Shown here: piece by piece, positions 1 to 64,000 of the stretch | How the letters are laid out: each line of letters opens with the position of its first letter | How positions within the stretch are numbered: the stretch's first letter is position 1 | NCBI GenBank assembly: GCA_902779705.1 | Contig: CACZCR010000002.1 | Coordinates: forward strand, 1 to 64,000 | Source of the DNA: an uncultured Bacteroidales bacterium | Lineage (GTDB): Bacteria > Bacteroidota > Bacteroidia > Bacteroidales > Paludibacteraceae | Reading direction: 5' to 3' | Length of the DNA: 64,000 nucleotides | Notes under the pieces: model-generated | Seen by the model: the letters and a program-made list of their open reading frames with translations, nothing else | Told to the model about the DNA's origin: nothing | Database searches by the model: none | Made by a program: the position numbers and the translations under genes

Positions 1-98
1 GTGTTCAGCATGTCATTGTTCAAAAACTCGTCGAATACGGTGGGGAACCATCCGTTTGTCGGCAGCCAACTGTTTCTACGATAGATTGCAGGTTTCAT
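1..98 (-). CDS. Hsp20 family small heat-shock protein (N-terminal part only)
   Basis: The minus strand from 98 down to the window edge encodes about 32 residues beginning MKPAIYRRNSWLP and continuing WFPTVFDEFLNND. This is the usual opening of Bacteroidetes Hsp20 proteins: a basic start followed by a W-[LF]-P and F-[DN]-[DE]-F segment just before the alpha-crystallin domain. Members are ATP-independent holdases that bind unfolding cytoplasmic proteins. The start at 98 is supported by a strong ribosome binding site (GGAGGA on the minus strand, 101-110). The alpha-crystallin domain lies outside the window, so the family call rests on the N-terminus and on the stress-type upstream region. Confidence 0.75.
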   Translation of the reverse strand, partial: MKPAIYRRNSWLPTNGWFPTVFDEFLNNDMLN

Positions 99-121
99 AA
101 TCAATCCTCCTAAATTAAATG

Positions 122-161
122 GTTTGACGTTGTTTGATGTCGTTTGACATCGTTTGACGTT
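122..161 (-). repeat. four tandem 10-base repeats in the hsp20 leader
   Basis: Plus-strand units gtttgacgtt, gtttgatgtc, gtttgacatc and gtttgacgtt follow one another without gaps. A weaker continuation of acgttgttg and gcgtagt elements runs to about 200. The array lies between the likely hsp20 promoter and its ribosome binding site, so it would be transcribed as repeated AACGTCAAAC in the 5' leader. Its function is unknown. Confidence 0.7.
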
Positions 162-246
162 GTTGCGTAGTTTACGTTGTTGGCGTAGTATGCGTAATTG
201 CGTTTTTACCCTAATAGTGGCAAATTATGTGCCAAGCCCCAAATCC

Positions 247-300
247 CTGCCAATATGTCCATCCTTCGTGCCAAATTGTCCACCCTCTGCCATTTTGTCC
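247..300 (-). promoter_or_regulatory. three TGNCA-N3-TGNC operator-like sites upstream of hsp20
   Basis: Plus-strand copies are CTGCCAATATGTCC (247-260), GTGCCAAATTGTCC (267-280) and CTGCCATTTTGTCC (287-300), spaced exactly 20 bases or about two helical turns. TGNCA is its own reverse complement, so each site is an imperfect inverted repeat with a 3-base centre. The proximal site overlaps the -33 position expected for the weak -7-like CAAAttAT at 221-228. A 13-base core, GACAAAATGGCAG on the minus strand, is shared with the site before clpB at 46868-46880. A stress-regulator binding site is inferred. Confidence 0.55.
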
Positions 301-389
301 ATTAAAATTTGCATATGTCAAAAAAAAGCAGTAAATTCGACCTCCTTCCCCAGAGGGGCCCCTTCGAAAGTACGGTCGCGTCCTGCGGG

Positions 390-419
390 ATATGTGCAAA
401 CATTCGGCATTTTTGCCAA
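390..419. repeat. left arm of a long inverted repeat
   Basis: Bases 390-407 (ATATGTGCAAACATTCGG) are the exact reverse complement of 530-547, and 409-419 (atttttgccaa) matches 515-525 in inverse. The arm is a mirror copy of the upstream half of the aldo/keto reductase promoter. Read on the minus strand it is followed by TACTTTCG, a poor -7 box at the wrong spacing, so it is probably not an active promoter. Confidence 0.7.
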
Positions 420-514
420 GCCTGCCGGCTTTCCTGCTGAACGAGTCTATAGGCCATTCCTATGCAAGCATAAATGCCCTATACTCTCATTCATCCGATA
501 AAATTTTATTTTAT

Positions 515-547
515 TTGGCAAAAATCCACCCGAATGTTTGCACATAT
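515..547. repeat. right arm of the inverted repeat, overlapping the promoter at 537-568
   Basis: Bases 515-525 and 530-547 pair with 409-419 and 390-407. This arm contains the TTTG (-33) box at 537-540 of the aldo/keto reductase promoter, so a protein binding both arms would cover that promoter. Confidence 0.7.
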
Positions 548-568
548 GAAATTTTTGTAGTACCTTTG
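537..568 (+). promoter_or_regulatory. Bacteroidetes-type promoter of the aldo/keto reductase
   Basis: TTTG at 537-540 and TAccTTTG at 561-568 are separated by 20 bases. The start codon follows 28 bases downstream. Confidence 0.7.
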
Positions 569-595
569 CCCCGAATTTATTTTAACTTTACTCTT

Positions 596-1444
596 ATGCA
601 AACGATTCGATTGAACAATGGTATTGAGATGCCGAGCTTAGGTTACGGACTGTTCAAGGTGCCGCCTCAGGAGGCAGAGCGTTGTACGCGCGAAGCGCTC
701 GAAGTGGGTTATCGCCTTATCGACACCGCGCAAGCGTACGGTAATGAACAAGGTGTAGGAGACGCGATTCGTCGTTCGGGCATCCCGCGTGAGGAGGTCT
801 TCATCGTCACGAAGATATGGATCACCAATGCGGGTGAAGAGAAAGCGGCGCGGAGCATCGAGCAGAGTCTAAGTGAACTGCAAACGGACTATGTGGACCT
901 GCTGCTCATTCACCAGGCTTATGGGGACGTGTTCGGTTCATGGCGTGCGATGGAGAAAGCGTACGCACAAGGCAAGACCCGCGCTATCGGTGTGAGCAAT
1001 TTCCAGGCATGCCGATTCTATGACTTTGCTTCCGTAGTGGATGTCAAGCCGGCCGTAAACCAACTCCAATGTTGCGTGCTTTCACAGCAGCGTACCATCC
1101 TTCCGGAGATGGAGCGCTTTGACACTAGGATGATGGCTTGGGGACCGTTAGGACAAGGATCGGATGACCTGCTCAAGAGTCCCGTGCTTGACGCTATCGG
1201 TGCGCAATATGGCAAGACACCTGCACAGGTCGCCCTTAGATGGCTCATCGAACGCGGCATCGTAGCTATCCCCAAATCGATGCACAAGGAACGCATGGCG
1301 GCGAACTTCGATATCTTTGATTTCTCGCTCTCCGAGGCGGATATGCAGACTATTGAACCGCTCAATCAGAAGGACACCGGTTCCCGCGACTTCGCCGACC
1401 CGAACTACCTCCGCCGCATTCTTGGCATGTTTGACCAAAAGTAA
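596..1444 (+). CDS. aldo/keto reductase
   Basis: A 282-residue NADPH-dependent oxidoreductase of the AKR superfamily, close to the 2,5-diketo-gluconate reductase type, expected to reduce small aldehydes and ketones in the cytoplasm. The whole (beta/alpha)8 barrel is present: GIEMPSLGYGLF at the first strand, DTAQAYGNE with the catalytic Tyr and Asp, VTKIW with the catalytic Lys, LLLIHQ with the His, and IGVSNF, VNQLQ and IPKS for cofactor binding. The open frame reaches back to 392, but the methionine at 596 starts the conserved fold and sits just after a good promoter, so 596 is preferred. The true substrate cannot be told. Confidence 0.9.
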   Translation: MQTIRLNNGIEMPSLGYGLFKVPPQEAERCTREALEVGYRLIDTAQAYGNEQGVGDAIRRSGIPREEVFIVTKIWITNAGEEKAARSIEQSLSELQTDYVDLLLIHQAYGDVFGSWRAMEKAYAQGKTRAIGVSNFQACRFYDFASVVDVKPAVNQLQCCVLSQQRTILPEMERFDTRMMAWGPLGQGSDDLLKSPVLDAIGAQYGKTPAQVALRWLIERGIVAIPKSMHKERMAANFDIFDFSLSEADMQTIEPLNQKDTGSRDFADPNYLRRILGMFDQK

Positions 1445-1476
1445 AAAATCCACCATGCCCTTGCCGATGCCGAGGC

Positions 1477-1617
1477 ATGTGCAATAATTGCAAAGCAGAT
1501 ATTATGACATACGACGAGTACATAGCACAACAGCAACAGGCAATCGACGAGGAGCAGCAGGAGGATAGTTGTTTCCTTGAGTACCAGCCCGAAGGGCAGT
1601 TTGTCCGTGGACATTAA
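1477..1617 (+). CDS. small hypothetical ORF, possibly gene debris
   Basis: An open frame of 46 codons beginning MCNNCKADIMTYDEYIA and ending EGQFVRGH, glutamine and glutamate rich in the middle. An internal ATG at 1504 is an alternative start. I do not recognise it. It lies between an intact gene and two clear gene fragments, so it may be a remnant rather than a functional small protein. Confidence 0.25.
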   Translation: MCNNCKADIMTYDEYIAQQQQAIDEEQQEDSCFLEYQPEGQFVRGH

Positions 1618-1632
1618 AACTAAGTGATTGAT

Positions 1633-1734
1633 ATGAAAAAGACCATTCAGACCCATCCGCTCATCCCAAAAGATGTGACCGTCCGCGGCTTTATTATCGA
1701 CTCCGTAACAGGAGAATTACAAGAGATAAAATAA
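1633..1734 (+). pseudogene. C-terminal remnant of a beta-carbonic anhydrase
   Basis: The 33-codon frame reads MKKTIQT, then HPLIPKDVTVRGF and IIDSVTGELQEIK. From my knowledge of the family, Bacteroidetes beta-carbonic anhydrases end in a very similar stretch (N/H-PLIPKDV, V-x-GF/L, a D-x-x-TG-K/E-L turn, a short charged tail). None of the zinc ligands or catalytic residues are present and no matching upstream portion is visible, so it cannot be an enzyme. It lies next to another truncated gene, suggesting decay by deletion. Confidence 0.5.
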
Positions 1735-1738
1735 CTAT

Positions 1739-1993
1739 ATGAAAATCATTCTAACAGGTGCCACAGGTTATGTGGGCGAAGGCGTGATGCTCGAACTGCT
1801 GCGCACGCCGCAAGTAGAGAAAGTGCTATCGGTCGGTCGCCGGTCGGTAAAGATTGACGACTACCCCTTAAGTGAATCCGAAAAAGCCAAACTCGAAGAG
1901 TATATCATTCCCGATTTCATGGATCTGAAAGCCGGAGACAAGCATTTTGTCATTAACCCGAGGGATATAACGAAACTGACTAAACAATGGTAA
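1739..1993 (+). pseudogene. NAD(P)-binding epimerase-like protein, internally deleted
   Basis: The 84-codon frame starts MKIILTGATGYVGEGVMLEL, a textbook Rossmann fold with GxxGxxG, then VEKVLSVGRRS and EYIIPDFMDLKAGD, as in short atypical NAD-dependent epimerases of about 220 residues. After residue 65 it jumps to a short tail (NPRDITKLTKQW) resembling the C-terminus of that family. About 130 central residues including the catalytic region are missing without loss of frame. I read it as a deletion derivative and probably non-functional. It starts 4 bases after the carbonic anhydrase remnant. Confidence 0.5.
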
Positions 1994-2011
1994 GAATGTC
2001 CTATAAACAGC

Positions 2012-2041
2012 AAATGACTTCCACATCTGTGAAAGTCATTT
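2012..2041. repeat. inverted repeat after the epimerase remnant
   Basis: AAATGACTT and AAGTCATTT pair, extended by CACA/TGTG around a short centre, making a strong hairpin. No T tract follows, so it is not a standard terminator. Confidence 0.5.
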
Positions 2042-2061
2042 GGGCAGATTTGGGTCGATTT

Positions 2062-2080
2062 TTACGCGTCTCACGCGTAA
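2062..2080. repeat. 8-base inverted repeat TTACGCGT-N3-ACGCGTAA
   Basis: A perfect hairpin 22 bases past the 3' end of tRNA-Leu in its transcription direction. It may help 3' end formation, though no T run follows on the minus strand. Confidence 0.45.
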
Positions 2081-2101
2081 CTTATTGATTTTCAACCCTT
2101 G

Positions 2102-2185
2102 TGCGCAGGATGAGACTCGAACTCACACGATCTTGCGACCACTACCCCCTCAAAGTAGCGTGTATACCAATTTCACCACCTGCTA
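2102..2185 (-). tRNA. tRNA-Leu (GAG)
   Basis: The minus strand shows a TGGTGAAATTGGTA D arm, an anticodon stem CTACT/GGTAG around loop TTGAGGG (anticodon GAG), a variable arm, a T arm around TTCGAGT, and 3' acceptor CCTGCGC with discriminator A. CCA is not encoded. The 5' acceptor reads TAGCAGG, so positions 1 and 2 do not pair with C and G at the 3' side, whereas related genes have GCGCAGG. It could be poorly processed or a pseudo-tRNA. Confidence 0.8.
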
Positions 2186-2208
2186 ATCCTGCTTCTCCCT
2201 CTTGCGTG

Positions 2209-2281
<73 letters not shown>

Positions 2282-2324
2282 CTATGTGTAAGACCACCTG
2301 CTCCCGTTTAACCGAAAGCGAGTG

Positions 2325-2356
2325 CAAAGGTACTGCTTTTTTTTGATATACGCAAA
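2325..2356 (-). promoter_or_regulatory. promoter of the tRNA-Gly/tRNA-Leu transcript
   Basis: On the minus strand TTTG (2353-2356) and TAccTTTG (2325-2332) have 20-base spacing. It is back to back with the tRNA-Glu promoter. Confidence 0.75.
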
Positions 2357-2432
2357 TATTTTTGAAAAAAAATACAAAAAAAGTGCATTTTTAGGAATTT
2401 TTACTATTTTTCTCAAAAAAAATGCAAAAAAA

Positions 2433-2464
2433 TTTGCGTATATGAGATTTTTGTTGTACCTTTG
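2433..2464 (+). promoter_or_regulatory. promoter of the tRNA-Glu/tRNA-Ser transcript
   Basis: TTTG at 2433-2436 and TAccTTTG at 2457-2464, 20-base spacing, 27 bases before tRNA-Glu. Confidence 0.75.
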
Positions 2465-2491
2465 CAGTCGCTTTTGAAAAAAGAACACCTT

Positions 2492-2567
2492 GGTGCTATC
2501 GTCTAGTGGCCTAGGACAACGGCCTCTCACGCCGTAAACCCCGGTTCGAGTCCGGGTAGCACTACCA
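2492..2567 (+). tRNA. tRNA-Glu (CTC)
   Basis: Acceptor GGTGCTA pairs with TAGCACT (first pair G-T). The anticodon stem ACGGC/GCCGT encloses loop CTCTCAC, giving anticodon CTC, and the T arm is CCCGG TTCGAGT CCGGG. CCA is encoded at the 3' end. CTC is the less common glutamate isoacceptor. Confidence 0.95.
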
Positions 2568-2617
2568 ACAAGAAGTCTCGATTCGTCGGGACTTTTTTGA
2601 AAAAGAAGAGATCTTTA

Positions 2618-2706
2618 GGAAAGTTGACTGAGTGGTCGAAAGTGCCGCACTCGAAATGCGGTGTACGCATTACGTCGTACCGGGGGTTCGAATCCCTCAC
2701 TTTCCG
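2618..2706 (+). tRNA. tRNA-Ser (CGA)
   Basis: Acceptor GGAAAGT/ACTTTCC with discriminator G, anticodon stem CCGCA/TGCGG with loop CTCGAAA (anticodon CGA), a long variable arm typical of serine tRNAs, and T loop TTCGAAT. CCA is not encoded. Cotranscribed with tRNA-Glu. Confidence 0.95.
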
Positions 2707-2717
2707 CTTAAAAAGTT

Positions 2718-2752
2718 TAGGGGCATCCTACGGGACGCCCCTAATTCTTTTT
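2718..2752 (+). terminator. intrinsic terminator after tRNA-Ser
   Basis: AGGGGC pairs with GCCCCT with an inner TCC/GGA helix and a TACG loop, followed by a T-rich tail. A second hairpin (GAGAAGG/CCTTCTC, 2754-2773) follows and may serve the convergent gene. Confidence 0.75.
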
Positions 2753-2809
2753 AGAGAAGGTCAGGGCCTTCTCAGCCCCCGATCGGTGGGTTCTGGTGTC
2801 CGAATTCCT

Positions 2810-5659
2810 CTATAATACAGCTTGAGCTATTATCTCAATTGGATGCAAGGCATGGATGCCCGTTAGATCGGCTATCTGGGTTCGGCAGGATGTACCGGGC
2901 GCTGCGACATAGATAGCAGGATTCGTTTCATGGGCTTGACGGATAGCAGGAATCAGAGTCGTATTGGCTACACGCACAGACTGCTCATAGTGTCTCTTCT
3001 CATATCCGAACGACCCCGCCATACCGCAACAGCCGGAAGGGATGACGTGCACCTCCAGTCCTTTGACCATGCGTAGCAAGGCAGCAGTTTTGTCTATTCC
3101 CACTAGTGCTTTCTGATGACAATGACCATGCAACCACAGTTCGCCATGCAACTCGCCTAGCGCCTCTTTGGCTAAGCGTCCAGCTTCTATTTCGCGCATC
3201 AGAAACTCGTCATACAGCAGACTATTCTTGCCCAGTAGTTGGGCTTCCTCGCGTAACGTTTCAGGCACCAAACGCGGGTATTCATCTCGGAAAGTAAGTA
3301 TACACGAAGGCTCTATGCCTACGAGAGGTGTATCGGCCGAAACGATACCTTTGAGAGCCATCACATTGCTTTTAGCGTACTGAGCGGCTTGACGCAGGCG
3401 TCCTTTGCTGATAGCAGCACGGCCACTTTGGGTATGCTTAGGCACAACTACCTGATAGCCCCATTTCTCCAATAAGCATGCAAACAGCGCTCCCAATTCT
3501 GCATCTTCATGGTCGGTAAACTCATCGGCAAACAAATAAACTAATTTACGTTTGGACGATTGACAATTTACAATTGTCTGGCTTTCCACCATTTGTCTCA
3601 TCGACCGACGCGACAGTGTAGGTATATGTCGTTCGGGCGCAAAACCTACGAGTTGTTTGATCAGTGCAGACATATAGCGATTGGTAGCGCACCAATTATA
3701 CAGACGCGGCATCCATGCACCCAGGTTCTCCATCTGCGGCATATGTGCAACTAGCCATGTGCGCCAAGGTGTGCCTGAACGGTCATAGCGAGTCTGCAAG
3801 ATCTCGCTGCGTATACGCGTCATATCCACATTGCTGGGGCACTCGGAATGGCAGGCTTTGCACGCCAGACACGAATCTAGTACTGTTGCCACCTCGTCGG
3901 AATAGATACCGTCGGGTGAATGGGTGATCATCTCGCGAAGGACATTGGCACGAGCACGGGTAGAGAACAGTTCGTCACCGGTAGCCTTATAGGCCGGGCA
4001 CATCGTTCCGCCCATCAATGCCGACTTGCGACAGTCGGCAGCGCCATTACACTGCTCTAATTGGTGGGATGATGGGGTGAGTGGATGAAGGGCTGAGGAA
4101 GTGTCCGCAAACTGGTCAAAACGCAGATATTGGTCCATCGGCGGGGTATGGACAATCTTGCCCATGTTGAACAGTCTATCAGGATCCCACAGATGTTTGA
4201 GTTGGCACATCATCTCATAGACTTCATCGCCATACATAAGGGGGATAAACTCTCCTCTAAGACGTCCATCACCGTGTTCGCCGGACAGACATCCGTGATG
4301 TTTCTTGACTAATGTTGCTGTTCGTTGAGCCACCTCACGGAAGAGTTGGCGATCATGTTCCTGGTGCAAGTCCAATACCGGACGAAGGTGTAGCTCGCCG
4401 GTAGATATATGTCCGTAGTAGACGCAGTCCAAGCCCAGTTGGTCCATCATAGCACGAAAGTCGTGCATATAGGCTTTCATTCGTTCGGGTGCGACAGCAG
4501 TATCCTCGACCACACCTACGGGTTTGGCATTGCCCGACATAGCGGACAGCACGCCCAATCCTGCTTTACGTAGTGCCCATACACGGTTAACATCCTGGCC
4601 GTATACCTTGGTGATGGTATGGGGTATGCCGGATTGCTGCATCGCTTGGATGAAACGATCGGCCTGTTTATCCAGTTCGGCAAGGCTATCAGCTTGAAAC
4701 TCCGCCACGATGATTGCTGCAGGCTGACCGTCTACGAAGAAGAGGTTTTGACTAGCCTCCCTATTGGTGCGTGCCAGTTCGATGATTCGTCCGTCGATCA
4801 GCTCAACCGCACAAGGATGGCTTTCCAGAGCAATGAGGTTGGTAGCCCAACTATCATCCATATGATTCAGATGCGCACACACAACCATCTGCTCGTGAGC
4901 CGGTAAGGGATCAAGCGAGAGGGTGATCTCTGTCACCAAACAGAGCGTGCCTTCGGAGCCTGTGATCAGTGCCGGCAGATTGAGCTCATCGGCTTCAAGG
5001 CACTCGTCCAACGCATAGCCACACGAGCGGCGACGAATCGTAGAATCCGGAAAAGCCTCCTTGAGACGCATCATTAGCGCTTGGTCAGTTTGCCATGTTT
5101 GTAGTTGGGCAAGAATCTGATTCAGCAGTTTGGACGGCTGTTCACTGGCCACAACAGAGCGACAATCCAGTTCATGCACCGAGCCGTCAGCGAGCATAAT
5201 ACGCAGTCCTACCACATGGTGACGCGTCGAGCCATAGACCAGGCTATGGGTACCGCAGGAGTTATTACCTACCATGCCACCTATGCAACAGCGGTTGGAG
5301 GTAGATGTCTCGGGCGAGAAGAACAGTCCGTAGGGTTGGAGTGCAAGGTTGAGTTCATCGCGTACGACTCCCGGTTGTACCCGTGCAGTACGATGTTCAG
5401 GGTCGATAGCGACAATACGGTTCATATAGCGGCTGATATCCACCACTATACCTTCTCCTACTACTTGTCCTGCGATGCTTGTTCCACCGGCACGGGGGAT
5501 GAGATGCGTATGGCGGCGACGTGCCTCATTGAGCAGATCGCGCAAGTCATCCTCAGTCTGAGGATAAGCGACCGCCATTGGCATTTGACGGTACGCGCTA
5601 GCATCGGTCGCATACGCTATACGGTGCAGCGCATCGGTATATAATTGACAGTTGGACAA
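2810..5659 (-). CDS. FAD-linked oxidase fused to Fe-S/CCG-domain protein (GlcD-GlcF type D-2-hydroxyacid dehydrogenase)
   Basis: At 949 residues this is a two-part dehydrogenase. Residues about 25-470 form a PCMH-type FAD domain (RAGGTSIAGQ at 56-65) with an FAD-oxidase C domain holding YGHISTGELHLRP. A linker follows, then ferredoxin-like cysteines (CNGAADC near 540, CLACKACHSECP near 595) and two CCG-type cysteine motifs (GIEPSC, then SGCCGMAG near 876). Family members oxidise D-lactate or glycolate and pass electrons to quinones; the substrate here is open. The N-terminus is odd. No ATG lies before LYTDALHR, and the frame begins in an A-family repeat, so a TTG at 5659 is the likeliest start. 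In-frame repeats also occur at residues 519-534 and 694-703. It is the last gene of the operon starting at 7960. Confidence 0.85.
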   Translation of the reverse strand: MSNCQLYTDALHRIAYATDASAYRQMPMAVAYPQTEDDLRDLLNEARRRHTHLIPRAGGTSIAGQVVGEGIVVDISRYMNRIVAIDPEHRTARVQPGVVRDELNLALQPYGLFFSPETSTSNRCCIGGMVGNNSCGTHSLVYGSTRHHVVGLRIMLADGSVHELDCRSVVASEQPSKLLNQILAQLQTWQTDQALMMRLKEAFPDSTIRRRSCGYALDECLEADELNLPALITGSEGTLCLVTEITLSLDPLPAHEQMVVCAHLNHMDDSWATNLIALESHPCAVELIDGRIIELARTNREASQNLFFVDGQPAAIIVAEFQADSLAELDKQADRFIQAMQQSGIPHTITKVYGQDVNRVWALRKAGLGVLSAMSGNAKPVGVVEDTAVAPERMKAYMHDFRAMMDQLGLDCVYYGHISTGELHLRPVLDLHQEHDRQLFREVAQRTATLVKKHHGCLSGEHGDGRLRGEFIPLMYGDEVYEMMCQLKHLWDPDRLFNMGKIVHTPPMDQYLRFDQFADTSSALHPLTPSSHQLEQCNGAADCRKSALMGGTMCPAYKATGDELFSTRARANVLREMITHSPDGIYSDEVATVLDSCLACKACHSECPSNVDMTRIRSEILQTRYDRSGTPWRTWLVAHMPQMENLGAWMPRLYNWCATNRYMSALIKQLVGFAPERHIPTLSRRSMRQMVESQTIVNCQSSKRKLVYLFADEFTDHEDAELGALFACLLEKWGYQVVVPKHTQSGRAAISKGRLRQAAQYAKSNVMALKGIVSADTPLVGIEPSCILTFRDEYPRLVPETLREEAQLLGKNSLLYDEFLMREIEAGRLAKEALGELHGELWLHGHCHQKALVGIDKTAALLRMVKGLEVHVIPSGCCGMAGSFGYEKRHYEQSVRVANTTLIPAIRQAHETNPAIYVAAPGTSCRTQIADLTGIHALHPIEIIAQAVL
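3551..3578 (-). repeat. A-family 15-base repeat, in frame inside the dehydrogenase
   Basis: The coding strand reads ATTGTAAATTGT then CAATCGTCCAAACGT, encoding IVNC-QSSKR-K between conserved parts of the C-terminal Fe-S module. Same unit, frame and orientation as the copies at 41850 and 43940. Confidence 0.65.
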
Positions 5660-5680
5660 TTTACGATTTACAATTATTAC
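5642..5680 (-). repeat. A-family repeat at a gene junction, covering a stop and a start
   Basis: On the minus strand the repeat carries the TAA stop of the sugar transferase (5677-5679) and the probable TTG start of the dehydrogenase (5657-5659). In the dehydrogenase frame it reads IIVNR-KLSNC-QL, the same pentapeptide pattern as the in-gene copies. Confidence 0.65.
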
Positions 5681-7176
5681 GCACTATGCATACGTCGGAA
5701 CAGGATCGAGTACATGGTCATAAAGAAGTACTTGGCGTCCGTCCAAACGGGATGCTTCAGATACTCAGTCAGGTACTTATCCTCCGATGCATATAGTTCT
5801 TCAAAATCCTTCGGGTGGTCGATATAGAACGGCGGAATCAAGCCCGGTTTAACCAGTGTTCGTTTGTCTTGCAACCACTTCGGGTAAGTCTCAAACATCG
5901 TTTTGGAGAGAGGTCGTACACCCACCAACTTGACGTCGCGTTTGAGCCAGTTGATGAGCATAGGCAGCTCGTCGAGCCAGTACTTGCGCATAAACTTACC
6001 CCAGGTAGTGATTCGCCAATCGTCATCGGATTTGTCGGCTATATTCATGCCGCCGCGTTGGTCAAAGACGTACTTCTGAATATACTCGGCATAAGGGTGC
6101 ATCGTGCGAAACTTATAGAAGAACACATACTTCTTGTCCTTCCCTACTCTACGCAGTTTGATGAGTGGTCCATAGACTTTGAGTTGTTGTTGGGGATAAG
6201 GCTGCGAGTGGCGGTGACAGAACACATACTCGATATGTCCCATTGGCACCACTTCATCCACCTCAAAGCCACAGTAGTAGAGTCGTCCCAACACTTCGGT
6301 CTTGGACAACATACGCTTGCGTCCCTTGGTTACATCGTAGAACAGACGCGAGGTCAGTACCAGTCGTGGCAAGACACGCTTCCAGAAGAAATAGATCGAA
6401 TAAAACACCCAGTTGATACCGGCAGGATACTTGGCCAAGATCTTGGATTTGATATACTCTTGCGGACGATAGCAACATACATACTGCCCGTTGTCCGGCA
6501 GTTTGGCATTGACGACACAAAAACGTTTATTGATACCTCTGGCATCGTTCAGAAGGGTCAGGTCAACCAGTGTCTGATACTGGTAGTCCGGCAACTGCAG
6601 CAGCGAGAATCGCTCGCGATCGGCCACCACTTTGGTGAGTCGGCTATTGATGTGCGCCTTATCCACCAGCAGCTGGTAGTCTTCTTCGGTAGTGATCGAT
6701 GTAACAGCTTGATGAACCGTAGCCTTGGACCGCTCTGAGCGTTCTTCCTCAGGGCGCGAGACGGTAGCTCCGGAACGATGTTCGATCTCTATGACAGGTA
6801 CTGTCATGTTCTGCGCATATTTCCAATAGTGTTCGATGAGGATCACAATCAGGTCGATAAACATCACGATACCTATCAACCATGTCGCCACATTGGTCGA
6901 GACACCCAATGGGGTGAGCGGCAAGATGTAGTAACTGCCGACCATTAACAGAACACCGGTTAGGATGCAGGACAGACTGGACTGCCAGTACCAGGCCACA
7001 CGGTAGCTGCGGTATAGCTGCAGCAACACACCGAGTAGCACCCATGTGATAGCCAGTAAGGCAGCCATGAACACGTATGCCCACAGTTCGGACTTGTCAG
7101 CCGCATAACGCCATAACAAGCACACGGCAGTCGCAATAACCCATATGATGAGATCTATTCCTATTCTCTTACCCAT
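5677..7176 (-). CDS. polyprenyl-phosphate sugar-1-phosphate transferase (WcaJ/WbaP-like)
   Basis: A 499-residue inner-membrane protein. The first 120 residues hold about four hydrophobic helices. A charged middle (about 135-190) follows, then a soluble domain. From about 330 to the end lies the bacterial sugar transferase domain: YGPLIKLRRVGKD, YKFRTMHPYAE, DDWRITTWGKFMRKYWLDEL, LPMLINWLKRDVKLVGVRPL and VKPGLIPPFY. Such enzymes move a sugar-1-phosphate from a nucleotide sugar to undecaprenyl phosphate and so begin capsule or O-chain repeat synthesis. No other capsule genes are nearby, so it may act on unlinked loci. It overlaps the end of the deacetylase gene by 8 bases. Confidence 0.85.
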   Translation of the reverse strand: MGKRIGIDLIIWVIATAVCLLWRYAADKSELWAYVFMAALLAITWVLLGVLLQLYRSYRVAWYWQSSLSCILTGVLLMVGSYYILPLTPLGVSTNVATWLIGIVMFIDLIVILIEHYWKYAQNMTVPVIEIEHRSGATVSRPEEERSERSKATVHQAVTSITTEEDYQLLVDKAHINSRLTKVVADRERFSLLQLPDYQYQTLVDLTLLNDARGINKRFCVVNAKLPDNGQYVCCYRPQEYIKSKILAKYPAGINWVFYSIYFFWKRVLPRLVLTSRLFYDVTKGRKRMLSKTEVLGRLYYCGFEVDEVVPMGHIEYVFCHRHSQPYPQQQLKVYGPLIKLRRVGKDKKYVFFYKFRTMHPYAEYIQKYVFDQRGGMNIADKSDDDWRITTWGKFMRKYWLDELPMLINWLKRDVKLVGVRPLSKTMFETYPKWLQDKRTLVKPGLIPPFYIDHPKDFEELYASEDKYLTEYLKHPVWTDAKYFFMTMYSILFRRMHSA

Positions 7177-7960
7177 GTCTTAGAACAATCAGTATTCGTT
7201 TGATGATATTTTTCAGTTTTTGTACAATCAGTTCTTGCAGCCAAGGCAGAAGATCATCCGTCCATCGTTGCGGATGGGTAGTGATCATCAGGTGTGGAGC
7301 CAGCGAGCCTTGCTCGATAGCGGTGATGAGTTGGTCAGTGGTATGATAGATCCAACCACGCCGTATCCACTCGTCTTGATGAACCGGTATCTTGTCGCGC
7401 ACCGAAACCTTGTAGCCATCCCAACAACGGCCTGTATCAGTAAGATAGAATATATCGCTAAAATCGACATCAAAGTAGGGTTCGCCTATGATGCCATAAT
7501 CGCGATAGTTGTACTGTTTCCATAGATCTCGGCCGTCATAGCGGCTGGTTGGTGCACCGTGCATACAGATCGTGCGCACCTCATAGAACTGTCTAAAGTA
7601 CGCAAGCCAGTTTTGAAAATGAGTGATCGCCTGTTTCGTATCCCCATCCGCGATCGACAGATCCTCGTAGTGGTAGCCTATCTCATGCCCCATAGAGGCA
7701 ATAGAACGAATCACCTCGGGCTGGTTGCTCTGAGGTATGACACGGAAATAGTAGCTTGCCACAGCTTGCTGATCGTGCTCTACGCGCGCGATGCGCTCGC
7801 TATAAGGCGCACGCAAATCTACGTCGTGACGCAATATAACGCACCTGGTCGGCAGTGACTGTTTCTGCTCGCAATACTGCTCCATGGTCAGAAACACATA
7901 ACCTGCCTTACGCAAAGACCCGATTAAGCGACGATATGTAGTACACGTAAAATCTCTCAT
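7169..7960 (-). CDS. polysaccharide deacetylase-like protein
   Basis: At 263 residues this shows the core of the NodB-type fold without a signal peptide: ILRHDVDLRAPY (the two metal-binding aspartates of motif 1), MGHEIGYHYEDL (motif 2 histidines), ICMHGAP, and a closing ITTHPQRW. This form is common beside glycan genes in Bacteroidetes and is annotated as polysaccharide deacetylase or WbmS-like. It would remove acetyl groups from a cytoplasmic sugar intermediate, but the substrate is not deducible. First gene of a three-gene operon with the sugar transferase and dehydrogenase. Confidence 0.75.
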   Translation of the reverse strand: MRDFTCTTYRRLIGSLRKAGYVFLTMEQYCEQKQSLPTRCVILRHDVDLRAPYSERIARVEHDQQAVASYYFRVIPQSNQPEVIRSIASMGHEIGYHYEDLSIADGDTKQAITHFQNWLAYFRQFYEVRTICMHGAPTSRYDGRDLWKQYNYRDYGIIGEPYFDVDFSDIFYLTDTGRCWDGYKVSVRDKIPVHQDEWIRRGWIYHTTDQLITAIEQGSLAPHLMITTHPQRWTDDLLPWLQELIVQKLKNIIKRILIVLRHG

Positions 7961-7976
7961 TTCTCAAAAGCGGGTG

Positions 7977-8008
7977 CAAATATACAACTTTTTTTTGGAA
8001 TATACAAA
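7977..8008 (-). promoter_or_regulatory. promoter of the deacetylase operon
   Basis: Minus-strand TTTG (8005-8008) and TAtaTTTG (7977-7984), 20-base spacing. It faces away from the overlapping DUF4837 promoter. Confidence 0.75.
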
Positions 8009-8013
8009 AAAAA

Positions 8014-8045
8014 TTTGGCTATATCCGTTTTTTGTTGTACCTTTG
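8014..8045 (+). promoter_or_regulatory. promoter of the DUF4837 gene
   Basis: TTTG 8014-8017 and TAccTTTG 8038-8045, 20-base spacing. It lies within 6 bases of the divergent promoter's -33 box. Confidence 0.75.
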
Positions 8046-8064
8046 CAGCAAAATTGATATTATT

Positions 8065-9180
8065 ATGAAAAAGACTGTTTTCTTTATCGCTATTTTGGTA
8101 TGCGGACTGGGTCTGCAGAGTTGTTTGGACAAGGGACGTACGCTGACCAGCGCGACAGGCACTATCTACGAATGTCTGGTCGTGATGCCGGACCGCGGAC
8201 TGGAGGCTGAAGTGACTAACCCATGGGCAGTGAACAACGGTAACGGGTATACGGAGCCGGTGACAAGCACCTACAAACTGGTGAGTGCTTGTATGAGTGC
8301 CGATATGAGCCATATGCCGCAAGTGGAACCCTATTTCCATTTGACCTTAGCACAACCGGTAGCGTTTGACGATTTCTTGAAGCCGACGCGCAACATCCTT
8401 ATAGTAGATATCAACGAAAGCAAATACACGACGGTCAAATGCAAAGTCTCAACCGATGTATGGTCCACGCCGCAAGCGGTCTATCGCATCCAGGCGCCCA
8501 ATGACACAGCGTTTGTGAGTTATTGGCTGGCGCACGGCACAGAGATACGTCAGTGGTTTATTGACCAGGAGATGCTGCGTCAGGCATCGTTCTACCGTCG
8601 TATGCCTAATCAGGAGGCTATTGACCGTCTCAGAGACCGTCATCAATACGGCTTGGCTATTCCTGAGGACTATACGTTTGTAGAAGACACGGTGTTGCAG
8701 AACGACATACGCGTGTTCTTATGCTGCGACAACAAGGGCCCGATGACGCGCTATTTGGTACTCTACAGCTATCCTTATACCGATTCTAAACAGTTTGAAC
8801 TAGAGCCGCTCAATGCCATGCGCGACAGTGTGTTAGGACAAGTGATTAGTGGTCAGACCGCCGGATCATATGTCGGAACAGAGTATAAGGAAGACCAACC
8901 CGAACTGCGTGCGTTGACCAGTCTGTACGACTCGGATGGCGGGTTCTACGGAGTAGAAGTCCGTGGGTTATGGAAACTGTACAAGGGGGAAGCTATGGGC
9001 GGTGCGTACGTTAGTCACAGCCGTCTGGATCAGGTGAATGCAAGAGTGGTAACCGTCGAATCGATGCTCTTTGCTCCCGGACAGAAAAAACGCAATGCGT
9101 TGCGTCAGGCTGAAGCCATCCTCTACACGCTGCAGATGCCTAACGAACTGCCGGCTAAGAATCCGGAGTCTACAAAGTGA
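8065..9180 (+). CDS. DUF4837 family lipoprotein
   Basis: At 371 residues. The methionine at 8065 begins a lipoprotein signal peptide (MKKTVFFIAILVCGLG, lipobox LQSC at residues 17-20); the open frame extends upstream without meaning. The body matches the Bacteroidetes-only DUF4837 pattern: MPQVEPYFHL, RNILIVDI, WSTPQAVYRI, WFIDQEMLRQASFYRR, a basic residue-rich loop, and VEVRGLWKLYKG-AMGGAYVSH. Function is unknown; it is an envelope protein held by lipid in the periplasm or outer membrane. Its 3' end overlaps the convergent TonB receptor gene by 11 bases, so there is no room for a separate terminator. Confidence 0.85.
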   Translation: MKKTVFFIAILVCGLGLQSCLDKGRTLTSATGTIYECLVVMPDRGLEAEVTNPWAVNNGNGYTEPVTSTYKLVSACMSADMSHMPQVEPYFHLTLAQPVAFDDFLKPTRNILIVDINESKYTTVKCKVSTDVWSTPQAVYRIQAPNDTAFVSYWLAHGTEIRQWFIDQEMLRQASFYRRMPNQEAIDRLRDRHQYGLAIPEDYTFVEDTVLQNDIRVFLCCDNKGPMTRYLVLYSYPYTDSKQFELEPLNAMRDSVLGQVISGQTAGSYVGTEYKEDQPELRALTSLYDSDGGFYGVEVRGLWKLYKGEAMGGAYVSHSRLDQVNARVVTVESMLFAPGQKKRNALRQAEAILYTLQMPNELPAKNPESTK

Positions 9181-11053
9181 ATCCTACCGAGGCGCTCACC
9201 CAATGACGCGGTTGGATCACTCCCGAGAAATCGTAGTATAGTTGATCCGCCATATTGCGCGCATCGAGCGAAATCTTCAGATAGTCATTTCGCCAATACA
9301 CACTACCGTCCAGGATACAAACCGGGCGGTAGTTTTCTATCTGTCCTTCGAGCGAGGTATATTCGCCTTGGCGTTGTCGTACCGACAGACTCCATGAAGC
9401 GCCAAAGCCCTTGTATATCTTGTGCTCTATGCTCAGTGTAGCTTTGTGGTGCAAATAATCGAGCACATAGAGCGACATCATCTGTCCGGCGTCAGCCTGC
9501 ACATCGCAGAAAGCATAACTGATCTCCAGACGCTTGAGCCACTCGTATCCATAGACACCGACCGTAGCTTCTACGCCGGTAGCGTTGACGAGGGTGTTGT
9601 TGACGCTACGCCATTGAACGATATCAGGATCGGCTGGTTTGACCCAGTCGATGATATCCCTACCCCAGCGGTAATAGCCCGAAGCAGACGCATACCAGTG
9701 TGGGGCGGTATAACGTGCCGACAACTCCACCTGCCACGCTTTCTCCGGACGGGTACTAGGATCGGCCTGCTGGGTAGCGGACTGATAATATAGATCGGTG
9801 AAGGTAGGTACTCGAATGGCACGATTCGCATTAACAAACAAATGCAGGTTCTTGATGGGTTCGTAGCCGATGTTCATGCCTACCGCCCAGTCGTGGCCAA
9901 ACTGCGAATTCCATACACCCGATGCACCCAACGACGCACTCAGTCCGCGCCAATAGAAACGCTGTTCGGCAAAATAGCGAAGGTTCACACGGTTGTGAAT
10001 ACCCATATTGGACGAGCGGATGTACTCATTGCGAAAATCTACTCCAACAGAAGTTTTGGTCCATTCGTTCGACCAGCTACCTTCGGTATGTATGCCGGCG
10101 GTATGGGTCCAATGGATATTAGGCGTATACCAATCCGGGGCAGGTTGACCCTCTGCATCCACTCCATCGCGATACAGTTCAAAGCGATCATAGTGGGCAC
10201 GATAGGACGCATGAGTCTCAATCGCCCAACCGCTCTGCCAACGATGGTTATAGGCCACAGACGCCAGAGCTGTACGTGTAGCATCAAACTGGTGTGGGTA
10301 TTTGACCGAATAGAAACAGTTAGCTCCGGCATCCTTGTATTGAGCACCAAGTTGAATATCCAGATCTTTGTATCCTGTCTGGACATAAGCATTAGCGATA
10401 CAATAATCCGTATTGGCAGCATAGCCCGATGAGCGGTTATAGGATGCCGAAGAGTTGATATACCAGTCGTTCTTTTGCGCTCTCACCGCCAACGAGGGAT
10501 TCACCAGGCCATACTCTCCTGCTGTCAACTGTCCCATTACAACAGTCTTCTCCTCTTCTCCCCCTCTAAGAGGGGGCCGGGGGGTGTCGAGCCCGGGGTG
10601 TGTTCCTTTCGACTTAGTCACTATATTGATCGCACCGGAGAAGGCATCGATGGCATAGTTGGTTCCTTGCAACAGTTCGATGCGCTCTATCAATGACGCA
10701 TCTACCGGCAGATCCATCGAATAGTGTTCCGTTTGCGGATCGGTCACATCGATACCATTGAGCAGTATCTTGACCTGTTTGGCCGTACCGCCGCGCATCG
10801 ACAGGTCGGCTTGCACTCCTCCTGCTCCACGCTCACGCAAGTCCACACCCGGCATATACTGCAGCACATCGGCTACAGTACGTATAGGCAGACCGGCTAT
10901 GTCTTCGGCAGAGAGGATAGATACCAAACGGAGCGACTCCATTTGGAAGTCGCTTTTATCACCGATCACCTCTATCTGTTCCAGTTCTCGTTCACGCGTA
11001 GGGATCGTATCATCTGCCGTAGCAGGCAGGGCTAGCAACAGGAGTAACATCAT
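9170..11053 (-). CDS. TonB-dependent outer-membrane receptor (BtuB-like)
   Basis: From the double methionine at 11048-11053 the protein is 627 residues: signal-like MMLLLLLALPATA, then a plug domain (IEVIGDKSDFQ, LPIRTVADVLQYMPGVDLRERG, LSMRGGTAKQVKILLNGI, IERIELLQG, FSGAINIVTKSK) and a barrel of about 430 residues ending in an aromatic-rich strand (HWVSASVGFTL). It lacks the CarboxypepD-like N-terminal domain, as in BtuB-type receptors for cobalamin or siderophores; no cargo can be assigned. Two oddities. The frame is open upstream, continuous with the second half of the ABC permease, so a fused polypeptide is possible. And residues 150-170 (GLDTPRPPLRGGEEEK) come from an inserted palindromic repeat. 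Confidence 0.8.
   Translation of the reverse strand: MMLLLLLALPATADDTIPTRERELEQIEVIGDKSDFQMESLRLVSILSAEDIAGLPIRTVADVLQYMPGVDLRERGAGGVQADLSMRGGTAKQVKILLNGIDVTDPQTEHYSMDLPVDASLIERIELLQGTNYAIDAFSGAINIVTKSKGTHPGLDTPRPPLRGGEEEKTVVMGQLTAGEYGLVNPSLAVRAQKNDWYINSSASYNRSSGYAANTDYCIANAYVQTGYKDLDIQLGAQYKDAGANCFYSVKYPHQFDATRTALASVAYNHRWQSGWAIETHASYRAHYDRFELYRDGVDAEGQPAPDWYTPNIHWTHTAGIHTEGSWSNEWTKTSVGVDFRNEYIRSSNMGIHNRVNLRYFAEQRFYWRGLSASLGASGVWNSQFGHDWAVGMNIGYEPIKNLHLFVNANRAIRVPTFTDLYYQSATQQADPSTRPEKAWQVELSARYTAPHWYASASGYYRWGRDIIDWVKPADPDIVQWRSVNNTLVNATGVEATVGVYGYEWLKRLEISYAFCDVQADAGQMMSLYVLDYLHHKATLSIEHKIYKGFGASWSLSVRQRQGEYTSLEGQIENYRPVCILDGSVYWRNDYLKISLDARNMADQLYYDFSGVIQPRHWVSASVGFTL
10546..10606 (-). 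repeat. G-family palindromic repeat inside the TonB receptor
   Basis: The plus strand holds ccccctctaagaggggg followed by a C/G-rich tail, encoding GLDTPRPPLRGGEEEK on the minus strand at the plug-barrel junction, where other receptors have no such segment. The same type of element occurs in the methyltransferase at 43718. Confidence 0.65.
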
Positions 11054-12291
11054 CAATCCGCTACTTTTGGCACGCCAGTTGTCTCCACGGCGGTCAGACC
11101 ACCAGCCCAGCACGGCCAACATGCCGCAAGTGAGTACAAAATAGCCGATCGCCAAGATCCACAGGGCGATATATTCCTTGGATGTAGCCGCCAGAGTAGC
11201 CCCCATCGAATTGATGTGCAGGAAACCATGCACTCCCCACGTGTACGGGAAGAAATAACTCAACCACAGCCACGGCTTGGGCAACATCTGTTGTGGCCAA
11301 CTCACTCCGGCTATAAAGATGAATATCAGCGAAGTAGAGATCAGTAGCACAATACCGCTCTCACGATTGCGGATGAAGGTAGAGACCAACATTGAGAAGA
11401 AGATCGTAGCCAGCAGATAAGGCACATAGAAACGCATAACATCCCACGGACTGCCTATGTGCGGCAAGCCGAACATACGCGGCACAGCCAATAAGGCAAA
11501 CACACCCAGCGCCATATAGATGAGAAAATACGCCGAAGCACGACCTACGACTATACGCAACACACTCGCACCGCGTCGCGCACCCGGCAAACGGAACAGC
11601 TCGCGGTTCTCCTCACGCGCCGTACCACCCAGCATACAGATACCGAAAAAGAGCGTCTGATGCAGGATTAACATCAGCACAGCAGGGATCAGAAAAGCAG
11701 CATACCCCCTGTCGGACAGAACAATGCCGTCTCGGTATACGGGGAGGCTTGCACCAATGACCAAGCAAACTCCTCGTCCATACCCATCGCCTCATAGCGG
11801 TCGATCTGAATAGAAGACATCGACTCCAGCATCACCTTGTTGCAACTAAGGTAGATACCTTTCATATACAGAAAAGACGACATGTCACAATAGAGCGATA
11901 TATGTGCTGTCTCCATTCCTGAGTTGAGCGCCTTGGCAAAGTCGGTCGGGAAATAGATGATACCATGCACCTTTTGGTCGCGCAGCAAGCGTTCGGCCTC
12001 TGCCATCGAGGCGCAAGTATAGTCGAGTCGCACCTCCGGACAAGCGTTCCAACGATGCAGAAAATCACGACTCTCCGAAGAGCAGGAAAGATCCACTACC
12101 GCCACAGGTATATTCTCCACATTATCTTTCCAATAGATGCAATTATAGAGGATTGGATAAGCGATCGTGGCAACGATAAAAATGACCGTCACTCCCGGAT
12201 CGGTGAAGATGCGTTTGATCTCGTTAGCAAAGACCCAAGTACTCTCCTTGGTCTTCAACCACCATGTATATAGATATCGATAGATGCGCAT
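11054..12291 (-). pseudogene. ABC-2 type transporter permease, frameshifted at a G run
   Basis: The second permease of the efflux operon is split. The first frame (12291 down to about 11705) gives an N-terminal helix, the large extracytoplasmic domain (VAVVDLSCSSESRDFLHRW, GIIYFPTDF, YCDMSSFLYMKG) and SPYTETALFCPTGG, then runs to a stop. The other frame resumes exactly where expected with GYAAFLIPAVLMLILHQTL and carries five more membrane helices. The shift falls on five Gs (plus 11705-11709, CCCCC); one more base restores PTGGYAAF. The 3' part has no stop of its own and runs into the TonB receptor. A real mutation, phase variation or a sequencing error would all fit. Upstream permease and this gene overlap by one base (TAATG). 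Confidence 0.8.
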
Positions 12292-13466
12292 TATTTTAAC
12301 GGATAATTCTGATAGACCAATGCCTTATGCAATCGTGGTGCCACCAACCATGCAGGGACAAAAAACGCACACAATGCCAACATATGCGGCAGCGAGTTGA
12401 TCGCCGGCGCCGCCATTAGTGCCTCGTTGACATAGATCAGATAATAGTGGCGTAGCGGTTCGAGATTCGCCCACGCCTGGACCACAGGCAGCATGTTCAT
12501 CACCGGATATGTGAAGCCGGACAGCGAGAAACCCAACATACCATATAGTGCACCAATAGAGATCGCATCGCGCAGTGTAGGCAGCAGTCCGATGATAGTG
12601 ATCGCCAATGCCTCCATAGCAAAGACGAACAGCAGCAAACCGAACATCAACCGCCAGGTAGAGCCGTTGACAGGGAAGTGCATAAACTCAAACAAGATCA
12701 CACCGCAACTTATTCCCATCACCACATACAACACCGTATAGGGAATCAACTTGCCGATCATGGCCACAGTGTAGTTACCTCCGGCCGTGCGCAACCATTC
12801 ACGCGAGGACTTGGATTTGAGTTCAAAGCCTATAGCAAAGATCGTCAACATCAGCACTACCAAGCCTAAGATTCCCGGCAAGATAGTTGACACCAGATAG
12901 ATGGCATAATTGCCCCAAGGGTTGGCTATCATATGTGCCTGTATATCAATCGGTTGAATGCGCTTCATGATCAAGTGGTCAGGCAGTCCTTTCTTGCGTA
13001 ACACCTCACGTTGGAAAGCTCCCGAAGTGAGGTTACACATGGTCAAAAACTGCTTGTAGGCTGTATTGGATCCCACGGTGTAAGCATGGTTAACATAGAA
13101 GTGTATCTCTGGGCGCTTGAATGCCACCAGGTCGGCATAGAAGCCGTCCGGTATCTCCAGTATGCCGAACACCTCACCGCGTTGCATCGCGCGACGAGCC
13201 TCCGGATAGTTAGAGGTGATGAGCACGATATCCACCGAAGGTGTCGCCTGCATCTCATGGCAGAAACGGCGTGAGATAGATGTATGGTCATGATCGACCA
13301 CCGCTACGGGCATTCTCTCGGGAGCACCATGACGCATGATGCTCAAAAAGAACAGCGTGCACAACACCATCACACCAACTGATGCGAACATATACAGCGG
13401 GCGCACAAACATACGCTGCAACTCCCGCTTAGCGACACGACCTATATTGCGAAAAATCTCTTTCAA
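12291..13466 (-). CDS. ABC-2 type transporter permease (YhhJ/YbhR-like)
   Basis: At 391 residues: an N-terminal helix (about 20-42), a large extracytoplasmic domain (PVAVVDHDHTSISRRFCHEM, GILEIPDGFYADL, VNHAYTVGSNTAYKQF), then five or six helices in the C-terminal half including LYGMLGFSLSGFTYPV. With the next gene it would form the membrane channel of an HlyD-TolC dependent exporter. No ATP-binding subunit is encoded in the operon, a recurrent layout in Bacteroidetes. The only plausible start is a TTG at 13466 lying in a B-family repeat; the next methionine is residue 19, inside the conserved RELQRMFVRPLY. Confidence 0.85.
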   Translation of the reverse strand: MKEIFRNIGRVAKRELQRMFVRPLYMFASVGVMVLCTLFFLSIMRHGAPERMPVAVVDHDHTSISRRFCHEMQATPSVDIVLITSNYPEARRAMQRGEVFGILEIPDGFYADLVAFKRPEIHFYVNHAYTVGSNTAYKQFLTMCNLTSGAFQREVLRKKGLPDHLIMKRIQPIDIQAHMIANPWGNYAIYLVSTILPGILGLVVLMLTIFAIGFELKSKSSREWLRTAGGNYTVAMIGKLIPYTVLYVVMGISCGVILFEFMHFPVNGSTWRLMFGLLLFVFAMEALAITIIGLLPTLRDAISIGALYGMLGFSLSGFTYPVMNMLPVVQAWANLEPLRHYYLIYVNEALMAAPAINSLPHMLALCAFFVPAWLVAPRLHKALVYQNYPLK

Positions 13467-13492
13467 CTTTCAACTATCAACTTTTCACCAAT
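13464..13492 (-). repeat. B-family repeat at the hlyD-permease junction
   Basis: On the minus strand, about 29 bases of AGTTGA and TTGAAAG units. They contain the TGA stop of the HlyD gene and the TTG that starts the permease. Confidence 0.6.
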
Positions 13493-14466
13493 ATCGCTGT
13501 CATCCCCGGACGCAGGTCTTTGATAGGTTTCACCGGTTTGGCTTTGACATCAAACGTACGAACATCATAGCCGCCGTTCTGCTTGGTAGAACGCCAAGTA
13601 GCATAGGTACCCATGGCGCGGATATAGGATATCTTCACCTCATAGAGTTCGTCTCCCAGCGCCGGAACACGCACCTTGAAGCAGGTACCGACCTTCATAT
13701 CCTGAAGCATATCTTCGCGTACGGCAAAGGTAAACCACACATCTTTGAGATCGACGATTGACATAATCGGGCTTCCCTGCCCTACCAGTTCGCCGGTCTT
13801 AGGGAAGCGTTCTGCCACCTCACCATCCACCGGAGAAACCAGATAGCGCTCGTCGCGCGCCAGGTTGATCTCCTGGATGATACCGTCCACGCGTGCCACT
13901 TGAGCCGCAGCCGCCTCTTTGTCTTCGGAACGGGCTCCTTCCAGTGCCATATCGTATTGACTCTTAGCGGCTTTGGTGGTAGCTACAGCAGCCTGATATT
14001 GTGCTTCCACCTCATCGTATTTCTGCGCCGATACCACACCCTTCTCATACAGTCCCTTCACACGGTCGTAGGACTTACGGTAGATGCCTTCGGCCACTTG
14101 AGCTTTCTGATACAACTCATAAGCGCCCTCTATCTGCTGGCTGCGGGCACCATGTTTGGCCTTCTTATTGATAGCATTCACAGCGCGGCGCGCAGCAGAT
14201 GCTTGTGCCATTTTAGCTTCCACTTCCGGCGAGTAGACCACTACTACCGTGTCACCCTTCTTGACCTGGTCGCCTTCTTCAAACTTAAATTCCTCAATAC
14301 GTCCCGGTACTTTGCCCGACACACGGTATTCGGTAGCCTCGGCTTCGCCGGTGATGAGTTCCTCTTCCTCTTGCAAAGCAAACACACCCACCAACGCTAC
14401 GATGATCACTACTACCAGCATCGCCACCAATCCGAGTAGCAGACTGCCTTTTTTCTCCTTCTTCAT
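13477..14466 (-). CDS. HlyD family efflux adaptor (membrane fusion protein)
   Basis: At 329 residues: a cytoplasmic KKEKK start, one membrane helix (about 8-30), a split lipoyl/barrel-sandwich domain (VSGKVPGRIEEFKFEEGDQVKKGDTVVVV and YLVSPVDGEVAERFPKTGELV), a long alpha hairpin rich in Ala, Lys and Gln (about 85-200), and a beta-barrel (VWFTFAVREDML to DLRPGMTAILVKS). It would bridge the inner-membrane permeases and the TolC-like channel. Thirteen bases downstream of tolC in coding order. Its stop codon lies in the repeat described at 13464. Confidence 0.9.
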   Translation of the reverse strand: MKKEKKGSLLLGLVAMLVVVIIVALVGVFALQEEEELITGEAEATEYRVSGKVPGRIEEFKFEEGDQVKKGDTVVVVYSPEVEAKMAQASAARRAVNAINKKAKHGARSQQIEGAYELYQKAQVAEGIYRKSYDRVKGLYEKGVVSAQKYDEVEAQYQAAVATTKAAKSQYDMALEGARSEDKEAAAAQVARVDGIIQEINLARDERYLVSPVDGEVAERFPKTGELVGQGSPIMSIVDLKDVWFTFAVREDMLQDMKVGTCFKVRVPALGDELYEVKISYIRAMGTYATWRSTKQNGGYDVRTFDVKAKPVKPIKDLRPGMTAILVKS

Positions 14467-14478
14467 ATTCGATCTTGT

Positions 14479-15969
14479 TTATTTGGATCCGGAGCTTGTC
14501 CGGTTTGTATATTTGTTGAAATAACTCTCTGTCACTTTGGCTTCTATGTCAGCATCCACCTTATCGGTACACGCGGCCAACCACGCTGTCTCGGCCTGCA
14601 TCAGATCCGATACAGGGATCACACCGGCTTGGTAAGACTCTTGTGCCAAACGCAGCACCTCTTCGGCATTCTTAACAGCCATCCCGCACATCACCACTTT
14701 CTGCTGGGCCTCCAACACCCGCTGGTTGGCTTGCGTTACCTGCAATTCGAGCAACTCGCGTGTCTCATCCACCTTCATACGTGCTGCTTTAGCTGTATGT
14801 TTGGCAGCCTTCAGACGGTAGATATCATCCGCATGGGCGATAGGGATGTTCACTACTATTCCGGCGGTCACAAACCCCTTGCCGCGCCATTCGTTAGACA
14901 AGCCGTTGTCGGCACTGACATTCGAATAGACATAGTTGGCTGTGGCGATGATATTGGGTTGCAAGCCGGCCGCAATGATCTTGGTGTTCGACTCAGCTAT
15001 CTTGGTGGCGTTCTCCAGCATCTGCAGCTCGGCACGGTTGTTGACCGTAGCACGATAATCGGTCACAGTATCGTGTAGCACGGGTTCGTCCAGTCCCGTC
15101 TCGTCCAGTGTTATATCCTCGTCCAGCGGCAGACCACACAGTTGACAAAGCGCCATCTTGCTCAGCTGCAAACCATTGGTAGCCTGCATCTTTTTGAGTT
15201 CGGCCTCACCGCGTTTCTGCTTCACTTTCAGCAGATCGCTCTGCGTAGCCACACCTGACTCTACCGCCAAGGTCACATCGCCTTCGAGCTTAACCAATAG
15301 ATTATAGTATTTCTCGGCCAACGCTTTCTTGTGGCTGACTGCTATCACACGCCAGTAGGCTTCATCTACAGCTACAACGATGTCGCCATGTTTCTTGTCG
15401 GCCTCCAGTGCCACGGTCTGTTCTGCCAGTTTGGAGATGTTGTATAACTCGCGCAGGCGTCCGCCTACATAAATAGGTTGGGTCACCCCCACTTGCGCCA
15501 CAAACACATGATGCATATCCAGATCCAACTGGTCGTACAACTGCTTATACGCATCGGCTATCATCTGGCCCGAGTTGTTGGCCAAGGCTTGCACCTGCTC
15601 GTTGACGACCGACACATCCTTGGTTTGCTGCACCAGCTGTCCCATGGCCGAACCCTCGTCCCAAAAGAAGTGGGACGATCCGTCCTGCGACACCACAGCC
15701 GTACCTGCGCCGAGGTTCATCTCCGAGGGCAGCAGAGTCATATTAGCCGAGCTATAGGTGTAGGCGGCATTAGCGCTCAGTCTGGGGAACATAGCGGCCA
15801 AGGCAGCTTTGCGGTTAGCCTCCGCAGCTGCTTTCAGTTCCTCGCCTGCTTGCGACGACGATGCCGTCAGCGCCAAATCGCGACACTCCGACAAAGTCAG
15901 ATTGCGCGCCATCAGCGGGCTCGTCATCAGCCATGCCAACAGAACTATATTACTTATTCTTCTTTGCAT
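14479..15969 (-). CDS. TolC family outer-membrane efflux protein
   Basis: At 496 residues: a signal peptide (about 1-21, ending SPLMA-RNLT), LTLSECRDLALTAS at the start of the mature protein, two repeated halves of long Ala/Gln-rich helices with short barrel strands (VGVTQPIYVGGRLRELYNIS and GIVVNIPIAH), and AQESYQAGVIPVSDLMQAE near the end. These are standard TolC features; trimers make a channel-tunnel across the outer membrane. Its first 20 bases overlap the end of the preceding lipoprotein gene, so the two are translationally linked. Confidence 0.9.
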   Translation of the reverse strand: MQRRISNIVLLAWLMTSPLMARNLTLSECRDLALTASSSQAGEELKAAAEANRKAALAAMFPRLSANAAYTYSSANMTLLPSEMNLGAGTAVVSQDGSSHFFWDEGSAMGQLVQQTKDVSVVNEQVQALANNSGQMIADAYKQLYDQLDLDMHHVFVAQVGVTQPIYVGGRLRELYNISKLAEQTVALEADKKHGDIVVAVDEAYWRVIAVSHKKALAEKYYNLLVKLEGDVTLAVESGVATQSDLLKVKQKRGEAELKKMQATNGLQLSKMALCQLCGLPLDEDITLDETGLDEPVLHDTVTDYRATVNNRAELQMLENATKIAESNTKIIAAGLQPNIIATANYVYSNVSADNGLSNEWRGKGFVTAGIVVNIPIAHADDIYRLKAAKHTAKAARMKVDETRELLELQVTQANQRVLEAQQKVVMCGMAVKNAEEVLRLAQESYQAGVIPVSDLMQAETAWLAACTDKVDADIEAKVTESYFNKYTNRTSSGSK

Positions 15970-16462
15970 GTACGTGTATGTTTTCGCCTGTCAGATGATA
16001 GTGTTCGTTCAATGCATCCCCTTCATAAGAAAGAGTCAGACACACATCACCGTTGCTCAGTATCTTGCCATCACCGGTCACTTTGACCTCAAAGGTCTCA
16101 CGGCGCTTGGTCACATTACCAAACAGCAATGTATCTTGTGCCACCTCTACGTCTATAAGGCGGTCAAACGGCTCCAGACGGATACTATCCTTGTCTATCG
16201 TTCCCACCATGTCGTACGTGTCGCCGCCACTATGGTTAAAACTCAATGTAGCCTCACCGCCATTACGGTTACTGGCCAACACCATCGTACCGGTTTCCGG
16301 CGTCAGATGTACATCCATCACCGTGTCCGATTTACTAACCGTTACCTGACCGGAGGTCTTGTAGGTGTAACCACCGGCTGCGTTACGCACTTCAACGGTG
16401 TCTTGACAAGCGCAGAGCAAAACTGCCACAACGCCAAGCATAATAGAACAAATCTTTTTCAT
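15950..16462 (-). CDS. small lipoprotein with a calycin-like beta domain
   Basis: At 170 residues with a lipoprotein signal (MKKICSIMLGVVAVLL, lipobox LCAC, cysteine 19). The mature part alternates short strands: GYTYKTSGQVTVSK, MDVHLTPETGTMVLA, EATLSFNHSGGDTYDMVGTI, EVKVTGDGKIL and LTLSYEGDALNEHYHLTGE. This resembles the calycin-like lipoproteins of Bacteroidales, but no motif fixes a function. Being first in the efflux operon and overlapping tolC suggests a role in the same export process or envelope stress. Confidence 0.6.
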   Translation of the reverse strand: MKKICSIMLGVVAVLLCACQDTVEVRNAAGGYTYKTSGQVTVSKSDTVMDVHLTPETGTMVLASNRNGGEATLSFNHSGGDTYDMVGTIDKDSIRLEPFDRLIDVEVAQDTLLFGNVTKRRETFEVKVTGDGKILSNGDVCLTLSYEGDALNEHYHLTGENIHVHAKKNK

Positions 16463-16533
16463 TATCGTATTTTATTTTGTCTTTTCGCTATTTCTCAGCC
16501 ATTTTTAGGCCCAGAATATTACCACAATTTCTA

Positions 16534-16553
16534 TGCCAAACAACCGTTTGACA
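16534..16553 (-). promoter_or_regulatory. inverted repeat upstream of the efflux operon
   Basis: TGCCAAAC-aacc-GTTTGACA is an interrupted 8-base palindrome with one mismatch. On the minus strand its TTTG could be the -33 box of a weak efflux promoter (TAatATTC follows about 18 bases later). A repressor site is possible. No regulator gene is adjacent. Confidence 0.35.
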
Positions 16554-16581
16554 GCCCCTAAAAGAATTTTCCTTGCCAAAA

Positions 16582-16613
16582 TTTGCAGGTTTGAAAAAAA
16601 TGTAGTATCTTTG
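16582..16613 (+). promoter_or_regulatory. promoter of preA
   Basis: TTTG 16582-16585 and TAtcTTTG 16606-16613, 20-base spacing, 40 bases before the start codon. Confidence 0.75.
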
Positions 16614-16652
16614 CATCGTCAACACAAAATCCTAATTTTAAAATCATAGATC

Positions 16653-18110
16653 ATGTTACACATCAATGAAGAGGTCTCTCGTTGTCTACTCTGCAACGAC
16701 GCCCCTTGCGGACAAAAGGCTGCTCGCGCGTTGCGCGCCCTGCGTTTCGATAATATATGGACAGCCCGAGAGTTATTCAGCCAGCTCAACGAGGCCGAGA
16801 TAGAAGCTGCTCAGACGGCTTGTATCCACTATGACAAGCCTATTCGTATAGCTGAACTGCGTTCGCTAGTCCTAACTCAAGACTCCCCTGTCGAAAACAA
16901 GCCTCTTCCGTCACTGGAAATCAATTTCTGCGATATCACATGTGAAAACCCCTTCTTCCTTGCTTCGTCGGCTATTTGCACCAACTACGAGATGGTAGCT
17001 CGCGCGCTGGAAGCCGGATGGGCCGGTGTGTTCTACAAGACAATCTGCAAGCAGGACATCCGCGAGGTCAGCCCGCGTTTTGATGCCGTACGCAAAGAAG
17101 GGACACCTTTTGTCGGTTTCCGTAATATGGAGCAGTTGAGCGAGAACCCCTACCGGATGGATTTTGATATCCTTCATCGACTCAAACTCAACTTCCCCAC
17201 CAAGATCATCGTTGCCTCCATCATGGGACAGGCCGAAGAGGAATGGATCGAGTTGGCCAAGATGGCCGAAGAGGCCGGATGCGACGCGGTAGAGTTGAAC
17301 TTCTCCTGTCCGCAGATGCGTCTGACCGGACTGGGATCGGATATTGGCCAGAACCCCGAACTGATACTGTTCTATACCTCATACGTCAAGAACGCGGTGT
17401 CTATACCCGTCATACCTAAGATGACCCCTAATATTATGTCGATGACCTCACCGGCCCTGGCATGCTTCTACGGCGGGGCTAACGGCATCAGCGCCATCAA
17501 CACCATCAAGTCCATCACTATGAGCCACGATGCCGAGGTAAGCGACAAAAAGACCATCAGCGGCTATTCAGGCAAGGCTGTCAAACCTATTGCACTACGT
17601 ATGGTGCACGAGATGACCGGCAACCCGATACTGCACAAAGCCGGTATCGAGAAGCACATGGACATCAGCGGTATAGGCGGTATCGAGACCTGGCGCGATG
17701 CGTTAGAGTTCATTCAACTAGGTTGTCGCAACGTACAAGTCTGCACGGCGGTAATGCAATATGGTTACCGCATCGTCGACGACCTGATCCTGGGCTTGCA
17801 ACACTATATGGCCGAGCGCGGCATCACGGAGTTGAAGAAGTTGGTGGGCGAAGAACTCAAGAACATTGTGCTGCCATCTGACCTGGACCGTGAGACGATG
17901 GTGTTCCCTAAGATCGACCGTGAGGCATGTATCGGCTGTGGCAGATGTTTTATCTCGTGCGCAGACGGCGGGCACCAGGCTATCATGTTTGGCGAGGACC
18001 GCAAGCCAAGGATCGTCGGCACCAAGTGCGTCGGCTGTCACCTCTGCCGACTGGTCTGCCCAACCGGAGCAATAGGCATGGCCAAACGAATGCCCAAACC
18101 ACAGAAATAA
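16653..18110 (+). CDS. preA: dihydropyrimidine dehydrogenase subunit PreA-like
   Basis: At 485 residues in three parts. Residues 1-80 are a small Cys-containing region (CLLCNDAPCGQ) like the N-terminal helical domain that binds Fe-S clusters in DPD and PreT. Residues about 88-400 are a dihydroorotate-dehydrogenase-type FMN barrel (NPFFLASSAICTNYEM, ASIMGQ, VELNFSCPQM with the catalytic Cys, GISAINTI, SGIGGI). The C-terminus has two 4Fe-4S motifs (CIGCGRCFISC and CVGCHLCRLVCP). PreA reduces uracil and thymine with electrons from PreT. No preT is adjacent, so the reductase must be elsewhere or the N-terminal segment takes part of its role. Well-marked promoter, single-gene transcript. Confidence 0.85.
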   Translation: MLHINEEVSRCLLCNDAPCGQKAARALRALRFDNIWTARELFSQLNEAEIEAAQTACIHYDKPIRIAELRSLVLTQDSPVENKPLPSLEINFCDITCENPFFLASSAICTNYEMVARALEAGWAGVFYKTICKQDIREVSPRFDAVRKEGTPFVGFRNMEQLSENPYRMDFDILHRLKLNFPTKIIVASIMGQAEEEWIELAKMAEEAGCDAVELNFSCPQMRLTGLGSDIGQNPELILFYTSYVKNAVSIPVIPKMTPNIMSMTSPALACFYGGANGISAINTIKSITMSHDAEVSDKKTISGYSGKAVKPIALRMVHEMTGNPILHKAGIEKHMDISGIGGIETWRDALEFIQLGCRNVQVCTAVMQYGYRIVDDLILGLQHYMAERGITELKKLVGEELKNIVLPSDLDRETMVFPKIDREACIGCGRCFISCADGGHQAIMFGEDRKPRIVGTKCVGCHLCRLVCPTGAIGMAKRMPKPQK

Positions 18111-18150
18111 TCCCCCGACCGTGGGGTAAGAAGGCTCCCCGCCTTCTCTA

Positions 18151-18189
18151 AAAAGAAAAATGGACCCCTCGGGGGCCCATTTTCTTTTT
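18151..18189. terminator. bidirectional intrinsic terminator between preA and tRNA-Ser
   Basis: A stem around ACCCCTCGGGGG flanked by AAAAAG/AAAATGG and CCATTTTCTTTTT gives A- and T-rich flanks on both sides. It suits the plus-strand preA and the minus-strand tRNA that converge here. Confidence 0.75.
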
Positions 18190-18192
18190 ACG

Positions 18193-18279
18193 CGGAGAAA
18201 GGGGGATTCGAACCCCCGGTACCCTTACGAGTACGACAGTTTAGCAAACTGTTGGTTTCAGCCACTCACCCATCTCTCC
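18193..18279 (-). tRNA. tRNA-Ser (GCT)
   Basis: Minus strand acceptor GGAGAGA/TTTCTCC with discriminator G, anticodon stem ACAGT/ACTGT with loop TTGCTAA (anticodon GCT), long variable arm, T arm GGGGG TTCGAAT CCCCC. CCA is not encoded. Confidence 0.95.
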
Positions 18280-18349
18280 TTCGCGCTTCGGCGAGAAAAT
18301 AATTTCTGGTGTTTAACCGAAATAATCGCTTTCTTTCGAAAAGCGGGTG

Positions 18350-18381
18350 CAAAAGTACTGCTTTTTTTTGACATACGCAAA
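18350..18381 (-). promoter_or_regulatory. promoter of tRNA-Ser (GCT)
   Basis: Minus-strand TTTG (18378-18381) and TActTTTG (18350-18357), 20-base spacing. Confidence 0.7.
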
Positions 18382-18406
18382 TATTTTTGCATTTTTTTAT
18401 ATTTTT

Positions 18407-18438
18407 TTTGCATATTTGGAAAATTATTACTACCTTTG
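18407..18438 (+). promoter_or_regulatory. promoter of rubrerythrin
   Basis: TTTG 18407-18410 and TAccTTTG 18431-18438, 20-base spacing. Confidence 0.75.
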
Positions 18439-18483
18439 CAGCAAAATAAGTTTTTTTACTAACCAACAAAACACTTAATCATC

Positions 18484-19029
18484 ATGAACAAGAAATTCAT
18501 CTGCCCTATCTGCGGTTACGTACACGAGGGCGCGGAGGCACCTGAGCGTTGCCCGCAATGTAAACAAGTAGTAGAATGGAAAGTGGCAGAGGCCGGAAAA
18601 CTGAACTTTGCCTGCGAGCATATTCTGGGCGTAGCTAAAGACGTTACAGATCCTATTATTGCGGAAGGTCTGCGCGCACACTTCATGGGTGAGTGCACCG
18701 AGGTAGGTCAATACCTGGCTATGGCTCGTCAAGCTGATCGTGAGGGCTATCCTGAGATCGCAGCAGCCTTCCGTAAATATGCTTACGAAGAGGCAGACCA
18801 CGCTTCACTGTTTGCAGAGCTGCTCGGCGAACTCGTTTGGGATACCAAGACCAACCTCGAGAAACGTATGATGGCTGAGGCAGGTGCTTGCGAGGATAAA
18901 CTCAATATTGCTAAACAGGCTAAGAAACTGGATCTCGATCCTATCCACGATGCTGTACACGAGATGGCTCGCGACGAAGCACGTCACGGCAAAGGATTTG
19001 AAGGACTCTATAACCGCTACTTCAAATAA
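18484..19029 (+). CDS. rubrerythrin with N-terminal rubredoxin domain (reverse rubrerythrin)
   Basis: At 181 residues. The order is reversed relative to classical rubrerythrin: a rubredoxin iron site first (CPICGY and CPQCK, residues 8-26), then a four-helix ferritin-like di-iron domain ([45 protein letters not shown]) with the expected E and ExxH ligands. These cytoplasmic enzymes reduce hydrogen peroxide and protect anaerobes from oxygen. It has its own promoter. Its stop touches the TonB receptor gene (see the start-codon note there), so the two may be cotranscribed. Confidence 0.92.
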
Positions 19030-19052
19030 TCAAACGTCTATACATAGTACTA

Positions 19053-21485
19053 TTGGCTGTATGCTGCGCGACCACATTGTTCGCGCGGCATACTCGCATA
19101 TACGGCTATGTGACCGATGACAACAACCGAGGCATCGAGTTGGTCAATGTCACCTATTCGCTGCAAGGCACTTCTACCAACAAGAACGGCTACTATGAGC
19201 TGATCGTTGAAGGACAAGACACCATCGAACTGACCTTCTCTATGTTGGGTTATACCACCGTCAAACAGCGACTCATCAAGCCCAAAGAGGTGGTCAACAT
19301 CAACGTTCAGATGGTGACCGAGAGCGCATGGCTGGAGGAGGTCAACGTACGCGGTATCCAGCACCAAACCGGTACCTTTGACCAGGTAGATGCCTCCGCA
19401 GCACGCGTGATGCCGGATGCTACGGGTGGTTCGATAGAGAGTATATTGATCACCTTTGCCGGCGTCAACCAGTCCAACGAACTAAGTTCGCAGTACAACG
19501 TGCGCGGCGGTTCGTTTGACGAGAACTCGGTCTATGTCAACGGCATCGAGGTGCACCGTCCCCTACTCATTCGCTCGGGGCAACAGGAGGGACTGAGTTT
19601 TGTCAACCCCGAGATGGTTAACAACCTATCCTTCTCCGCCGGAGGCTATGATGCCAAGTATGGCGATAAGATGGCATCGGTACTGGATATCGAATACAAG
19701 CGTCCTCAAGCTTTTGAGGCGAGCCTGAGCGCCAGCCTGCTGGGGGCTAACCTGTACGTTGGACATGGCGACAGCCTCTATAGCATGATGCACGGTATTC
19801 GCTACAAGACCAGCAGTTACATGCTGGGCGGCCTGTCTACCTCAGGCAATTATGAACCTAACTATGTCGATTACCAGACCTACCTGACTTGGAAAGTAGG
19901 AGGTCGAAACAAAGCGCAACGCGCTAAGAGTCCGTGGTCGATGTCCGTATTGGGCAACTTCTCAATGAACGACTTTCGTTTTCGTCCGGACTCACTAAGC
20001 GAGAGTTTCGGCGGTCAAGACTCCAAACACCTCAGTATATGGTACGAGGGGCAAGAAAAAGACCGTTTCATGACCGCTTTTGGTGCCTTGAGTGCACAAG
20101 GTCAAGTGGGCCGAGGAGTGAACATTGGGTTTGACCTAAGCGGCTTCTACACCAACGAGCAAGAGAATTTTGACATCACCGGTGAATATGTGCTCTCTAA
20201 CGGTGATGAACAGACCCAGAGCACCAACACCAACGGTTCGCAAGTGGACCCCAATGCAGCCCAAGTATCAGTCTTAGGCACCGGTATCTTCCACCAGCAT
20301 GCACGCAACAGACTGGAAGCCGGCGTGATCACCTTGGCCCACCATGGTGAATGGAAAAAGCGCACCAACAGCCTCCAATGGGGCGTTAGCGCACAGATGG
20401 AGATGATACGCGACCACATCAGCGAATGGGAGTGGCGCGACTCTGCCGGCTATAGCATGCCTAACCACGGGCGCGAAATGGAGCTCTACTACTCGATGCG
20501 AGGCGACAGCTCAATGCAATCCGCCCGCGTACAAGCCTATGTACAGAACACCCACCGTTGGGAAGCCGGTCAAGGCGAGGTGATGCTGACCGTCGGAGGA
20601 CGATTGCAATACTGGACGTGGAACAACGAAGTACTCCCCTCCCCTCGCGCATCGGTTGTATGGTTCCCCGGATGGCGACACGACTTCAATTTCCGCTTAG
20701 CCACAGGACTGTACTACCAAGCACCGTTCTACAAGGAGCTGCGCGACACCCTGACCGACAACATAGGTATCACCCGCATCCGACTCAACCGCGACCTCAA
20801 AGCACAACGCTCTGTCCATGTAGTATTGGGTAGCGACTACTATTTCCGGGCATGGGGACGGTCATTCAAACTGACCGCCGAAGCCTACTATAAGTACATC
20901 GACCGTATGGAGAGTTATACGGTGGATAATGTGCGCGTGCGCTATTCGGGTAAGAACGACAGCGAAGGCTATGCCGCTGGTGTAGACCTCAAGCTGTATG
21001 GTGAGTTGGTGCCCGGCGCCGACTCGTGGATATCGTTCTCGGCCATGGGAGCCAAACAGCGACGCATAGGCAACGACACATGGATACCCAGTCCGCAAGA
21101 ACAGCGCTACTCGTTCTCGATGCTATTCCAGGACTACTTGCCGCAGTTGCCGCAGCTCAAGTTCCACCTCAAGATGCTCTTCCAAGAGGGTATGCCCTAC
21201 TACATGCCCCGAAATAGCGAAGCATGGGGACGCATGCCGATGTACAAACGTATCGATCTGGGCGCAACGTATATATTCAATGCCCAGACGGCCAAATTCA
21301 TGCGCAAACCCAGCGCCCGGCACGTCAAACAGTGGGCTATCCAGTTTGAGGTGTTCAACCTCGTAGGCTGGAAGAACGTCAACTCCTATTTCTGGGTAGC
21401 GGACGCCTACAACCAACAATGGGCCAGCCCCAACTACCTGACCGGACGAAGATATAACCTAAAAATAACAGTAGATCTACAATAA
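19053..21485 (+). CDS. TonB-dependent receptor with carboxypeptidase-regulatory-like domain
   Basis: About 810 residues from the TTG at 19053: an N-terminal CarboxypepD_reg-like domain ([21 protein letters not shown] to VVNINVQMV), a plug ([41 protein letters not shown] and [15 protein letters not shown]) and a barrel ending in NLKITVDLQ. It imports a ligand bound at the surface; no SusD partner is present. The start is a problem. In frame upstream the DNA encodes [18 protein letters not shown], a complete signal peptide, preceded not by ATG but by ATC within TAATC, right at the rubrerythrin stop. A TAATG overlap with one changed base is the simplest reading; TTG at 19053 would give a poor signal. 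Confidence 0.85.
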
Positions 21486-21486
21486 T

Positions 21487-24099
21487 ATGGCACAAGAAAC
21501 TCCGATGATGAAGCAGTTTAGGGATATCAAGAACCAATATCCTGATGCGTTGTTGTTGTTCCGTTGTGGAGACTTCTATGAGACCTATATGGAGGACGCT
21601 GTCCGCGCCAGCAAGATACTGTCTATCACGCTCACCAAGCGCTCTAACGGCGCCGGCGGAGAGCGCACTGAGATGGCGGGATTCCCGTTCCATGCGCTGG
21701 ACACCTATCTGCCTAAGTTGGTGCGCGCAGGTCTGCGTGTGGCCATTTGTGACCAGTTGGAGGATCCCAAACTGACCAAGAAACTGGTCAAGCGCGGCGT
21801 GACAGAACTAGTCACACCGGGTGTGAGCTACTCGGACACCACCCTCACACAGAAAGAGAACAACTGGGTAGCTTGTATCCATCTGGGCAAGCCTAAGATC
21901 GGTATCGCGTTTCTGGACATCTCCACCGGCGAGTTCATGACCGGTGAGGGCGACAGCACCTACGTGGACAAGCTATTGACCAATTTTGCGCCTAAGGAGG
22001 TGCTCTATAAACGCGGCAACAAAGATATCATCGAGCGGATGTTCGGCTCCGGCTATTTCACCTTCGAACTCGAAGACTGGATGCTGGTGGAGTCCACCGC
22101 CCGCGAGCGATTACAGAAACTATGGGGTGTGAGCTCGCTCAAGGGCTTCGGCCTGGACCAGCTGTCCTCCGGTGTGACCGCCGCAGGCGGCATCCTGATG
22201 TACCTGGACATGACCCAACACCTGCAGACCGGCCACATCCAACACCTGGCCCGCATCGAAGAGGACGCCTACGTATGGCTCGACCGATTCACGGTGCGCA
22301 ACCTCGAACTGATCAACCGCCAACACGAAGAAGGCACCTCGCTATACGACATCATGGACCAGACCACCACCCCCATGGGCGGACGTATGCTCCACCGTTG
22401 GATGTCCTTCCCGCTCAAGGATGCACGCGCCATACGCAACCGCCAGTCGGTGGTAGAGCACCTCTTCCGCCATCCCGAAGCACGCCAGACGATGGCCGAG
22501 CAATTGGCCGAAGTAGGTGACATGGAACGTATAGTCGGTAAGATCAGCACGGGACGTATAGGTCCGCGCGAGATGGTACAACTCAGCCGTGCACTGCGTG
22601 CTATAGCACCTATCAAACAGCTGTGCCAAGAGGCCAAAGACAACACCTACCTAAGCGTCTTAGGCGGCGAGTTGGAACTCTGTAGCGAGATGCGCAGCCG
22701 CATCGAACGAGAGATAGTGCCCGATCCGCCTGTGGCACAAGGACGACCCAACATCATCGCCCGCGGTGTGGACACGGAGTTGGACGAGCTGCGTATGATA
22801 CAGTCTAACGGCAAAGAGTACCTCCAACAGCTCCAGCAACGCGAGATCGAACGCACCGGCATCAACAGCCTTAAGATAGGCTATAACAACGTCTTCGGCT
22901 ACTATCTGGAGGTGCGCAACACCTTCAAGGACAGCGTGCCGCCCGAGTGGATACGCAAGCAGACACTGGTCAACGCCGAGCGGTATATAACCGAAGAACT
23001 CAAAGAGTATGAGCAGAAGATACTCAATGCCGAGGAGCAGATCCAGATCATCGAGAACCGACTCTACCAGGAGTTGATGCTGGCACTCTGCGAATGGGTG
23101 CCACAGATGCAGCTCGATGCACAGGTATTGGGTCAGCTGGACTGCCTGCTCAGTTTTGCCACCACGGCAATCGACAACCGGTATATATGTCCCGATGTCA
23201 ACGACAGCCTGGTTGTCGACATCAAACAGGGCCGTCACCCCGTCATCGAGAAACAGCTGCCTATCGGCGAACCATACATAGCCAACGATGTACTGCTGGA
23301 CAACAACGGCCAGCAGATCATCATCATCACCGGTCCCAACATGGCCGGTAAGTCGGCCCTACTCCGCCAGACGGCCCTGATCGTACTGATGGCGCAGATG
23401 GGTTCGTTTGTGCCGGCTGAGAGTGCACAAATAGGTATCGTGGACAAGATCTTCACGCGCGTAGGCGCCAGCGATAATATATCGATGGGTGAGTCTACCT
23501 TCATGGTCGAGATGAACGAGGCAGCATCCATCCTCAACAACCTCAGCGAACGCAGTCTGGTCCTCTTTGACGAGCTGGGCCGCGGCACATCTACCTTCGA
23601 CGGGATCTCTATTGCCTGGGCCATCGTGGAGTATATACACGAACACAAAGGGCACGCCAAGACCCTGTTTGCCACCCATTATCACGAACTCAACGAGATG
23701 GAGAAGAGCTTCAAACGCATCCGCAACTATAACGTCTCTGTCAAGGAGTCGAACGGCAAAGTGATCTTCCTGCGCAAGCTCGTGCGCGGCGGTTCAGAGC
23801 ACAGCTTTGGTATCCACGTGGCCAAACTGGCCGGCATGCCTCAGTCGATTGTGATGCGGGCCGAAGAGGTGCTCAAAGAGTTGGAGCACTCCACCAACAA
23901 CACCCAAGTCGCACACCGCGGTGACGTGAGCGAGATCGGCAAGAAGCGCGAAGGTATGCAACTGAGTTTCTTCCAACTGGACGATCCTATCCTCGAGCAG
24001 ATACGCGACGAGGTCAAACATCTGGATATCAACTCATTAACGCCCCTCGAGGCGCTCAACAAGTTGAACGAGATACAGACCCTGGTAGGCGGTCGTTAG
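21487..24099 (+). CDS. mutS: DNA mismatch repair protein MutS
   Basis: At 870 residues, full length for the family. The N-terminal mismatch-binding domain has the Phe-x-Glu motif ([11 protein letters not shown] near residue 30). The connector, lever and clamp domains follow. The C-terminal ATPase has Walker A GPNMAGKS, the ST motif region ([12 protein letters not shown]), Walker [13 protein letters not shown] and the signature [14 protein letters not shown], then [12 protein letters not shown]. It recognises mismatches and small loops and recruits MutL. It begins one base after the receptor's stop codon and its last 4 bases overlap the convergent ABC gene. Confidence 0.97.
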
Positions 24100-25952
24100 G
24101 CCTGCATTTCCACTAGTTTACGGTAATAGCCATTCATAGCAAGGAGGTCCTCGTGGCTTCCTTGTTCTACGATACGGCCCTCATGCAGCACGCAGATCTG
24201 GTCGGCATGACGAATCGTAGACAACCGATGAGCCACCACCAGCGTGGTGCGGTCTTTCATCAGGTGCTCCAAGGCCTCTTGCACCAGTCTCTCTGACTCG
24301 GTATCAAGCGCCGAAGTGGCCTCGTCAAGAATGAGTATAGGCGGGTTCTTGAGTATAGCCCGTGCTATCGACAAACGCTGTCTCTGTCCTCCGGACAAGC
24401 GGCTGCCACGGTCGCCTATGATCGTGTCGTAGCCCTGTTCCATCTGCGCGATGAACTCGTGCGCATTGGCGATGCGGGCGGCTTGCTCTACCGCCTCAGG
24501 CCAGGTCATGCCGTCCGGTGCCGGCTGTGATAGATCGACACCGAAAGTGATGTTGTTGTACACCGTGTCGTTGAACAGCACCGGCTCTTGGCACACGATA
24601 CCCATCAGCTGTCTTAACTCGTGCGTCATAAACTCACGTATATCCACCCCGTCAATCGTCACCTGTCCTTGCTGCGGATCATAGAATCGCGGCAGCAGGT
24701 CGGTCAAGGTCGTCTTGCCGCTGCCGGACTGGCCCACCAAGGCAACAGTCTGCCCTTTGGGCAGCTTCAGGTCTATATGCTCCAGCACAGGCACACCGTT
24801 GGCGTACGCAAAACAGATGTCTTCAAACGCTATCTGACGCTCAAAGCGCACCGTCTTCGGTCTCACGGGTTCGGCAATCGTCGAAGGCGTAGCCAGCACC
24901 GTATCTATGCGCTCTAGCGAAGCCAGACCGCGGCGGATGCCATAGGCAGCCTTACTCAGGTCCTTGGCGGGGTTGATGATCGAATAGAAGATCACCAGAT
25001 AGTAGATGAACGTCGCCGCATCGATCGTGGCATGGTTGCCCAATATCAGCAGACCGCCGAACCACAAGATGACGGCTATCAGGGCCGTACCCAAGAACTC
25101 CGACAGCGGATGTGCCAGATAGTAACGACGGTTGATACGGTTGAATGTCGCACGGGCAGCGTTGATCAGCACCTCAAAGCGGTTCCGCAGCTTGTCCTGT
25201 GCATTAAAGCCCTTCACCACACGCAGTCCCAGCAATGTCTCGTCGATAGCCGACAATATCTCGGCGTTCTGTTCCTGCCCACGGGTGGAAGCGTGCTTGA
25301 GCGAGCGGCCTATCTTACCGATCATAAAAATCGCTATCGGCATCAGTATCAGCACAAACAGCGTCAGCTGCCACGAGATGATCAGCATCGCCGTCAGATA
25401 GACCAAGATCATCACCGGATCCTTAAACAGTATATCCAAGGCCGACATGATCGACATCTCCACCTCGTTGACATCGTTGGTCATACGCGAGATGATATCA
25501 CCTCGTCTGGCCTCAGTGAAATAGCCCATCGGCAGCGACAGGATCTTGTCATACAGCTGTTGTCTGAGATCGCGCAGCACACCTGTGCGGATGGGGATCA
25601 TAAAGTAATTAGCCAGCCATGCCGTGCCGCACTTCAGGCCCGTCATCACTACTAGAAACAGTCCCAAACCCAGCAACACCATGCTCGAGCCGTAGAGTTC
25701 GATCTGCTGGTTGAGCAGATAGTACATGTTGTCGCGCAGCGCGGCCGTGGTCTGTTGCAGTCCCTCTACGCTCGCTATGTCAGTATAAACCACCTCGGCG
25801 GCATTGAGGCCGAACAGGATACGCAGTACCGGGATGATGGCCGCAAACGAGAACAGCGACAGCAACGTGGACAGCAGGTTGAACAATATATTCAGCCCCA
25901 TCAGCCCTTTGTATGGCGGTACAAAACGTTTTATGAGTTGTGTGAACGACAT
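24096..25952 (-). CDS. MsbA-like ABC exporter (permease and ATPase fused)
   Basis: At 618 residues: six membrane helices in the first 320 residues with the coupling segment ([27 protein letters not shown]), and an ATPase domain with Walker [10 protein letters not shown]-loop [12 protein letters not shown], signature LSGGQRQR, Walker [16 protein letters not shown] and the switch HRLSTI. It works as a homodimer. Position directly after lpxK and in an envelope operon suggests lipid A core flipping, the role of MsbA, but drug or other lipid exporters share the fold. It overlaps lpxK by 22 bases. Confidence 0.88.
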
Positions 25953-26950
25953 TTCAAATGGTTTTCGTGTACGTAGTTGAGCACTTGTTTGTCAAAGTCC
26001 GCCGCATCCTCATCCAGGTCCATCTCGATCGCTATAGCCTCGATACGCTCGGCCATTCGGTTATAGAGGTCGGTGGCCTGCAGACGCACAAAATCTTTCT
26101 CGGTCGTGATGATAAAATCAAAGTCCTTGGCCCGCTGCTCTATCTGCTTGAGTTCGGCAGGTGTGAAGGCATGATGATCGCCAAACGCCATGATCTCTGC
26201 GCCCTGATAATGGCGGTTGACATAGTCCATCAGATACTGCGGGTTGGCTATACCGGCTACTACCAGCGGTCGGCCTGTGCGGTACGGCGTGCCGTAGCGG
26301 AACTTGGAGAAATACAGGCGTATGTACGGCGGCAGGTGCAGATGGTTGCCCACTACCCGTTTCTCGATCGGTTGCATCTGCTCGGGACAATGGGTCACCA
26401 CCACGGCATTGGCCTTTAAGATACGCTTTTTGAGGTCGCGCAGACTGCCCCACGGCAACATATGGTCGTCCGCATAGAGGCGGTCATAGCGGGTCAAAAC
26501 GATGTTGTAGCCGCACTTAAGCGCACGGTGTTGGAACGCATCGTCCAGTATCACCACATCCACATCCGGTCGCATCGCTTGTATCTGGTGTATGCCGCGT
26601 ATACGGTTCTCACATACAGCCACACACACCTCAGGAAACTTCAGGTACAGCTGCATCGCCTCGTCGCCTATCGACTGGGCGGTCGACTGGGCATCAGCCA
26701 TCACAAATCCCTTGGTCGCACGCTTGTAACCACGCGACAGCACAGCCACCTTATACTGTTTGCTCAGCAGGTTGATCAGGTACTCCACATGGGGAGTCTT
26801 GCCTGTGCCTCCCACGGCGATGTTACCCACACAGATGGTAGGTATATTGACTTCCGTGGTACGGAACACGTGCTCGTCATAGAGCATATGTCGTAGTCCT
26901 ACGCCAAAGGCGTAAAGTCCGCTCAGAGGGACGGTGAGGATGCGTTTCAT
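25931..26950 (-). CDS. lpxK: tetraacyldisaccharide 4'-kinase
   Basis: At 339 residues. LpxK phosphorylates the 4' position of the lipid A disaccharide at the inner membrane. The P-loop of this family is clear (VGNIAVGGTGKTPHVEYLI), followed by VAVLSRGYKRATKGF, IGDEAMQL, CENRIRGI, VILDDAFQHRAL with the catalytic Asp region, and LPWGSLRDLKKR. A hydrophobic N-terminal segment anchors it. It shares one base with sppA (TAATG) and overlaps the MsbA-like gene, so lipid A completion and export look translationally coupled. Confidence 0.95.
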   Translation of the reverse strand: MKRILTVPLSGLYAFGVGLRHMLYDEHVFRTTEVNIPTICVGNIAVGGTGKTPHVEYLINLLSKQYKVAVLSRGYKRATKGFVMADAQSTAQSIGDEAMQLYLKFPEVCVAVCENRIRGIHQIQAMRPDVDVVILDDAFQHRALKCGYNIVLTRYDRLYADDHMLPWGSLRDLKKRILKANAVVVTHCPEQMQPIEKRVVGNHLHLPPYIRLYFSKFRYGTPYRTGRPLVVAGIANPQYLMDYVNRHYQGAEIMAFGDHHAFTPAELKQIEQRAKDFDFIITTEKDFVRLQATDLYNRMAERIEAIAIEMDLDEDAADFDKQVLNYVHENHLKCRSHNS

Positions 26951-28734
26951 TATTGTATTTTCACTTCTGGCATCAATGCCATGATACGCGGTTTTTCACA
27001 CAGCGTACGCAGTTTCATTATCAGTTTCTCTTCCTCGGTCGGATTGCCTTCCAGCAGGCTCTCTATCAACTCGTCTATCGGGTCCTTCACCTCAGGATAG
27101 TAGCTCAGCTTATATGCATCCAGCTTAGCCAGCGCAGCCGCTTTGTCGATCGCCTTATTCAGGTCACCCATCTCGTCCACCAGGCCCAGACCTTTGGCGT
27201 CCTTGCCCAGCCATACGCGTCCTTCGCCGATCGCTTTGATCGAGTCTTGCGGCATGTGGCGTCCTTGGGCACAACGCGACGTAAACAGGTCATAGCCGCG
27301 CTCAACCATCGTCTGGAACAGCTCATGCTCCTCGGGGTTCATACCCTTGTAGATAGCGTTGGTCTCCAGCGCCGAGTGGCGGTTGGTGGTCACGCCGTCG
27401 ATGTCCAGGCCCACTTTGTTGCGTAGATTGTTGACATTGGGTATCGTACCGAATATACCTATCGAACCGGTGATAGTGGTCGGCTCGGCATATATATAGT
27501 CGGCGCCGCAGGAGATATAATAGCCACCCGATGCAGCCAAATCACCCATCGAAACCACTACCGGTATACCTTTCTGCTTGAGCATCTGAAGTGCACCCCA
27601 TATCTGCTCGCTGGCGTCGGCACTTCCGCCCGGTGAGTTCACACGCATCACAACGGCCTTCACATCTTTGTTCTTAGCAATCTTGCGAATGGTCTTGATC
27701 ATCTCTTTGCCTACGATGCCGTCACCTTCCTCGTCGGTGATCTCGCCCTCGGCATAGAGCACCGCTATCTGGTCGTCCGCCTTAGGCGTAGTACGCATGA
27801 CGGAAGCCAAGTCGCTGGTGTAGATCTTGTTATAGTCCTCCATGCCGGCATACACGCGCAAGATTGAATCCATCTCAAACTCATACACCAGCGTATCCAC
27901 CAGTCCGTCCTTGACGTAGCTCTCCTCGGGTTGGAGGCTCATATAACGGTCGGCATAGTCGTTCAACTGCGCTGCGGTCAACTTGCGGCTCTTGGCCACA
28001 CCGTCCACCAACTCACCCCATATACCTTTGGCGTAGGTCTCGGTCTGCAGGCGGTCTGCCTCCGACATGTCTGTTCTAAAGAACGGCTCTACGGCCGACT
28101 TAAACGTGCCGACCTTCAGTATCTGCATCTCGATACCCAGTTTCTCCAACGCGCGGGTGTAGTACATCTTCTGTGCCGACAGACCGTTCCAAGCCAGTGT
28201 ACCAGTCTTGTTCAAGCATACGCGGTCAGCCACCGACGCGATATAGTAGTTGGTTGCCGTATAGCGGTTGGCATAAGCCACAATCCATTTGCCGGAACTC
28301 TTAAAGTCGATCAATGCCTCGCGTATCTCTTTGGCAGCAGCCTGTCCGGCAGCCAGTTGTCCGTCGTAGAGGTAGATACCCAGGATGCGGTCATCCTCTT
28401 TGGCCAAACGGATATTGGACAGTATCTGGTCCAGACCCACAGTCTCGTCGTTGCTCATCAGGCTGTTACCCGGCATCTCGTTCAGTATCTGGCTCCACGG
28501 ATCGCTGGGGCGACCTTGCTCTACCAAGGTACCTTTCAGTTCCAGCTTATAGACCGTGTTCTTCTCCAGCGCCACGTCGGACGAGGAGAACATACTGCCC
28601 ATCACGGCGCCCATGATAGCGCTCAGTACGATATAGATGATCAACGCCCACAGGCAGCCACGCAGACAACCTCCGCGGCGACGCGGCTGGGATTCGGCAC
28701 CATTATTGGTGTTCATGTTCGGAAAAATAATCAT
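26950..28734 (-). CDS. sppA: signal peptide peptidase SppA, 67K type
   Basis: At 594 residues: one N-terminal membrane helix (about 29-50), then two tandem ClpP/crotonase-like domains. The N-terminal half carries the lysine of the catalytic dyad (ILKVGTFKSAVEPFFR) and the C-terminal half the serine (VVSMGDLAASGGYYIS), as in E. coli SppA. It digests remnant signal peptides in the inner membrane. The ATG at 28734 overlaps the rnhB stop (ATGA); MNTNN at residue 7 is an alternative start. Confidence 0.93.
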   Translation of the reverse strand: MIIFPNMNTNNGAESQPRRRGGCLRGCLWALIIYIVLSAIMGAVMGSMFSSSDVALEKNTVYKLELKGTLVEQGRPSDPWSQILNEMPGNSLMSNDETVGLDQILSNIRLAKEDDRILGIYLYDGQLAAGQAAAKEIREALIDFKSSGKWIVAYANRYTATNYYIASVADRVCLNKTGTLAWNGLSAQKMYYTRALEKLGIEMQILKVGTFKSAVEPFFRTDMSEADRLQTETYAKGIWGELVDGVAKSRKLTAAQLNDYADRYMSLQPEESYVKDGLVDTLVYEFEMDSILRVYAGMEDYNKIYTSDLASVMRTTPKADDQIAVLYAEGEITDEEGDGIVGKEMIKTIRKIAKNKDVKAVVMRVNSPGGSADASEQIWGALQMLKQKGIPVVVSMGDLAASGGYYISCGADYIYAEPTTITGSIGIFGTIPNVNNLRNKVGLDIDGVTTNRHSALETNAIYKGMNPEEHELFQTMVERGYDLFTSRCAQGRHMPQDSIKAIGEGRVWLGKDAKGLGLVDEMGDLNKAIDKAAALAKLDAYKLSYYPEVKDPIDELIESLLEGNPTEEEKLIMKLRTLCEKPRIMALMPEVKIQ

Positions 28735-29360
28735 TGCTTATACAGTTTAAATGTTTGTCTATGATATGGTGTTATACCATGTTGTCTAATGGCCTCGTAG
28801 TGCTCTTTGGTCGGGTAGCCTTTGTTGGTGTTCCATCCGTAGAGCGGATACTGCTCGTGCAGACGCAGCATATAGTCGTCCCTATAGGTTTTGGCAAGCA
28901 CCGATGCAGCTGCTATAGCCATATACTTGCCGTCACCTTTGACCACCGTCTGTGCCGGCACCTCCAGCAGCTCCCCTTCGGGCACGTAGGGCCGCCATTT
29001 GTTGCCATCTACTATGATGTGCTCAGGCCTTATACTCAGCTTGTCCAGGGCGCGATGCATCCCCGTGATCGAGGCCTGCAGTATGTTGATGCGGTCTATC
29101 TCCTCAGCCGTTACTTCCACCACCGCCCAAGCCAAAGCCTCTTGTTCTATCACCGGCCTCAAGGCATAACGCTGATGGTCTGTCAACTGCTTCGAGTCGT
29201 TCAGCAGCGCCAAGCTCGACCAGTCCTCCCGCTTAGGGTCAAACACCACTGCGGCAGCAAACACACTCCCCGCCAGCGGTCCCCTACCCGCCTCATCACA
29301 TCCGGCTTCCAACAGCCCCGCTATCATCTGTGCCTCTAACATACTCTCACCATTCGCCAT
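28731..29360 (-). CDS. rnhB: ribonuclease HII
   Basis: At 209 residues from the ATG at 29360. It removes RNA from RNA-DNA hybrids. Metal-binding acidic residues are in EAGCDEAGRGPLAG and IIVDGNKW, with AAASVLAKTYRDDYM and NKGYPTKEH typical of type 2 enzymes. The first five codons (MANGE) are made of the C-family repeat at the junction with tamL, so the true start may be the next ATG at 29342 (MLEAQMIAG). Confidence 0.95.
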   Translation of the reverse strand: MANGESMLEAQMIAGLLEAGCDEAGRGPLAGSVFAAAVVFDPKREDWSSLALLNDSKQLTDHQRYALRPVIEQEALAWAVVEVTAEEIDRINILQASITGMHRALDKLSIRPEHIIVDGNKWRPYVPEGELLEVPAQTVVKGDGKYMAIAAASVLAKTYRDDYMLRLHEQYPLYGWNTNKGYPTKEHYEAIRQHGITPYHRQTFKLYKQ

Positions 29361-29369
29361 TCGCCATTA
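29350..29369 (-). repeat. C-family repeat at the tamL-rnhB junction
   Basis: Minus-strand TAATGGCGAATGGCGAATGG contains the TAA stop of tamL and an ATG start of rnhB; the unit is AATGGCG. Confidence 0.55.
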
Positions 29370-31643
29370 GAACGGGTGTCCAATCGCGAAATGGAACGTC
29401 ATATCATCCTTCCAGCACAACCCGTTAGGCGCCGTACGCCATTGGGTGCCGGCCGCTATACGGGACGGGTCGTACAGTTTCACACCAAAGTCCACACGGA
29501 ATATAAACAGCGACAAGTCGATACGCAGTCCTGCGCCGTACGCCCAGGCTATCTGCTTGTAGAACGAGTCGAAGCGGAACACACCACCCGGCTGCTGCTC
29601 ATAGTCGCGTATGGTCCATATATTGCCGGCGTCGGTAAAGGCGGCCAGCTCCAGGTATTTCCATACCTTGTATCGGTATTCCAGGTTCAGATCCAGTCGT
29701 ATATCGCCCGCCTGCAGGTCATACACCAGCGTGTTGCCTTCGCCGCGGAACGTACCCGGTCCCAACGTGCGGGCTTGCCATCCGCGAACGCTGTTACTAC
29801 CGCCCGAGAAATAGCGTTTCTCAAACGGCACCGTTGTCGCGTTTAGATACGGCACTACCACACCCAAACCGGCATGATACACCAGCCTGTGCTGCGGGTG
29901 GAACACATGGTGGAACGTGAAGTTGACATCGCCCTTGGCGTACTGGGCAAACGGGGTGTTAAACAACGTATACGCCCCTTGATCGTTCTGGCTCAGGTTG
30001 GCCAACTTGGCCACACCGTAGAGGAAGTTACCCGCTGTCTCCACCGTGTACTGGAAGTTGACATAACTGCGGTTCGGATTCCGCTCCGAGTAGTTGGTAT
30101 AGCGGCCCGTGTATGACCAGTCGAGGATAAAGTGGTCCTCATACGACGCACGCAGCGCCGAGGACTTCTCGATGAAGTCGTGGCGGAAACGGTCCGACAT
30201 CCACGGCAGGTAGATATACGATATATCCACCAGGTTAAACGAGTGCGTCCACCTCGACCGCGGCTTGCGCGGCACGGTATAGTACAGACCGGCATTGGCC
30301 AGCGTACGCGTGTACTCGTCCGGCCGTTGCTGGTAGTTGTAAGCGATGTTGATCTTCAGCTGGCTGGGGAACTGCAGTCCTGCCTCGGCGCGTGCCTCGA
30401 TAGCACGGCTGCCGTTGGTGCGCCACTCATACGAGCCGCGTCCGTTCAGCGTGAACAGCTCAGCGCCGCGGAAGATGTTCTTGTTGGCATACCCCACCCC
30501 GACAGCTATGCCCCAGTCGCCTGCCGAGTAGGTACCTTCCACCTCGGCGGAGACGGTATGCAACTTGGCGCGGGAGATCGTTATGTGGCAGTCCAGCTGC
30601 GCACTGTCCACCGGCTCAAACGATATATCCACATACTTGACCGCTCCCAGCGAGTTGAGATTGGTGTACGTGCGCTCCAGTCGCCGTTCAGAGAACATCT
30701 CTCCCGGCTTGATGGCCGTACGGTTGCGCAGCACTCGGTGGCGCAGAAACTTAGTGCCTACATACGAGAACACATAGCCTTCCTCGCTGCTGTCGGTGTG
30801 CAGTATCAGTCCTTCCGGCACCCGCGAGGGGTCGTAGTCGGCATGGAAGCACACACGGCGTATCGTCTGCTTGGTGTATATCTTCTCCTTCACCGAATCG
30901 GGTATGATACCCTCATAGTGCGTCAGATGCATCTGCAGCTTGAGCATATGGTTGTCATACGAGCTGTCGGCAGCGTAGGCCAGCAGTGACTTATCAAAGT
31001 AGTAATAGCCGCGGTTGCGCATGGCCGAGGTCACACGCTGGCGCTCTTCGTCCAGCGTCGATGTGTTGAATATATCTCCCACTTTTATCAGCGAACGCTC
31101 CGACTGCGCTATCCGCTCCACTTCTTCCTGCTCGATCAGGGTCGAGTATTCGGCTATCCGATACGGCGTGTTGGCCGTCACGTGGTAGGTCAGATTCAGT
31201 TTCTTGCCATCCTTGCCCTTATACACCTTGGTCGTATCGACCGTGGCGTTAAAATAGCCTCGGTTCTTCATCGCCTGCTCTATCTGCTCCATCGACACGC
31301 GGGTCAGCATCTCGTCGTATATCACGGGCGCTTCACCCATCTTGTGGGCATTGTTGGCAAACCACTTATTGGCCTTCGTGCTCGTATCGCGCGGGGCGGT
31401 GTTGTACACATGCAGCTGCAACTTCCAGAACCCGAATATCTCGGTGTTCTGTTTCTGGCGCAGATAGGAGTTCATCGCCGATGACTCCACCTCCTTGGTG
31501 TCCTCTATCTGCACCTTCGCTTTGTTGAGCAGATACTGTCCTTCCGGCACGAACTTCGTCGTCTTACACGATGCCATCAGCACCGCGGCTATCATCACCG
31601 CCATGCCCATCATCACTCTATATGTCCGCACCGTCCTATGCAT
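29367..31643 (-). CDS. tamL: TamL, lipidated Omp85-family assembly factor
   Basis: At 758 residues: an N-terminal lipoprotein signal (VLMASC, cysteine near 26) followed by FVPEGQYLLNKAKVQI, several POTRA domains (for example MKNRGYFNATVDTTKVYKG and MRNRGYYYF), and a C-terminal Omp85 barrel with the L6 motif region (YFSGGSNSVRGWQARTLGPG) and a last strand ending in FAIGHPF. Bacteroidetes have a lipidated TamA relative called TamL, involved in outer membrane biogenesis; BamA itself is not lipidated. First gene of the envelope operon tamL-rnhB-sppA-lpxK-msbA-like, with a good promoter. Confidence 0.85.
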   Translation of the reverse strand: MHRTVRTYRVMMGMAVMIAAVLMASCKTTKFVPEGQYLLNKAKVQIEDTKEVESSAMNSYLRQKQNTEIFGFWKLQLHVYNTAPRDTSTKANKWFANNAHKMGEAPVIYDEMLTRVSMEQIEQAMKNRGYFNATVDTTKVYKGKDGKKLNLTYHVTANTPYRIAEYSTLIEQEEVERIAQSERSLIKVGDIFNTSTLDEERQRVTSAMRNRGYYYFDKSLLAYAADSSYDNHMLKLQMHLTHYEGIIPDSVKEKIYTKQTIRRVCFHADYDPSRVPEGLILHTDSSEEGYVFSYVGTKFLRHRVLRNRTAIKPGEMFSERRLERTYTNLNSLGAVKYVDISFEPVDSAQLDCHITISRAKLHTVSAEVEGTYSAGDWGIAVGVGYANKNIFRGAELFTLNGRGSYEWRTNGSRAIEARAEAGLQFPSQLKINIAYNYQQRPDEYTRTLANAGLYYTVPRKPRSRWTHSFNLVDISYIYLPWMSDRFRHDFIEKSSALRASYEDHFILDWSYTGRYTNYSERNPNRSYVNFQYTVETAGNFLYGVAKLANLSQNDQGAYTLFNTPFAQYAKGDVNFTFHHVFHPQHRLVYHAGLGVVVPYLNATTVPFEKRYFSGGSNSVRGWQARTLGPGTFRGEGNTLVYDLQAGDIRLDLNLEYRYKVWKYLELAAFTDAGNIWTIRDYEQQPGGVFRFDSFYKQIAWAYGAGLRIDLSLFIFRVDFGVKLYDPSRIAAGTQWRTAPNGLCWKDDMTFHFAIGHPF

Positions 31644-31662
31644 AGTTACTCAATTTCGCCTG

Positions 31663-31694
31663 CAAAATTACGAAAAAAAAGTGATATGTGCAAA
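31663..31694 (-). promoter_or_regulatory. promoter of the tamL operon
   Basis: Minus-strand TTTG (31691-31694) and TAatTTTG (31663-31670), 20-base spacing, about 20 bases before the start codon. Confidence 0.75.
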
Positions 31695-31716
31695 TTTTAA
31701 TAAGAAATTATTAAAA

Positions 31717-31748
31717 AACAAAAAGAAATGCGGCTTGATGGCCGCATT
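31717..31748 (-). terminator. terminator of the trmH/C_GCAxxG transcript
   Basis: AATGCGGC/GCCGCATT stem (31727-31748) followed on the minus strand by TCTTTTTGTTTTTT. It separates the upstream operon from the tamL promoter. The stretch 31750-32122 has no gene: it holds an AT palindrome, an 11-base tandem repeat and a 48-base duplication. Confidence 0.75.
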
Positions 31749-31838
31749 ATCTGTGTTTGGTGAGGAACTGGTGGCGTTGGAGGCGCAATAATTTGCAGAG
31801 GAGGTATTTACTTTTGCCATAAAATGAGCATTAAAATG

Positions 31839-31864
31839 TATATTATATATAAATATATAATATA
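31839..31864. repeat. AT-only perfect palindrome
   Basis: TATATTATATAT - AA - ATATATAATATA is a perfect 12-base inverted repeat in the middle of a gene-free stretch. Confidence 0.7.
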
Positions 31865-31911
31865 GTTGTTACGTATTAAAAAATCGGTCATTTTTTGGGC
31901 GAAATAGTGTC

Positions 31912-31955
31912 TTGACTGTCGGTTGACTGTCGGCTGACCGTCGGCTGACCGTCGG
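31912..31955. repeat. four tandem 11-base repeats
   Basis: Units ttgactgtcgg, ttgactgtcgg, ctgaccgtcgg and ctgaccgtcgg run without gaps. Non-coding; role unknown. Confidence 0.8.
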
Positions 31956-32041
31956 CGCACATAGGGCGAGGATAGTGCTTATTTGCAATGTTCGGAGCTT
32001 TCGCTCCTAGTCGAGGACGTAATCAAACTCGCCGGGATAGC

Positions 32042-32137
32042 GGCGAGAAGTGGACAGCGGGGGGAAGGGGGCCACTAATCGATAGTAGCGGCGAGGAGTG
32101 GACAGCAGGGGGAAGGGGGCCACTAATCGATAGTAGC
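32042..32137. repeat. 48-base direct tandem duplication including a gene end
   Basis: Units 32042-32089 and 32090-32137 differ at two positions. The second unit includes the last codons (LATID) and stop of the C_GCAxxG gene, so the first unit is a copy of the gene's tail placed behind it. Confidence 0.85.
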
Positions 32138-32527
32138 GAGGAAGGTGCGGACGGATTGGGCGACCATGTCGGCGCAGGGTTGTTTGTTGGCCAGCAACTC
32201 GGAGCAGATAAGGCTGCCATAGGTGGCCTTGAACTGCCCGCCAAGGTCCTTGACCAAGGCATAATTGGCCATCTTACCGTCATGGTCGTGCGGCGTAGAA
32301 GAGCCGTTGTGCAAACCGGCCAACATAAACATTCCGCTGGCAGCACCACAGACGAGTCGCATGCGTCCCATACCGCCACCAAACGAAGACGAGAGCCGCA
32401 ACGCCATTTTCTCGTCCAGTCCATAGAGATCGGCACAAGAGGCGAAGACCGCCTGACTGCAGTTGAAACCTTGTTTGAAGAGTTCTACGGCACGTTGAGC
32501 GCGTTGTTCGATCTGGGATTCAGTCAT
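32123..32527 (-). CDS. C_GCAxxG_C_C family redox protein
   Basis: At 134 residues, with the family's full cysteine pattern: FNCSQAVFASC, LVCGAASGMFML, and SLICSELL with a following Cys. These small cytoplasmic proteins are predicted to be redox active or metal binding and often sit beside transporters or methyltransferases; none of that is proven here. It starts 2 bases after the TrmH-type gene, so the pair is an operon. Its last codons are duplicated downstream (32042-32137). Confidence 0.88.
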   Translation of the reverse strand: MTESQIEQRAQRAVELFKQGFNCSQAVFASCADLYGLDEKMALRLSSSFGGGMGRMRLVCGAASGMFMLAGLHNGSSTPHDHDGKMANYALVKDLGGQFKATYGSLICSELLANKQPCADMVAQSVRTFLATID

Positions 32528-32529
32528 AG

Positions 32530-33348
32530 CTATACAGTTTTGGGGCGGCGGAACTCGGCCAAGATGATAGCCGTAGCAATTGCTACATTCAGGCTCTCAG
32601 AAGTCGGTTCGCCGGGTGGATAAGAAGGGATAAGCAGCGGATGGGTGATCAAGCGTCGCACCTCGGGCGAGATGCCGTTACCCTCGTTGCCCATGACTAT
32701 TATAGACCGCTGCGCGAATAGACCGCGTTGCTGTAGGACCGCTGACGCTGTAGGACCGCTCTGCTGTAAGACCGCTTCGCTGTAAGACCGTCCTTCGGAC
32801 TGTAAGACTTCATACATATTGCGGCCGTCCAATAACGTTCCATAGATGGGAACGGGTGATTGTTGTATTGATGTATTGTTGTATTGTTGTAGCCACTGGG
32901 GCAAGTCAACGTAATGGATGCGAACACGGGCGAGGGCGCCCATGGTGGCCTGAACAACCTTAGGGTTGTAGCAATCGGCCGTATCGAGCGAGCAGTAGAT
33001 ATCACGCACGCCGAACCAATCGCACGTGCGGATGATAGTGCCGAGGTTGCCGGGGTCTTGGATGCCGTCGAGGGCGAGGATTAGATCGGCTTCGCCTGAA
33101 AGACCGTCCTCCGGACTGTAAGACGGTTTGCGGAAGACGCCGATGACGCCTTGCGGGGTGCGCAGGGAGGAGAGTTGGGCGATAACGGTAGACCCCACTT
33201 CGGCCTCGGTGATGAGGGCCTCAAGCTGGTAGGTCTTACGCAGTTCGTCCACGCACTTCTGCCCCTCGGCCAAGAAGAGCCCGAGTTGGTCGCGGAACTT
33301 CTTGTGCTGCAGGCTGCGATATGTCTTGAGTTGAGCTTTGGTAAGCAT
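32530..33348 (-). CDS. TrmH/SpoU family RNA 2'-O-methyltransferase
   Basis: At 272 residues: an N-terminal substrate-binding domain (QHKKFRDQLGLFLAEGQKCVDEL) and a knotted SPOUT domain with LALDGIQDPGNLGTIIRTCDWFG, IIVMGNEGNGIS and LLIPSYPPGEPTSESLNVAIATAI. It methylates a ribose in rRNA or tRNA with S-adenosylmethionine; position unknown. Three repeat insertions interrupt otherwise conserved sequence: YSPEDGLSGE (75-83), QQYNNTSIQQ (152-162) and a long one at 179-208 (SEGRSYSEAVLQQSGPT and on). All three keep the frame. Confidence 0.9.
   Translation of the reverse strand: MLTKAQLKTYRSLQHKKFRDQLGLFLAEGQKCVDELRKTYQLEALITEAEVGSTVIAQLSSLRTPQGVIGVFRKPSYSPEDGLSGEADLILALDGIQDPGNLGTIIRTCDWFGVRDIYCSLDTADCYNPKVVQATMGALARVRIHYVDLPQWLQQYNNTSIQQSPVPIYGTLLDGRNMYEVLQSEGRSYSEAVLQQSGPTASAVLQQRGLFAQRSIIVMGNEGNGISPEVRRLITHPLLIPSYPPGEPTSESLNVAIATAIILAEFRRPKTV
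32724..32813 (-). repeat. H-family repeats inside the methyltransferase
   Basis: The plus strand repeats ctgtaggaccg or ctgtaagaccg five times with short spacers, ending in the small palindrome gtccttcggac. A partial copy (aagaccgtcctccggactgtaagac) is at 33099-33125 in the same gene. Both are read through in frame. Confidence 0.75.
33099..33125 (-). repeat. second H-family copy in the methyltransferase
   Basis: Matches 32788-32813 at all but a couple of positions, including gtcctccggac; encodes SYSPEDGLS. Confidence 0.7.
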
Positions 33349-33352
33349 CGGA

Positions 33353-33388
33353 TTAGGGGGTTAGGAGGTGAGGGGATTAGGGGATTAG
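33353..33388 (-). repeat. D-family repeat between the DUF5020 gene and trmH
   Basis: The plus strand shows gattaggggg, ttaggaggtgagg and ggattaggggattag. It includes the DUF5020 gene's stop codon. Confidence 0.55.
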
Positions 33389-34161
33389 AAATCCCATTTG
33401 ATGCCGAGGCAGGGGTTGCACATAAAGCCGTGGCCGGTGAAGTTGTACGAGAACTCGATCTCGGTGCCTATATTGAGGTTCGGGCAGCGGAACCATCGTC
33501 CGATATTGTACCACAGTTGCGGTTCGGAGATCATGACAAACGACTGGCCATCGGCGGTGTTCTGTCCCCAGATATCGAGGAATCCGGAGAAGCGCAGTCC
33601 GGGAGCGGTGCAGAAGTCGTCGCATCCCCAGACGAAAGTGAACTGGAGCGGCACTTTGTTGTCCAAGCCGTTGCCATTATAAGCATCGGCGATGTACTTG
33701 TAGAGCAGCTCGAGGTTGAAGACATTCTTATAGTCCGGCGTATGGAGACAATAGTTAAGACCCGCAAGGGCGGCGTGAGATATATGGTATCCCATGGTTC
33801 CTTCAGGGTGCGCATAGATGCCGAATCCGCCGTTGTACTCCACTTGAATGCTCAAGTCCTTAGCAGCTGTGGACTGCCAGAAATTGAGGCAGCGTGCTAT
33901 CTCGGTATAGGCCATAAAAGGCGACTCGTGCCAGTCCTTTTTGTTGACCGCAAAATCGAGGTCCACAAAGGCGAAGGTCGAGCCCCATGGATCGGGATAG
34001 AACAGCTCAAGCGTCGTGGTGACACGGTTGATACGCTGGTTTTGGCAGGCCGTGCCCTCGCTACCGAAGTCGTAGTAGAGTTGCAGGTTGGTGCCTGCAC
34101 TCGCGCTAAGCGAGCACAGGCATAACGCTGCTAATATCATCCGTAACCTGCAACCCATCAT
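33385..34161 (-). CDS. DUF5020 family outer-membrane protein, Tsx-like
   Basis: At 258 residues: a signal peptide (MILAALCLCSLSASA), then alternating strands typical of a 12-strand barrel: NLQLYYDFG, VTTTLELFYPDPWGSTFAFVDLDF, YTEIARCLNFWQ, LSIQVEYNGGFG, LLYKYIADAYNG and GTEIEFSYNF, ending in IKWDF. DUF5020 proteins are related to the nucleoside-specific channel Tsx. Beside an S1/P1 nuclease and TonB receptor, a nucleoside or nucleotide channel is the sensible guess. It begins 9 bases after the preceding lipoprotein gene. Confidence 0.75.
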   Translation of the reverse strand: MMGCRLRMILAALCLCSLSASAGTNLQLYYDFGSEGTACQNQRINRVTTTLELFYPDPWGSTFAFVDLDFAVNKKDWHESPFMAYTEIARCLNFWQSTAAKDLSIQVEYNGGFGIYAHPEGTMGYHISHAALAGLNYCLHTPDYKNVFNLELLYKYIADAYNGNGLDNKVPLQFTFVWGCDDFCTAPGLRFSGFLDIWGQNTADGQSFVMISEPQLWYNIGRWFRCPNLNIGTEIEFSYNFTGHGFMCNPCLGIKWDF

Positions 34162-34170
34162 CTCTCACCT

Positions 34171-35577
34171 TTATTCCTCCACCTGTTCGGGCTCGGAGAC
34201 AAGTATGTTCTTCACCTCCCAGGTCGGGCAGGTCTGTCCGGCTTCGGTCTTGTAGCGGAAGCCTATATAGATGGTCTGGTTGTTCCACCGGCTCAGATCC
34301 ATACGTCCGGAGTTGAAGAACGTCCATGAGTTGGCGTCCGGTACACCGGTCTCGCCGTTCCACTCGTTCCACGGCAGTTGGGTCCAGGTAGCGGTACGTG
34401 CATCGTCAACAAAGTCGGTCGATACCCAAACGGTGATCTGCTCGGTGCGTGTCTCGTCGGTAGGACCATAGTTGAGTGCATGGTCGAACGAGAGTGCCGG
34501 AGCGGTGGAGTTTTTGAGTTTGATCTTAGGCGTAACAAACCATCCCTCGCCATAGTGCGGGCCACCTACGTAGGCCGAACCACGCATACCGTAGAGGTTG
34601 TCGAAGCGCCAAATATAGGATATACCGTCCTCCAGGTCATAGTGGAAGAGTTGGATCTTGCCCAGGTTGCCTTCGCCTGCGACTGCCTGCTTGTAGTAGG
34701 TAGAGAGGTTAGCAGCCCAACCGGACGAGAGCACGAAGGACATCGTCTCTTCTACGATGCCGGTGTTGGCTTTCCACTCGGTGCCATCATAGTTATACTC
34801 GGTAGCAACATAGTGCTTCTCCTTAGAGTCATAGCTGAGCAGCACCTGTTGGTCATCCTTCTGAGCATAGGGATAAGTCAGCGACAGATACTTGACAGCT
34901 TGTCCGTTGGCCTCAGCCGGCAGAATAGACACCGTAGCCGACTCATAAGGCTGCCAAACGGCACCGTCCTTGTAGATATAGAGCACCTCTTTCTCGGTGA
35001 CGGGTGCACCCTCAGCCTCAGCGAAGTTGTACTTGACACCGATCAAGTAGTCGTCCTCGATCATGGGCAAGAACAAGGTCAGTTGTGCCTCGTTAGCAGG
35101 GGTGAGATAGCTGTGGTCCGCATCGCCCCATACAGCCTTGTAGTTGGCGGAGGTGAGGGCGTACTGGATGGTAGCGTTGTAGAACTCGAGATAGAGTGGT
35201 TGGCCTTCGTCGGTCAGATAGGTGACATTGAAGATCGAACCCGGGTCGAGGTGCGGGTACTTGGCATAGATAAACGCCGGCACATAGAGGTCGGCCGATG
35301 CGATATCGTTGAAGCATTTGGTCTCACCAACCAAAGCCAACGCTGCCACGTTGTCGCCTTCCAGGTCCTTGAGCGAGTCGAGGTTGGCGGCATAAGCCTT
35401 GTTGGTCTTGTTGTCGGCTATGGTCTTGTAGTCGGCATCGGTGAGCGTATAGTCATAGGTCTTGACTACAGAGGTCTGCGGGTCGCCGTTGTCCAGGTAC
35501 TTGTCATCAAAATAGTTGTCACAAGCGGTAAAGCCAAGGGCTAAAGCGACGATGGAAAAGATATATCTGGTTTTCAT
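34171..35577 (-). CDS. choice-of-anchor-J type surface lipoprotein
   Basis: At 468 residues from the ATG at 35577, chosen because it starts a lipoprotein signal (MKTRYIFSIVALALGF, then TACDNY) with acidic residues after the cysteine, as in Bacteroidetes surface-exported lipoproteins. The middle has two similar beta regions (LTYPYAQKDDQQVLLSYDS and others). The C-terminal 160 residues resemble the choice-of-anchor-J jelly roll (GEGWFVTPKIKL, PALSFDHALNYG, QITVWVSTDF, IYIGFRYK, WEVKNILV). It is encoded just after a TonB receptor and probably helps capture its ligand at the surface. Confidence 0.7.
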   Translation of the reverse strand: MKTRYIFSIVALALGFTACDNYFDDKYLDNGDPQTSVVKTYDYTLTDADYKTIADNKTNKAYAANLDSLKDLEGDNVAALALVGETKCFNDIASADLYVPAFIYAKYPHLDPGSIFNVTYLTDEGQPLYLEFYNATIQYALTSANYKAVWGDADHSYLTPANEAQLTLFLPMIEDDYLIGVKYNFAEAEGAPVTEKEVLYIYKDGAVWQPYESATVSILPAEANGQAVKYLSLTYPYAQKDDQQVLLSYDSKEKHYVATEYNYDGTEWKANTGIVEETMSFVLSSGWAANLSTYYKQAVAGEGNLGKIQLFHYDLEDGISYIWRFDNLYGMRGSAYVGGPHYGEGWFVTPKIKLKNSTAPALSFDHALNYGPTDETRTEQITVWVSTDFVDDARTATWTQLPWNEWNGETGVPDANSWTFFNSGRMDLSRWNNQTIYIGFRYKTEAGQTCPTWEVKNILVSEPEQVEE

Positions 35578-35596
35578 AATGCTAAAATTCTTCATT

Positions 35597-35625
35597 TTTA
35601 ATTTTTAATTCTTAATTCTTAAAAC
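35597..35625 (-). repeat. E-family repeat at the TonB receptor-lipoprotein junction
   Basis: Plus strand tttttaatttttaattcttaattcttaa includes the TAA stop of the TonB receptor gene (35619-35621). Confidence 0.5.
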
Positions 35626-38333
35626 TGAAGTTTTAAGCGAATGTTCCACTGACGACCTTTGTTGTAGAAGAAATAGATGTTGTCTTTGGTATTCTCCGAC
35701 ACGGTCTGTGTAGCGGTATTGGCTGACCACGCTTTCTCGATATAGTATTGGTTGAGCACGTTGGTCACATTACCGCCGATAGTAGCGCGGATGGGTCCCA
35801 TATCAAACGAATAGGAAGCGCGCAGGTCCATCGATCCGCCAAGCGGGCAGCGATATGGTTCAACGATATTCATGTCCTTGCCCAGGTTGAGGTTAGAACC
35901 GGAGAAGGAGTAGTAGCTGTAGTTGCGGTCATAGAGCGTATATTCACCACCGATACGGAAGCCTTTGAAAGGCTTGAAGGTAACGCCGAAGTTGGCCGTT
36001 GTCTGTGCTTGTCCGCCGACGTGGATACCCTTCATATTGATCTTAGCCCACGCATGATCGGGAGCGCCGATCTCGGTGCGTTGGCCATCGGCTGTCATCG
36101 CAAAACCGTGCTCGTCATAAGCGCGTCCGATGACCGAGTCGCTATCCCACTTCCAGCTACCAAGCGAAACCATAGCACTCAGTTCAACCCATTTAGCGGG
36201 ACGCACTTTGGCCTCAAACTCCAATCCCATGTGGCGTGCGTTGACACCGGTCATGTTCATGTAGTACTGTGTCTGGTTAGGATCGGACAGGTTGCCGTAC
36301 TTGGTCATCGACTTGTCCATCCACTCGGTGAAGTAGCCGTTGACGTGAATACGTGCGTACTGGTTCTCAAAGCCGTAACCCAACTCAACGGAAGCGATCT
36401 TCTCGTTCTTGGCCTCGTTGTTGATAGCATTCGAGGTGCTGACTGACATATAGATAGCCTGGTACTTAGGTGCGCGGCTGATGAAACCGGCATTCAGGAA
36501 GACATTGTGATACTTAGCGAACTTATAGTTGACACCCCCCTTGATCGTTCCACCGATACGGATGACCGAGTCGCGTGCGGTGACATTGTCATAGTAGTAG
36601 CGGTCGGTACGCCAGTTGTGGTTGAATGAGAGCGAGGCGTTGACGAACGCCGAGAGGTTGTTCTTGCTATACTCCAAGCTACCAAACACGCCCTCTTGGA
36701 CGATGGTACCGGTATAGTCACGGTAAGCGATGTCCCCTACCCCCAGTTTCTGGTTCACCCAGTCGGGGTTGTTGCGGTTGGGGTTGTTCTCAGCCAGCAC
36801 GCTGGAGCGTGTAGCGTCGATATAGTAAGCACCACCGAACAGGTCCGATATAACAGCCTGGTGGATACCTTGGTAGTAGCGCAGGTCAAGTCCGGCGGTC
36901 AGCTCAAGACAGTCGAGGAACTTCTTGTCATAGGTCGAAACCAGTCCCACCCAGTTGTGGTAGTTACGGTTCTCACAGATGACCAACTCAGAGCCATACT
37001 CGCTGGCGGCGTTGATCTCCTGCACCTGAGCATAGTCAAACATACCCGTTACAGGGTCACGGAACGTGGTGGTCACCAATCCGTTGTAAGCACCACGGGT
37101 GAGGTCGCTATACGAATAAGTCGAGTTGAGTCCGTTCTCTGCCGTACGTCCAAAACCTCGTCCGATAGAGGTATAGAGGGCGGTAGAGAGGCTGCTGGTC
37201 TCGTCTATCTGCCAGATATGGTTGAGCGAGATCTGCGGCTTGTGGTACTGGTTGTAGTTGGTGCCGGCCTGTTTGCCGTCCTTGCCGATACCATAAGAGG
37301 GGTTATACTGGCGACGATCCATACCCGAAGGCATGTATTGTGCCACGCGGTTCCACTCGGCCAGCGTCAGCGCACCCGAGCTACCCGAAGGACGGGTCCA
37401 GTGGTGTTGCGGTGCACCAAAAGCGGTCAGCGAGAGCTGGTGAGCATCGTTGATACGCTTAGATATATTAGCAAAGTAGCTATAGCCTTGGAAACCTGTT
37501 CCTTGGATGTAACCATCACCCCACGTGCGGCTACCCATGACCGATATAGCCCAGCCGCTTTTCATCAGGCCGGTAGAAACAGAGAAGGCCACCTTGTTGT
37601 AACCGTCGTTACCCATAGCATAACTGAGCGATCCACCCTTCTTGGCATCGATACCGCGGGTGACGATGTTGATTGTACCTCCTACAGAAGGAGCAGACAA
37701 CTTAGAAGCACCCATACCACGTTGGGTCTGCATGACCGAAGTCACATCACTCAGTCCTTGCCAGTTGGACCAATAGACGGTTCCGCCTTCCATATCATTC
37801 ATCGGCACACCGTTGATCATCGTAGCAACATTGGTGTTGTCGAATCCACGCATCCAGATCTCTGAGTCGCCCCAGCCGCCACCTTGTCCGTTGGCGTGTA
37901 CACCCGGGGTGTTCTTGAGCACCTCAGGAAACTCTTGTCCGGCGATACGTTCTTCGATCTCGAGCGCCGACACTTGGCTGACAGCCACAGGTGTCTGTTG
38001 GGTACGTGCCATCTGGCCGGTGATCGTGACATCCTGCAGGGCTACAGCTTCTTCTTCCAGTCGGATGATACCGACGTCGTTACGCTTGAAGCTCTCCTCT
38101 TGGGGTGCATAGCCGATGTAGGAGAAATGGAGTTTGCGGTTGGTGACTGTAATCTTGAAGTTACCATCCAAGTCGGTCACTACACCGTTGGTCGTACCGG
38201 ATTCAACGACTGTGACGCCTACCAGCGGTTCGCCGGTAGTAGCATCGAGCACTGTTCCGGTCATCTTCTGTGTCTGCGCAAACAGCATCAAGGCAGTCAT
38301 AAGACACAAGCAAAGGGAAAGAATTCTTCTCAT
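35619..38333 (-). CDS. TonB-dependent receptor of the putative nucleic-acid locus
   Basis: At 904 residues: signal peptide (ILSLCLCLMTALMLFAQ), CarboxypepD_reg-like domain (MTGTVLDATTGEPLVGVTVV), TonB plug (VSQVSALEIEERIAGQEFPEVLKNTPGVHANGQG, IWMRGFDNTNVATMINGVPM, LSAPSVGGTINIVTRG) and a barrel of about 650 residues ending in WNIRLKLQF. It imports a ligand released by the neighbouring secreted nuclease or bound by the lipoprotein. It starts one base after the nuclease gene. No SusD homolog is present, so it is not a classical polysaccharide locus. Confidence 0.9.
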   Translation of the reverse strand: MRRILSLCLCLMTALMLFAQTQKMTGTVLDATTGEPLVGVTVVESGTTNGVVTDLDGNFKITVTNRKLHFSYIGYAPQEESFKRNDVGIIRLEEEAVALQDVTITGQMARTQQTPVAVSQVSALEIEERIAGQEFPEVLKNTPGVHANGQGGGWGDSEIWMRGFDNTNVATMINGVPMNDMEGGTVYWSNWQGLSDVTSVMQTQRGMGASKLSAPSVGGTINIVTRGIDAKKGGSLSYAMGNDGYNKVAFSVSTGLMKSGWAISVMGSRTWGDGYIQGTGFQGYSYFANISKRINDAHQLSLTAFGAPQHHWTRPSGSSGALTLAEWNRVAQYMPSGMDRRQYNPSYGIGKDGKQAGTNYNQYHKPQISLNHIWQIDETSSLSTALYTSIGRGFGRTAENGLNSTYSYSDLTRGAYNGLVTTTFRDPVTGMFDYAQVQEINAASEYGSELVICENRNYHNWVGLVSTYDKKFLDCLELTAGLDLRYYQGIHQAVISDLFGGAYYIDATRSSVLAENNPNRNNPDWVNQKLGVGDIAYRDYTGTIVQEGVFGSLEYSKNNLSAFVNASLSFNHNWRTDRYYYDNVTARDSVIRIGGTIKGGVNYKFAKYHNVFLNAGFISRAPKYQAIYMSVSTSNAINNEAKNEKIASVELGYGFENQYARIHVNGYFTEWMDKSMTKYGNLSDPNQTQYYMNMTGVNARHMGLEFEAKVRPAKWVELSAMVSLGSWKWDSDSVIGRAYDEHGFAMTADGQRTEIGAPDHAWAKINMKGIHVGGQAQTTANFGVTFKPFKGFRIGGEYTLYDRNYSYYSFSGSNLNLGKDMNIVEPYRCPLGGSMDLRASYSFDMGPIRATIGGNVTNVLNQYYIEKAWSANTATQTVSENTKDNIYFFYNKGRQWNIRLKLQF

Positions 38334-38334
38334 A

Positions 38335-39132
38335 CTACTTAAATATTGAGTTGATTAGTTGTGCAAGACGAATGCCGGCGCAATAGAGTTGGTACTCCAT
38401 CGGTTGGTGCCAGTGGTAGATATAGTGGTAGGTGTTACCATCCCAGGTGGTCTGGTAGTTATAGATATCGGACGTCAGATGATAGGTCTGGAGCGTGAGG
38501 TCCTCCCACGAAGCCTTCTCTATCTCACGACGACGGTCGCCATAGGTGTCCTCCAGAAACTGCGCATACTCGGTATAAGAGTAGCCTTGCGACTCGATGA
38601 GTTTGCCGTCCCATACAGAGTGGAGGTTGGTGTCTCGGCCAAACCATTTCATCCGTACGGCATTACCGCCCTTGTCGTCCATGTGCGCCATATGCATCGG
38701 GCAGAACCGGTCGCCTGTGAGGTGAACGATAAACCGCATGGTATGCGGATTGATTTCAAATTTATGATTTATGATTTCAAGTTGGAGGCTATCCAAGGCA
38801 CGGAACAGGTTTCCGCCTTCGGCAGGATAATGGGTCATCGTCTCAATGACCTGTTGGTCGGTCAGCCCGGCATCGAGATCCTGATAGTGCCACCCGTCGC
38901 GGATGGACTCCGGGTAGATAGTGTCGGACTTGATCTCATCCGGCCAATTGGCCCAATAGATGACACCATGGGTGCCGAGGAGGTTGTCTACTTGCTTGCG
39001 CGCTTTGGAACTTAGGTGGGAGTATGCCACCTGAGCAATGATGCGGTGTCCGGCTTGTCCCCAAGCCCAAACGGGCGTGGAGGGGAGCAGCGACATCGCA
39101 ATGGTAGCGAGAAGAATCAGAGTACGTTTCAT
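38335..39132 (-). CDS. S1/P1-type nuclease
   Basis: At 265 residues: a signal peptide whose cleavage (VWA-WGQAGHR) would leave tryptophan as residue 1, needed because its amino group binds zinc in S1/P1 enzymes. Other ligands fit: the His in GQAGH, WPDEIK (Asp), RDGWHYQDLD (His), FIVHLTGDRFCPMHM (His, Asp, His) and NLHSVWDGKLIE (His, Asp). Such three-zinc enzymes cut single-stranded RNA and DNA and release 5' nucleotides outside the cytoplasm. An E-family repeat gives residues 117-127 (LEIINHKFEI). The start overlaps the stop of the AraC-type gene (ATGA). Confidence 0.9.
   Translation of the reverse strand: MKRTLILLATIAMSLLPSTPVWAWGQAGHRIIAQVAYSHLSSKARKQVDNLLGTHGVIYWANWPDEIKSDTIYPESIRDGWHYQDLDAGLTDQQVIETMTHYPAEGGNLFRALDSLQLEIINHKFEINPHTMRFIVHLTGDRFCPMHMAHMDDKGGNAVRMKWFGRDTNLHSVWDGKLIESQGYSYTEYAQFLEDTYGDRRREIEKASWEDLTLQTYHLTSDIYNYQTTWDGNTYHYIYHWHQPMEYQLYCAGIRLAQLINSIFK
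38752..38783 (-). repeat. E-family repeat inside the S1/P1 nuclease
   Basis: Plus strand gatttcaaatttatgatttatgatttc; encodes EIINHKFEI in frame just before the conserved metal-binding helix. Confidence 0.55.
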
Positions 39133-39980
39133 TTGGTTTCTCGTCTGATAGCTAATGGTGATTTGCCTGTATGTTTTTTGACGTATTGGCAGAAGAAACT
39201 GCTGTTAGGGAAATGGAGGTCATAGGCGATCTCCTTGACGCTGAGCTGCGTCGTCCGCAGCAGTCGTACTATCTCGGTCATCGTGACCTCAGCAATCCAG
39301 TCGGTAGGCAGCTTGCCGCTACACTGTTTGCAGATCTCGGTCAGATACTTGGGGGTGATACCTATCTTCTCGGCAAAGAACTGCACCTCGCGCTGGTTAG
39401 AATTGGCTTGCAGCAACGTCATAAAGCGTCTGAAGATGATATCCGACTGGCGTATATTGGCCCTTTCCTCAAGCGTAGAAGGCAGATGAAGCTCGTGGTC
39501 GAGCATATGGAGTATCTCCATAACCGAGGCATGGGCTATAGCTTGCAGTATATGGTGTCGATAGGAGGTATCGGCCTGCATTATCTTGAGTCGGAACAGC
39601 GTATGGTAGGACTCAAGCAGGCGGCGCTGTTCGTCATTGAGATGGATGACGGGATTGGAGCGCAACAGCTGCTGTTTCTCCCACCAATAGGGCTCCATAC
39701 GGAAGCACTCGAAGAAGATATCCTCGTAGATCTGGCTCTTGGCGCGCAGCAGATAGAACTGAAAATCATAGGAGGGCGTCATCGAGCGGATAAACGTACG
39801 GGGCATCACTATCTGCAGGTCACCCGACTGAAGCTCCAGTTCACGCGACTCCAACTTGATACGCACCGACCCTTTGCGGCAATAGATCAGACTGGTCGTA
39901 TCGCCCAAACGATAGTTGGTCTTGCGCGACAAGTCCTCGATGGAGCTTGTCAGAAACACATTGTCTATTTTTTGCGCCAT
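39129..39980 (-). CDS. AraC family transcriptional regulator
   Basis: At 283 residues. The N-terminal 150 residues form a cupin-like sensor (YCRKGSVRIKLESRELELQSGDLQIVMP). The C-terminal 100 residues hold two helix-turn-helix motifs (QFFAEKIGITPKYLTEICKQ and SVKEIAYDLHFPNSSFFCQY) ending in the usual KKHTGKSPLAIRR. Its stop overlaps the nuclease start by 4 bases, so it is made together with the nuclease and is the natural candidate regulator of the nuclease-receptor-lipoprotein-channel genes. The inducer is unknown. Confidence 0.92.
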   Translation of the reverse strand: MAQKIDNVFLTSSIEDLSRKTNYRLGDTTSLIYCRKGSVRIKLESRELELQSGDLQIVMPRTFIRSMTPSYDFQFYLLRAKSQIYEDIFFECFRMEPYWWEKQQLLRSNPVIHLNDEQRRLLESYHTLFRLKIMQADTSYRHHILQAIAHASVMEILHMLDHELHLPSTLEERANIRQSDIIFRRFMTLLQANSNQREVQFFAEKIGITPKYLTEICKQCSGKLPTDWIAEVTMTEIVRLLRTTQLSVKEIAYDLHFPNSSFFCQYVKKHTGKSPLAIRRETK

Positions 39981-39990
39981 AATGGTATTA

Positions 39991-40035
39991 CGAATTGACG
40001 ATTGGACGATTTACAATTGACGATTTAAGATTAGG
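39991..40035 (-). repeat. A-family repeat between the BadF-type kinase and the AraC gene
   Basis: Plus strand units gaattgacgattgg, acgatttacaattg and acgatttaagatt; includes the kinase's stop codon. Sense orientation relative to transcription, as in the other A-family copies. Confidence 0.65.
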
Positions 40036-40921
40036 TAGTAGGAACAACGTCTTGTCGGTGGTACTCCATCAGTCCGGCGATAGGGTCTTGCATGATCTTG
40101 CCGATACGGAACCCGTAGTCGTCCATCACCTCTTCAAGGATGGGGCGGTAGTAATAAGCTATCGATCCCACAAAAGCCACCGGCATCATACTGGTCTCGG
40201 GATTCTCCATGCCGTCCACCTCGTAGTACTGCTGCACATTGCGACGCACAAAGTCCTGCAAGTGGTCATAGACCAGGTCATGAATACGCTTGTCCTCTAT
40301 GTTATCCGAGCAGAACCGTGCCAAGTTGGCCAGCCAACGATTAGGGAAAGGTTGACGATAAACGTGCTCGATGATATCGGCTGTGGTCAGTTGGTTAACT
40401 TCCAGGAACTTGTCCTTAAGGTCCTGTCCCAACTGGTTCTTGAGCAGGTCACTCACCAGTCGTCTGCCCAACACAGCAGCCGAGCCTTCGTCACCCAATA
40501 TATAACCCAGCGACGGAACCGACCAGCCGATGTTCTCACCGTCGTAGAAGCAACTGCCACTACCGGTACCAAGGATACAAGCCACACCCTTCTGGTGCCC
40601 CAGCAAGCCGCGTGCCGCGCCTAGCAGGTCACTTGCCACATGCACCTCGGCAGACTTGAAGACCGCCTTGATAGCTTTCTCAACAAACGGTATCTTCTCG
40701 GGCGTACAGCCGGCACCGTAGAAGAAGACGTCGGTCAACTTACCCGCCCAAAGCAGATGAGCTATCTGGGGCAAGAGTTGGTTAGAGATCGAGTTACGCA
40801 TCGCATCACTCGTCTGGAAGAAAGGATTGATACCATCGGTGAACACATCTGACGATTGCCCGTTAGCCGCCATCAGACACCAATGCACTTTGGTAGAACC
40901 ACTGTCAGCAATTAAAACCAT
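40031..40921 (-). CDS. BadF/BadG/BcrA family ATPase, N-acetylglucosamine kinase-like
   Basis: At 296 residues from the ATG at 40921. The ASKHA kinase fold is evident: LIADSGSTKVHWCL (phosphate 1), ILGTGSGSCFYDG (phosphate 2), LGYILGDEGSAAVLGRRLV, and VAFVGSIAYYYRPIL near the adenosine site. Bacteroidetes members of this form are annotated as N-acetylglucosamine kinases acting in the cytoplasm. A link to amino-sugar salvage (MurU and AmgK lie further along) is inference. First gene of a long same-strand run continuing to 32123. Confidence 0.8.
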   Translation of the reverse strand: MVLIADSGSTKVHWCLMAANGQSSDVFTDGINPFFQTSDAMRNSISNQLLPQIAHLLWAGKLTDVFFYGAGCTPEKIPFVEKAIKAVFKSAEVHVASDLLGAARGLLGHQKGVACILGTGSGSCFYDGENIGWSVPSLGYILGDEGSAAVLGRRLVSDLLKNQLGQDLKDKFLEVNQLTTADIIEHVYRQPFPNRWLANLARFCSDNIEDKRIHDLVYDHLQDFVRRNVQQYYEVDGMENPETSMMPVAFVGSIAYYYRPILEEVMDDYGFRIGKIMQDPIAGLMEYHRQDVVPTT

Positions 40922-40946
40922 AGTCAACTGTTTTTCATTTGTGCCG

Positions 40947-40978
40947 CAAAATTATAAAAAAAAATCGATACTTGCAAA
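40947..40978 (-). promoter_or_regulatory. promoter of the BadF-type kinase
   Basis: Minus-strand TTTG (40975-40978) and TAatTTTG (40947-40954), 20-base spacing. Confidence 0.75.
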
Positions 40979-41013
40979 TAAAAAAATGTTTTTTATGAAA
41001 AAAGCATGTTCTA

Positions 41014-41045
41014 TTTGCGTATTCCAAAAAAATGTTGTATATTTG
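41014..41045 (+). promoter_or_regulatory. promoter of the glycosyltransferase operon
   Basis: TTTG 41014-41017 and TAtaTTTG 41038-41045, 20-base spacing, 29 bases before the start codon. Confidence 0.75.
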
Positions 41046-41074
41046 CACCAAATTTTAAAATGTAATACTACGTT

Positions 41075-42478
41075 ATGATATCCAGTTTTCTTCTTCCCGG
41101 ACGTGTATGCAGTACGCAAGCCATCCGTGAGATAGCAGCCCAGTCAAAAACAACGTACACGATGATTCAGTTGAAGCCCGATATCGAATGGGTCTATCTG
41201 GGTCAGGAACGCATGGTACAAGTGATCGAAATGACCAATGCAACGATGGTATATGCAGATCACTTTGCCAAGATCAACGATGTTGTGACCGAAGCACCGG
41301 TGATTGACTACCAGCAGGGTGCGCTGCGGGATGATTTTGATTTCGGCGCTGTCATGCTCTGGCGTACCGACCGTCTCCAAGCACTAGTCGCACAGATGGA
41401 TACGGAATACGAGTTCGCAGGGCTGTATGACCTGCGACTAAGGGCAACTGAACCGAATGGCCATACGGGTGGCGAGCCTCTCGTCCATGTACCAGAGTAC
41501 ATATACTACGAAGTAGAGACCGACACACGTAAGTCCGGTGAGAAGTTGTTTGACTATGTCAACCCGAGCAATAGGCAGGTGCAGATCGAGATGGAGCAAT
41601 GCGTCACCGCCCATCTCAAACGCATAGGCGCCTACCTCCAACCGGGTGTCTATAAAGAGCTTCCTGTAACCGATACCCCCTACCCCGTAACCGCCAGTGT
41701 AATCATACCTTGTAAAAATCGCGCACGCACGATAGGAGATGCTATCCGTAGTGCGCTAAACCAGCAAGTACGCGAAGGCTACTCGTTCAACGTGATCGTA
41801 GTAGATGACAACTCCACCGACGGTTCAATCGACATAATTAACCAAATCATCAATCAATTGTCCAATCGTCAATCGTCCAATCGTCAATTGATTTATATTC
41901 CTCAGGACAAGACTTGGCACGCGATAGGTGGTAACTGGAACGTGGCTATCCACGACCCGCGATGCGGTAAGTATGCCATCCAACTCGACTCAGACGACAC
42001 CTATTTTGATGAGACGACCGTACAAAAGTTCATTGACAAATTTGCCGGTTTAGAACCGGAGCAAGATAGCCATGCGGCCCCGCAATATGGTATGGTGATC
42101 GGCACCTATCAGTTGACCAATATGGCGGGCGAGACCCTTCCTCCGGGAGTGATTGACCATAGAGAGTGGACCGACGACAACGGACGCAACAATGCCCTGC
42201 GTATCAACGGACTGGGTGCCCCGCGTGGATTCTATGTGCCGCTGCTGCGCACCATCAACTACCCCACCACCAAGTACGGCGAAGACTATGCCGTCGGCTT
42301 GCGCATCAGCCGCGAATACCCTATCGGGCGCATCTATGACGTCGTCTATAATTGCCGCCGTTGGGAGGACAACTCCGATGCCAACTGCGATATCGTAGCG
42401 ATGAACCGCAATAACTGGTACAAAGACAGACTTAGAACTTTTGAACTCTTGGCAAGACTTCAAAGTTCTAAGATTTAA
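41075..42478 (+). CDS. family 2 glycosyltransferase with an extra N-terminal domain
   Basis: At 467 residues. The GT-A core starts near 205: [47 protein letters not shown] (the DxD metal site) and [12 protein letters not shown]. The first 200 residues are a separate domain with few landmarks ([26 protein letters not shown]), seen in relatives next to SpoIID-like genes in this phylum. Substrate unknown. Residues 259-273 ([12 protein letters not shown]) derive from an A-family repeat inserted between core strands. Confidence 0.8.
41850..41893 (+). repeat. A-family 15-base repeat inside the glycosyltransferase
   Basis: CAATTGTCCAATCGT, CAATCGTCCAATCGT and CAATTG run in tandem, giving pentapeptides [10 protein letters not shown] and QL in frame. 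This is the clearest copy of the unit. Confidence 0.85.
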
Positions 42479-42506
42479 GATTTAAAATTTAAGATTTAAG
42501 ATTTGA
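42460..42506 (+). repeat. E-family repeat at the glycosyltransferase-SpoIID junction
   Basis: Tandem aagattt/taagattta units contain the glycosyltransferase stop (42476-42478) and the only possible SpoIID start (TTG, 42503). Confidence 0.65.
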
Positions 42507-43531
42507 ATATCCGTGTAGGGATATTAACAGCTCCGCATATCGAGTTCGAGCAACGGGAAAAGACGTTCATTCTAAAGAATGTCCGTATCGGTATTGGTTT
42601 TCACTGGGATAGGTTCGAAGATCAAGAATTTGCCGGCAAACTAACTATTCGCAACAACCCCGACGGCACACAAACAGCCATCAACACCATCGATCTGGAA
42701 GACTATATCTGTTCGGTCATCTCATCAGAGATGAACGCCAGCAGCCCCATGGAGCTGCTGAAAGCACACGCAGTCATCAGCCGTTCATGGGCACTACGCG
42801 CGATGCAACACCCGAACCATGAAGGTTTTCACGTTTGTGCCGACGATCATTGCCAGCGGTACGAAGGGCTGCTAAGAATGAACCAACGGGCTGTAGAAGC
42901 CGTACGAGCAACCGCTGGACAAGTGCTGATGTGCGGCGATGAGATCTGTGACTGCCGGTATCATAAGTGTTGCGGCGGGCGAACAGAGATCTGGCGGACG
43001 TGTTGGGAAGACAAGGATGTGCCGTATATCCAATCTGTGCAATGCGACTACTGTAAAAATCCTTCACCCGACATCCTGCGTCTGGTGCTCAATGATTATG
43101 ACCAAGAGACCAAGGATTTTCATGATTGGACCGTGCGATATAAGGACGAGGAATTAGATGCTATTATTGCGGAAAAGTCCGGTATCGATTTTGGGCATAT
43201 TACTGCTTTAGTCCCCCTTCATCGCGGAGCGAGTGGACGTATTGACCGCCTCAAGATCGTCGGCACCAAGCGTACCGAAGAGATCGGCAAAGAGTTGAAG
43301 ATCCGGCTGTGGCTCAGCAAGAGTTGTCTGTATAGCAGTTGGTTTGAAGTCTCCCATACCCCGTCTCCCGTAACCGGTGAGCCCTCATGGACACTGATCG
43401 GCCACGGCTGGGGGCACGGTGCCGGACTATGTCAGATAGGCGCAGCAGTTATGGCAAGCGAAGGACACACATACGAACAAATACTGGCTCATTACTATGT
43501 CGGTTCAAGACTTAGCGTTGCAACGCTCTAA
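42503..43531 (+). CDS. SpoIID/LytB domain protein
   Basis: At 342 residues, starting at TTG because a stop lies directly upstream and no ATG precedes the conserved NIRVGIL. SpoIID domain signatures: LEDYICSVISSEMNASSPMELLKAHAVISRSWAL, VRATAGQVL, CCGGRTE, and the terminal GHGWGHGAGLCQIGAAVMA. SpoIID proteins are lytic transglycosylases that trim denuded peptidoglycan; the enhancer LytB shares the domain. No signal peptide is visible, which is odd for a wall enzyme but common for this cytoplasmic-looking Bacteroidetes version. It overlaps the next gene by 35 bases. Confidence 0.85.
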   Translation: MNIRVGILTAPHIEFEQREKTFILKNVRIGIGFHWDRFEDQEFAGKLTIRNNPDGTQTAINTIDLEDYICSVISSEMNASSPMELLKAHAVISRSWALRAMQHPNHEGFHVCADDHCQRYEGLLRMNQRAVEAVRATAGQVLMCGDEICDCRYHKCCGGRTEIWRTCWEDKDVPYIQSVQCDYCKNPSPDILRLVLNDYDQETKDFHDWTVRYKDEELDAIIAEKSGIDFGHITALVPLHRGASGRIDRLKIVGTKRTEEIGKELKIRLWLSKSCLYSSWFEVSHTPSPVTGEPSWTLIGHGWGHGAGLCQIGAAVMASEGHTYEQILAHYYVGSRLSVATL

Positions 43532-44693
43532 ATACAAGCACCTCAGCGACGAAGAGTGGCGCTGGTTTCTGCAGCAAGCAGAGGGACGCGAACGGACAGC
43601 AGACAAGTTGCCCACGTTTGCAGCTATAGAGGAATGGTGGTATCCCGTTCGCCTCAGTTGCGAACAATGTTCGTCAGAACTCGCCGCAAAATACAAAGCC
43701 AAAATCGTTGCAAGCCAGCCCCCCCCCAACCCCCTCTCAAAGGGGGAGGAAAATGTTGCAAGTAGTATGGTAGACTTGACGGGAGGATATGGAGTAGATA
43801 CATATTTCTTAAGCGAATCCTTTGCCCATACCGACTATGTGGAGCAGAATGCCGAGTTATGCCGCATAGCCACGCACAATTTCTTCCATAAGCCCATTTC
43901 AATCCATAACACTACCGCCGAAGATTTTCTAACAAAAAGCCAAATCGTAAATTGTAAATCGTCAAATCGTAAATCGGAATATGACCTTATCTATATTGAT
44001 CCGGCACGGCGGGACAGTCATGGCGGCAAAGTGTTTCGATTGGAGGACTGTACGCCCAATGTGGTAGAGCTGTTGCCTACTCTACTCAACCACCTCACAC
44101 CCAACGGCAGACTGATGCTCAAACTATCACCTATGTTGGACCTCACGCAAGCCGTAAAAAGTCTTTCACAGGTAACCTGGGACATCCATGTGGTAGCCAT
44201 CAAAAACGAGGTCAAAGAAGTGCTCTTACTAAGCGGGGGTGCATCAAAGATCACCGCAATTGATCTCGACCACCCTGATCAGGCTTTTGTATTCACCCGC
44301 GAGGAAGAACAGGATTGCAGATTGGTAAATGGTACATGCGAAAATGGTAAATGGCTTTATGAGCCGAATGCAGCGATTTTGAAGGCCGGCGCATATAAGA
44401 CTATTGCCACACGGTTGAGTTTACACAAAGCTGCGCCGAATACCCATCTCTACCTATCCGACAGTTTGGTAGAGTCTTTTCCCGGCCGTGTATGGCGAAT
44501 CGTTAAGACGATCAAGGACCGCAAAGACCTGCCGGAAGGAATCAAGCAGGCCAATGTGATCACACGCAACTATCCTTTGAAGGCAGAGCAACTAAAAAAA
44601 CACCTCCGCCTGAATGACGGAGGTGCTGAATATATCATCGGATTTCGGATGATGGACAAGCCAACAGTCGTGCTTGCCGAGCGTATTCAATAG
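43497..44693 (+). CDS. class I SAM-dependent methyltransferase with THUMP-like C-terminus
   Basis: At 398 residues. The Rossmann methyltransferase starts MVDLTGGYGVDTYFLSE, with YDLIYIDPARRD as the catalytic DPAR motif and LTPNGRLMLKLSPMLDL following. The C-terminal THUMP-like part includes KAGAYKTIATR and NVITRNYPLKAEQLKKHLRL. RNA is the expected substrate. Three repeat families invade it without breaking the frame: QPPPNPLSKGEE (75-87), QIVNCKSSNRKS (148-160) and LVNGTCENGKWL (273-286). Each falls between conserved blocks. Confidence 0.85.
   Translation: MSVQDLALQRSKYKHLSDEEWRWFLQQAEGRERTADKLPTFAAIEEWWYPVRLSCEQCSSELAAKYKAKIVASQPPPNPLSKGEENVASSMVDLTGGYGVDTYFLSESFAHTDYVEQNAELCRIATHNFFHKPISIHNTTAEDFLTKSQIVNCKSSNRKSEYDLIYIDPARRDSHGGKVFRLEDCTPNVVELLPTLLNHLTPNGRLMLKLSPMLDLTQAVKSLSQVTWDIHVVAIKNEVKEVLLLSGGASKITAIDLDHPDQAFVFTREEEQDCRLVNGTCENGKWLYEPNAAILKAGAYKTIATRLSLHKAAPNTHLYLSDSLVESFPGRVWRIVKTIKDRKDLPEGIKQANVITRNYPLKAEQLKKHLRLNDGGAEYIIGFRMMDKPTVVLAERIQ
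43718..43757 (+). repeat. G-family palindromic repeat inside the methyltransferase
   Basis: A run of nine Cs and cccctctcaaagggggagg form a hairpin-capable element; encodes PPPNPLSKGEE. Same family as 10546-10606 in the TonB receptor. Confidence 0.7.
43940..43977 (+). repeat. A-family 15-base repeat inside the methyltransferase
   Basis: CAAATCGTAAATTGT then AAATCGTCAAATCGT then AAATCG; read as QIVNC-KSSNR-KS. Confidence 0.8.
44316..44354 (+). repeat. C-family repeat inside the methyltransferase
   Basis: Degenerate ggtaaatgg units, encoding RLVNGTCENGKW. Confidence 0.5.
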
Positions 44694-44695
44694 CC

Positions 44696-46804
44696 TTAAT
44701 TGCGGAACGCCAATTCGCCGTTCTTGAGTTCAACTACCACAGGTTTGGTCTGATCAACTTTACCAGCAATGATCGACTTGGACAGCTCGTTGAGTACCAG
44801 TCGTTGCAAAGCTCGTTTGACGGGGCGTGCACCAAACTGCGGGTCGTAGCCTTCGCGGGCGATATAGTCGATTGCATCGTCTGTGACGCGCAGGTCTATA
44901 CCGTTGTGCATCAGCATCTTGTGTACACCTTCTATCTGCAGCCCCACGATCGAACGAATCTCGCTTTCGCTAAGCGGCTCAAAGAGGATGGTCTCGTCGA
45001 TACGGTTCAAGAACTCCGGACGGATGGTCTGATGCAGAAGTCCCAACACCTGTTGACGCGTGGTCTCGCGGTCGACATGCTTCTCCTCGTTCTCGCGGAT
45101 GAGTTGTGAACCCAGGTTAGAGGTGAGGATGATGAGTGTGTTCTTGAAGTTGACCGTACGTCCTTTGTTGTCGGTCAGACGGCCGTCGTCAAGCACTTGG
45201 AGCAGCACGTTGAATACATCGGGGTGTGCTTTCTCGATCTCGTCAAAGAGCACTACCGAATAGGGTTTGCGTCGGATAGCTTCGGTCAGTTGACCGCCCT
45301 CGTCATAACCTACGTATCCCGGAGGCGCACCGATCAATCGGGTGGCCGAGAACTTCTCTTGATACTCAGACATGTCGATTCGTGTCATCATGTTCTCGTC
45401 GTCGAAGAGGTAGTCGGCCAAGGCTTTGGCCAGTTCGGTCTTGCCCACACCGGTCGTACCGAGGAATATGAACGATCCGATGGGTCGTTTAGGGTCTTGC
45501 AATCCTGCCCGCGAACGGCGGATAGCGTCTGAGACAGCTTTGATAGCAGCGTCTTGACCAACGACACGTTTGTGGAGTTCTTCTTCCAGGTGCAGCAGTT
45601 TATCGCGCTCTGACTGCATCATCTTGGTCACAGGTATACCGGTCCAACGGGCTACTATCTCAGCTATATCGTCTTCGTCTACCTCCTCCTTGATAAGGCT
45701 GTCGGAGCTGATAGTATGGAGAGCATCTTGTGCAGCTTTGATGTTGGCTTCGGCCTGCTGCAACCGGCTGTAGCGTATCTCGGCCACTTTGCCATAGTCG
45801 CCTTCGCGCTCAGCCACCTCTGCCTCGTGCTTCATTTGCTCGATACGCGCTTTCTCGTTTTGGATAGTAGCCACATAGCCTTTCTCTTGATTCCAACGTG
45901 CGTTGAGTTCGTCGGACTGCTTTTTGAGTTCAGTCAGTTGTTTCTCAATCTCGCCAAGCTTAGCCTCGTCCCGGTCGCGCTTGATGGCTTCGCGTTCGAT
46001 CTCCAATTGCTTGATCTGGCGGTCGAGTGTATCGATCTCCTCAGGTTTGGAGTCCACTTCCAGACGCAGTTTGGCAGCCGCCTCATCGATGAGGTCAATC
46101 GCCTTATCTGGCAGGAAACGATCGGTTATATAGCGGTTGGAGAGTGTGACGGCCGCGATGATAGCGTCGTCTTTGATACGCACTTTGTGGTGGGTCTCAT
46201 AACGCTCTTTTAGTCCACGCAGGATAGAGATCGTAGCCGCCTCATCGGGTTCGTCTACCATAACGATCTGGAAGCGGCGTTCGAGTGCCTTATCGGACTC
46301 GAAATACTTCTGATACTCGTCCAGTGTAGTAGCACCGATAGCTCGCAACTCACCACGCGCCAAAGCGGGTTTGAGGATGTTAGCAGCATCCATCGCTCCG
46401 CTGGTCTTGCCGGCACCTACGAGGGTGTGTATCTCGTCGATAAAGAGGATGATCTCGCCTGCAGCTTCGACCACTTCGTTGATCACGCCTTTGAGTCGTT
46501 CCTCAAACTCGCCTTGGTACTTAGCACCGGCGATCAAGGCGCCCATGTCAAGCGAATAGATCTTCTTTTGTTTGAGGTTCTCGGGTACGTCACCACGAAC
46601 GATACGATGTGCCAGTCCTTCGGCTATAGCGGTCTTACCGACACCGGGTTCACCGATGAGGATCGGGTTGTTTTTGGTTCGACGGCTCAGTATCTGCAGC
46701 ACGCGACGAATCTCGTCGTCGCGCCCGATGACAGGGTCCAGTTTGCCTTGTGAGGCTCGTTCGCACAGATTGATGGCGAATTTAGATAAGTTTTCAGTCT
46801 TCAT
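44696..46804 (-). CDS. clpB: ClpB-type disaggregase lacking the N-terminal domain
   Basis: At 702 residues against about 860 for typical ClpB. It begins [22 protein letters not shown], exactly at the linker before the first ATPase domain, so only the two Clp-N repeats are missing. Both AAA+ modules are intact ([52 protein letters not shown]), as is the coiled-coil middle domain (about 255-375) that contacts DnaK. Only 82 bases separate it from the upstream gene, so no room exists for a lost N domain. E. coli makes a similar short form by internal initiation; here it is the only form encoded. A heat-shock-like site lies at 46864-46882. Confidence 0.93.
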
Positions 46805-46863
46805 AGCGGTTTGTATTTTAGTGTTTGCCCCCTATAGTGCAAACTCTATACCAAGCCGCCAAC

Positions 46864-46882
46864 GACTGACAAAATGGCAGTC
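46864..46882 (-). promoter_or_regulatory. TGNCA-N3-TGNCA site upstream of clpB
   Basis: Plus strand GACTGACAAAATGGCAGTC is a 5-base inverted repeat (GACTG/CAGTC) around TGACA-AAA-TGGCA. It holds the 13-base GACAAAATGGCAG also found before hsp20. It overlaps a candidate -33 TTTG (minus strand, 46870-46873). A weak -7 (TA-GAG-TTTG, 46840-46848) follows with slightly long spacing. Confidence 0.55.
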
Positions 46883-46886
46883 CGAG

Positions 46887-47867
46887 TTATTTGCTCTTGA
46901 CGATGATGTAGATGATGATCGGTGCGCCGAAGAGGGCACTGATGGTCGATATAGGCAGCGGATAGACAAAGAGCGACGAGAAGATGTCGCAGATGAGAAT
47001 CAGCATCGCGCCTATCAGCGCGCAGGCCGGCATCGTGAGTCGGTGGTTGCTGGACTGGAGCAGTCCCCGTGCTATGTGCGGTACTGCCACACCCACGAAG
47101 GCGATCAATCCACAGAAAGCGGTGGTCACACCGGCAAGCAGGCCCGTAGCCAGGACGATGCCTATACGCGTACGATATATATTGATCCCGAGCCCGCGTG
47201 CGTAGTCTTCGCCGAGCATCAATCCGTTGAGCGGTTTGACCAATAGGAAGGAGAGAACCAGTCCCAGCAGGATGATCGATAGCATGATAGGCATATCGGC
47301 CCACCCTACGCTATCAAGCGAACCCAGTGTCCAGACAATGAAGAGTTTGAGGGCGTCAGGATTCGCAAAATTCTGCATCAGGCTGACCAGCGCGCCGGCG
47401 ATAGAGCCGAACATCATACCGATGATGAGCAGCGAGACATTGGAGCGGACGTGACGACTGACAGCCAGCACAAGCAGCAGGACAGCTGTTGAGCCGAGTA
47501 TAGCGGCAAAGACCGAGCCCAGATGGTAGAGGGGCATCCATGCGAACATGGTGCTGCACATCGTAACGAACGCCACACCAAGACTGGCACCCGAGCTGAC
47601 ACCCAGCGTGTAGGCTCCGGCCAAGGGGTTGCGGAACATGGTCTGCATCATCAAACCCGAGACCGATAAGGCAGCGCCGGCCAAGATAGCTACAATGGCT
47701 TTGGGCAGGCGGAGGTTCCATAGGATATTGTAGGTCATAGAGTCGATATTCTCACTACCGAGCAGCGAGAATGCATTGAGCCAGATGGATCCTGAACACA
47801 AGTCCAAGACGAACAACCCAAGCGTCAAAACACCCAAAATTGTAAAAAACGATACCCTATTTTTCAT
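46887..47867 (-). CDS. FecCD/BtuC family ABC transporter permease
   Basis: At 326 residues from the ATG at 47867 ([12 protein letters not shown]), preferred over the longer frame because the promoter lies just upstream of it. About ten membrane helices with family signatures: [56 protein letters not shown] and [18 protein letters not shown]. It would move cobalamin, haem or ferric siderophore across the inner membrane. No ATPase or binding protein is next to it, so partners must come from elsewhere. Confidence 0.9.
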
Positions 47868-47877
47868 AATTCGACTA

Positions 47878-47909
47878 CAAAGGTATGCTTTTTTTTGGAG
47901 ATACACAAA
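47878..47909 (-). promoter_or_regulatory. promoter of the FecCD-type gene
   Basis: Minus-strand TTTG (47906-47909) and TAccTTTG (47878-47885), 20-base spacing. Confidence 0.75.
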
Positions 47910-47925
47910 AAAAAGTGTATATTTG
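47894..47925 (+). promoter_or_regulatory. promoter of panB
   Basis: TTTG 47894-47897 and TAtaTTTG 47918-47925, 20-base spacing. It interleaves with the divergent FecCD promoter, so the two may compete. Confidence 0.75.
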
Positions 47926-47947
47926 CAGCGTTTTTTAATAAATTACT

Positions 47948-48763
47948 ATGTCAGTACATGTACAAAATAGTCGAATGACGACAGCCAAACTTCGTCAGAT
48001 GAAACAGAACGGCGAGAAGATCGCCATGTTGACCAGCTATGACTTCACCCTTGCCCGCTTGGTAGATGAAGCAGGCGTCGATATGTTGTTGGTAGGCGAT
48101 AGTGCCAGCAATGTGGTATGCGGCAACCAATATACGCTGCCCATTACGGTGGATGAGATGATCTTTCTGACCAAGGGAGTGGTACGCGCCGCACAACACG
48201 CGTTGGTGGTATGTGATATGCCTTTTGGCAGCTATCAGGTCAGCGAAGAAGAGGCGGTACGAAATGCAATCAAGATCGTCAAAGAGAGCGGTTGCGATGC
48301 AGTCAAGTTGGAGGGAGGCGAAGAGATATTGCCGGCCATCCGTCATATGGTGCAGGCCGGTGTTCCGGTGATGGGTCACCTGGGTCTTACGCCTCAGAGT
48401 GTCAACCAGTTTGGAGGCTACGGTCTGCGTGCTAAAGAGCAAGCAGAGGCCGATAAACTGTTGCACGATGCCAAGTTGTTGGACGAAGCAGGTTGTTTCT
48501 CTATCGTGCTGGAGAAGATACCGAGCGCGTTGGCCGAGAAAGTGACCAAAGCAGTCAGTTGTCCGGTGATCGGTATAGGAGCCGGTAACGGTTGTGACGG
48601 TCAGGTTTTGGTGCTGCATGATATGCTTGGATTGAATCAAGGTTTCAAGCCTAAGTTCCTACGCTATTTTGCCCAACTGGCCGAGGAGGTCAAGGGTGCA
48701 GTCAGCACGTATGTATCGGCTGTGAAAGACAGCAGTTTTCCGAATAACGAAGAAGCATATTAA
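47948..48763 (+). CDS. panB: 3-methyl-2-oxobutanoate hydroxymethyltransferase
   Basis: At 271 residues, full length. PanB adds a hydroxymethyl group to alpha-ketoisovalerate to give ketopantoate, the first step to pantothenate and coenzyme A. The TIM barrel shows MLTSYDFTLARLVDEAG, LLVGDSASNVV (metal-binding Asp), VVCDMPFGSYQ, VKLEGGEE, VPVMGHLGLTPQSVNQFGGY and IGIGAGNGCDGQVLVLHD. panC and panD are not adjacent. The LRR protein starts one base after its stop. Confidence 0.97.
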   Translation: MSVHVQNSRMTTAKLRQMKQNGEKIAMLTSYDFTLARLVDEAGVDMLLVGDSASNVVCGNQYTLPITVDEMIFLTKGVVRAAQHALVVCDMPFGSYQVSEEEAVRNAIKIVKESGCDAVKLEGGEEILPAIRHMVQAGVPVMGHLGLTPQSVNQFGGYGLRAKEQAEADKLLHDAKLLDEAGCFSIVLEKIPSALAEKVTKAVSCPVIGIGAGNGCDGQVLVLHDMLGLNQGFKPKFLRYFAQLAEEVKGAVSTYVSAVKDSSFPNNEEAY

Positions 48764-48764
48764 T

Positions 48765-50534
48765 ATGAAACGTTTATTATTGGTATTAGCAGCAGTCTGT
48801 GCGCTGAACGCATGGGCAGAAGAGGCGGTGTATGAAGACATCGTCTATTCGCTGGATCTGGACAAAATGACTGCCGAAGTAGGGCTTAACCCACGCGCCT
48901 ATGGCGAGATAGTGATCCCGGAGACAATCAAAGTGGACCAGGGAGATTTTCGTGTGACGGCAGTAGGTGACAACGCGTTCAAAGGAGCCAAAGACCTGAC
49001 GGCTATTGAGTTGCCCGCTACGATTGAGCACATCTACCGCTCCGCTTTTGAGGGCACGGGCATCTATGCTGACAAAGCCAACTGGCTAGATGGTGTGCTG
49101 ATGATCGATAGCATGTATCTAATCGCTGCTGACAAGAGTATCAAGCCCAAATATGAGATGCCGGGGTTTGTCAAGTTGGTAGCCATCGGTGCGTTCAAAG
49201 GCAACAAGACGGTGACCAAGGTGACGTGGTCTGAGTCAGTCAAGGTGATCGACCATGAGGTGTTCCGTGACTGTAAGAACCTGGTTAAGCTAGTGATCCC
49301 TGAGAGTGTAGAATGGATCGGCCAGGATGTGCTGACGGGTTCGGGACTGTATACGAATGACAAGAAGTGGAAGAAAGGGGCCTTGTATGTAGACGGCTGT
49401 CTGATCGCTACCAACAAGGATATAGCATCCAATTTTGTATTCAAGTCCAAGGTGCCGGTGAGACTGATCGCCTGCAATGCGTTTGCGGGCAACAAAGCGT
49501 TGAAGAGCGTGAGTATACCGGAGGGCGTTAAGTGTATCCCTTCGGCGGCGTTCTATAAGTGTGAGAACCTGGTCAAAGCCGAGATACCAAACAGCGTGAC
49601 CAAAGTAGAGAAGTTCGCTTTCTACGGCTGTGGCAAGATGGCTGAATGTCTGTTACCGGAGGGTGTGACAGAGATCGGCATGGGGGCATTCTTCGAGTGC
49701 GCCGCCCTAAAAGAGCAGCGTTTGGGCAACAGTATCCGCGAGATAGAAAAGGCTACGTTCTTTGGTTGCGGGTTGATGGAGAAGATCAATATGCCTGGCA
49801 AACTGGAGAAGATAGCCGACGGTGCTTTCCGCGGCTGTGCACAATTAGACGAGGTGGTGTTCCCTGAGACATTGACCGAGATAGGTGAGATGGCTTTTGC
49901 AGGCTGTGCTACAATGACCAAAGTGAGTCTGCCCAAGCAGGTGTTGCAAATCCGTATGGGCACGTTTAAGGCTTGTCTGGCGTTGCGTGAAGTGAGTCTG
50001 CCCTACGGTGCATATTCGATTGGAGAAGAGGCGTTTGAGGGCTGTGTTAACCTGCAACGCGTAGATATGCCTGAGTCGATGTTTCGGATTGGGGCACACG
50101 CGTTTATGAGTTGTGAGTCGTTGCGTAGTATCTATCTGTCGGACGACATACAGGAGATGGAAGAGGGTGCGTTCCAGAAGTGCAAGACTTTGGGTAAAGT
50201 GCATCTACCGTCCAATCTGCAAGATCTGCCGGAAGCTGCTTTTGCCGAATGTACGGCACTGTATGAGGTAGAGTTGAGCGACGGCCTGGAGAACATCGGT
50301 AACGGTGCTTTCTACAACTGTATAGCACTGCGGGAAGTGAAGTTACCGGCCAATGTGGTATCGATTGGTCAGGAGAGTTTTGCTAACTGCAAGGCGCTAA
50401 AGAAAGTGGTATTGAACGAATCGCTGGAGCAGATCGGCGTGATGGCATTCAGCGGTTGTACCAATCTGACTATTCCTAATGTACCGGAAGGCACCGAAGT
50501 TGCCCACGGTGCTTTCAAGGGATGTAAGAAATAA
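48765..50534 (+). CDS. BspA-type leucine-rich repeat protein, secreted
   Basis: At 589 residues: signal peptide (MKRLLLVLAAVCALNAWA), a short beta region (IVYSLDLDKMTAEVGL), then about 20 LRR_5 units of roughly 23 residues with the pattern IPxxVxxIGxxAFxxCxxL, for example VTEIGMGAFFECAALKE and VVSIGQESFANCKALKK. Family members bind host or bacterial surfaces. No sorting domain follows the repeats. Cysteine occurs at the same place in most units. It is cotranscribed with panB without an evident functional link. Confidence 0.92.
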   Translation: MKRLLLVLAAVCALNAWAEEAVYEDIVYSLDLDKMTAEVGLNPRAYGEIVIPETIKVDQGDFRVTAVGDNAFKGAKDLTAIELPATIEHIYRSAFEGTGIYADKANWLDGVLMIDSMYLIAADKSIKPKYEMPGFVKLVAIGAFKGNKTVTKVTWSESVKVIDHEVFRDCKNLVKLVIPESVEWIGQDVLTGSGLYTNDKKWKKGALYVDGCLIATNKDIASNFVFKSKVPVRLIACNAFAGNKALKSVSIPEGVKCIPSAAFYKCENLVKAEIPNSVTKVEKFAFYGCGKMAECLLPEGVTEIGMGAFFECAALKEQRLGNSIREIEKATFFGCGLMEKINMPGKLEKIADGAFRGCAQLDEVVFPETLTEIGEMAFAGCATMTKVSLPKQVLQIRMGTFKACLALREVSLPYGAYSIGEEAFEGCVNLQRVDMPESMFRIGAHAFMSCESLRSIYLSDDIQEMEEGAFQKCKTLGKVHLPSNLQDLPEAAFAECTALYEVELSDGLENIGNGAFYNCIALREVKLPANVVSIGQESFANCKALKKVVLNESLEQIGVMAFSGCTNLTIPNVPEGTEVAHGAFKGCKK

Positions 50535-50540
50535 GTAGAT

Positions 50541-51440
50541 CTACTGTTCCGGATAAGGAACAAACTCTATATCTACGTGGTCGCTCATATGAGCTATAGC
50601 ATATGACGGATGGCGCTCGGTGTCCTTGGTGGCATCGAGCACTATGTATCTAACCCCTTTGTATAGCACGTTCTGGCGTGCGTGTTGGTGGCCGGACCAG
50701 TAGTAGTCCACACCGTATTTGGCGAGCATGGAGGTGAACTCATAGGTAGCTTCGAGTGCCATATTACTGGTGGTCTCTTGTGAGGCATCCAGTTTCCACA
50801 TGTGGGTGTGTGAGAAGACGATGACGTGGCGGTACTCTTTGGCTTTGGCTTCCAGCAGGTTGCGCAGCCACGTCATCTGCTGTTGTCCCAGTTCGCCTTC
50901 GGCTGAGTCCAGACAGATGAACAAGTCGAGTTTTTGGGTGCCGTTGTTGGTATCAAACCAATAGACGGATGTGCCGAACAGCTCGCGATATAGCGGCCAC
51001 TGCCAATAGTAGATATCGTGGTTACCCGGTGTGATGAAGAGGGTGTCGTTGATAGAGCGTCCGCCGAGATTGAGGATGCTGTCCGCACAGGCGTAGTTCT
51101 TCTGTGCATCGATCAGGTCACCCAAATGGATAGCCAGTTTGGGTGAAGCGGCAGCTTCGTACTGCTGGATGAAGTAGGATAGTAGTGCATGGCGCGTGCG
51201 CGTGATATGGCTGTCAGAGCACAGATAGATGGTATAGTTGTCCTGCTGCATATTGAGGTGGATCTCTCCTACCGAGTCGTTGTAGGACATTGACTGGGCA
51301 AAGCGCGTATCTATGGTCTCGCCTTGCGGGGAAAACATACCGGCGAGGTCCAAGGGAAAATCCTCGCTACAAGCGGTGAAGACGAATGCTATGCTCAGCG
51401 AACAAAGGGCGAAAAGTGATTTAGCTATATAGTGTCTCAT
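50541..51440 (-). CDS. metallophosphoesterase lipoprotein
   Basis: At 299 residues: lipobox FTAC near residue 24 after a hydrophobic signal, then the calcineurin-like core: LCSDSHITRTRH (Asp-x-His variant), AIHLGDLIDA, TPGNHDIYYW, VIVFSHTHMW and YYWSGHQHARQN. All two-metal ligands are accounted for. It probably hydrolyses a phosphate ester in the periplasm or at the surface. It ends the minus-strand operon from 55844 and converges with the LRR gene, 6 bases apart. Confidence 0.85.
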   Translation of the reverse strand: MRHYIAKSLFALCSLSIAFVFTACSEDFPLDLAGMFSPQGETIDTRFAQSMSYNDSVGEIHLNMQQDNYTIYLCSDSHITRTRHALLSYFIQQYEAAASPKLAIHLGDLIDAQKNYACADSILNLGGRSINDTLFITPGNHDIYYWQWPLYRELFGTSVYWFDTNNGTQKLDLFICLDSAEGELGQQQMTWLRNLLEAKAKEYRHVIVFSHTHMWKLDASQETTSNMALEATYEFTSMLAKYGVDYYWSGHQHARQNVLYKGVRYIVLDATKDTERHPSYAIAHMSDHVDIEFVPYPEQ

Positions 51441-51445
51441 AACGG

Positions 51446-52159
51446 TCAGAATTTATAGGTAAAACCTGTGCGTGCAGTTGCACCATAGAACGTGGCATCG
51501 AGGTGAAACATTCCGGTGGGTTTGCATTGGGCACCGAAATTGAGTCGCCAATGATCGTTGATATCGTAGTAGGCTCCGACCATGAAGAGTGGTTGCCACA
51601 TACGTTCCATCTGGAAGTCATCCATGTTGCTAAAGCAGAAGGACAGATTCCAAGGGTTGTCTTGCGGGCGGCAGAAGACCTCGAGTCGATACATAAGGTT
51701 GAAGGGCTCAACGACATAGGTATCTTCGGAATGCCAGTCTCTATCCCAATCATCCATCACGCGGCTAAAGACACCCAGCATGACGGAGACATAGTCCATT
51801 CGATACCCCAGTCCCAGTCCGGCTGTTATGTCCCCTACTCTATTCCGCGCCACAGCCTTGTACATGATATCTGTCTCGATAAAGAGTTCGCCTGTAGGCA
51901 TCTCGAACTTAGGACGCAATTGTACGGCGCCGGTATAGACATTGGCGGTAGACGCCTGCAGCTTGGCTTCCATCTCAAAATGCGGATTGAAGGGCAATAG
52001 GGCTTGTACATCCAGGTTGCCGTGGTGCGACCAAGTCCTGTTGTAGCTATACTCGCCCATGACGGTGAGGGCATAGCGGCGGTTGCCAAAGCCGGGATTG
52101 CCTGCCAAGAGGGCAAGGGGACAGAGGGTTATAAGGAAGATCAGTAGTTTTCTCATCAT
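51446..52159 (-). CDS. outer-membrane beta-barrel protein, unknown function
   Basis: At 237 residues with a signal peptide (LLIFLITLCPLALLAG). The rest is alternating aromatic strands: YALTVMGEYSYNRTWS, FEMEAKLQASTANVYTGAVQL, GLGYRMDYVSVMLGVFSRV, WNLSFCFSNMDD and RTGFTYKF at the end, fitting an 8- to 10-strand barrel. I do not recognise a specific family. It follows mutS2 by 10 bases and precedes the phosphoesterase by 5. Confidence 0.65.
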   Translation of the reverse strand: MMRKLLIFLITLCPLALLAGNPGFGNRRYALTVMGEYSYNRTWSHHGNLDVQALLPFNPHFEMEAKLQASTANVYTGAVQLRPKFEMPTGELFIETDIMYKAVARNRVGDITAGLGLGYRMDYVSVMLGVFSRVMDDWDRDWHSEDTYVVEPFNLMYRLEVFCRPQDNPWNLSFCFSNMDDFQMERMWQPLFMVGAYYDINDHWRLNFGAQCKPTGMFHLDATFYGATARTGFTYKF

Positions 52160-52169
52160 ATGGATGGTT

Positions 52170-54491
52170 TTACAGTTGTACTAAGGTGATACCGGCTCCT
52201 CCATGGTTGACATCGCCGTCGCCGAAGTCGATGGTCTGTTGTCCGCGTTTGCGTCGCTGATGGTTGAGGTTGGACAAGTAGTCACGGGTGAGCTGTTTGA
52301 GCGCCCCCGTACCTGTGCCGTGAAGGATAGTGACTTCGCCGGCGTTGACCATGATAGCGTCGTCCATGTAGGCGATGAGTGCCTCGAGGGCTTCGTCCAC
52401 ACGCATTCCACGTAGGTCGAGTGTGCGCTCGAAGTTGACTTTGCGCTGGTGGATGACGTGAACACTATTGGAGTGTTTGGCCGATGAGGACGGTTGCTCG
52501 AGGCTTTGTCCTTTGAGCACCTTGAGGTCGCGCAGGTCGCGCAGCACTTTGGGTGTGTCGGAGGAGTTGACGGCAGAGGTGGATGGTTTGGATGCGGGGG
52601 TAGCCACTTTTTGTTTCATTGCCTCCACTTTCTTACGCGCTGCTTTGGTGCGCTCTTTGTCGGCCTTGGATTCTTTGATCTCACGGATAGTACGCTCGAT
52701 GGTAGCGTTGCTCTGCTGGAGGATGTCCTCAGCTTGTTTGCGTGCTTGGTCGAGGATGTCGCGTTTCTGCTGTTTGACTCCGCTGAGTTGCTCATCGAGT
52801 GTAGCGATACGCTCTTCGAGATGTTTCTCTTTGAGGCGTATCTGCTGGCGTTTGTTGGCCCAATAGCGTTTGTCGCGTGCGATGTCTTGGAGCTGGCGGT
52901 CGTAGTCTATATGCTCCTCGCCGACCAGTTCAGTAGCATGTTGGATGATCGTTGGCGGCAGGCCGGTCTGTTTGGCTATCTCGATAGCAAAACTGCTGCC
53001 TGCCTGTCCAATAGATAGTTGGAAGAGCGGCTGCATCTGTCCACGGTCATAGAGCATCGCGCCGTTGACCATGCCGGGTGTCTGCTCAGCCAGGTGTTTG
53101 AGGTTGGTGTAGTGGGTCGTGATAACACCAAAGACATTTTGTTTGTATAGTTGGGTAAGTACCGCCTCAGCTATCGCACCGCCGATGAGGGGTTCGGTAC
53201 CGCCTCCGAGCTCATCGATGAGTATGAGCGTGTGGGCATTGGCTTGTGCCACGAACGCTTTCATGTTGCGCAGATGGCCAGAGTAGGTAGACAGGTCGTC
53301 TTCGATAGACTGCGCATCACCTATGTCGAGCATGAGCTGTTGGAACACGCCCATAGTGGATGACTCGGCTAATGGTACCAACAAGCCACACTGTGCCATG
53401 TATTGGATCAGCGCCACGGTCTTGAGGCAAACCGATTTGCCGCCGGCATTAGCACCGGAGATGATGAGTATACGGTTACGATCTCGCTCCAGGCGGATAG
53501 AAAGTGGTACAACCTCCTTGTGTTGCTGTGTAAAACGCAGATAGAGAACAGGGTGACGGGCGCTCTGCCAATCGATGGTCTCGGTATCAACGAGTGTGGG
53601 ACGAGTAGCATTCAGGCTACGCGCCAGTTGGACTTTGGCTTGCAGCAGATCGACCTCAGCCAGCAGTTCCTCAGAGGCCAGTATATCCGGCACACATGGA
53701 CGGAGACGGTTGGTGAGCTCGATGAGTATACGTGCTCTTTCGCGCCGCTCAGCCGACTCGAGTTCGCGTATACGGTTGTTGGCTTCGACCACCTGCTGTG
53801 GCTCAACGAAGACGGTTTTGCCGGTAGCCGACTCATCGTGTACGATACCACCAATCTTACGTTTGTAGGCAGGCGGAACGGGGATGACCAGTCGTCCTTC
53901 GCGAAGCGTTGGTGCGGCATCCTTGTCGATCAAGCCATCCGACTTGGCTTGGTTGAGTATATGGCGTAGGACGCGTCCCACACTACCCTGCACGCTAAGT
54001 AGTTCACGGCGTATACGTGCCAGTTCGGGAGAAGCAGAGTCGGAGAGGTGGCCATACTTGTCAATGACGCGATCGATAGCGCGGAGTATCTCACTGAGGG
54101 CACGAGAGGGATCGGCTGTCAGTTGGCGTAGTATATCGTAGCGTACGGTGTCTAAGGTACGAAAGAAGTCCTCCAGTTGGCAGGCATAGTCGAGTGTCTG
54201 ACGCAGTTGGAACAGTTCGGCCTCGTCAAGGAAAAGTCCTTCGATGCGTACGCGTGCCAAAGCTTCGCGTACGTCGTAGATAGTACCCCGTGGAAAGTTG
54301 AGTTCGGGATCGTTGACAGCTTGCTGCATCTGATCGGCCTGACGGAGCAGAAAGTCTATCTGTTGGAAGTCGGTGAGCATGTGCAATTGGTCGACGCGCT
54401 CTTTGCCGAGAGGTGAGGAGCAGTGTCGGCGCAGTTCGTCCCGAATGACGGTAAAGTCTATTTTTTGCTCTATGTTAGCAGGGTAAAACAT
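52170..54491 (-). CDS. MutS2 family protein
   Basis: At 773 residues: MutS-like core with Walker A ISGANAGGKSVCLKT, Walker B HTLILIDELGGGTEP and FGVITTHYTNLKHLAEQT, then a long coiled coil (about 510-640) and a C-terminal Smr domain (LDLRGMRVDEALEAL, TILHGTGTGALK). MutS2 binds branched DNA or collided ribosomes and its Smr domain cleaves; it lacks the mismatch-recognition domain. Between coiled coil and Smr lies a repeat-derived segment VLRDLRDLKVLKG (about 645-666). Confidence 0.95.
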   Translation of the reverse strand: MFYPANIEQKIDFTVIRDELRRHCSSPLGKERVDQLHMLTDFQQIDFLLRQADQMQQAVNDPELNFPRGTIYDVREALARVRIEGLFLDEAELFQLRQTLDYACQLEDFFRTLDTVRYDILRQLTADPSRALSEILRAIDRVIDKYGHLSDSASPELARIRRELLSVQGSVGRVLRHILNQAKSDGLIDKDAAPTLREGRLVIPVPPAYKRKIGGIVHDESATGKTVFVEPQQVVEANNRIRELESAERRERARILIELTNRLRPCVPDILASEELLAEVDLLQAKVQLARSLNATRPTLVDTETIDWQSARHPVLYLRFTQQHKEVVPLSIRLERDRNRILIISGANAGGKSVCLKTVALIQYMAQCGLLVPLAESSTMGVFQQLMLDIGDAQSIEDDLSTYSGHLRNMKAFVAQANAHTLILIDELGGGTEPLIGGAIAEAVLTQLYKQNVFGVITTHYTNLKHLAEQTPGMVNGAMLYDRGQMQPLFQLSIGQAGSSFAIEIAKQTGLPPTIIQHATELVGEEHIDYDRQLQDIARDKRYWANKRQQIRLKEKHLEERIATLDEQLSGVKQQKRDILDQARKQAEDILQQSNATIERTIREIKESKADKERTKAARKKVEAMKQKVATPASKPSTSAVNSSDTPKVLRDLRDLKVLKGQSLEQPSSSAKHSNSVHVIHQRKVNFERTLDLRGMRVDEALEALIAYMDDAIMVNAGEVTILHGTGTGALKQLTRDYLSNLNHQRRKRGQQTIDFGDGDVNHGGAGITLVQL
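52501..52556 (-). repeat. I-family 9-base repeat in the mutS2 linker
   Basis: Coding-strand units CTGCGCGAC, CTGCGCGAC, CTCAAGGTG and CTCAAAGGA encode LRD-LRD-LKV-LKG. Confidence 0.55.
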
Positions 54492-54492
54492 C

Positions 54493-54783
54493 TTATCCGA
54501 GTATGCGGCAGTCGTTGATCACTTCACCGCCGACGGCCTGATTGATCTTGCTGACCAGTTCGAAACGGCATTCAAACAGTTGTGCTTTGAGAGCAGCAGA
54601 GGTGATATAGACGATGAGCATACCATTGTCCACCTCCACTTTGCGTGTCAGACGTGCGACTGTAGGCCCCATGACCTGTGGCCACAGCTCGACAACGCGT
54701 GTCTCAAGCACCGTCTTCTCCAATCCGCTCTCGCGCAGATAGAGTCCTAATGCTTGTGCCATATTGAGGGTCGATCCTCTCAT
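54493..54783 (-). CDS. DUF721 (DciA-like) family protein
   Basis: At 96 residues. LYLRESGLEKTVLETRVVELWPQVMGPTVARLTRKVEVDNGMLIVYITSAAL is the DUF721 pattern (W-x-x-x-x-G and a strand ending in S-x-x-x-x-Q-L). In many bacteria DciA loads the replicative helicase; the short Bacteroidetes form is related by domain only. One base before mutS2, and its start overlaps the LysM gene's stop (ATGA). Confidence 0.82.
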   Translation of the reverse strand: MRGSTLNMAQALGLYLRESGLEKTVLETRVVELWPQVMGPTVARLTRKVEVDNGMLIVYITSAALKAQLFECRFELVSKINQAVGGEVINDCRILG

Positions 54784-55844
54784 TGTTTGTCTTTGTCTTT
54801 GACTTTGCGGGTTAGGATCTGTTGGCGGGTGCGGAACTTGATGACCTGAGTAGAGATCTCGTTGAGTTTGTAGATAGAGCTCATCTTCATCACCTCACGT
54901 TGCGCGATCATACGTACCGACTCTCCGGGGTGAACCCATAGGATAGCTTTCTTACGTTCGCCGTACGTATGTTTGGGGCTCAGGTAGACGCGTTCGCCTT
55001 GTTTGAGCGACAGTCCGAGCGCATCGTTCCACTCGCGCAGCTCGCGTTCGCGTATGTTGAGTCGAAAAGCGATGTTGGAATAGGTGTCTCCCTCATGTGC
55101 TATGATGTAGGGCACCAGTCGTGCACGTTTACGTGTGTGCTGGTCATAGAACAGTTTGCGTTCCTTGTTGGCTGAGAGAGGCTCCTCCCTATCCGGCTCG
55201 GGGTCGGTGACGATAAGGTTGATCTCTGAGGTCTCGGAGGATGGATTGGAGGTCGTTTTCTCATCGCGCGGCTTGGCTTGTTTGCGTGCTTGCGCGGCAG
55301 CCTGGATCTGCTCAGCAGTAGGCATCTGCCAGGTCTCGTTGTGGAGTGAATCGAGTCCGTAGTCCTCGATGAGTTTGATCAGTTTGGCCGGGTATTTAGG
55401 GTCTGTGGCGTAGCCGCATTCGCGAATGCGTACAGCCCAAGACTCGTAGTCAGCGATAGGTATATCGTAGAGCGATTTGTAGCGCGGTTTCTGAAGGAAG
55501 ACCGAGTGGTCTTTGTATGACTCAGCAGCATCGAGATAGACGCGGAAGCACTCGCCTTGGGCATCGTCGTCGTGGTAGTATACATCACCCATCCATCCTC
55601 CGGCACACTTGATACCGAAATGGTTGTTGGCTTCGCGTGCCAGTTCACTCTTGCCGGCACCGGATTCGAGTAGTGCCTGAGCCATAGTGATCGAGGCAGG
55701 GATACCATAGTCTTGCTCTTGTTGAACAGCTATGTCACGCCAAGTGGCGATATAGTCCCAATAGGTTTGCAGGGTGGCTTGTGCCATGATGTTAGCAGGC
55801 ACCAGAATTAGCGCTGATAGAAATAAATAGATTGTTTTTTTCAT
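54780..55844 (-). CDS. N-acetylglucosaminidase (FlgJ-type) with LysM domains
   Basis: At 354 residues: signal peptide (IYLFLSALILVPANIMA), a glucosaminidase domain (GIPASITMAQALLESGAGKSELAREANNHFGIKC, then YRDHSVFL-like YKDHSVFLQKPRYKSLY and YATDPKYPAKL), a charged linker (about 190-235), a LysM domain (YIIAHEGDTYSNIAFRLNIRERELREWN) and a second weaker one (LWVHPGESVRMIAQRE). It cuts peptidoglycan in the periplasm, with LysM for wall binding. First gene of the operon ending with the phosphoesterase. Confidence 0.9.
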   Translation of the reverse strand: MKKTIYLFLSALILVPANIMAQATLQTYWDYIATWRDIAVQQEQDYGIPASITMAQALLESGAGKSELAREANNHFGIKCAGGWMGDVYYHDDDAQGECFRVYLDAAESYKDHSVFLQKPRYKSLYDIPIADYESWAVRIRECGYATDPKYPAKLIKLIEDYGLDSLHNETWQMPTAEQIQAAAQARKQAKPRDEKTTSNPSSETSEINLIVTDPEPDREEPLSANKERKLFYDQHTRKRARLVPYIIAHEGDTYSNIAFRLNIRERELREWNDALGLSLKQGERVYLSPKHTYGERKKAILWVHPGESVRMIAQREVMKMSSIYKLNEISTQVIKFRTRQQILTRKVKDKDKQ

Positions 55845-55881
55845 AAATATTCCCGTTTTGGGTTAAAAAATTCCAAAAATA

Positions 55882-55913
55882 TTTGCACATTTCCAAAAAT
55901 CATTGTATCTTTG
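55882..55913 (+). promoter_or_regulatory. promoter of the small lipoprotein gene
   Basis: TTTG 55882-55885 and TAtcTTTG 55906-55913, 20-base spacing. Confidence 0.75.
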
Positions 55914-55934
55914 CGCCATCAAACAGATACAACT

Positions 55935-56384
55935 ATGAGAAAGTACGTTTTAATTTTTGGCCTTTTGGCTGTAATGTTCAGTTTTAGCGGCTGTTATGTT
56001 CACGAGTCTTCGGAGCCTTGTAAGTTTCACAAGAAGACCATTGATCTGATGGTTCAGCCGGAGAACTGGGTTTATGACGACGTTAGTAAGCAGTATTATG
56101 CCAGCTTCAATGTACCTGACATCACCCAGGCTGTCTATGACTACGGCGAGGTATCCGTTTCGCGTGAGTTTGAGACCGGTACCAAGAATGCTTATCAGGT
56201 CGCCCTACCGATGACCTCGTATATAGAGGAGACCTTGACGGATGGTAGTATAGCATACTATATCGAGCATATTGACTACCGCGTAGGGGTCGGATTTATT
56301 GATATCCAGCTCACGACCAATGACCATTTCTATGCGGAAGGTCAGTTGGTAGGGATGTATTTTCGCGTGCAGTTGACTTACTAA
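55935..56384 (+). CDS. small lipoprotein, unknown function
   Basis: At 149 residues from the ATG at 55935, which begins a lipoprotein signal (MRKYVLIFGLLAVMF, lipobox FSGC). The mature part is beta-rich with YYASFNVPDITQAVYDYGEVSVS, YQVALPMTSYIEE, YYIEHIDYRVGVGFIDIQLTTND and FRVQLTY. Comparable lipoproteins are frequent in Bacteroidales and uncharacterised. Monocistronic: own promoter before and terminator after. Confidence 0.7.
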   Translation: MRKYVLIFGLLAVMFSFSGCYVHESSEPCKFHKKTIDLMVQPENWVYDDVSKQYYASFNVPDITQAVYDYGEVSVSREFETGTKNAYQVALPMTSYIEETLTDGSIAYYIEHIDYRVGVGFIDIQLTTNDHFYAEGQLVGMYFRVQLTY

Positions 56385-56407
56385 GAACGCTTTTTGTTAT
56401 AAGGCAT

Positions 56408-56444
56408 ATAGCCGTTGGCCACTAGGGCTAACGGCTATTTTTTT
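56408..56444. terminator. terminator after the small lipoprotein gene
   Basis: ATAGCCGTT-GGCC and GGC-TAACGGCTAT pair, followed by seven Ts. The convergent gene's stop (56435-56437) lies inside the stem. Confidence 0.8.
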
Positions 56445-57742
56445 GCTTTTGCTTCTTCTTGTTTCTTACGGATCATACGGATGTACTCCTCGATGGTGAT
56501 GTTGTGGGATTGGTTGCCAGAGATGGCGTATCCCTTGGAGGAGAACTTCACATCCGGACATTCGCGAACAGCTTTAACCAGTTGATTCCAAGCGGCCATA
56601 TTCGGATCGTTGGACTTGATACGCGGTGCATAGACATTGAGGATCTTGTCGCGGTCGTAGTATGCGAGTGCTTTGTAGAGGCCTTGCAGTTCGGGTACCT
56701 CCTCCATCTTACGCTCAGCGAGCTCAGTACCCTTGTTGTTCTTGCGCTCATAGAGCACAGGGAACACTTTGGCATCGGCTTGTGCAGGTGCCGGCGTCTC
56801 TACTTTGGGTTCCTCTTTCTTAGGCTCGTCTTTCTTGGTCTCATCATTAGCCACCTCTTCAGCTTTAGGTTCCTCGAGAGGTGCCGGAGCCTCAGCTTTC
56901 TTGGTCTCAATAGCCATAGGTTCCGGATCTTCGTTGAGGTCCTCTATCGCCTCGAGGATAGTGCTGTCAGCCGGATATTGTGCAGGTACAGCGCTGTATA
57001 CTTTGGCCTCCTTAGGCGCAAAGATAGCCCAGCCGATGACTACACCGATGACCAGACAGATCAGAGAGATGACCAGCACGATAAGCCAGTCGGAGAGGCC
57101 AGTTTTCTTGGTACTGGTGGTAGGGGTGTTGACCAGATAGCCCGGTTTTTTCTGCAAGCGGTACTTGCCTCCGGCCATTTGGTAGAGCTCGTATCCTTCG
57201 ACGCTGATGGTAGCTACGGTACGCGAAGAGCGGCTGGTGAACTCCACTCCATCGATGATGAGTGTGAGCTCGTCACCCTCTTTGGAGAGCACGATCTCTA
57301 CGGAGTCTTTGCCTACGAAGTTGACTGCATCGTTAAACTCAGCGTATCCGGTACCCATGACGCGTATCTGTACGTGGTCCAGATCGGACTCACGGATATA
57401 GACGCCGTAGCCGTTGGTCACCTCACGGTTGTTGATATAGAGGCGGTAAGGCACGGTCGTACCGCTTTCGGCCTTGACTTGGATCATCTGATAGCTGATC
57501 AAGCGGAACCACTCGAGGGTCGGAATACGATACTCCATCGACTCGGATACCACGATCTTCTGCTCGGTTTTGTTGGTACCGGCGATGCGGCCGAGCATAC
57601 CTTTCTTGCGGAAGCTGATGGTCACTTCCTGTCCACGCGTTACAGACACAGGCGCGCTAAACTCGCGGCCGTTGAGATACAAAGTAACGCCATCGGTCTC
57701 CTTCTGCGGAGATAATATCACTTTATCTAACATAGTACTCAT
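56435..57742 (-). CDS. membrane protein of unknown function with beta-repeat N-terminus
   Basis: At 435 residues; not recognised. Without a signal peptide, the first 210 residues form three beta-rich stretches (VTLYLNGREFSAPVSVTRGQ, VPYRLYINNREVTNGYGVY, LTLIIDGVEFTSRSSRTV). One membrane helix follows at about 218-245 (LIVLVISLICLVIGVVIGWA). Then comes a Pro/Glu/Lys-rich stalk (about 265-325) and a small C-terminal domain (ELQGLYKALAYYDRDKIL, WNQLVKAVRECPDVKF, ITIEEYIRMIRKKQEEAK). Topology suggests a cytoplasmic sensor-like part and an outside domain. The ATG at 57742 or 57733 may start it. Own promoter; single gene. Confidence 0.7.
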   Translation of the reverse strand: MSTMLDKVILSPQKETDGVTLYLNGREFSAPVSVTRGQEVTISFRKKGMLGRIAGTNKTEQKIVVSESMEYRIPTLEWFRLISYQMIQVKAESGTTVPYRLYINNREVTNGYGVYIRESDLDHVQIRVMGTGYAEFNDAVNFVGKDSVEIVLSKEGDELTLIIDGVEFTSRSSRTVATISVEGYELYQMAGGKYRLQKKPGYLVNTPTTSTKKTGLSDWLIVLVISLICLVIGVVIGWAIFAPKEAKVYSAVPAQYPADSTILEAIEDLNEDPEPMAIETKKAEAPAPLEEPKAEEVANDETKKDEPKKEEPKVETPAPAQADAKVFPVLYERKNNKGTELAERKMEEVPELQGLYKALAYYDRDKILNVYAPRIKSNDPNMAAWNQLVKAVRECPDVKFSSKGYAISGNQSHNITIEEYIRMIRKKQEEAKAKK

Positions 57743-57768
57743 AGTTATGCAATTTTACAATTCGGGCG

Positions 57769-57800
57769 CAAAGGTACAAAAAAAATCGCACATGTGCAAA
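57769..57800 (-). promoter_or_regulatory. promoter of the unknown membrane protein
   Basis: Minus-strand TTTG (57797-57800) and TAccTTTG (57769-57776), 20-base spacing. Confidence 0.75.
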
Positions 57801-57860
57801 TAAATTGTGCGATTTTTTTAATGGTAATTAAAAATCCTGCCGGATAGTGTGCATTTTTTG

Positions 57861-58619
57861 TCACAGTGTTTGTGCAAAAGCCTCGGCTTGGGAGAGTTGG
57901 TCAATCTTGCCCACATCCATCATTCGGTAGTGGTGTGGCACATAGGCTTTGAGTGTCTCGGTTTGGCAGCAGTGGAGATAGAGGTCAATGAGCGAGAACT
58001 TCTCCCCTTTGGTTGCTACTACGCTATCCATGCAGTCCATGATACGGGGCGAGAGGATCTGCATCCCCGAGAAGGCCAGCAGTTTTAATGATGGAATGAT
58101 GGATTGATGGATTGATGAAGGGCGTACTTCGCCGGTCTGGATATTGGTCCATCCGCGGAGTTGGCAGGTGTCGTCAAAGCAGAGGTAGCGCTGGGTAGGA
58201 CGCTCGGAGACGACCAGAAGTCCAAGGGTGTTAGGATCATAGGCATTGAGGAATGCGCCCAGATCGATATTGGAGAGTATGTCCACGTTGCAGGCCAGAA
58301 TGGGCTCGTTGGTGGCAGTCCATTCGGGATGGTCGATGAGCACTTTGCGCAGTCCGCCTCCGGTGTCAAGCAGTTGATCTCGCTCATCAGAGATAAGGAT
58401 GTTGCATCCCCAGCCGGCGTTACGACGGATAGTGTCGATGATAAGATCCGGAAAATGGTGGACATTGACGATTATATCGCGTATGCCGGCGTCGCGCAAA
58501 CGCTCCACTTGCCATTGTAGCAGGGGTTTGCCTGCGAGCGGCACTAATGCTTTGGGCATGGTGTCGGTGAGAGGCTTAAGACGAGTGCCGAGTCCGGCAG
58601 CAAAGATCATCGCTTTCAT
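57861..58619 (-). CDS. sugar-1-phosphate nucleotidyltransferase, MurU-like
   Basis: At 252 residues, a NTP-transferase fold: MIFAAGLGTRLKPLTDTMPKALVPLAGKPLLQW (nucleotide-binding signature), DERDQLLDTGGGL, ILACNVDIL (metal-binding Asp) and DVGKIDQLSQAE at the end. In Bacteroidetes, as in Pseudomonas, the enzyme next to AmgK is MurU, which makes UDP-MurNAc from MurNAc-1-phosphate in peptidoglycan recycling. That adjacency is the reason for the call. Residues 166-179 (SSIHQSIIPS) come from an F-family repeat. Confidence 0.8.
   Translation of the reverse strand: MKAMIFAAGLGTRLKPLTDTMPKALVPLAGKPLLQWQVERLRDAGIRDIIVNVHHFPDLIIDTIRRNAGWGCNILISDERDQLLDTGGGLRKVLIDHPEWTATNEPILACNVDILSNIDLGAFLNAYDPNTLGLLVVSERPTQRYLCFDDTCQLRGWTNIQTGEVRPSSIHQSIIPSLKLLAFSGMQILSPRIMDCMDSVVATKGEKFSLIDLYLHCCQTETLKAYVPHHYRMMDVGKIDQLSQAEAFAQTL
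58083..58122 (-). repeat. F-family repeat inside the MurU-like gene
   Basis: Plus strand units gatggaatgatgg, attgatgg and attgatg; encodes SSIHQSIIPS. Confidence 0.55.
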
Positions 58620-58621
58620 AG

Positions 58622-58652
58622 TGATATATACTAGGGTACTAGGAGCCTAGGG
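58622..58652 (-). repeat. D-family repeat between amgK-rapZ and the MurU-like gene
   Basis: Plus strand tactagggtactaggagcctaggg; includes the stop codon of the AmgK-RapZ gene (58647-58649). Confidence 0.55.
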
Positions 58653-60038
58653 TTTCAGGGTCCTGGTGATATTTTGTTCGCGGTGGATGAGGTGAACACG
58701 GACGCCGTATTTGTCGTGTAGACGTTGGGCGGTGTGTTCGGCACTGTAGACCGAGCGGTGTTGCCCGCCGGTGCAACCAAAAGCTACCTGCAGATGGGTA
58801 AAACCGCGCTCGATGAAACGTTCTACGTGGTGGTCTATCAGTTTGTCGACAGCGTCGAGAAAAGTGAGTATCTCGCCATCTTGCTCGAGGAAGTCAATGA
58901 CCGGTTGGTCTAATCCGGTGAGGGATTTGTATTCGTCATACTTGCCGGGGTTATGGGTCGAGCGGCAGTCAAAGACATAACCGCCTCCGTTGCCACTATC
59001 ATCGCTCGGTATACCTTTTTTGAAAGAAAAAGAATAGACCGTAACGGTGAGACTAGGGGCACTAGGAACACTAGGGGAACTAGGAACACTAGGGGAACAA
59101 GTCAGGCAGTCTGCTATCTGACGGAGATAAGGGTATTCGGGCAGTTGGTCGAGGATGTCGCGCAGGTTACGCAGGGCATTAGGGATAGACTGCAGGAAAT
59201 GGGGTTTGCGCTCAAAGTAACCACGGTAACCGTAGGCGCCGAGTACTTGGAGTGTACGGAAGAGGACGAAGTGTGGAAGGGCAGCGCGCCAAGCTTCTTT
59301 ATTGATAGAATGTTGTAATGATGTAATGATGACTTTCTCCAACTCGTCGAGATAGGCGTCGATGAGTTGGTTACGCAAGTCGGCAGGGATATTAGCCTTG
59401 GCTTGCCAGAGGAAGGAAGCCACGTCGTATTGGAGTGGTCCGCGTCGTCCGCCTTGGAAGTCGATGAAGTACGGTTCGCCGTCGAGGAGCATGACGTTAC
59501 GGCTCTGACAATCACGATAGAGGAAGAAATCTGATGGTTGATGTGTGATGTATGCTGTGAGGCGATCGAACTCGTCTTCGAGACGGGGTTCGGAGAACTC
59601 TATCTTGGTACCTTTGAGGAAGCAGTACTTAAAGTAGTTGAGGTCCCAACGAATGGAGCGCTCGTCCATGGATGAGACGGGGAAACAGTAGGACCAATCG
59701 AGGTCTTGTGCTCCTTGGACTTGTATATGTGCCAAAGCGCGGATGGTCTTGGTAAGCAGGGCTTGTTCTTGCGGGGTGAAGCAGCCTGTTTGTCGTCCGT
59801 GGCTGATAGCATCGAAGAGGATGGTATCGCCCAGGTCTTGTTGGGTATAAGACATACCGTCGTCGCTGACGGAGAGTACACGTGGTACGGGCAGTCCCTT
59901 GGACGCAAAATGGCGCGAGAGGTAGATGAATGCGCGGTTCTCGTCGAAGTTAGTACCGGCAACGTGGATAACGGTTTGACCGTTGTCTTGGATGCGTGTG
60001 TAGACGCGGTTGGAGCCTTGTTGTGGAATAGGATTCAT
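58647..60038 (-). CDS. anomeric amino-sugar kinase (AmgK-like) fused to a RapZ C-terminal domain
   Basis: At 463 residues. The first 310 are an aminoglycoside-phosphotransferase-type kinase: GSNRVYTRI (nucleotide loop), FFLYRDCQSRNVMLLDG (catalytic Brenner motif, with YRDCQSRN), PYFIDFQGGRRGPLQYDVASFL (metal-binding DFQ). The last 130 resemble the RapZ C-terminal domain (FDCRSTHNPG, IDHHVERFIERGFTHLQVAFGCTGGQHRSVY). AmgK phosphorylates MurNAc or GlcNAc at C1 for MurU. RapZ senses glucosamine-6-phosphate in enterobacteria, so the fusion could couple sensing and recycling. Repeats supply residues 234-244 and 314-333, the latter (SPSVPSSPSVPSAPSL) exactly at the domain joint. The N-terminus is short by about 20 residues. 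Confidence 0.85.
   Translation of the reverse strand: MNPIPQQGSNRVYTRIQDNGQTVIHVAGTNFDENRAFIYLSRHFASKGLPVPRVLSVSDDGMSYTQQDLGDTILFDAISHGRQTGCFTPQEQALLTKTIRALAHIQVQGAQDLDWSYCFPVSSMDERSIRWDLNYFKYCFLKGTKIEFSEPRLEDEFDRLTAYITHQPSDFFLYRDCQSRNVMLLDGEPYFIDFQGGRRGPLQYDVASFLWQAKANIPADLRNQLIDAYLDELEKVIITSLQHSINKEAWRAALPHFVLFRTLQVLGAYGYRGYFERKPHFLQSIPNALRNLRDILDQLPEYPYLRQIADCLTCSPSVPSSPSVPSAPSLTVTVYSFSFKKGIPSDDSGNGGGYVFDCRSTHNPGKYDEYKSLTGLDQPVIDFLEQDGEILTFLDAVDKLIDHHVERFIERGFTHLQVAFGCTGGQHRSVYSAEHTAQRLHDKYGVRVHLIHREQNITRTLKP
59041..59098 (-). repeat. D-family repeat at the AmgK-RapZ domain joint
   Basis: Plus strand ctaggggaactaggaacactaggggaac and neighbours; encodes SPSVPS units. The same units occur at the gene junction 58622. 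Confidence 0.75.
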
Positions 60039-60961
60039 TATGCTCTAAACTGGATTGCGTGATGTTGGCACGTGATGACACAAGGGCCCATGACATCGTG
60101 GAGGATGCCATCGGCTTCGAAGAGCAGATGTTTCTTGGTGCGCAGTTCGATTTTCTTGCCCACTACAGCGTGTACGAAGGACACATCGGTGAGGTGACCG
60201 TTATAGAGTTTGGGAACAGCCTGTAGGATCTTGTGCAGAGTAGGCTTGGCGACGAACATTGACTGGAATATACCGTCTGTGGGGTCCGCATCGGGGTTTT
60301 GTTTGATACCTCCTCCGGAGAAGGGTCCGTTACCGATATTCATAGTGTAGAGTCCATCCTCGAGCAGCAGTTGATCGTCGACATAGAGTCCCATATGAAT
60401 GGGTTTCTGTTTGAAGAAGGCAACTATGAGTCCGAAGAGATAGTTGATACTGTGGCTGCCGATGTAGTATTTGAATTGGTCCGCTATCTTACAGCACAGA
60501 GGATCGACACCAAAGCCGACAGAGTTGATGAAATAGCGATGGTAAGCAACGTTGTTGCGGTAGTAGGTGACACATCCCACATCGATGGGGTGTCCTTCGC
60601 CTTCAAAGAAGCGTTTGAGGCTCTGTTTGTGGTTTTTGGTGAGGTTCCAATATCGTCCCCAGTCGTTGCCTGTGCCACGGGGCATGATGCCGAGGTGTAT
60701 CTTAGCGCGTTGTTCGGCGGGGATATCGGCCGTCATGATGCCGTTGAGTGCCTCGCTGAGTGTACCGTCTCCGCCAAGCACGAGTATCTCGTCATAGCCA
60801 CGCTCTACGAGGTCACGCGCCAGTTCGGTAGCATGGCCGGCGTACTGGGTGACACGGTAGGCGAAGGGTTGGTGTCGGTGTCGGAGTAGTCTAAATAGGT
60901 ACACGCGTTGCGCGCGGAAGGCGCGTTTGCCCGATTTGGGGTTGATAATTATTCCTAGCAT
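60038..60961 (-). CDS. diacylglycerol kinase family lipid kinase (YegS/DgkB-like)
   Basis: At 307 residues with the DAGK catalytic signature: IIINPKSGKRAF, LVLGGDGTLSEALNGI (nucleotide-binding GGDGT), LGIMPRGTGNDWGR, INSVGFGVDPLCC and GIFQSMFVAKPTLHKI. It phosphorylates diacylglycerol or a related lipid at the membrane and returns it to phospholipid synthesis. Its stop shares one base with the AmgK-RapZ start (TAATG), so it heads the recycling operon. Confidence 0.9.
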   Translation of the reverse strand: MLGIIINPKSGKRAFRAQRVYLFRLLRHRHQPFAYRVTQYAGHATELARDLVERGYDEILVLGGDGTLSEALNGIMTADIPAEQRAKIHLGIMPRGTGNDWGRYWNLTKNHKQSLKRFFEGEGHPIDVGCVTYYRNNVAYHRYFINSVGFGVDPLCCKIADQFKYYIGSHSINYLFGLIVAFFKQKPIHMGLYVDDQLLLEDGLYTMNIGNGPFSGGGIKQNPDADPTDGIFQSMFVAKPTLHKILQAVPKLYNGHLTDVSFVHAVVGKKIELRTKKHLLFEADGILHDVMGPCVITCQHHAIQFRA

Positions 60962-61013
60962 AGTAATAGAGTCGAGAGTTAAGAGTCGAAAGTCGATAGT
61001 TGAGAGTTAGAAA
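60962..61013 (-). repeat. B-family repeat upstream of the lipid kinase
   Basis: Plus strand gagtcgagagttaagagtcgaaagtcgatagttgagagtt: degenerate units of 7 to 8 bases, placed between the ribosomal-protein terminator and the lipid kinase start. Confidence 0.6.
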
Positions 61014-61018
61014 ATAAC

Positions 61019-61057
61019 AAAAAGAGCGCACTCAATCTTCATAGTGCGCTCTTTTTT
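61019..61057 (-). terminator. terminator of the L28-L33-DUF4295 transcript
   Basis: AAAAAGAGCGCACT pairs with AGTGCGCTCTTTTTT across a 10-base loop. U-rich on both strands. Confidence 0.85.
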
Positions 61058-61065
61058 AGTGTTGA

Positions 61066-61218
61066 TTAGTTAAAAAACTCTTTAACTTTCTCGTTAGCCA
61101 CGATTTCTTCTTGGAAGATGTAAGCGCCGGTTTTAGGCGACTTAACCATCTTGATACACTTCGTATGGTTACGACCGGCATTACCGGTTTGGAGTGTAGC
61201 GACCGCTTTCTTTGCCAT
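61066..61218 (-). CDS. DUF4295 family protein
   Basis: At 50 residues: MAKKAVATLQTGNAGRNH, KCIKMVKSPKTGAYIFQEE and ANEKVKEFFN. This basic protein is found in Bacteroidetes directly after the genes for ribosomal proteins L28 and L33, as here, and is suspected to be ribosome-associated on that basis. No catalytic motif. The start at 61218 is the only one that fits the family. Confidence 0.9.
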   Translation of the reverse strand: MAKKAVATLQTGNAGRNHTKCIKMVKSPKTGAYIFQEEIVANEKVKEFFN

Positions 61219-61248
61219 AGTTCTAAGCCTTTCTAATTAAAGCGTTAA

Positions 61249-61437
61249 TTACTTGATCTCTTTGTGTACGGTGTACTTTTTGAGATACGGATTGTACTTT
61301 TTGAGCTCCAGACGGTCAGGAGTGTTCTTGCGGTTCTTGGTAGTGATGTAGCGAGACATTCCCGGAACTCCGCTGGCTTTTTGCTCGGTGCACTCAAGGA
61401 TTACTTGAACGCGTGCTTCTTTTGTTTTCTTTGCCAT
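61249..61437 (-). CDS. rpmG: 50S ribosomal protein L33
   Basis: At 62 residues: [37 protein letters not shown] and [12 protein letters not shown] are diagnostic of L33. Only one Cys remains in the region where zinc-binding versions have two CxxC pairs, so this is the zinc-independent form. Fifteen bases after rpmB. Confidence 0.96.
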
Positions 61438-61452
61438 TGTTTTTCCTCCTTT

Positions 61453-61692
61453 TTAAGCGTAAAGATACCCTTTCTCGGCAGCCTGCTTGAGCGCAGCGTC
61501 CAATCCGATTTTGTTAATAGTACGTAGACCAGCCGCACTCACGTTCAGCTGAATCCAGCAATCCTGTTCTACCCAGTAGAACTTACGGTGGAAGAGGTTC
61601 ACATCGAAGGTGCGCTTAGTGTGGCGCTTCGAGTGAGACACATTGCATCCACCCATGGCTTTCTTGCCTGTAATTTGACAAATTTTTGACAT
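61453..61692 (-). CDS. rpmB: 50S ribosomal protein L28
   Basis: At 79 residues: [53 protein letters not shown]. It starts the rpmB-rpmG-DUF4295 operon. Confidence 0.96.
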
Positions 61693-61769
61693 TGTAGTAT
61701 ATATTTTATTATTATCTTCTAAACATGCAATTCCTCCGCAAAGCAGTACACTTTACGCGAAAATTCGTG

Positions 61770-61801
61770 CAAAGGTACGAAAAAATATTTATACCACCAA
61801 A
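61770..61801 (-). promoter_or_regulatory. promoter of the rpmB operon
   Basis: Minus-strand TTTG (61798-61801) and TAccTTTG (61770-61777), 20-base spacing; leader of about 75 bases. Confidence 0.75.
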
Positions 61802-61905
61802 TATTTTTGCAAAAAAAATGATTTTTTATGCATTTATTGTATAAAAATACACAAACGAAGACCTTTTTTGGGTCCTCGCTTGTGAAAATTGATGTATTTA
61901 CGTGT

Positions 61906-63630
61906 TTATTCGAAAACAGCGTAATAGGTCACATCTGCGGTCACTTTTCCGCTAGCTGTAGTGAACAGATCAGCGGGGCTGTTGAACGGGTCGAACCACT
62001 CGGGTTCAGTAGTCCATCCGATGAATTTGGTACCCTCACAAGGGGTAACTGTTTTGGTCGGCAGTACGAGGTTCTCGGTACCGTTAATGTTGTAGGTTTT
62101 GGTCTCAAGTGTTTGTCCGTTGACCACCCAAGTGACGGTATAGTTCTGCTCGACGGGCTCCTCGATATAGACGAGCGAGATGACGCAGTTAGACTCGGTG
62201 ATATTGAGCAGCGGTTTGCCGCTAATGCCTGTCCAAGTGGTGACTTTAGCAGAGCCCGGGAAGGTGTTCTTAGAGCAATATTCGCCACCTATCCTGTCAC
62301 CCGAAGCGGATACGACGGTATAACGCAGGCTATTGGCGGTGTTGTTGGGTGTATTGCTAGTCCAAGCGGAAGAGTTGAAGTTAACTTTCCAGATCAGCAG
62401 TCCATGACCGGTAAGCGGAGCGTCCCAGCCTTTGGCTTGGCGGTTCTCGATGTAGTAGACGAGGCCTGTCTCGGTAGGAGTTTGTTGTGTACCGCGTGAG
62501 TTGATTTGGTATGCTTTGCCGCCTGTTTGTCCGTTGGCGATGATATCGAGCTTCTTACCGGTATTTCCAAGGTTCTCGGGAGTCTGCCATCCGAAGAAGT
62601 ATTTCTCCCACGGGTCATAGTTAGGCGGGCAGTGTCCGTCGCCGTTGTAGGAGCCACCATCCATGATATTCCAGTCATTAGGGGTAAGCATGTTCTTGTA
62701 GTTGGTACCGTAGCTGGTGTCATAAAGATCAGGCAGACCCATGACGTGGCCAAACTCGTGGCAGAGTGTACCGATACCGCCGAGAGCAGATCCGGACATC
62801 TCGCCTGACATAGCATAGTTGTTGATCTTCTTGCCACCGAGGGTACGTTGTGCGCTGTTATAGGTACAATATCCATACTGGATAGCCGATGATACGTCCC
62901 AGTTGTGGGGCCAAATGGTCTCTGAGGTACCGCCGTCAGCTTGTCCTTTGCCGGCATAGATGACATAGACGAAGTCTACGTATCCATCGTTGTCGGAATC
63001 ATAGTCAGCCCAGTTGATAGTGAACTGTTGGTTAGCCAGGATACATGCCTCTACAACAGCATCGGTAGCGTGTTGGTCATCACCTTCGTCTTGGCCGGGG
63101 TTGTCGGTGCCGTAGTATGCTACGTTGCGGCTGAGGGTAACCGGTCCGAAGACGTCGAACTGCGGGCGGTAACTGCCGTTAGATTGATCAGCAAAGTACT
63201 GTGCAGCAGACGGATAGCCACTATTGACGGTACAGTTAGTAGAGTTGCAGAGTTCGTCGAACGTAGCTTGTGTATGGCCGCTCTGCATGCTCTTGTTGGA
63301 GAAATTGGCAAGGATGACCACGCCTTTGGGAGCGAGGTTAGGAGTAGTACCTACATCTTTGCGTTGACGGCGTGCTACGCCTTTGGCGCGGCGGGCAGCT
63401 GCTTGTGAAGCAGTAGGCGCATCGCCTACGACTTGATACATTCCATCGATTTCGCGTACTTGTTTGCCGTCGCGGTTGATGGTATAGTGGTAGAACTCGT
63501 CACCAATGACTTGGATCTCGATGGTAGAGCCATCGGCTTGTGTGCGTGTTTGCCATCCACGGCGTGCCGGAACGGCGTTAGCTATGAGTGAAACTGCCAA
63601 AAGCAGCGAACATATAAGTATCTTTTTCAT
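61906..63630 (-). CDS. M6 family metalloprotease, secreted
   Basis: At 574 residues: signal peptide (MKKILICSLLLAVSLIANA), a short propeptide-like region rich in Arg/Ala (about 70-95), then the catalytic domain with GVVILANFSNKSM, ADYDSDNDGYVDFVYVIYAGKG and the zinc motif GTLCHEFGHVMGLPDLYD (HExxHxxGxxD). GLLIWKVNF follows, as in immune inhibitor A-like enzymes. The last 80 residues are an InlB/Listeria-Bacteroides type beta repeat (YTVTWVVNGQTLETKTYN to KFIGWTTEPEW). It degrades proteins outside the cell. No C-terminal sorting tail is seen, unlike the next gene. Confidence 0.92.
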   Translation of the reverse strand: MKKILICSLLLAVSLIANAVPARRGWQTRTQADGSTIEIQVIGDEFYHYTINRDGKQVREIDGMYQVVGDAPTASQAAARRAKGVARRQRKDVGTTPNLAPKGVVILANFSNKSMQSGHTQATFDELCNSTNCTVNSGYPSAAQYFADQSNGSYRPQFDVFGPVTLSRNVAYYGTDNPGQDEGDDQHATDAVVEACILANQQFTINWADYDSDNDGYVDFVYVIYAGKGQADGGTSETIWPHNWDVSSAIQYGYCTYNSAQRTLGGKKINNYAMSGEMSGSALGGIGTLCHEFGHVMGLPDLYDTSYGTNYKNMLTPNDWNIMDGGSYNGDGHCPPNYDPWEKYFFGWQTPENLGNTGKKLDIIANGQTGGKAYQINSRGTQQTPTETGLVYYIENRQAKGWDAPLTGHGLLIWKVNFNSSAWTSNTPNNTANSLRYTVVSASGDRIGGEYCSKNTFPGSAKVTTWTGISGKPLLNITESNCVISLVYIEEPVEQNYTVTWVVNGQTLETKTYNINGTENLVLPTKTVTPCEGTKFIGWTTEPEWFDPFNSPADLFTTASGKVTADVTYYAVFE

Positions 63631-63655
63631 AATTGCGAAACTTGTTTAGACCGTT

Positions 63656-64000
63656 TTAGTTGATTCGTGTACCTTGAGCGTTATACTCCACTCCATCGCG
63701 GATGATGACGAGTTGTCCGTTACGCAAGATTTTGACAGCCTGGGTACGGATGTTGGTTTGGTCGATATCGGTACCGTTGTCCCAGATAGGAGCCAGTACG
63801 ACGTCTGCGGCAGGCATTGTAAAGGAAGCGCCGGGCTCGTAGATAACACCATCGTAGCGCCATCCTGTGAGTGTCTTACCACCTTTGGAAGGTGTAGCAT
63901 TAGAGAGGGTAAGAACAGTTCCAGCCTCGTAGGTCGGCTCCTCGCAAAGTGTTTTGCGGTACGGGAATCCTTGGTAAGAGAGCGAATAGGTCTCAGCCGG
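63656..64000 (-). CDS. secreted protein with InlB-type repeat and C-terminal tail (C-terminal part only)
   Basis: Read from the window edge, 114 residues remain before TAA at 63656. They comprise an InlB/Flg_new type repeat (YSLSYQGFPYRKTLCEEPTYEAG, LTGWRYDGVIYEPGASFTMPAADVVLAPIW) and a tail, VKILRNGQLVIIRDGVEYNAQG. Tails of this V-K-x-[LI]-x-[DN]-GQL-x-I-x-[RH] type close many secreted Bacteroidales proteins and may serve surface delivery, which is inference. The gene lies 25 bases upstream of the M6 protease, so both are likely cotranscribed. Confidence 0.75.
   Translation of the reverse strand, partial: PAETYSLSYQGFPYRKTLCEEPTYEAGTVLTLSNATPSKGGKTLTGWRYDGVIYEPGASFTMPAADVVLAPIWDNGTDIDQTNIRTQAVKILRNGQLVIIRDGVEYNAQGTRIN

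Follow-up and report, generated by a model that had tools for sequence, protein, structure and literature searches.

The sigma-54 form of RNA polymerase needs an activator, a bacterial enhancer-binding protein (EBP). Among the described EBPs, PspF, the enterobacterial phage-shock activator, consists of an AAA+ domain and a Fis-type helix-turn-helix (HTH), has no N-terminal sensor and serves a stress regulon, and NorR, which senses nitric oxide, acts from a three-site enhancer placed further upstream. In Flavobacterium psychrophilum, sigma-54 boxes stand at the mapped start sites of groESL, lon, dnaK, grpE-dnaJ, htpG and clpB; the accessible part of that report distinguishes separate co-expression clusters without settling which activators act, and its table places an EBP-LptE operon (tags 0733-0732) near groES (0729) (PMC9723704). 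Across the Bacteroidota, sigma-54 promoters are enriched before the GroEL, GroES, IbpA, GrpE, DnaJ, DnaK and HSP90 genes, according to the accessible text of another study (PMC12316311). In the portions accessible, one report describes Porphyromonas gingivalis as having no CIRCE element (PMC3646045), and another a fall of rpoN in the Chlamydia heat-shock response (PMC8762339). In the open-access literature, as far as its texts are accessible, no enhancer or activator was found named for the chaperone sigma-54 promoters of the Bacteroidota.

The window analysed here covers 64 kb from the start of contig C2 in the host genome (G000; 1.82 Mb in 16 contigs), and both of the promoters that concern us read on its minus strand. 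The 5′ end of hsp20 occupies positions 1 to 99, with the ATG at about 97-99, and runs off the contig end; the remainder lies at G000:C6:2-277, where Pfam detects the alpha-crystallin/HSP20 domain. Because hsp20 is split across both contigs, C2 and C6 probably adjoin (window position 1 to G000:C6:1). The hsp20 leader contains short GTTTGACGTTGTTTGATGTC-type repeats at 121-170, and a similar run is found in the relative G001. Upstream of the leader, a sigma-54 promoter of the -24/-12 type (TTGGCACATAATTTGC, 220-235) has the exact GG-N10-GC geometry and the full box score of 21.5 of 21.5, and relatives have the same type of box. Three predicted activator sites lie further upstream, a proximal one (GGACATATTGGCA, 248-260) at a gap of 12 to the TTGG, a middle one (GGACAATTTGGCA, 269-281) at a gap of 33 and a distal one (GGACAAAATGGCA, 288-300) at a gap of 52. 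These are the three TGCCA-N3-TGTCC sites that the initial annotation had noticed, and they stand at exactly those places; the exact 20-base period that it gave them does not hold, the real spacing being 21 and 19 bp. On the minus strand they read as the GGACA variant, GGACA-N3-TGGCA, the proximal one counting as a one-mismatch site at gap 12, and the three-site array recurs in the genomes G001, G002 and G015.

The second promoter serves clpB (44696-46804), which encodes 702 amino acids and has no N-terminal domain. Its sigma-54 box (TTGGTATAGAGTTTGC, 46839-46854) has the same GG-N10-GC geometry and a score of 19.5 of 21.5, and its predicted activator site (TGCCATTTTGTCA, 46867-46879), found in relatives too, again ends 12 bp from the TTGG. 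The motif reported before clpB is thus present, as TGACAAAATGGCA at 46867-46879, and the 13-base core said to be common to this site and the distal hsp20 site is real as well (GACAAAATGGCAG, the distal hsp20 site reading GGACAAAATGGCAG on the minus strand). As to the clpB gene itself, the best ClpB match begins at profile position 133-152 in each of the genus's 16 genomes, as it does in G023, unlike in several order-level relatives, where it begins at position 1. The earlier reading had fitted both genes to the usual Bacteroides promoter, with weak -7 boxes and with sites overlapping the -33 box. The -7 boxes are weak because the hsp20 and clpB promoters are of the -24/-12 type; since both boxes have the GG-N10-GC geometry of sigma-54 promoters, whose type is TGGCAC-N5-TTGC, the -33/-7 frame does not apply. 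Instead of overlapping a -33 box, the sites are set upstream of sigma-54 promoters, at distances in phase with the helix, and therefore they look like enhancer (activator) sites.

The motif by itself carries no such signal. Bare TGNCA-N3-TGNCA was not enriched in the window (1 match against 1.42 expected) or genome-wide (37 places against 42 for the reversed control), so that the genome scan once proposed for finding the regulon works at chance level, and counting bare motifs was rejected for this purpose. Such counts are what would be expected if the two promoters resembled each other by chance, a reading to which we give almost no credence, as the motif joined to a box occurs almost exclusively at chaperone genes throughout the class, and which is refuted for this composite. 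Within the window, hsp20 and clpB are the only places where a box scoring at least 17 stands at gap 11-12 from a site of no more than one mismatch, and the same composite occurred 0 times in 30 Markov-shuffled windows. Genome-wide, four of the 37 exact host sites, those before htpG, clpB, grpE and groES, have a box (score at least 17) at gap 12; including hsp20, five chaperone units of the host (hsp20, clpB, groESL, htpG and grpE) have a site exactly 12 bp upstream of a sigma-54 promoter. Four more exact sites have a box at gaps of 23, 73, 99 and 102 and are regarded as chance pairs. The motif had been predicted before groESL, htpG and dnaK: it is present at the first two in the host, where grpE has it as well, and it precedes dnaK in relatives, dnaK itself not having been found in a search of the host assembly.

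The promoter regions of hsp20, clpB, groES, dnaK and htpG were then compared over the host and 25 relatives (26 genomes), 114 regions in total. The host's own split hsp20 was left out (19 of the 20 rows of the hsp20 table used, L049 dropped), and the other regions came from 24 of 30 ClpB loci (ClpC-like ones dropped), 25 of 28 Cpn10 loci (weak matches L141-L143 dropped), 23 of 30 DnaK loci (MreB-like, other and partial ones dropped) and 23 of 24 HtpG loci (partial L167 dropped). The sigma-54 gene rpoN (PF04552) is present in 25 of the 26 genomes, the host copy lying at G000:C1:258498-258971. A box scoring at least 17 was found in 103 of the 114 regions. Among these boxed regions, 68 also contain an exact site at a gap of 8-110, compared with 0, 1, 0, 0 and 0 for five rearranged control patterns. 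With one mismatch allowed, 88 of the 103 have a site, in phase in 86; conversely, 35 boxed promoters are without an exact site and 15 without any site within one mismatch. Most genomes compared have the site before htpG.

The distances between site and box follow the turn of the helix. Over the 26 genomes the exact gaps fall at 10-13 (36 cases), 20-23 (15), 32-33 (7), 43-44 (4) and 52-53 (3), with a few longer ones, and, with the box picked independently of the site, the period that fits best is 10.55 bp (R 0.895, n=70 exact gaps). The gaps of at least 15 bp alone give an R of 0.88 (n=34), a value that none of 2000 uniform nulls attained; relatedness makes the genomes non-independent, and 32 distinct gene-gap pairs still give an R of 0.85. 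At the groES promoters of 25 genomes outside the order, 16 of the 25 have a box scoring at least 17, and the exact gaps are 12, 32-33, 42, 52-53, 61-64, 73-74 and 94. A site ending 12 bp before the TTGG is centred at about -46. The phased distances argue for a direct contact between a site-bound protein and the polymerase.

Over the 119 places listed from the scan described below, the site has the consensus (C)TGMCA-WWW-TGKCA(G), an imperfect dyad. Position 3 is A (.53), C (.34) or T (.13) and in 0 of 119 places G, and position 11 is T (.65) or G (.33), together 0.98; therefore the site is a dyad, and a direct-repeat reading was rejected. In other phyla a dyad preceding the chaperone genes is the pattern of CIRCE, and on this likeness the sites could be operators of HrcA or of a CIRCE-like repressor, which we consider very improbable. 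HrcA was found in 0 of the 26 genomes, and its absence excludes it as the reader of the site; among 14 named genomes searched as a control, 7 do have it. The best match to CIRCE (TTAGCACTC-N9-GAGTGCTAA) has at least 6 mismatches of 18 in 106 of 108 regions and 3 and 5 in the other two, and sites reaching 70-odd bp upstream in helical register also speak against such operators. The initial annotation had been right to keep the motif apart from CIRCE.

To what extent the composite marks chaperone genes was seen in blind scans. The pattern CAAANNNNRTGCCAA-N11/12-TGNCANNNTGNCA, scanned over contigs of 84,980 bacterial and archaeal species, gave at least 119 places, and among the 119 listed, 7 are without a readable ORF and 109 of the 112 readable downstream genes are proteostasis genes. 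The first downstream ORFs encode DnaK (41), HtpG (31), GroES/GroEL (22), GrpE (8), Hsp20 (4), ClpB (2) and Lon (1), where DnaK, HtpG, GroES/EL and ClpB were assigned through signature strings and the remaining ORFs by eye, with one each of GrpE, Hsp20, Lon, ferritin and SMODS confirmed by Pfam. The three other ORFs encode a ferritin, a SMODS nucleotidyltransferase and a RecD-like helicase. Taxa, given for 80 of the 119 listed places, are mostly Bacteroidota (Bacteroidales, Flavobacteriaceae and Saprospiraceae), with exceptions that include a Marinimicrobia clpB and the helicase match, in a 'Clostridia' genome. In a sample of 198 genomes of the phylum, scanned with a looser box, 25 places were found in 22 genomes against 1 reversed-control place; these genomes are 21 of the 49 inside the class and 1 of the 149 outside it. 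The 22 places examined by eye (20 plus two of the host; those in G050, G093 and G167 lie outside this set) all precede GrpE, DnaK, HtpG, GroES or Hsp20. Thus the motif together with its box marks chaperone genes in the host and across the class, and the shared heat-shock regulon first supposed from two promoters is strongly supported.

Some single places from these scans are of interest by themselves. The ferritin gene behind a composite promoter belongs to Candidatus Phocaeicola gallistercoris (L244), and the SMODS (CD-NTase-type) nucleotidyltransferase (L314) is possibly an anti-phage gene under heat-shock control. Outside the class, the composite precedes an hsp20-like gene at G055:C1:2611018 (L428), hinting that the system reaches beyond the Bacteroidia.

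As for the protein that would read the site, the host has two true EBPs. The first, at G000:C1:145691-146863, is a protein of 391 amino acids with an AAA+ domain from about residue 15, a Fis-type HTH at 351-389 and no sensor domain; Pfam recognises PF00158 (Sigma54_activat, 227.5 bits) and HTH_8 (57.1 bits), and the closest solved chains are NtrC-family proteins, FleQ and ZraR. None of the NCBIfam equivalog cut-offs was reached among the matches listed, and identity with PspF was rejected on TIGR02974 (253.1 bits against a cut-off of 443.55). The other EBP (L182 1078-2235, G000:C2 at about 151 kb) has a receiver and an AAA+ domain and ends without an HTH or other DNA-binding domain, and therefore only the 391-residue EBP can bind a site. 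A family model built from this candidate gives 553-682 bits for the family and less than 300 for other EBPs. The family is found in 24 of the 26 genomes; no copy was found in the assemblies of G010 and G012, which both have sites, and these absences are likely due to missing contigs (the G010 assembly reaches 68% completeness, and that of G012 also gave no groES or dnaK). All 49 class genomes have it at 545 bits or more, and the best score outside the class is at most 495. Because every class genome has the EBP, its co-occurrence with the motif within the class is uninformative.

Of 36 class-level loci, 25 have the EBP gene together with groES-groEL, 32 have it with lptE and 32 with secG, and in 5 of 10 order-level relatives it is no more than about 4 kb away from groES. 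The recognition helix ERTLYRK is kept in 59 of 60 family members. The loop described in the accessible literature as an invariant GAFTGA in EBPs is GAYTDA in the host; all 60 members have G[AS][FY]T-x-A, 21 of them exactly GAFTGA and 26 GSFTGA. Moreover, a site lies within 200 bp upstream of the family gene in 8 of 61 cases, where 0.075 would be expected; among other EBPs the count is 0 of 25 (L197 duplicates L200 and was dropped, and a short region belonging to another EBP went uncounted). All eight are Bacteroidales genes, four of them near relatives by site and position, and seven are without a box, the eighth having one at a gap of 21; this pattern suggests that the EBP may regulate its own gene. 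The host EBP gene has no site in the 200 bp upstream.

The regulon and its sigma-54 promoters could be as described here and the site nevertheless be occupied by another protein, for example the OmpR-type response regulator RprY acting as a repressor or co-activator. In vitro, RprY of P. gingivalis binds the promoters of groES, clpB and dnaK, apparently repressing them, and the accessible part of the report on this gives no published binding site for it (PMC3646045). The report finds no binding to htpG, as far as its text is accessible (PMC3646045), yet htpG has the site in most genomes here. A dyad of 5-3-5 form in phase with a sigma-54 box fits an EBP, the host's sole HTH-bearing EBP is a member of the groES-linked family, and the site stands before that family's own gene in the 8 of 61 cases given above. 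Thus we regard occupation of the site by another protein as unlikely.

Based on these findings, we propose that the motif is very probably the upstream activating sequence (UAS) of a sigma-54 heat-shock regulon, read most likely by the conserved groES-linked EBP. First, RNA polymerase with sigma-54 would wait in a closed complex at the TTGGCAY-N4-TTTGN box of hsp20, clpB, groESL, htpG, grpE and dnaK. The EBP would bind the same helix face at the dyad CTGMCA-N3-TGKCAG, whose centre lies near -46 or at least one turn further up, and could then open the polymerase complex through ATP hydrolysis; the three sites of hsp20 could seat three dimers, that is, a hexamer. Heat or misfolded protein would switch the EBP on, perhaps, as a guess, when a chaperone or some other inhibitor lets go of it. 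As the EBP has no sensor domain, its control is probably exerted through a partner or through the protein level. Elsewhere, the feedback role by chaperones belongs to sigma-32 or HrcA. A bolder and tentative extension, which we hold with somewhat less than even confidence, is that the Bacteroidia, perhaps the whole phylum, could run their main heat-shock response through one dedicated sensor-less sigma-54 activator on promoter-proximal phased dyads, held off by the chaperones that it induces. The Bacteroidota are a dominant phylum of gut and sea whose heat-shock genes have so far been without a named regulator, HrcA being absent from the genomes searched here and the accessible sigma-54 papers assigning no activator, and this work supplies one site and a one-gene activator candidate for their control, as well as a natural case of enhancer sites as near as about -46 whose distance obeys the helix.

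In conclusion, the system resembles several known ones in part. Like PspF, the candidate EBP consists of an AAA+ domain and a Fis-type HTH without an N-terminal sensor; unlike PspF, it is predicted to serve cytosolic chaperones, and its gene lies with lptE, secG and groESL. As with NorR, three dimer sites stand before one promoter at hsp20, whereas NorR responds to nitric oxide from sites further upstream than those of hsp20. Sigma-54 control of chaperone genes is not new; the apparent novelty lies in the candidate activator, in the phased enhancer dyad and in the class-wide specificity of this dyad for chaperone genes. The predicted sigma-54 regulon of the Bacteroidota, as far as its published text is accessible, gives no UAS and no EBP serving it, unlike here (PMC12316311). 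A further counterpart is F. psychrophilum, whose SM4 (sigma-54) promoters precede groESL, lon, dnaK, grpE-dnaJ, htpG and clpB and whose EBP-LptE operon lies close to groES; the accessible part of that report is without an enhancer site, whereas the present work gives (i) the site, (ii) its phasing and (iii) one candidate activator, class-wide (PMC9723704).

Follow-up and report, generated by a model that had tools for sequence, protein, structure and literature searches.

AATYGTM heptamer arrays as a probable very small dispersed mobile repeat in a Paludibacteraceae genome

Introduction

Tandem arrays of the heptamer AATYGTM, reported here from an uncultured member of the Bacteroidales, have several counterparts among short bacterial repeats. 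Rickettsia palindromic elements are palindromic sequences of about 100-150 bp that encode in-frame peptides in unrelated proteins. The parallel is a loose one: a single AATYGTM family likewise gives in-frame peptides in unrelated genes, but its arrays are about 28 nt long and its unit is non-palindromic. Another looser parallel is offered by the small dispersed repeats (SDRs, for example SDR5) of cyanobacteria from the work of Elhai et al. in 2008, reportedly very small mobile repeats with no identified mover. AATYGTM shares the small size, the probable mobility and the lack of an identified mover. SDR5 is reported to insert at an exact position within the HIP1 site (PMC4390886); no such sequence target came to notice for AATYGTM. 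REP/REPIN elements are palindromic and tied to a Y1 (RAYT) transposase (PMC3116915); AATYGTM resembles them in being short, dispersed within the genome and often placed between genes, but it is not palindromic and no Y1 transposase was found in the genome studied here.

Our literature searches returned two near cases only, PMC4679880 and PMC4596501. The latter describes BrickBuilt, a MITE/minisatellite of Porphyromonas gingivalis with a 23-nt unit and inverted-repeat ends that is always intergenic (PMC4596501). Both it and the AATYGTM arrays are tandem repeats inside a dispersed, species-specific element in Bacteroidales; the AATYGTM unit, however, is a heptamer, and some of its copies lie in genes.

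The closest described case is that of the TAACTGA heptamers, direct repeats found in marine Beggiatoaceae, cyanobacteria and a few Bacteroidetes including Paludibacter (MacGregor 2015, PMC4679880). These are mostly forward and directly ahead of start codons, with a commonest spacing of 1 nt; some overlap the upstream stop codon, one is reversed right after a stop codon, and some lie in open reading frames (ORFs) (PMC4679880). In forward orientation TAACTGA meets stops in every frame, and most of the copies contained entirely within ORFs are reversed (PMC4679880). AATYGTM arrays are likewise tandem heptamers, mostly intergenic, in one orientation and within several nucleotides of a start codon; both are sporadic among related species, have housekeeping genes among those downstream and lack a known mover. 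They differ in sequence, in the regular 7-7-8 steps and the composites of AATYGTM, in its spacing of 7-11 nt rather than 1 nt, and in its in-gene copies, mainly forward where those of TAACTGA are mainly reversed. By sequence AATYGTM thus falls outside the TAACTGA group and is a parallel to it, and it goes beyond TAACTGA in that the orthologous loops of its sites are shown to hold other families.

Results

The window, meaning the whole stretch of DNA that was analysed, covers 64,000 nt on contig 2 of a 1.82-Mb draft genome (G000; 16 contigs, 98% complete). The relatives that carry names are genomes of uncultured Paludibacteraceae/Bacteroidales, many of them from the ruminant gut. A preliminary description of this DNA had pointed to a short repeat recurring in unrelated proteins. 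We confirmed the repeat and identified its unit as the heptamer AATYGTM, now and then with one extra base, the 15-base unit being a 7-step plus an 8-step. Searches of the whole genome gave 82 matches to AATYGTCMAATYGT with at most one mismatch, compared to 2 for the reversed control, and 154 matches to AATYGTMAATYGT, compared to 7. The window itself contains 8 matches with up to three mismatches; the shuffle mean was 1.8 and 0 of 100 shuffles reached 8. Exact AATYGTM matches range from 0 to 101 across species of the genus, many of which have no or few copies. Genome counts come from pattern searches and from stretches fetched around repeat matches, so these regions are selected for carrying the repeat, and the array anatomy and strand counts given below for the window genome are among the one-mismatch matches listed. 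Detailed counts cover two species, the window genome and G002, as draft genomes with gene calls from a simple home-made codon-usage script.

The AATYGTM arrays of the window are as follows.

3548..3575, minus strand: in-gene array with 7-7-8-6 steps in an FAD-linked oxidase/4Fe-4S gene (2810-5659), encoding TIVNCQSSKRK
5641..5675, minus strand: array at the 5' end of the ORF for the FAD-linked oxidase
39990..40032, minus strand: sense array between genes, its end 9 nt ahead of the start codon of an AraC-type regulator gene (39129-39980)
41855..41891, plus strand: in-gene array with 8-7-8-7 steps (two 15-nt units and a partial) within a glycosyltransferase gene (41075-42478)
43943..43977, plus strand: in-gene array with 7-7-8-6 steps and one degenerate unit in a PG_1098-type/THUMP-like methyltransferase gene (43497-44693), encoding QIVNCKSSNRKS

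The three in-gene copies lie essentially where the preliminary description had placed them, all on the strand of their genes, and they share a frame, reading [CA]AA TCG TCM AAW CGT in each; the glycosyltransferase array encodes a 12-residue peptide (letters withheld). As that description had also held, the junction copies (5648-5675 and 39990-40032) are oriented like the genes beside them. Its argument that a length divisible by three helps the element to spread stands for the 15-nt form and is limited to it, because many copies are 28-nt 7-7-8-6 arrays. Nor is the element stop-free in its frame as a rule: many arrays have TAA at the joints between 7-mers. Among the in-gene copies of the window, the methyltransferase copy has one open frame only, and the glycosyltransferase and FAD-linked oxidase copies have two each. 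At its other array, the FAD-linked oxidase ORF has no ATG where its homologues begin, and its sole listed start is a TTG at 5659, inside the array, as if the array had replaced the start region.

Among the matches listed for the window genome, the commonest step order is 7-7-8, which gives a 28-nt array (7-7-8-6) and occurs in 22 intergenic sense, 3 in-gene sense and 3 antisense copies. A second form, 8-7-8, is mostly antisense, and G002 carries long (8-7)n arrays. The two orientations also come together in composites of about 105-110 bp, of which six near-identical ones were found; in each, an antisense 8-7-8 array is followed downstream by a sense array. All six composites found among the matches listed sit on two contigs of the window genome, C8 and C11 (L065, L066, L070, L071 and L074). 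Although their arms are related in inverted orientation, they are only partly complementary and are not matched copies; the AATYGTM unit itself is not palindromic. The fixed architecture at unlinked sites and the near-identical composites argue for copying as blocks. Inspection by eye of one composite, that between rimP and nusA, revealed no target-site duplication.

Most AATYGTM copies are intergenic and sense. Where a sense array stands beside a gene start, its last unit mostly ends 7-11 nt ahead of the start codon, with a commonest spacing of exactly 10 nt in the window genome and of 8 or 10 nt in G002. Among the matches listed in the two species, arrays that lie between co-directional genes and no more than 15 nt from a start codon are sense in 58 cases and antisense in 3, compared to 28 sense and 20 antisense among arrays farther than 15 nt from a start (Fisher 3e-6 for the contrast). 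Antisense intergenic arrays for the most part abut the stop codon of the gene before them or overlap it. Genes downstream, recognised by eye from their translations and not by database search, include groEL, enolase, ychF, rpsD, nusA, rseP, glyS, lptB, rny and ferritin, which are general housekeeping genes with no shared theme. Similar motifs occur near the start in the ychF leaders of several relatives; among the enolase leaders of relatives they occur in one (G068) and mostly not in the others.

Beside start codons, the A-rich strand is the sense one; in this genus leaders, those of repeat-free genes included, are A-rich as well. Sense arrays have less predicted structure than shuffled arrays, but predicted RNA folding at start sites showed no difference between the sense array and its reverse complement, which led us to reject weak folding of the RNA as the reason for the orientation. 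Because predicted folding does not separate sense from inverted arrays, the start-site rule comes down to A-richness alone, and we infer that the A-rich strand is retained for the sake of translation.

Inside genes, the matches listed in the two species comprise 22 sense and 3 antisense copies (7:2 and 15:1; two-sided binomial 1.6e-4). Of the 22 sense copies over the two species, 15 have the QSSNR-type frame, as judged by eye from the translations (p 9e-4). Over the two species, the counts proposed in the preliminary description thus depart from one half for strand and from one third for frame. A constant frame within the window's own genome was not shown; with 4 of 7 copies, that genome alone is uninformative.

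Stop codons alone do not account for the strand bias. The intergenic arrays have 155 open frames in sense and 164 in antisense, an expected sense share of 0.49, so equal strands are predicted and this explanation is rejected (p 4.5e-5). The in-gene inserts are also hydrophilic, with mean GRAVY of -0.93 and -1.31 compared to -0.06 and -0.62 for sense frames that are open in intergenic arrays. With the count restricted to hydrophilic open frames, at thresholds chosen after seeing the data, the expected sense share rises to 0.69-0.78, and 22 of 25 then shows no clear difference from it (p 0.03-0.15); without two weak antisense cases, a sense excess over this model persists (p 0.002-0.02). A preference for hydrophilicity added to an open frame therefore accounts for much of the in-gene strand bias, with a modest excess left. 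That AATYGTM is mainly forward in genes, whereas TAACTGA, with its forward stops, is mainly reversed, fits coding compatibility as the deciding factor.

We compared the sites with their orthologues. The methyltransferase copy is an 11-residue in-frame insertion, absent from most of the aligned orthologues, and the glycosyltransferase copy extends its loop by about 9 residues relative to many orthologues that share 77-82% identity. The FAD-linked oxidase copy sits in a hypervariable linker that holds different repeat-like peptides in different species. Ancient conservation of these peptides, which the preliminary description had named as evidence against its reading, is thus not what we find: two of the three copies are absent from most or many orthologues and the third is in a hypervariable linker. 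In other relatives the same methyltransferase loop carries other low-complexity peptides, as does a second loop that lies about 20 residues earlier in the protein. Methyltransferase orthologues (L119-L198) carry QSDNVRCT, PTPTLPKGKE, NSKLKIQNS, PLHGGKEGG and others in the two loops across species, and in L161 one of these peptides is repeated in a long tandem run. The rimP-nusA gap, about 8-20 nt in most relatives, holds a clean composite here and unrelated inserts in several relatives. That unrelated repeat families occupy the same loops and gaps across species argues that they do so because these sites are permissive.

A second, unrelated family has one copy in the window.

32704..32790, minus strand: second-family copy (AGACCGCTNCGCT type) within a SpoU methylase ORF (32530-33348), encoding SYSEAVLQQSGPTASAVLQQRGLFAQRS

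Genomes of the genus carry this AGACCGCTNCGCT family in 56 of 61 cases, with up to 182 copies compared to 0 for the control, and its copy numbers have no clear correlation with those of AATYGTM (Spearman 0.28, p 0.09). Related species have its SYSEAVLQQSG-like peptides in proteins unrelated to one another, and in G061 the family occupies the same glycosyltransferase loop that holds the AATYGTM array in the window genome. Inside genes it occurs in both orientations (17 opposite and 9 same), which argues against a general transcription-coupled rule and in favor of strand preference as a property of each family's sequence. For the constant orientation, the preliminary description had suggested either selection or a process that works on RNA or on the strand being transcribed. 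Selection is the better of the two, and such a process is not supported as a general rule. The region with the SpoU methylase is immediately adjoined, at 32038-32138, by 2.1 tandem copies, 96% alike, of a 48-base unit.

Discussion

AATYGTM is probably a very small dispersed mobile repeat, copied as blocks by a putative process and sieved by selection. Dispersal itself is shown, with counts far above control, and so are a fixed architecture, copy numbers that differ greatly between species and absence from orthologous sites. We propose that the 28-nt (7-7-8-6) array, sometimes as part of a composite of about 105-110 bp, would spread as a copied block within the genome, landing roughly without selectivity, and that selection would then sieve what stays. 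Between genes, survivors would be those in a short stop-to-start gap whose A-rich strand is the one read into mRNA, no more than about 15 nt from the start codon, with copies on the other strand surviving mostly beside stop codons. Inside genes, they would be those in variable loops with an open frame and a hydrophilic peptide (QSSNR/KSSNR), a requirement that would favor the sense strand and one frame. The AATYGTM bias fits such a sieve, acting on the encoded peptide in genes and on the translation start region between genes. As for the mover, a Y1/RAYT transposase was rejected, as no PF01797 match was found in the window genome, G002, G021 or G034.

The same start-site pattern could instead reflect a functional leader element, in which the sense array is an mRNA site for the initiating ribosome or for an RNA-binding protein of the S1, cold-shock or RRM type and owes its retention to regulating or boosting translation, with in-gene copies as by-products. 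Strict sense orientation and 7-11-nt spacing ahead of start codons in two species speak for it, as do the lower predicted structure of sense arrays relative to shuffled ones and the ychF leader motifs of relatives; the TAACTGA heptamers were given this very interpretation. We nevertheless consider it unlikely, given downstream housekeeping genes without a theme, the many species of the genus with no or few copies, the species that do without an array in the rimP-nusA gap, and predicted folding no better than that of the inverted array. Strand-directed insertion, with copying via RNA or on the transcription-exposed strand leading to sense landing in transcribed DNA, would account for both the 22:3 ratio in genes and the 58:3 ratio near starts, and the equal strands predicted from stop codons alone leave room for it. 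It appears quite improbable to us, because beyond 15 nt from a start the ratio falls to 28:20, the second family enters genes on both strands, and the hydrophilicity sieve covers much of the in-gene bias. We know of no candidate enzyme for it.

Still harder to sustain is a reading in which each array would have grown on its own by replication slippage from a short AT-rich seed, without block dispersal. The long (8-7)n arrays of G002 and an apparent weak 7-8-nt periodicity in relatives' leaders, present even without AATYGT, are what it would produce, and slippage may lengthen arrays. It leaves dispersal unexplained, however, as the same unit in the same 7-7-8 order occurs at many unlinked loci and the composites are near-identical; we therefore regard it as very improbable. 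A broader proposal, which we hold to be a long shot, is that several unrelated short repeat families of these Bacteroidales share one copying machinery that inserts blocks of about 15-110 nt, with the AATYGTM strand set by transcription or an RNA intermediate and selection only trimming.

If AATYGTM is indeed a block-copied repeat sieved by selection, compact bacterial genomes would be seeded by several tiny mobile repeat families with no known enzyme, which would alter the loops of housekeeping proteins and rebuild the gap ahead of start codons. Unrelated families reusing the same loops would provide a natural map of insertion-tolerant sites. The movement of elements shorter than 30 nt, an old question, would become testable in a genus with 0 to about 100 copies per species. 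Further families may await description as well: in the leaders of relatives (L119-L258 and L289-L334), the weak excess of matches falls at lags 7 and 8, hinting at additional heptamer or octamer repeats.
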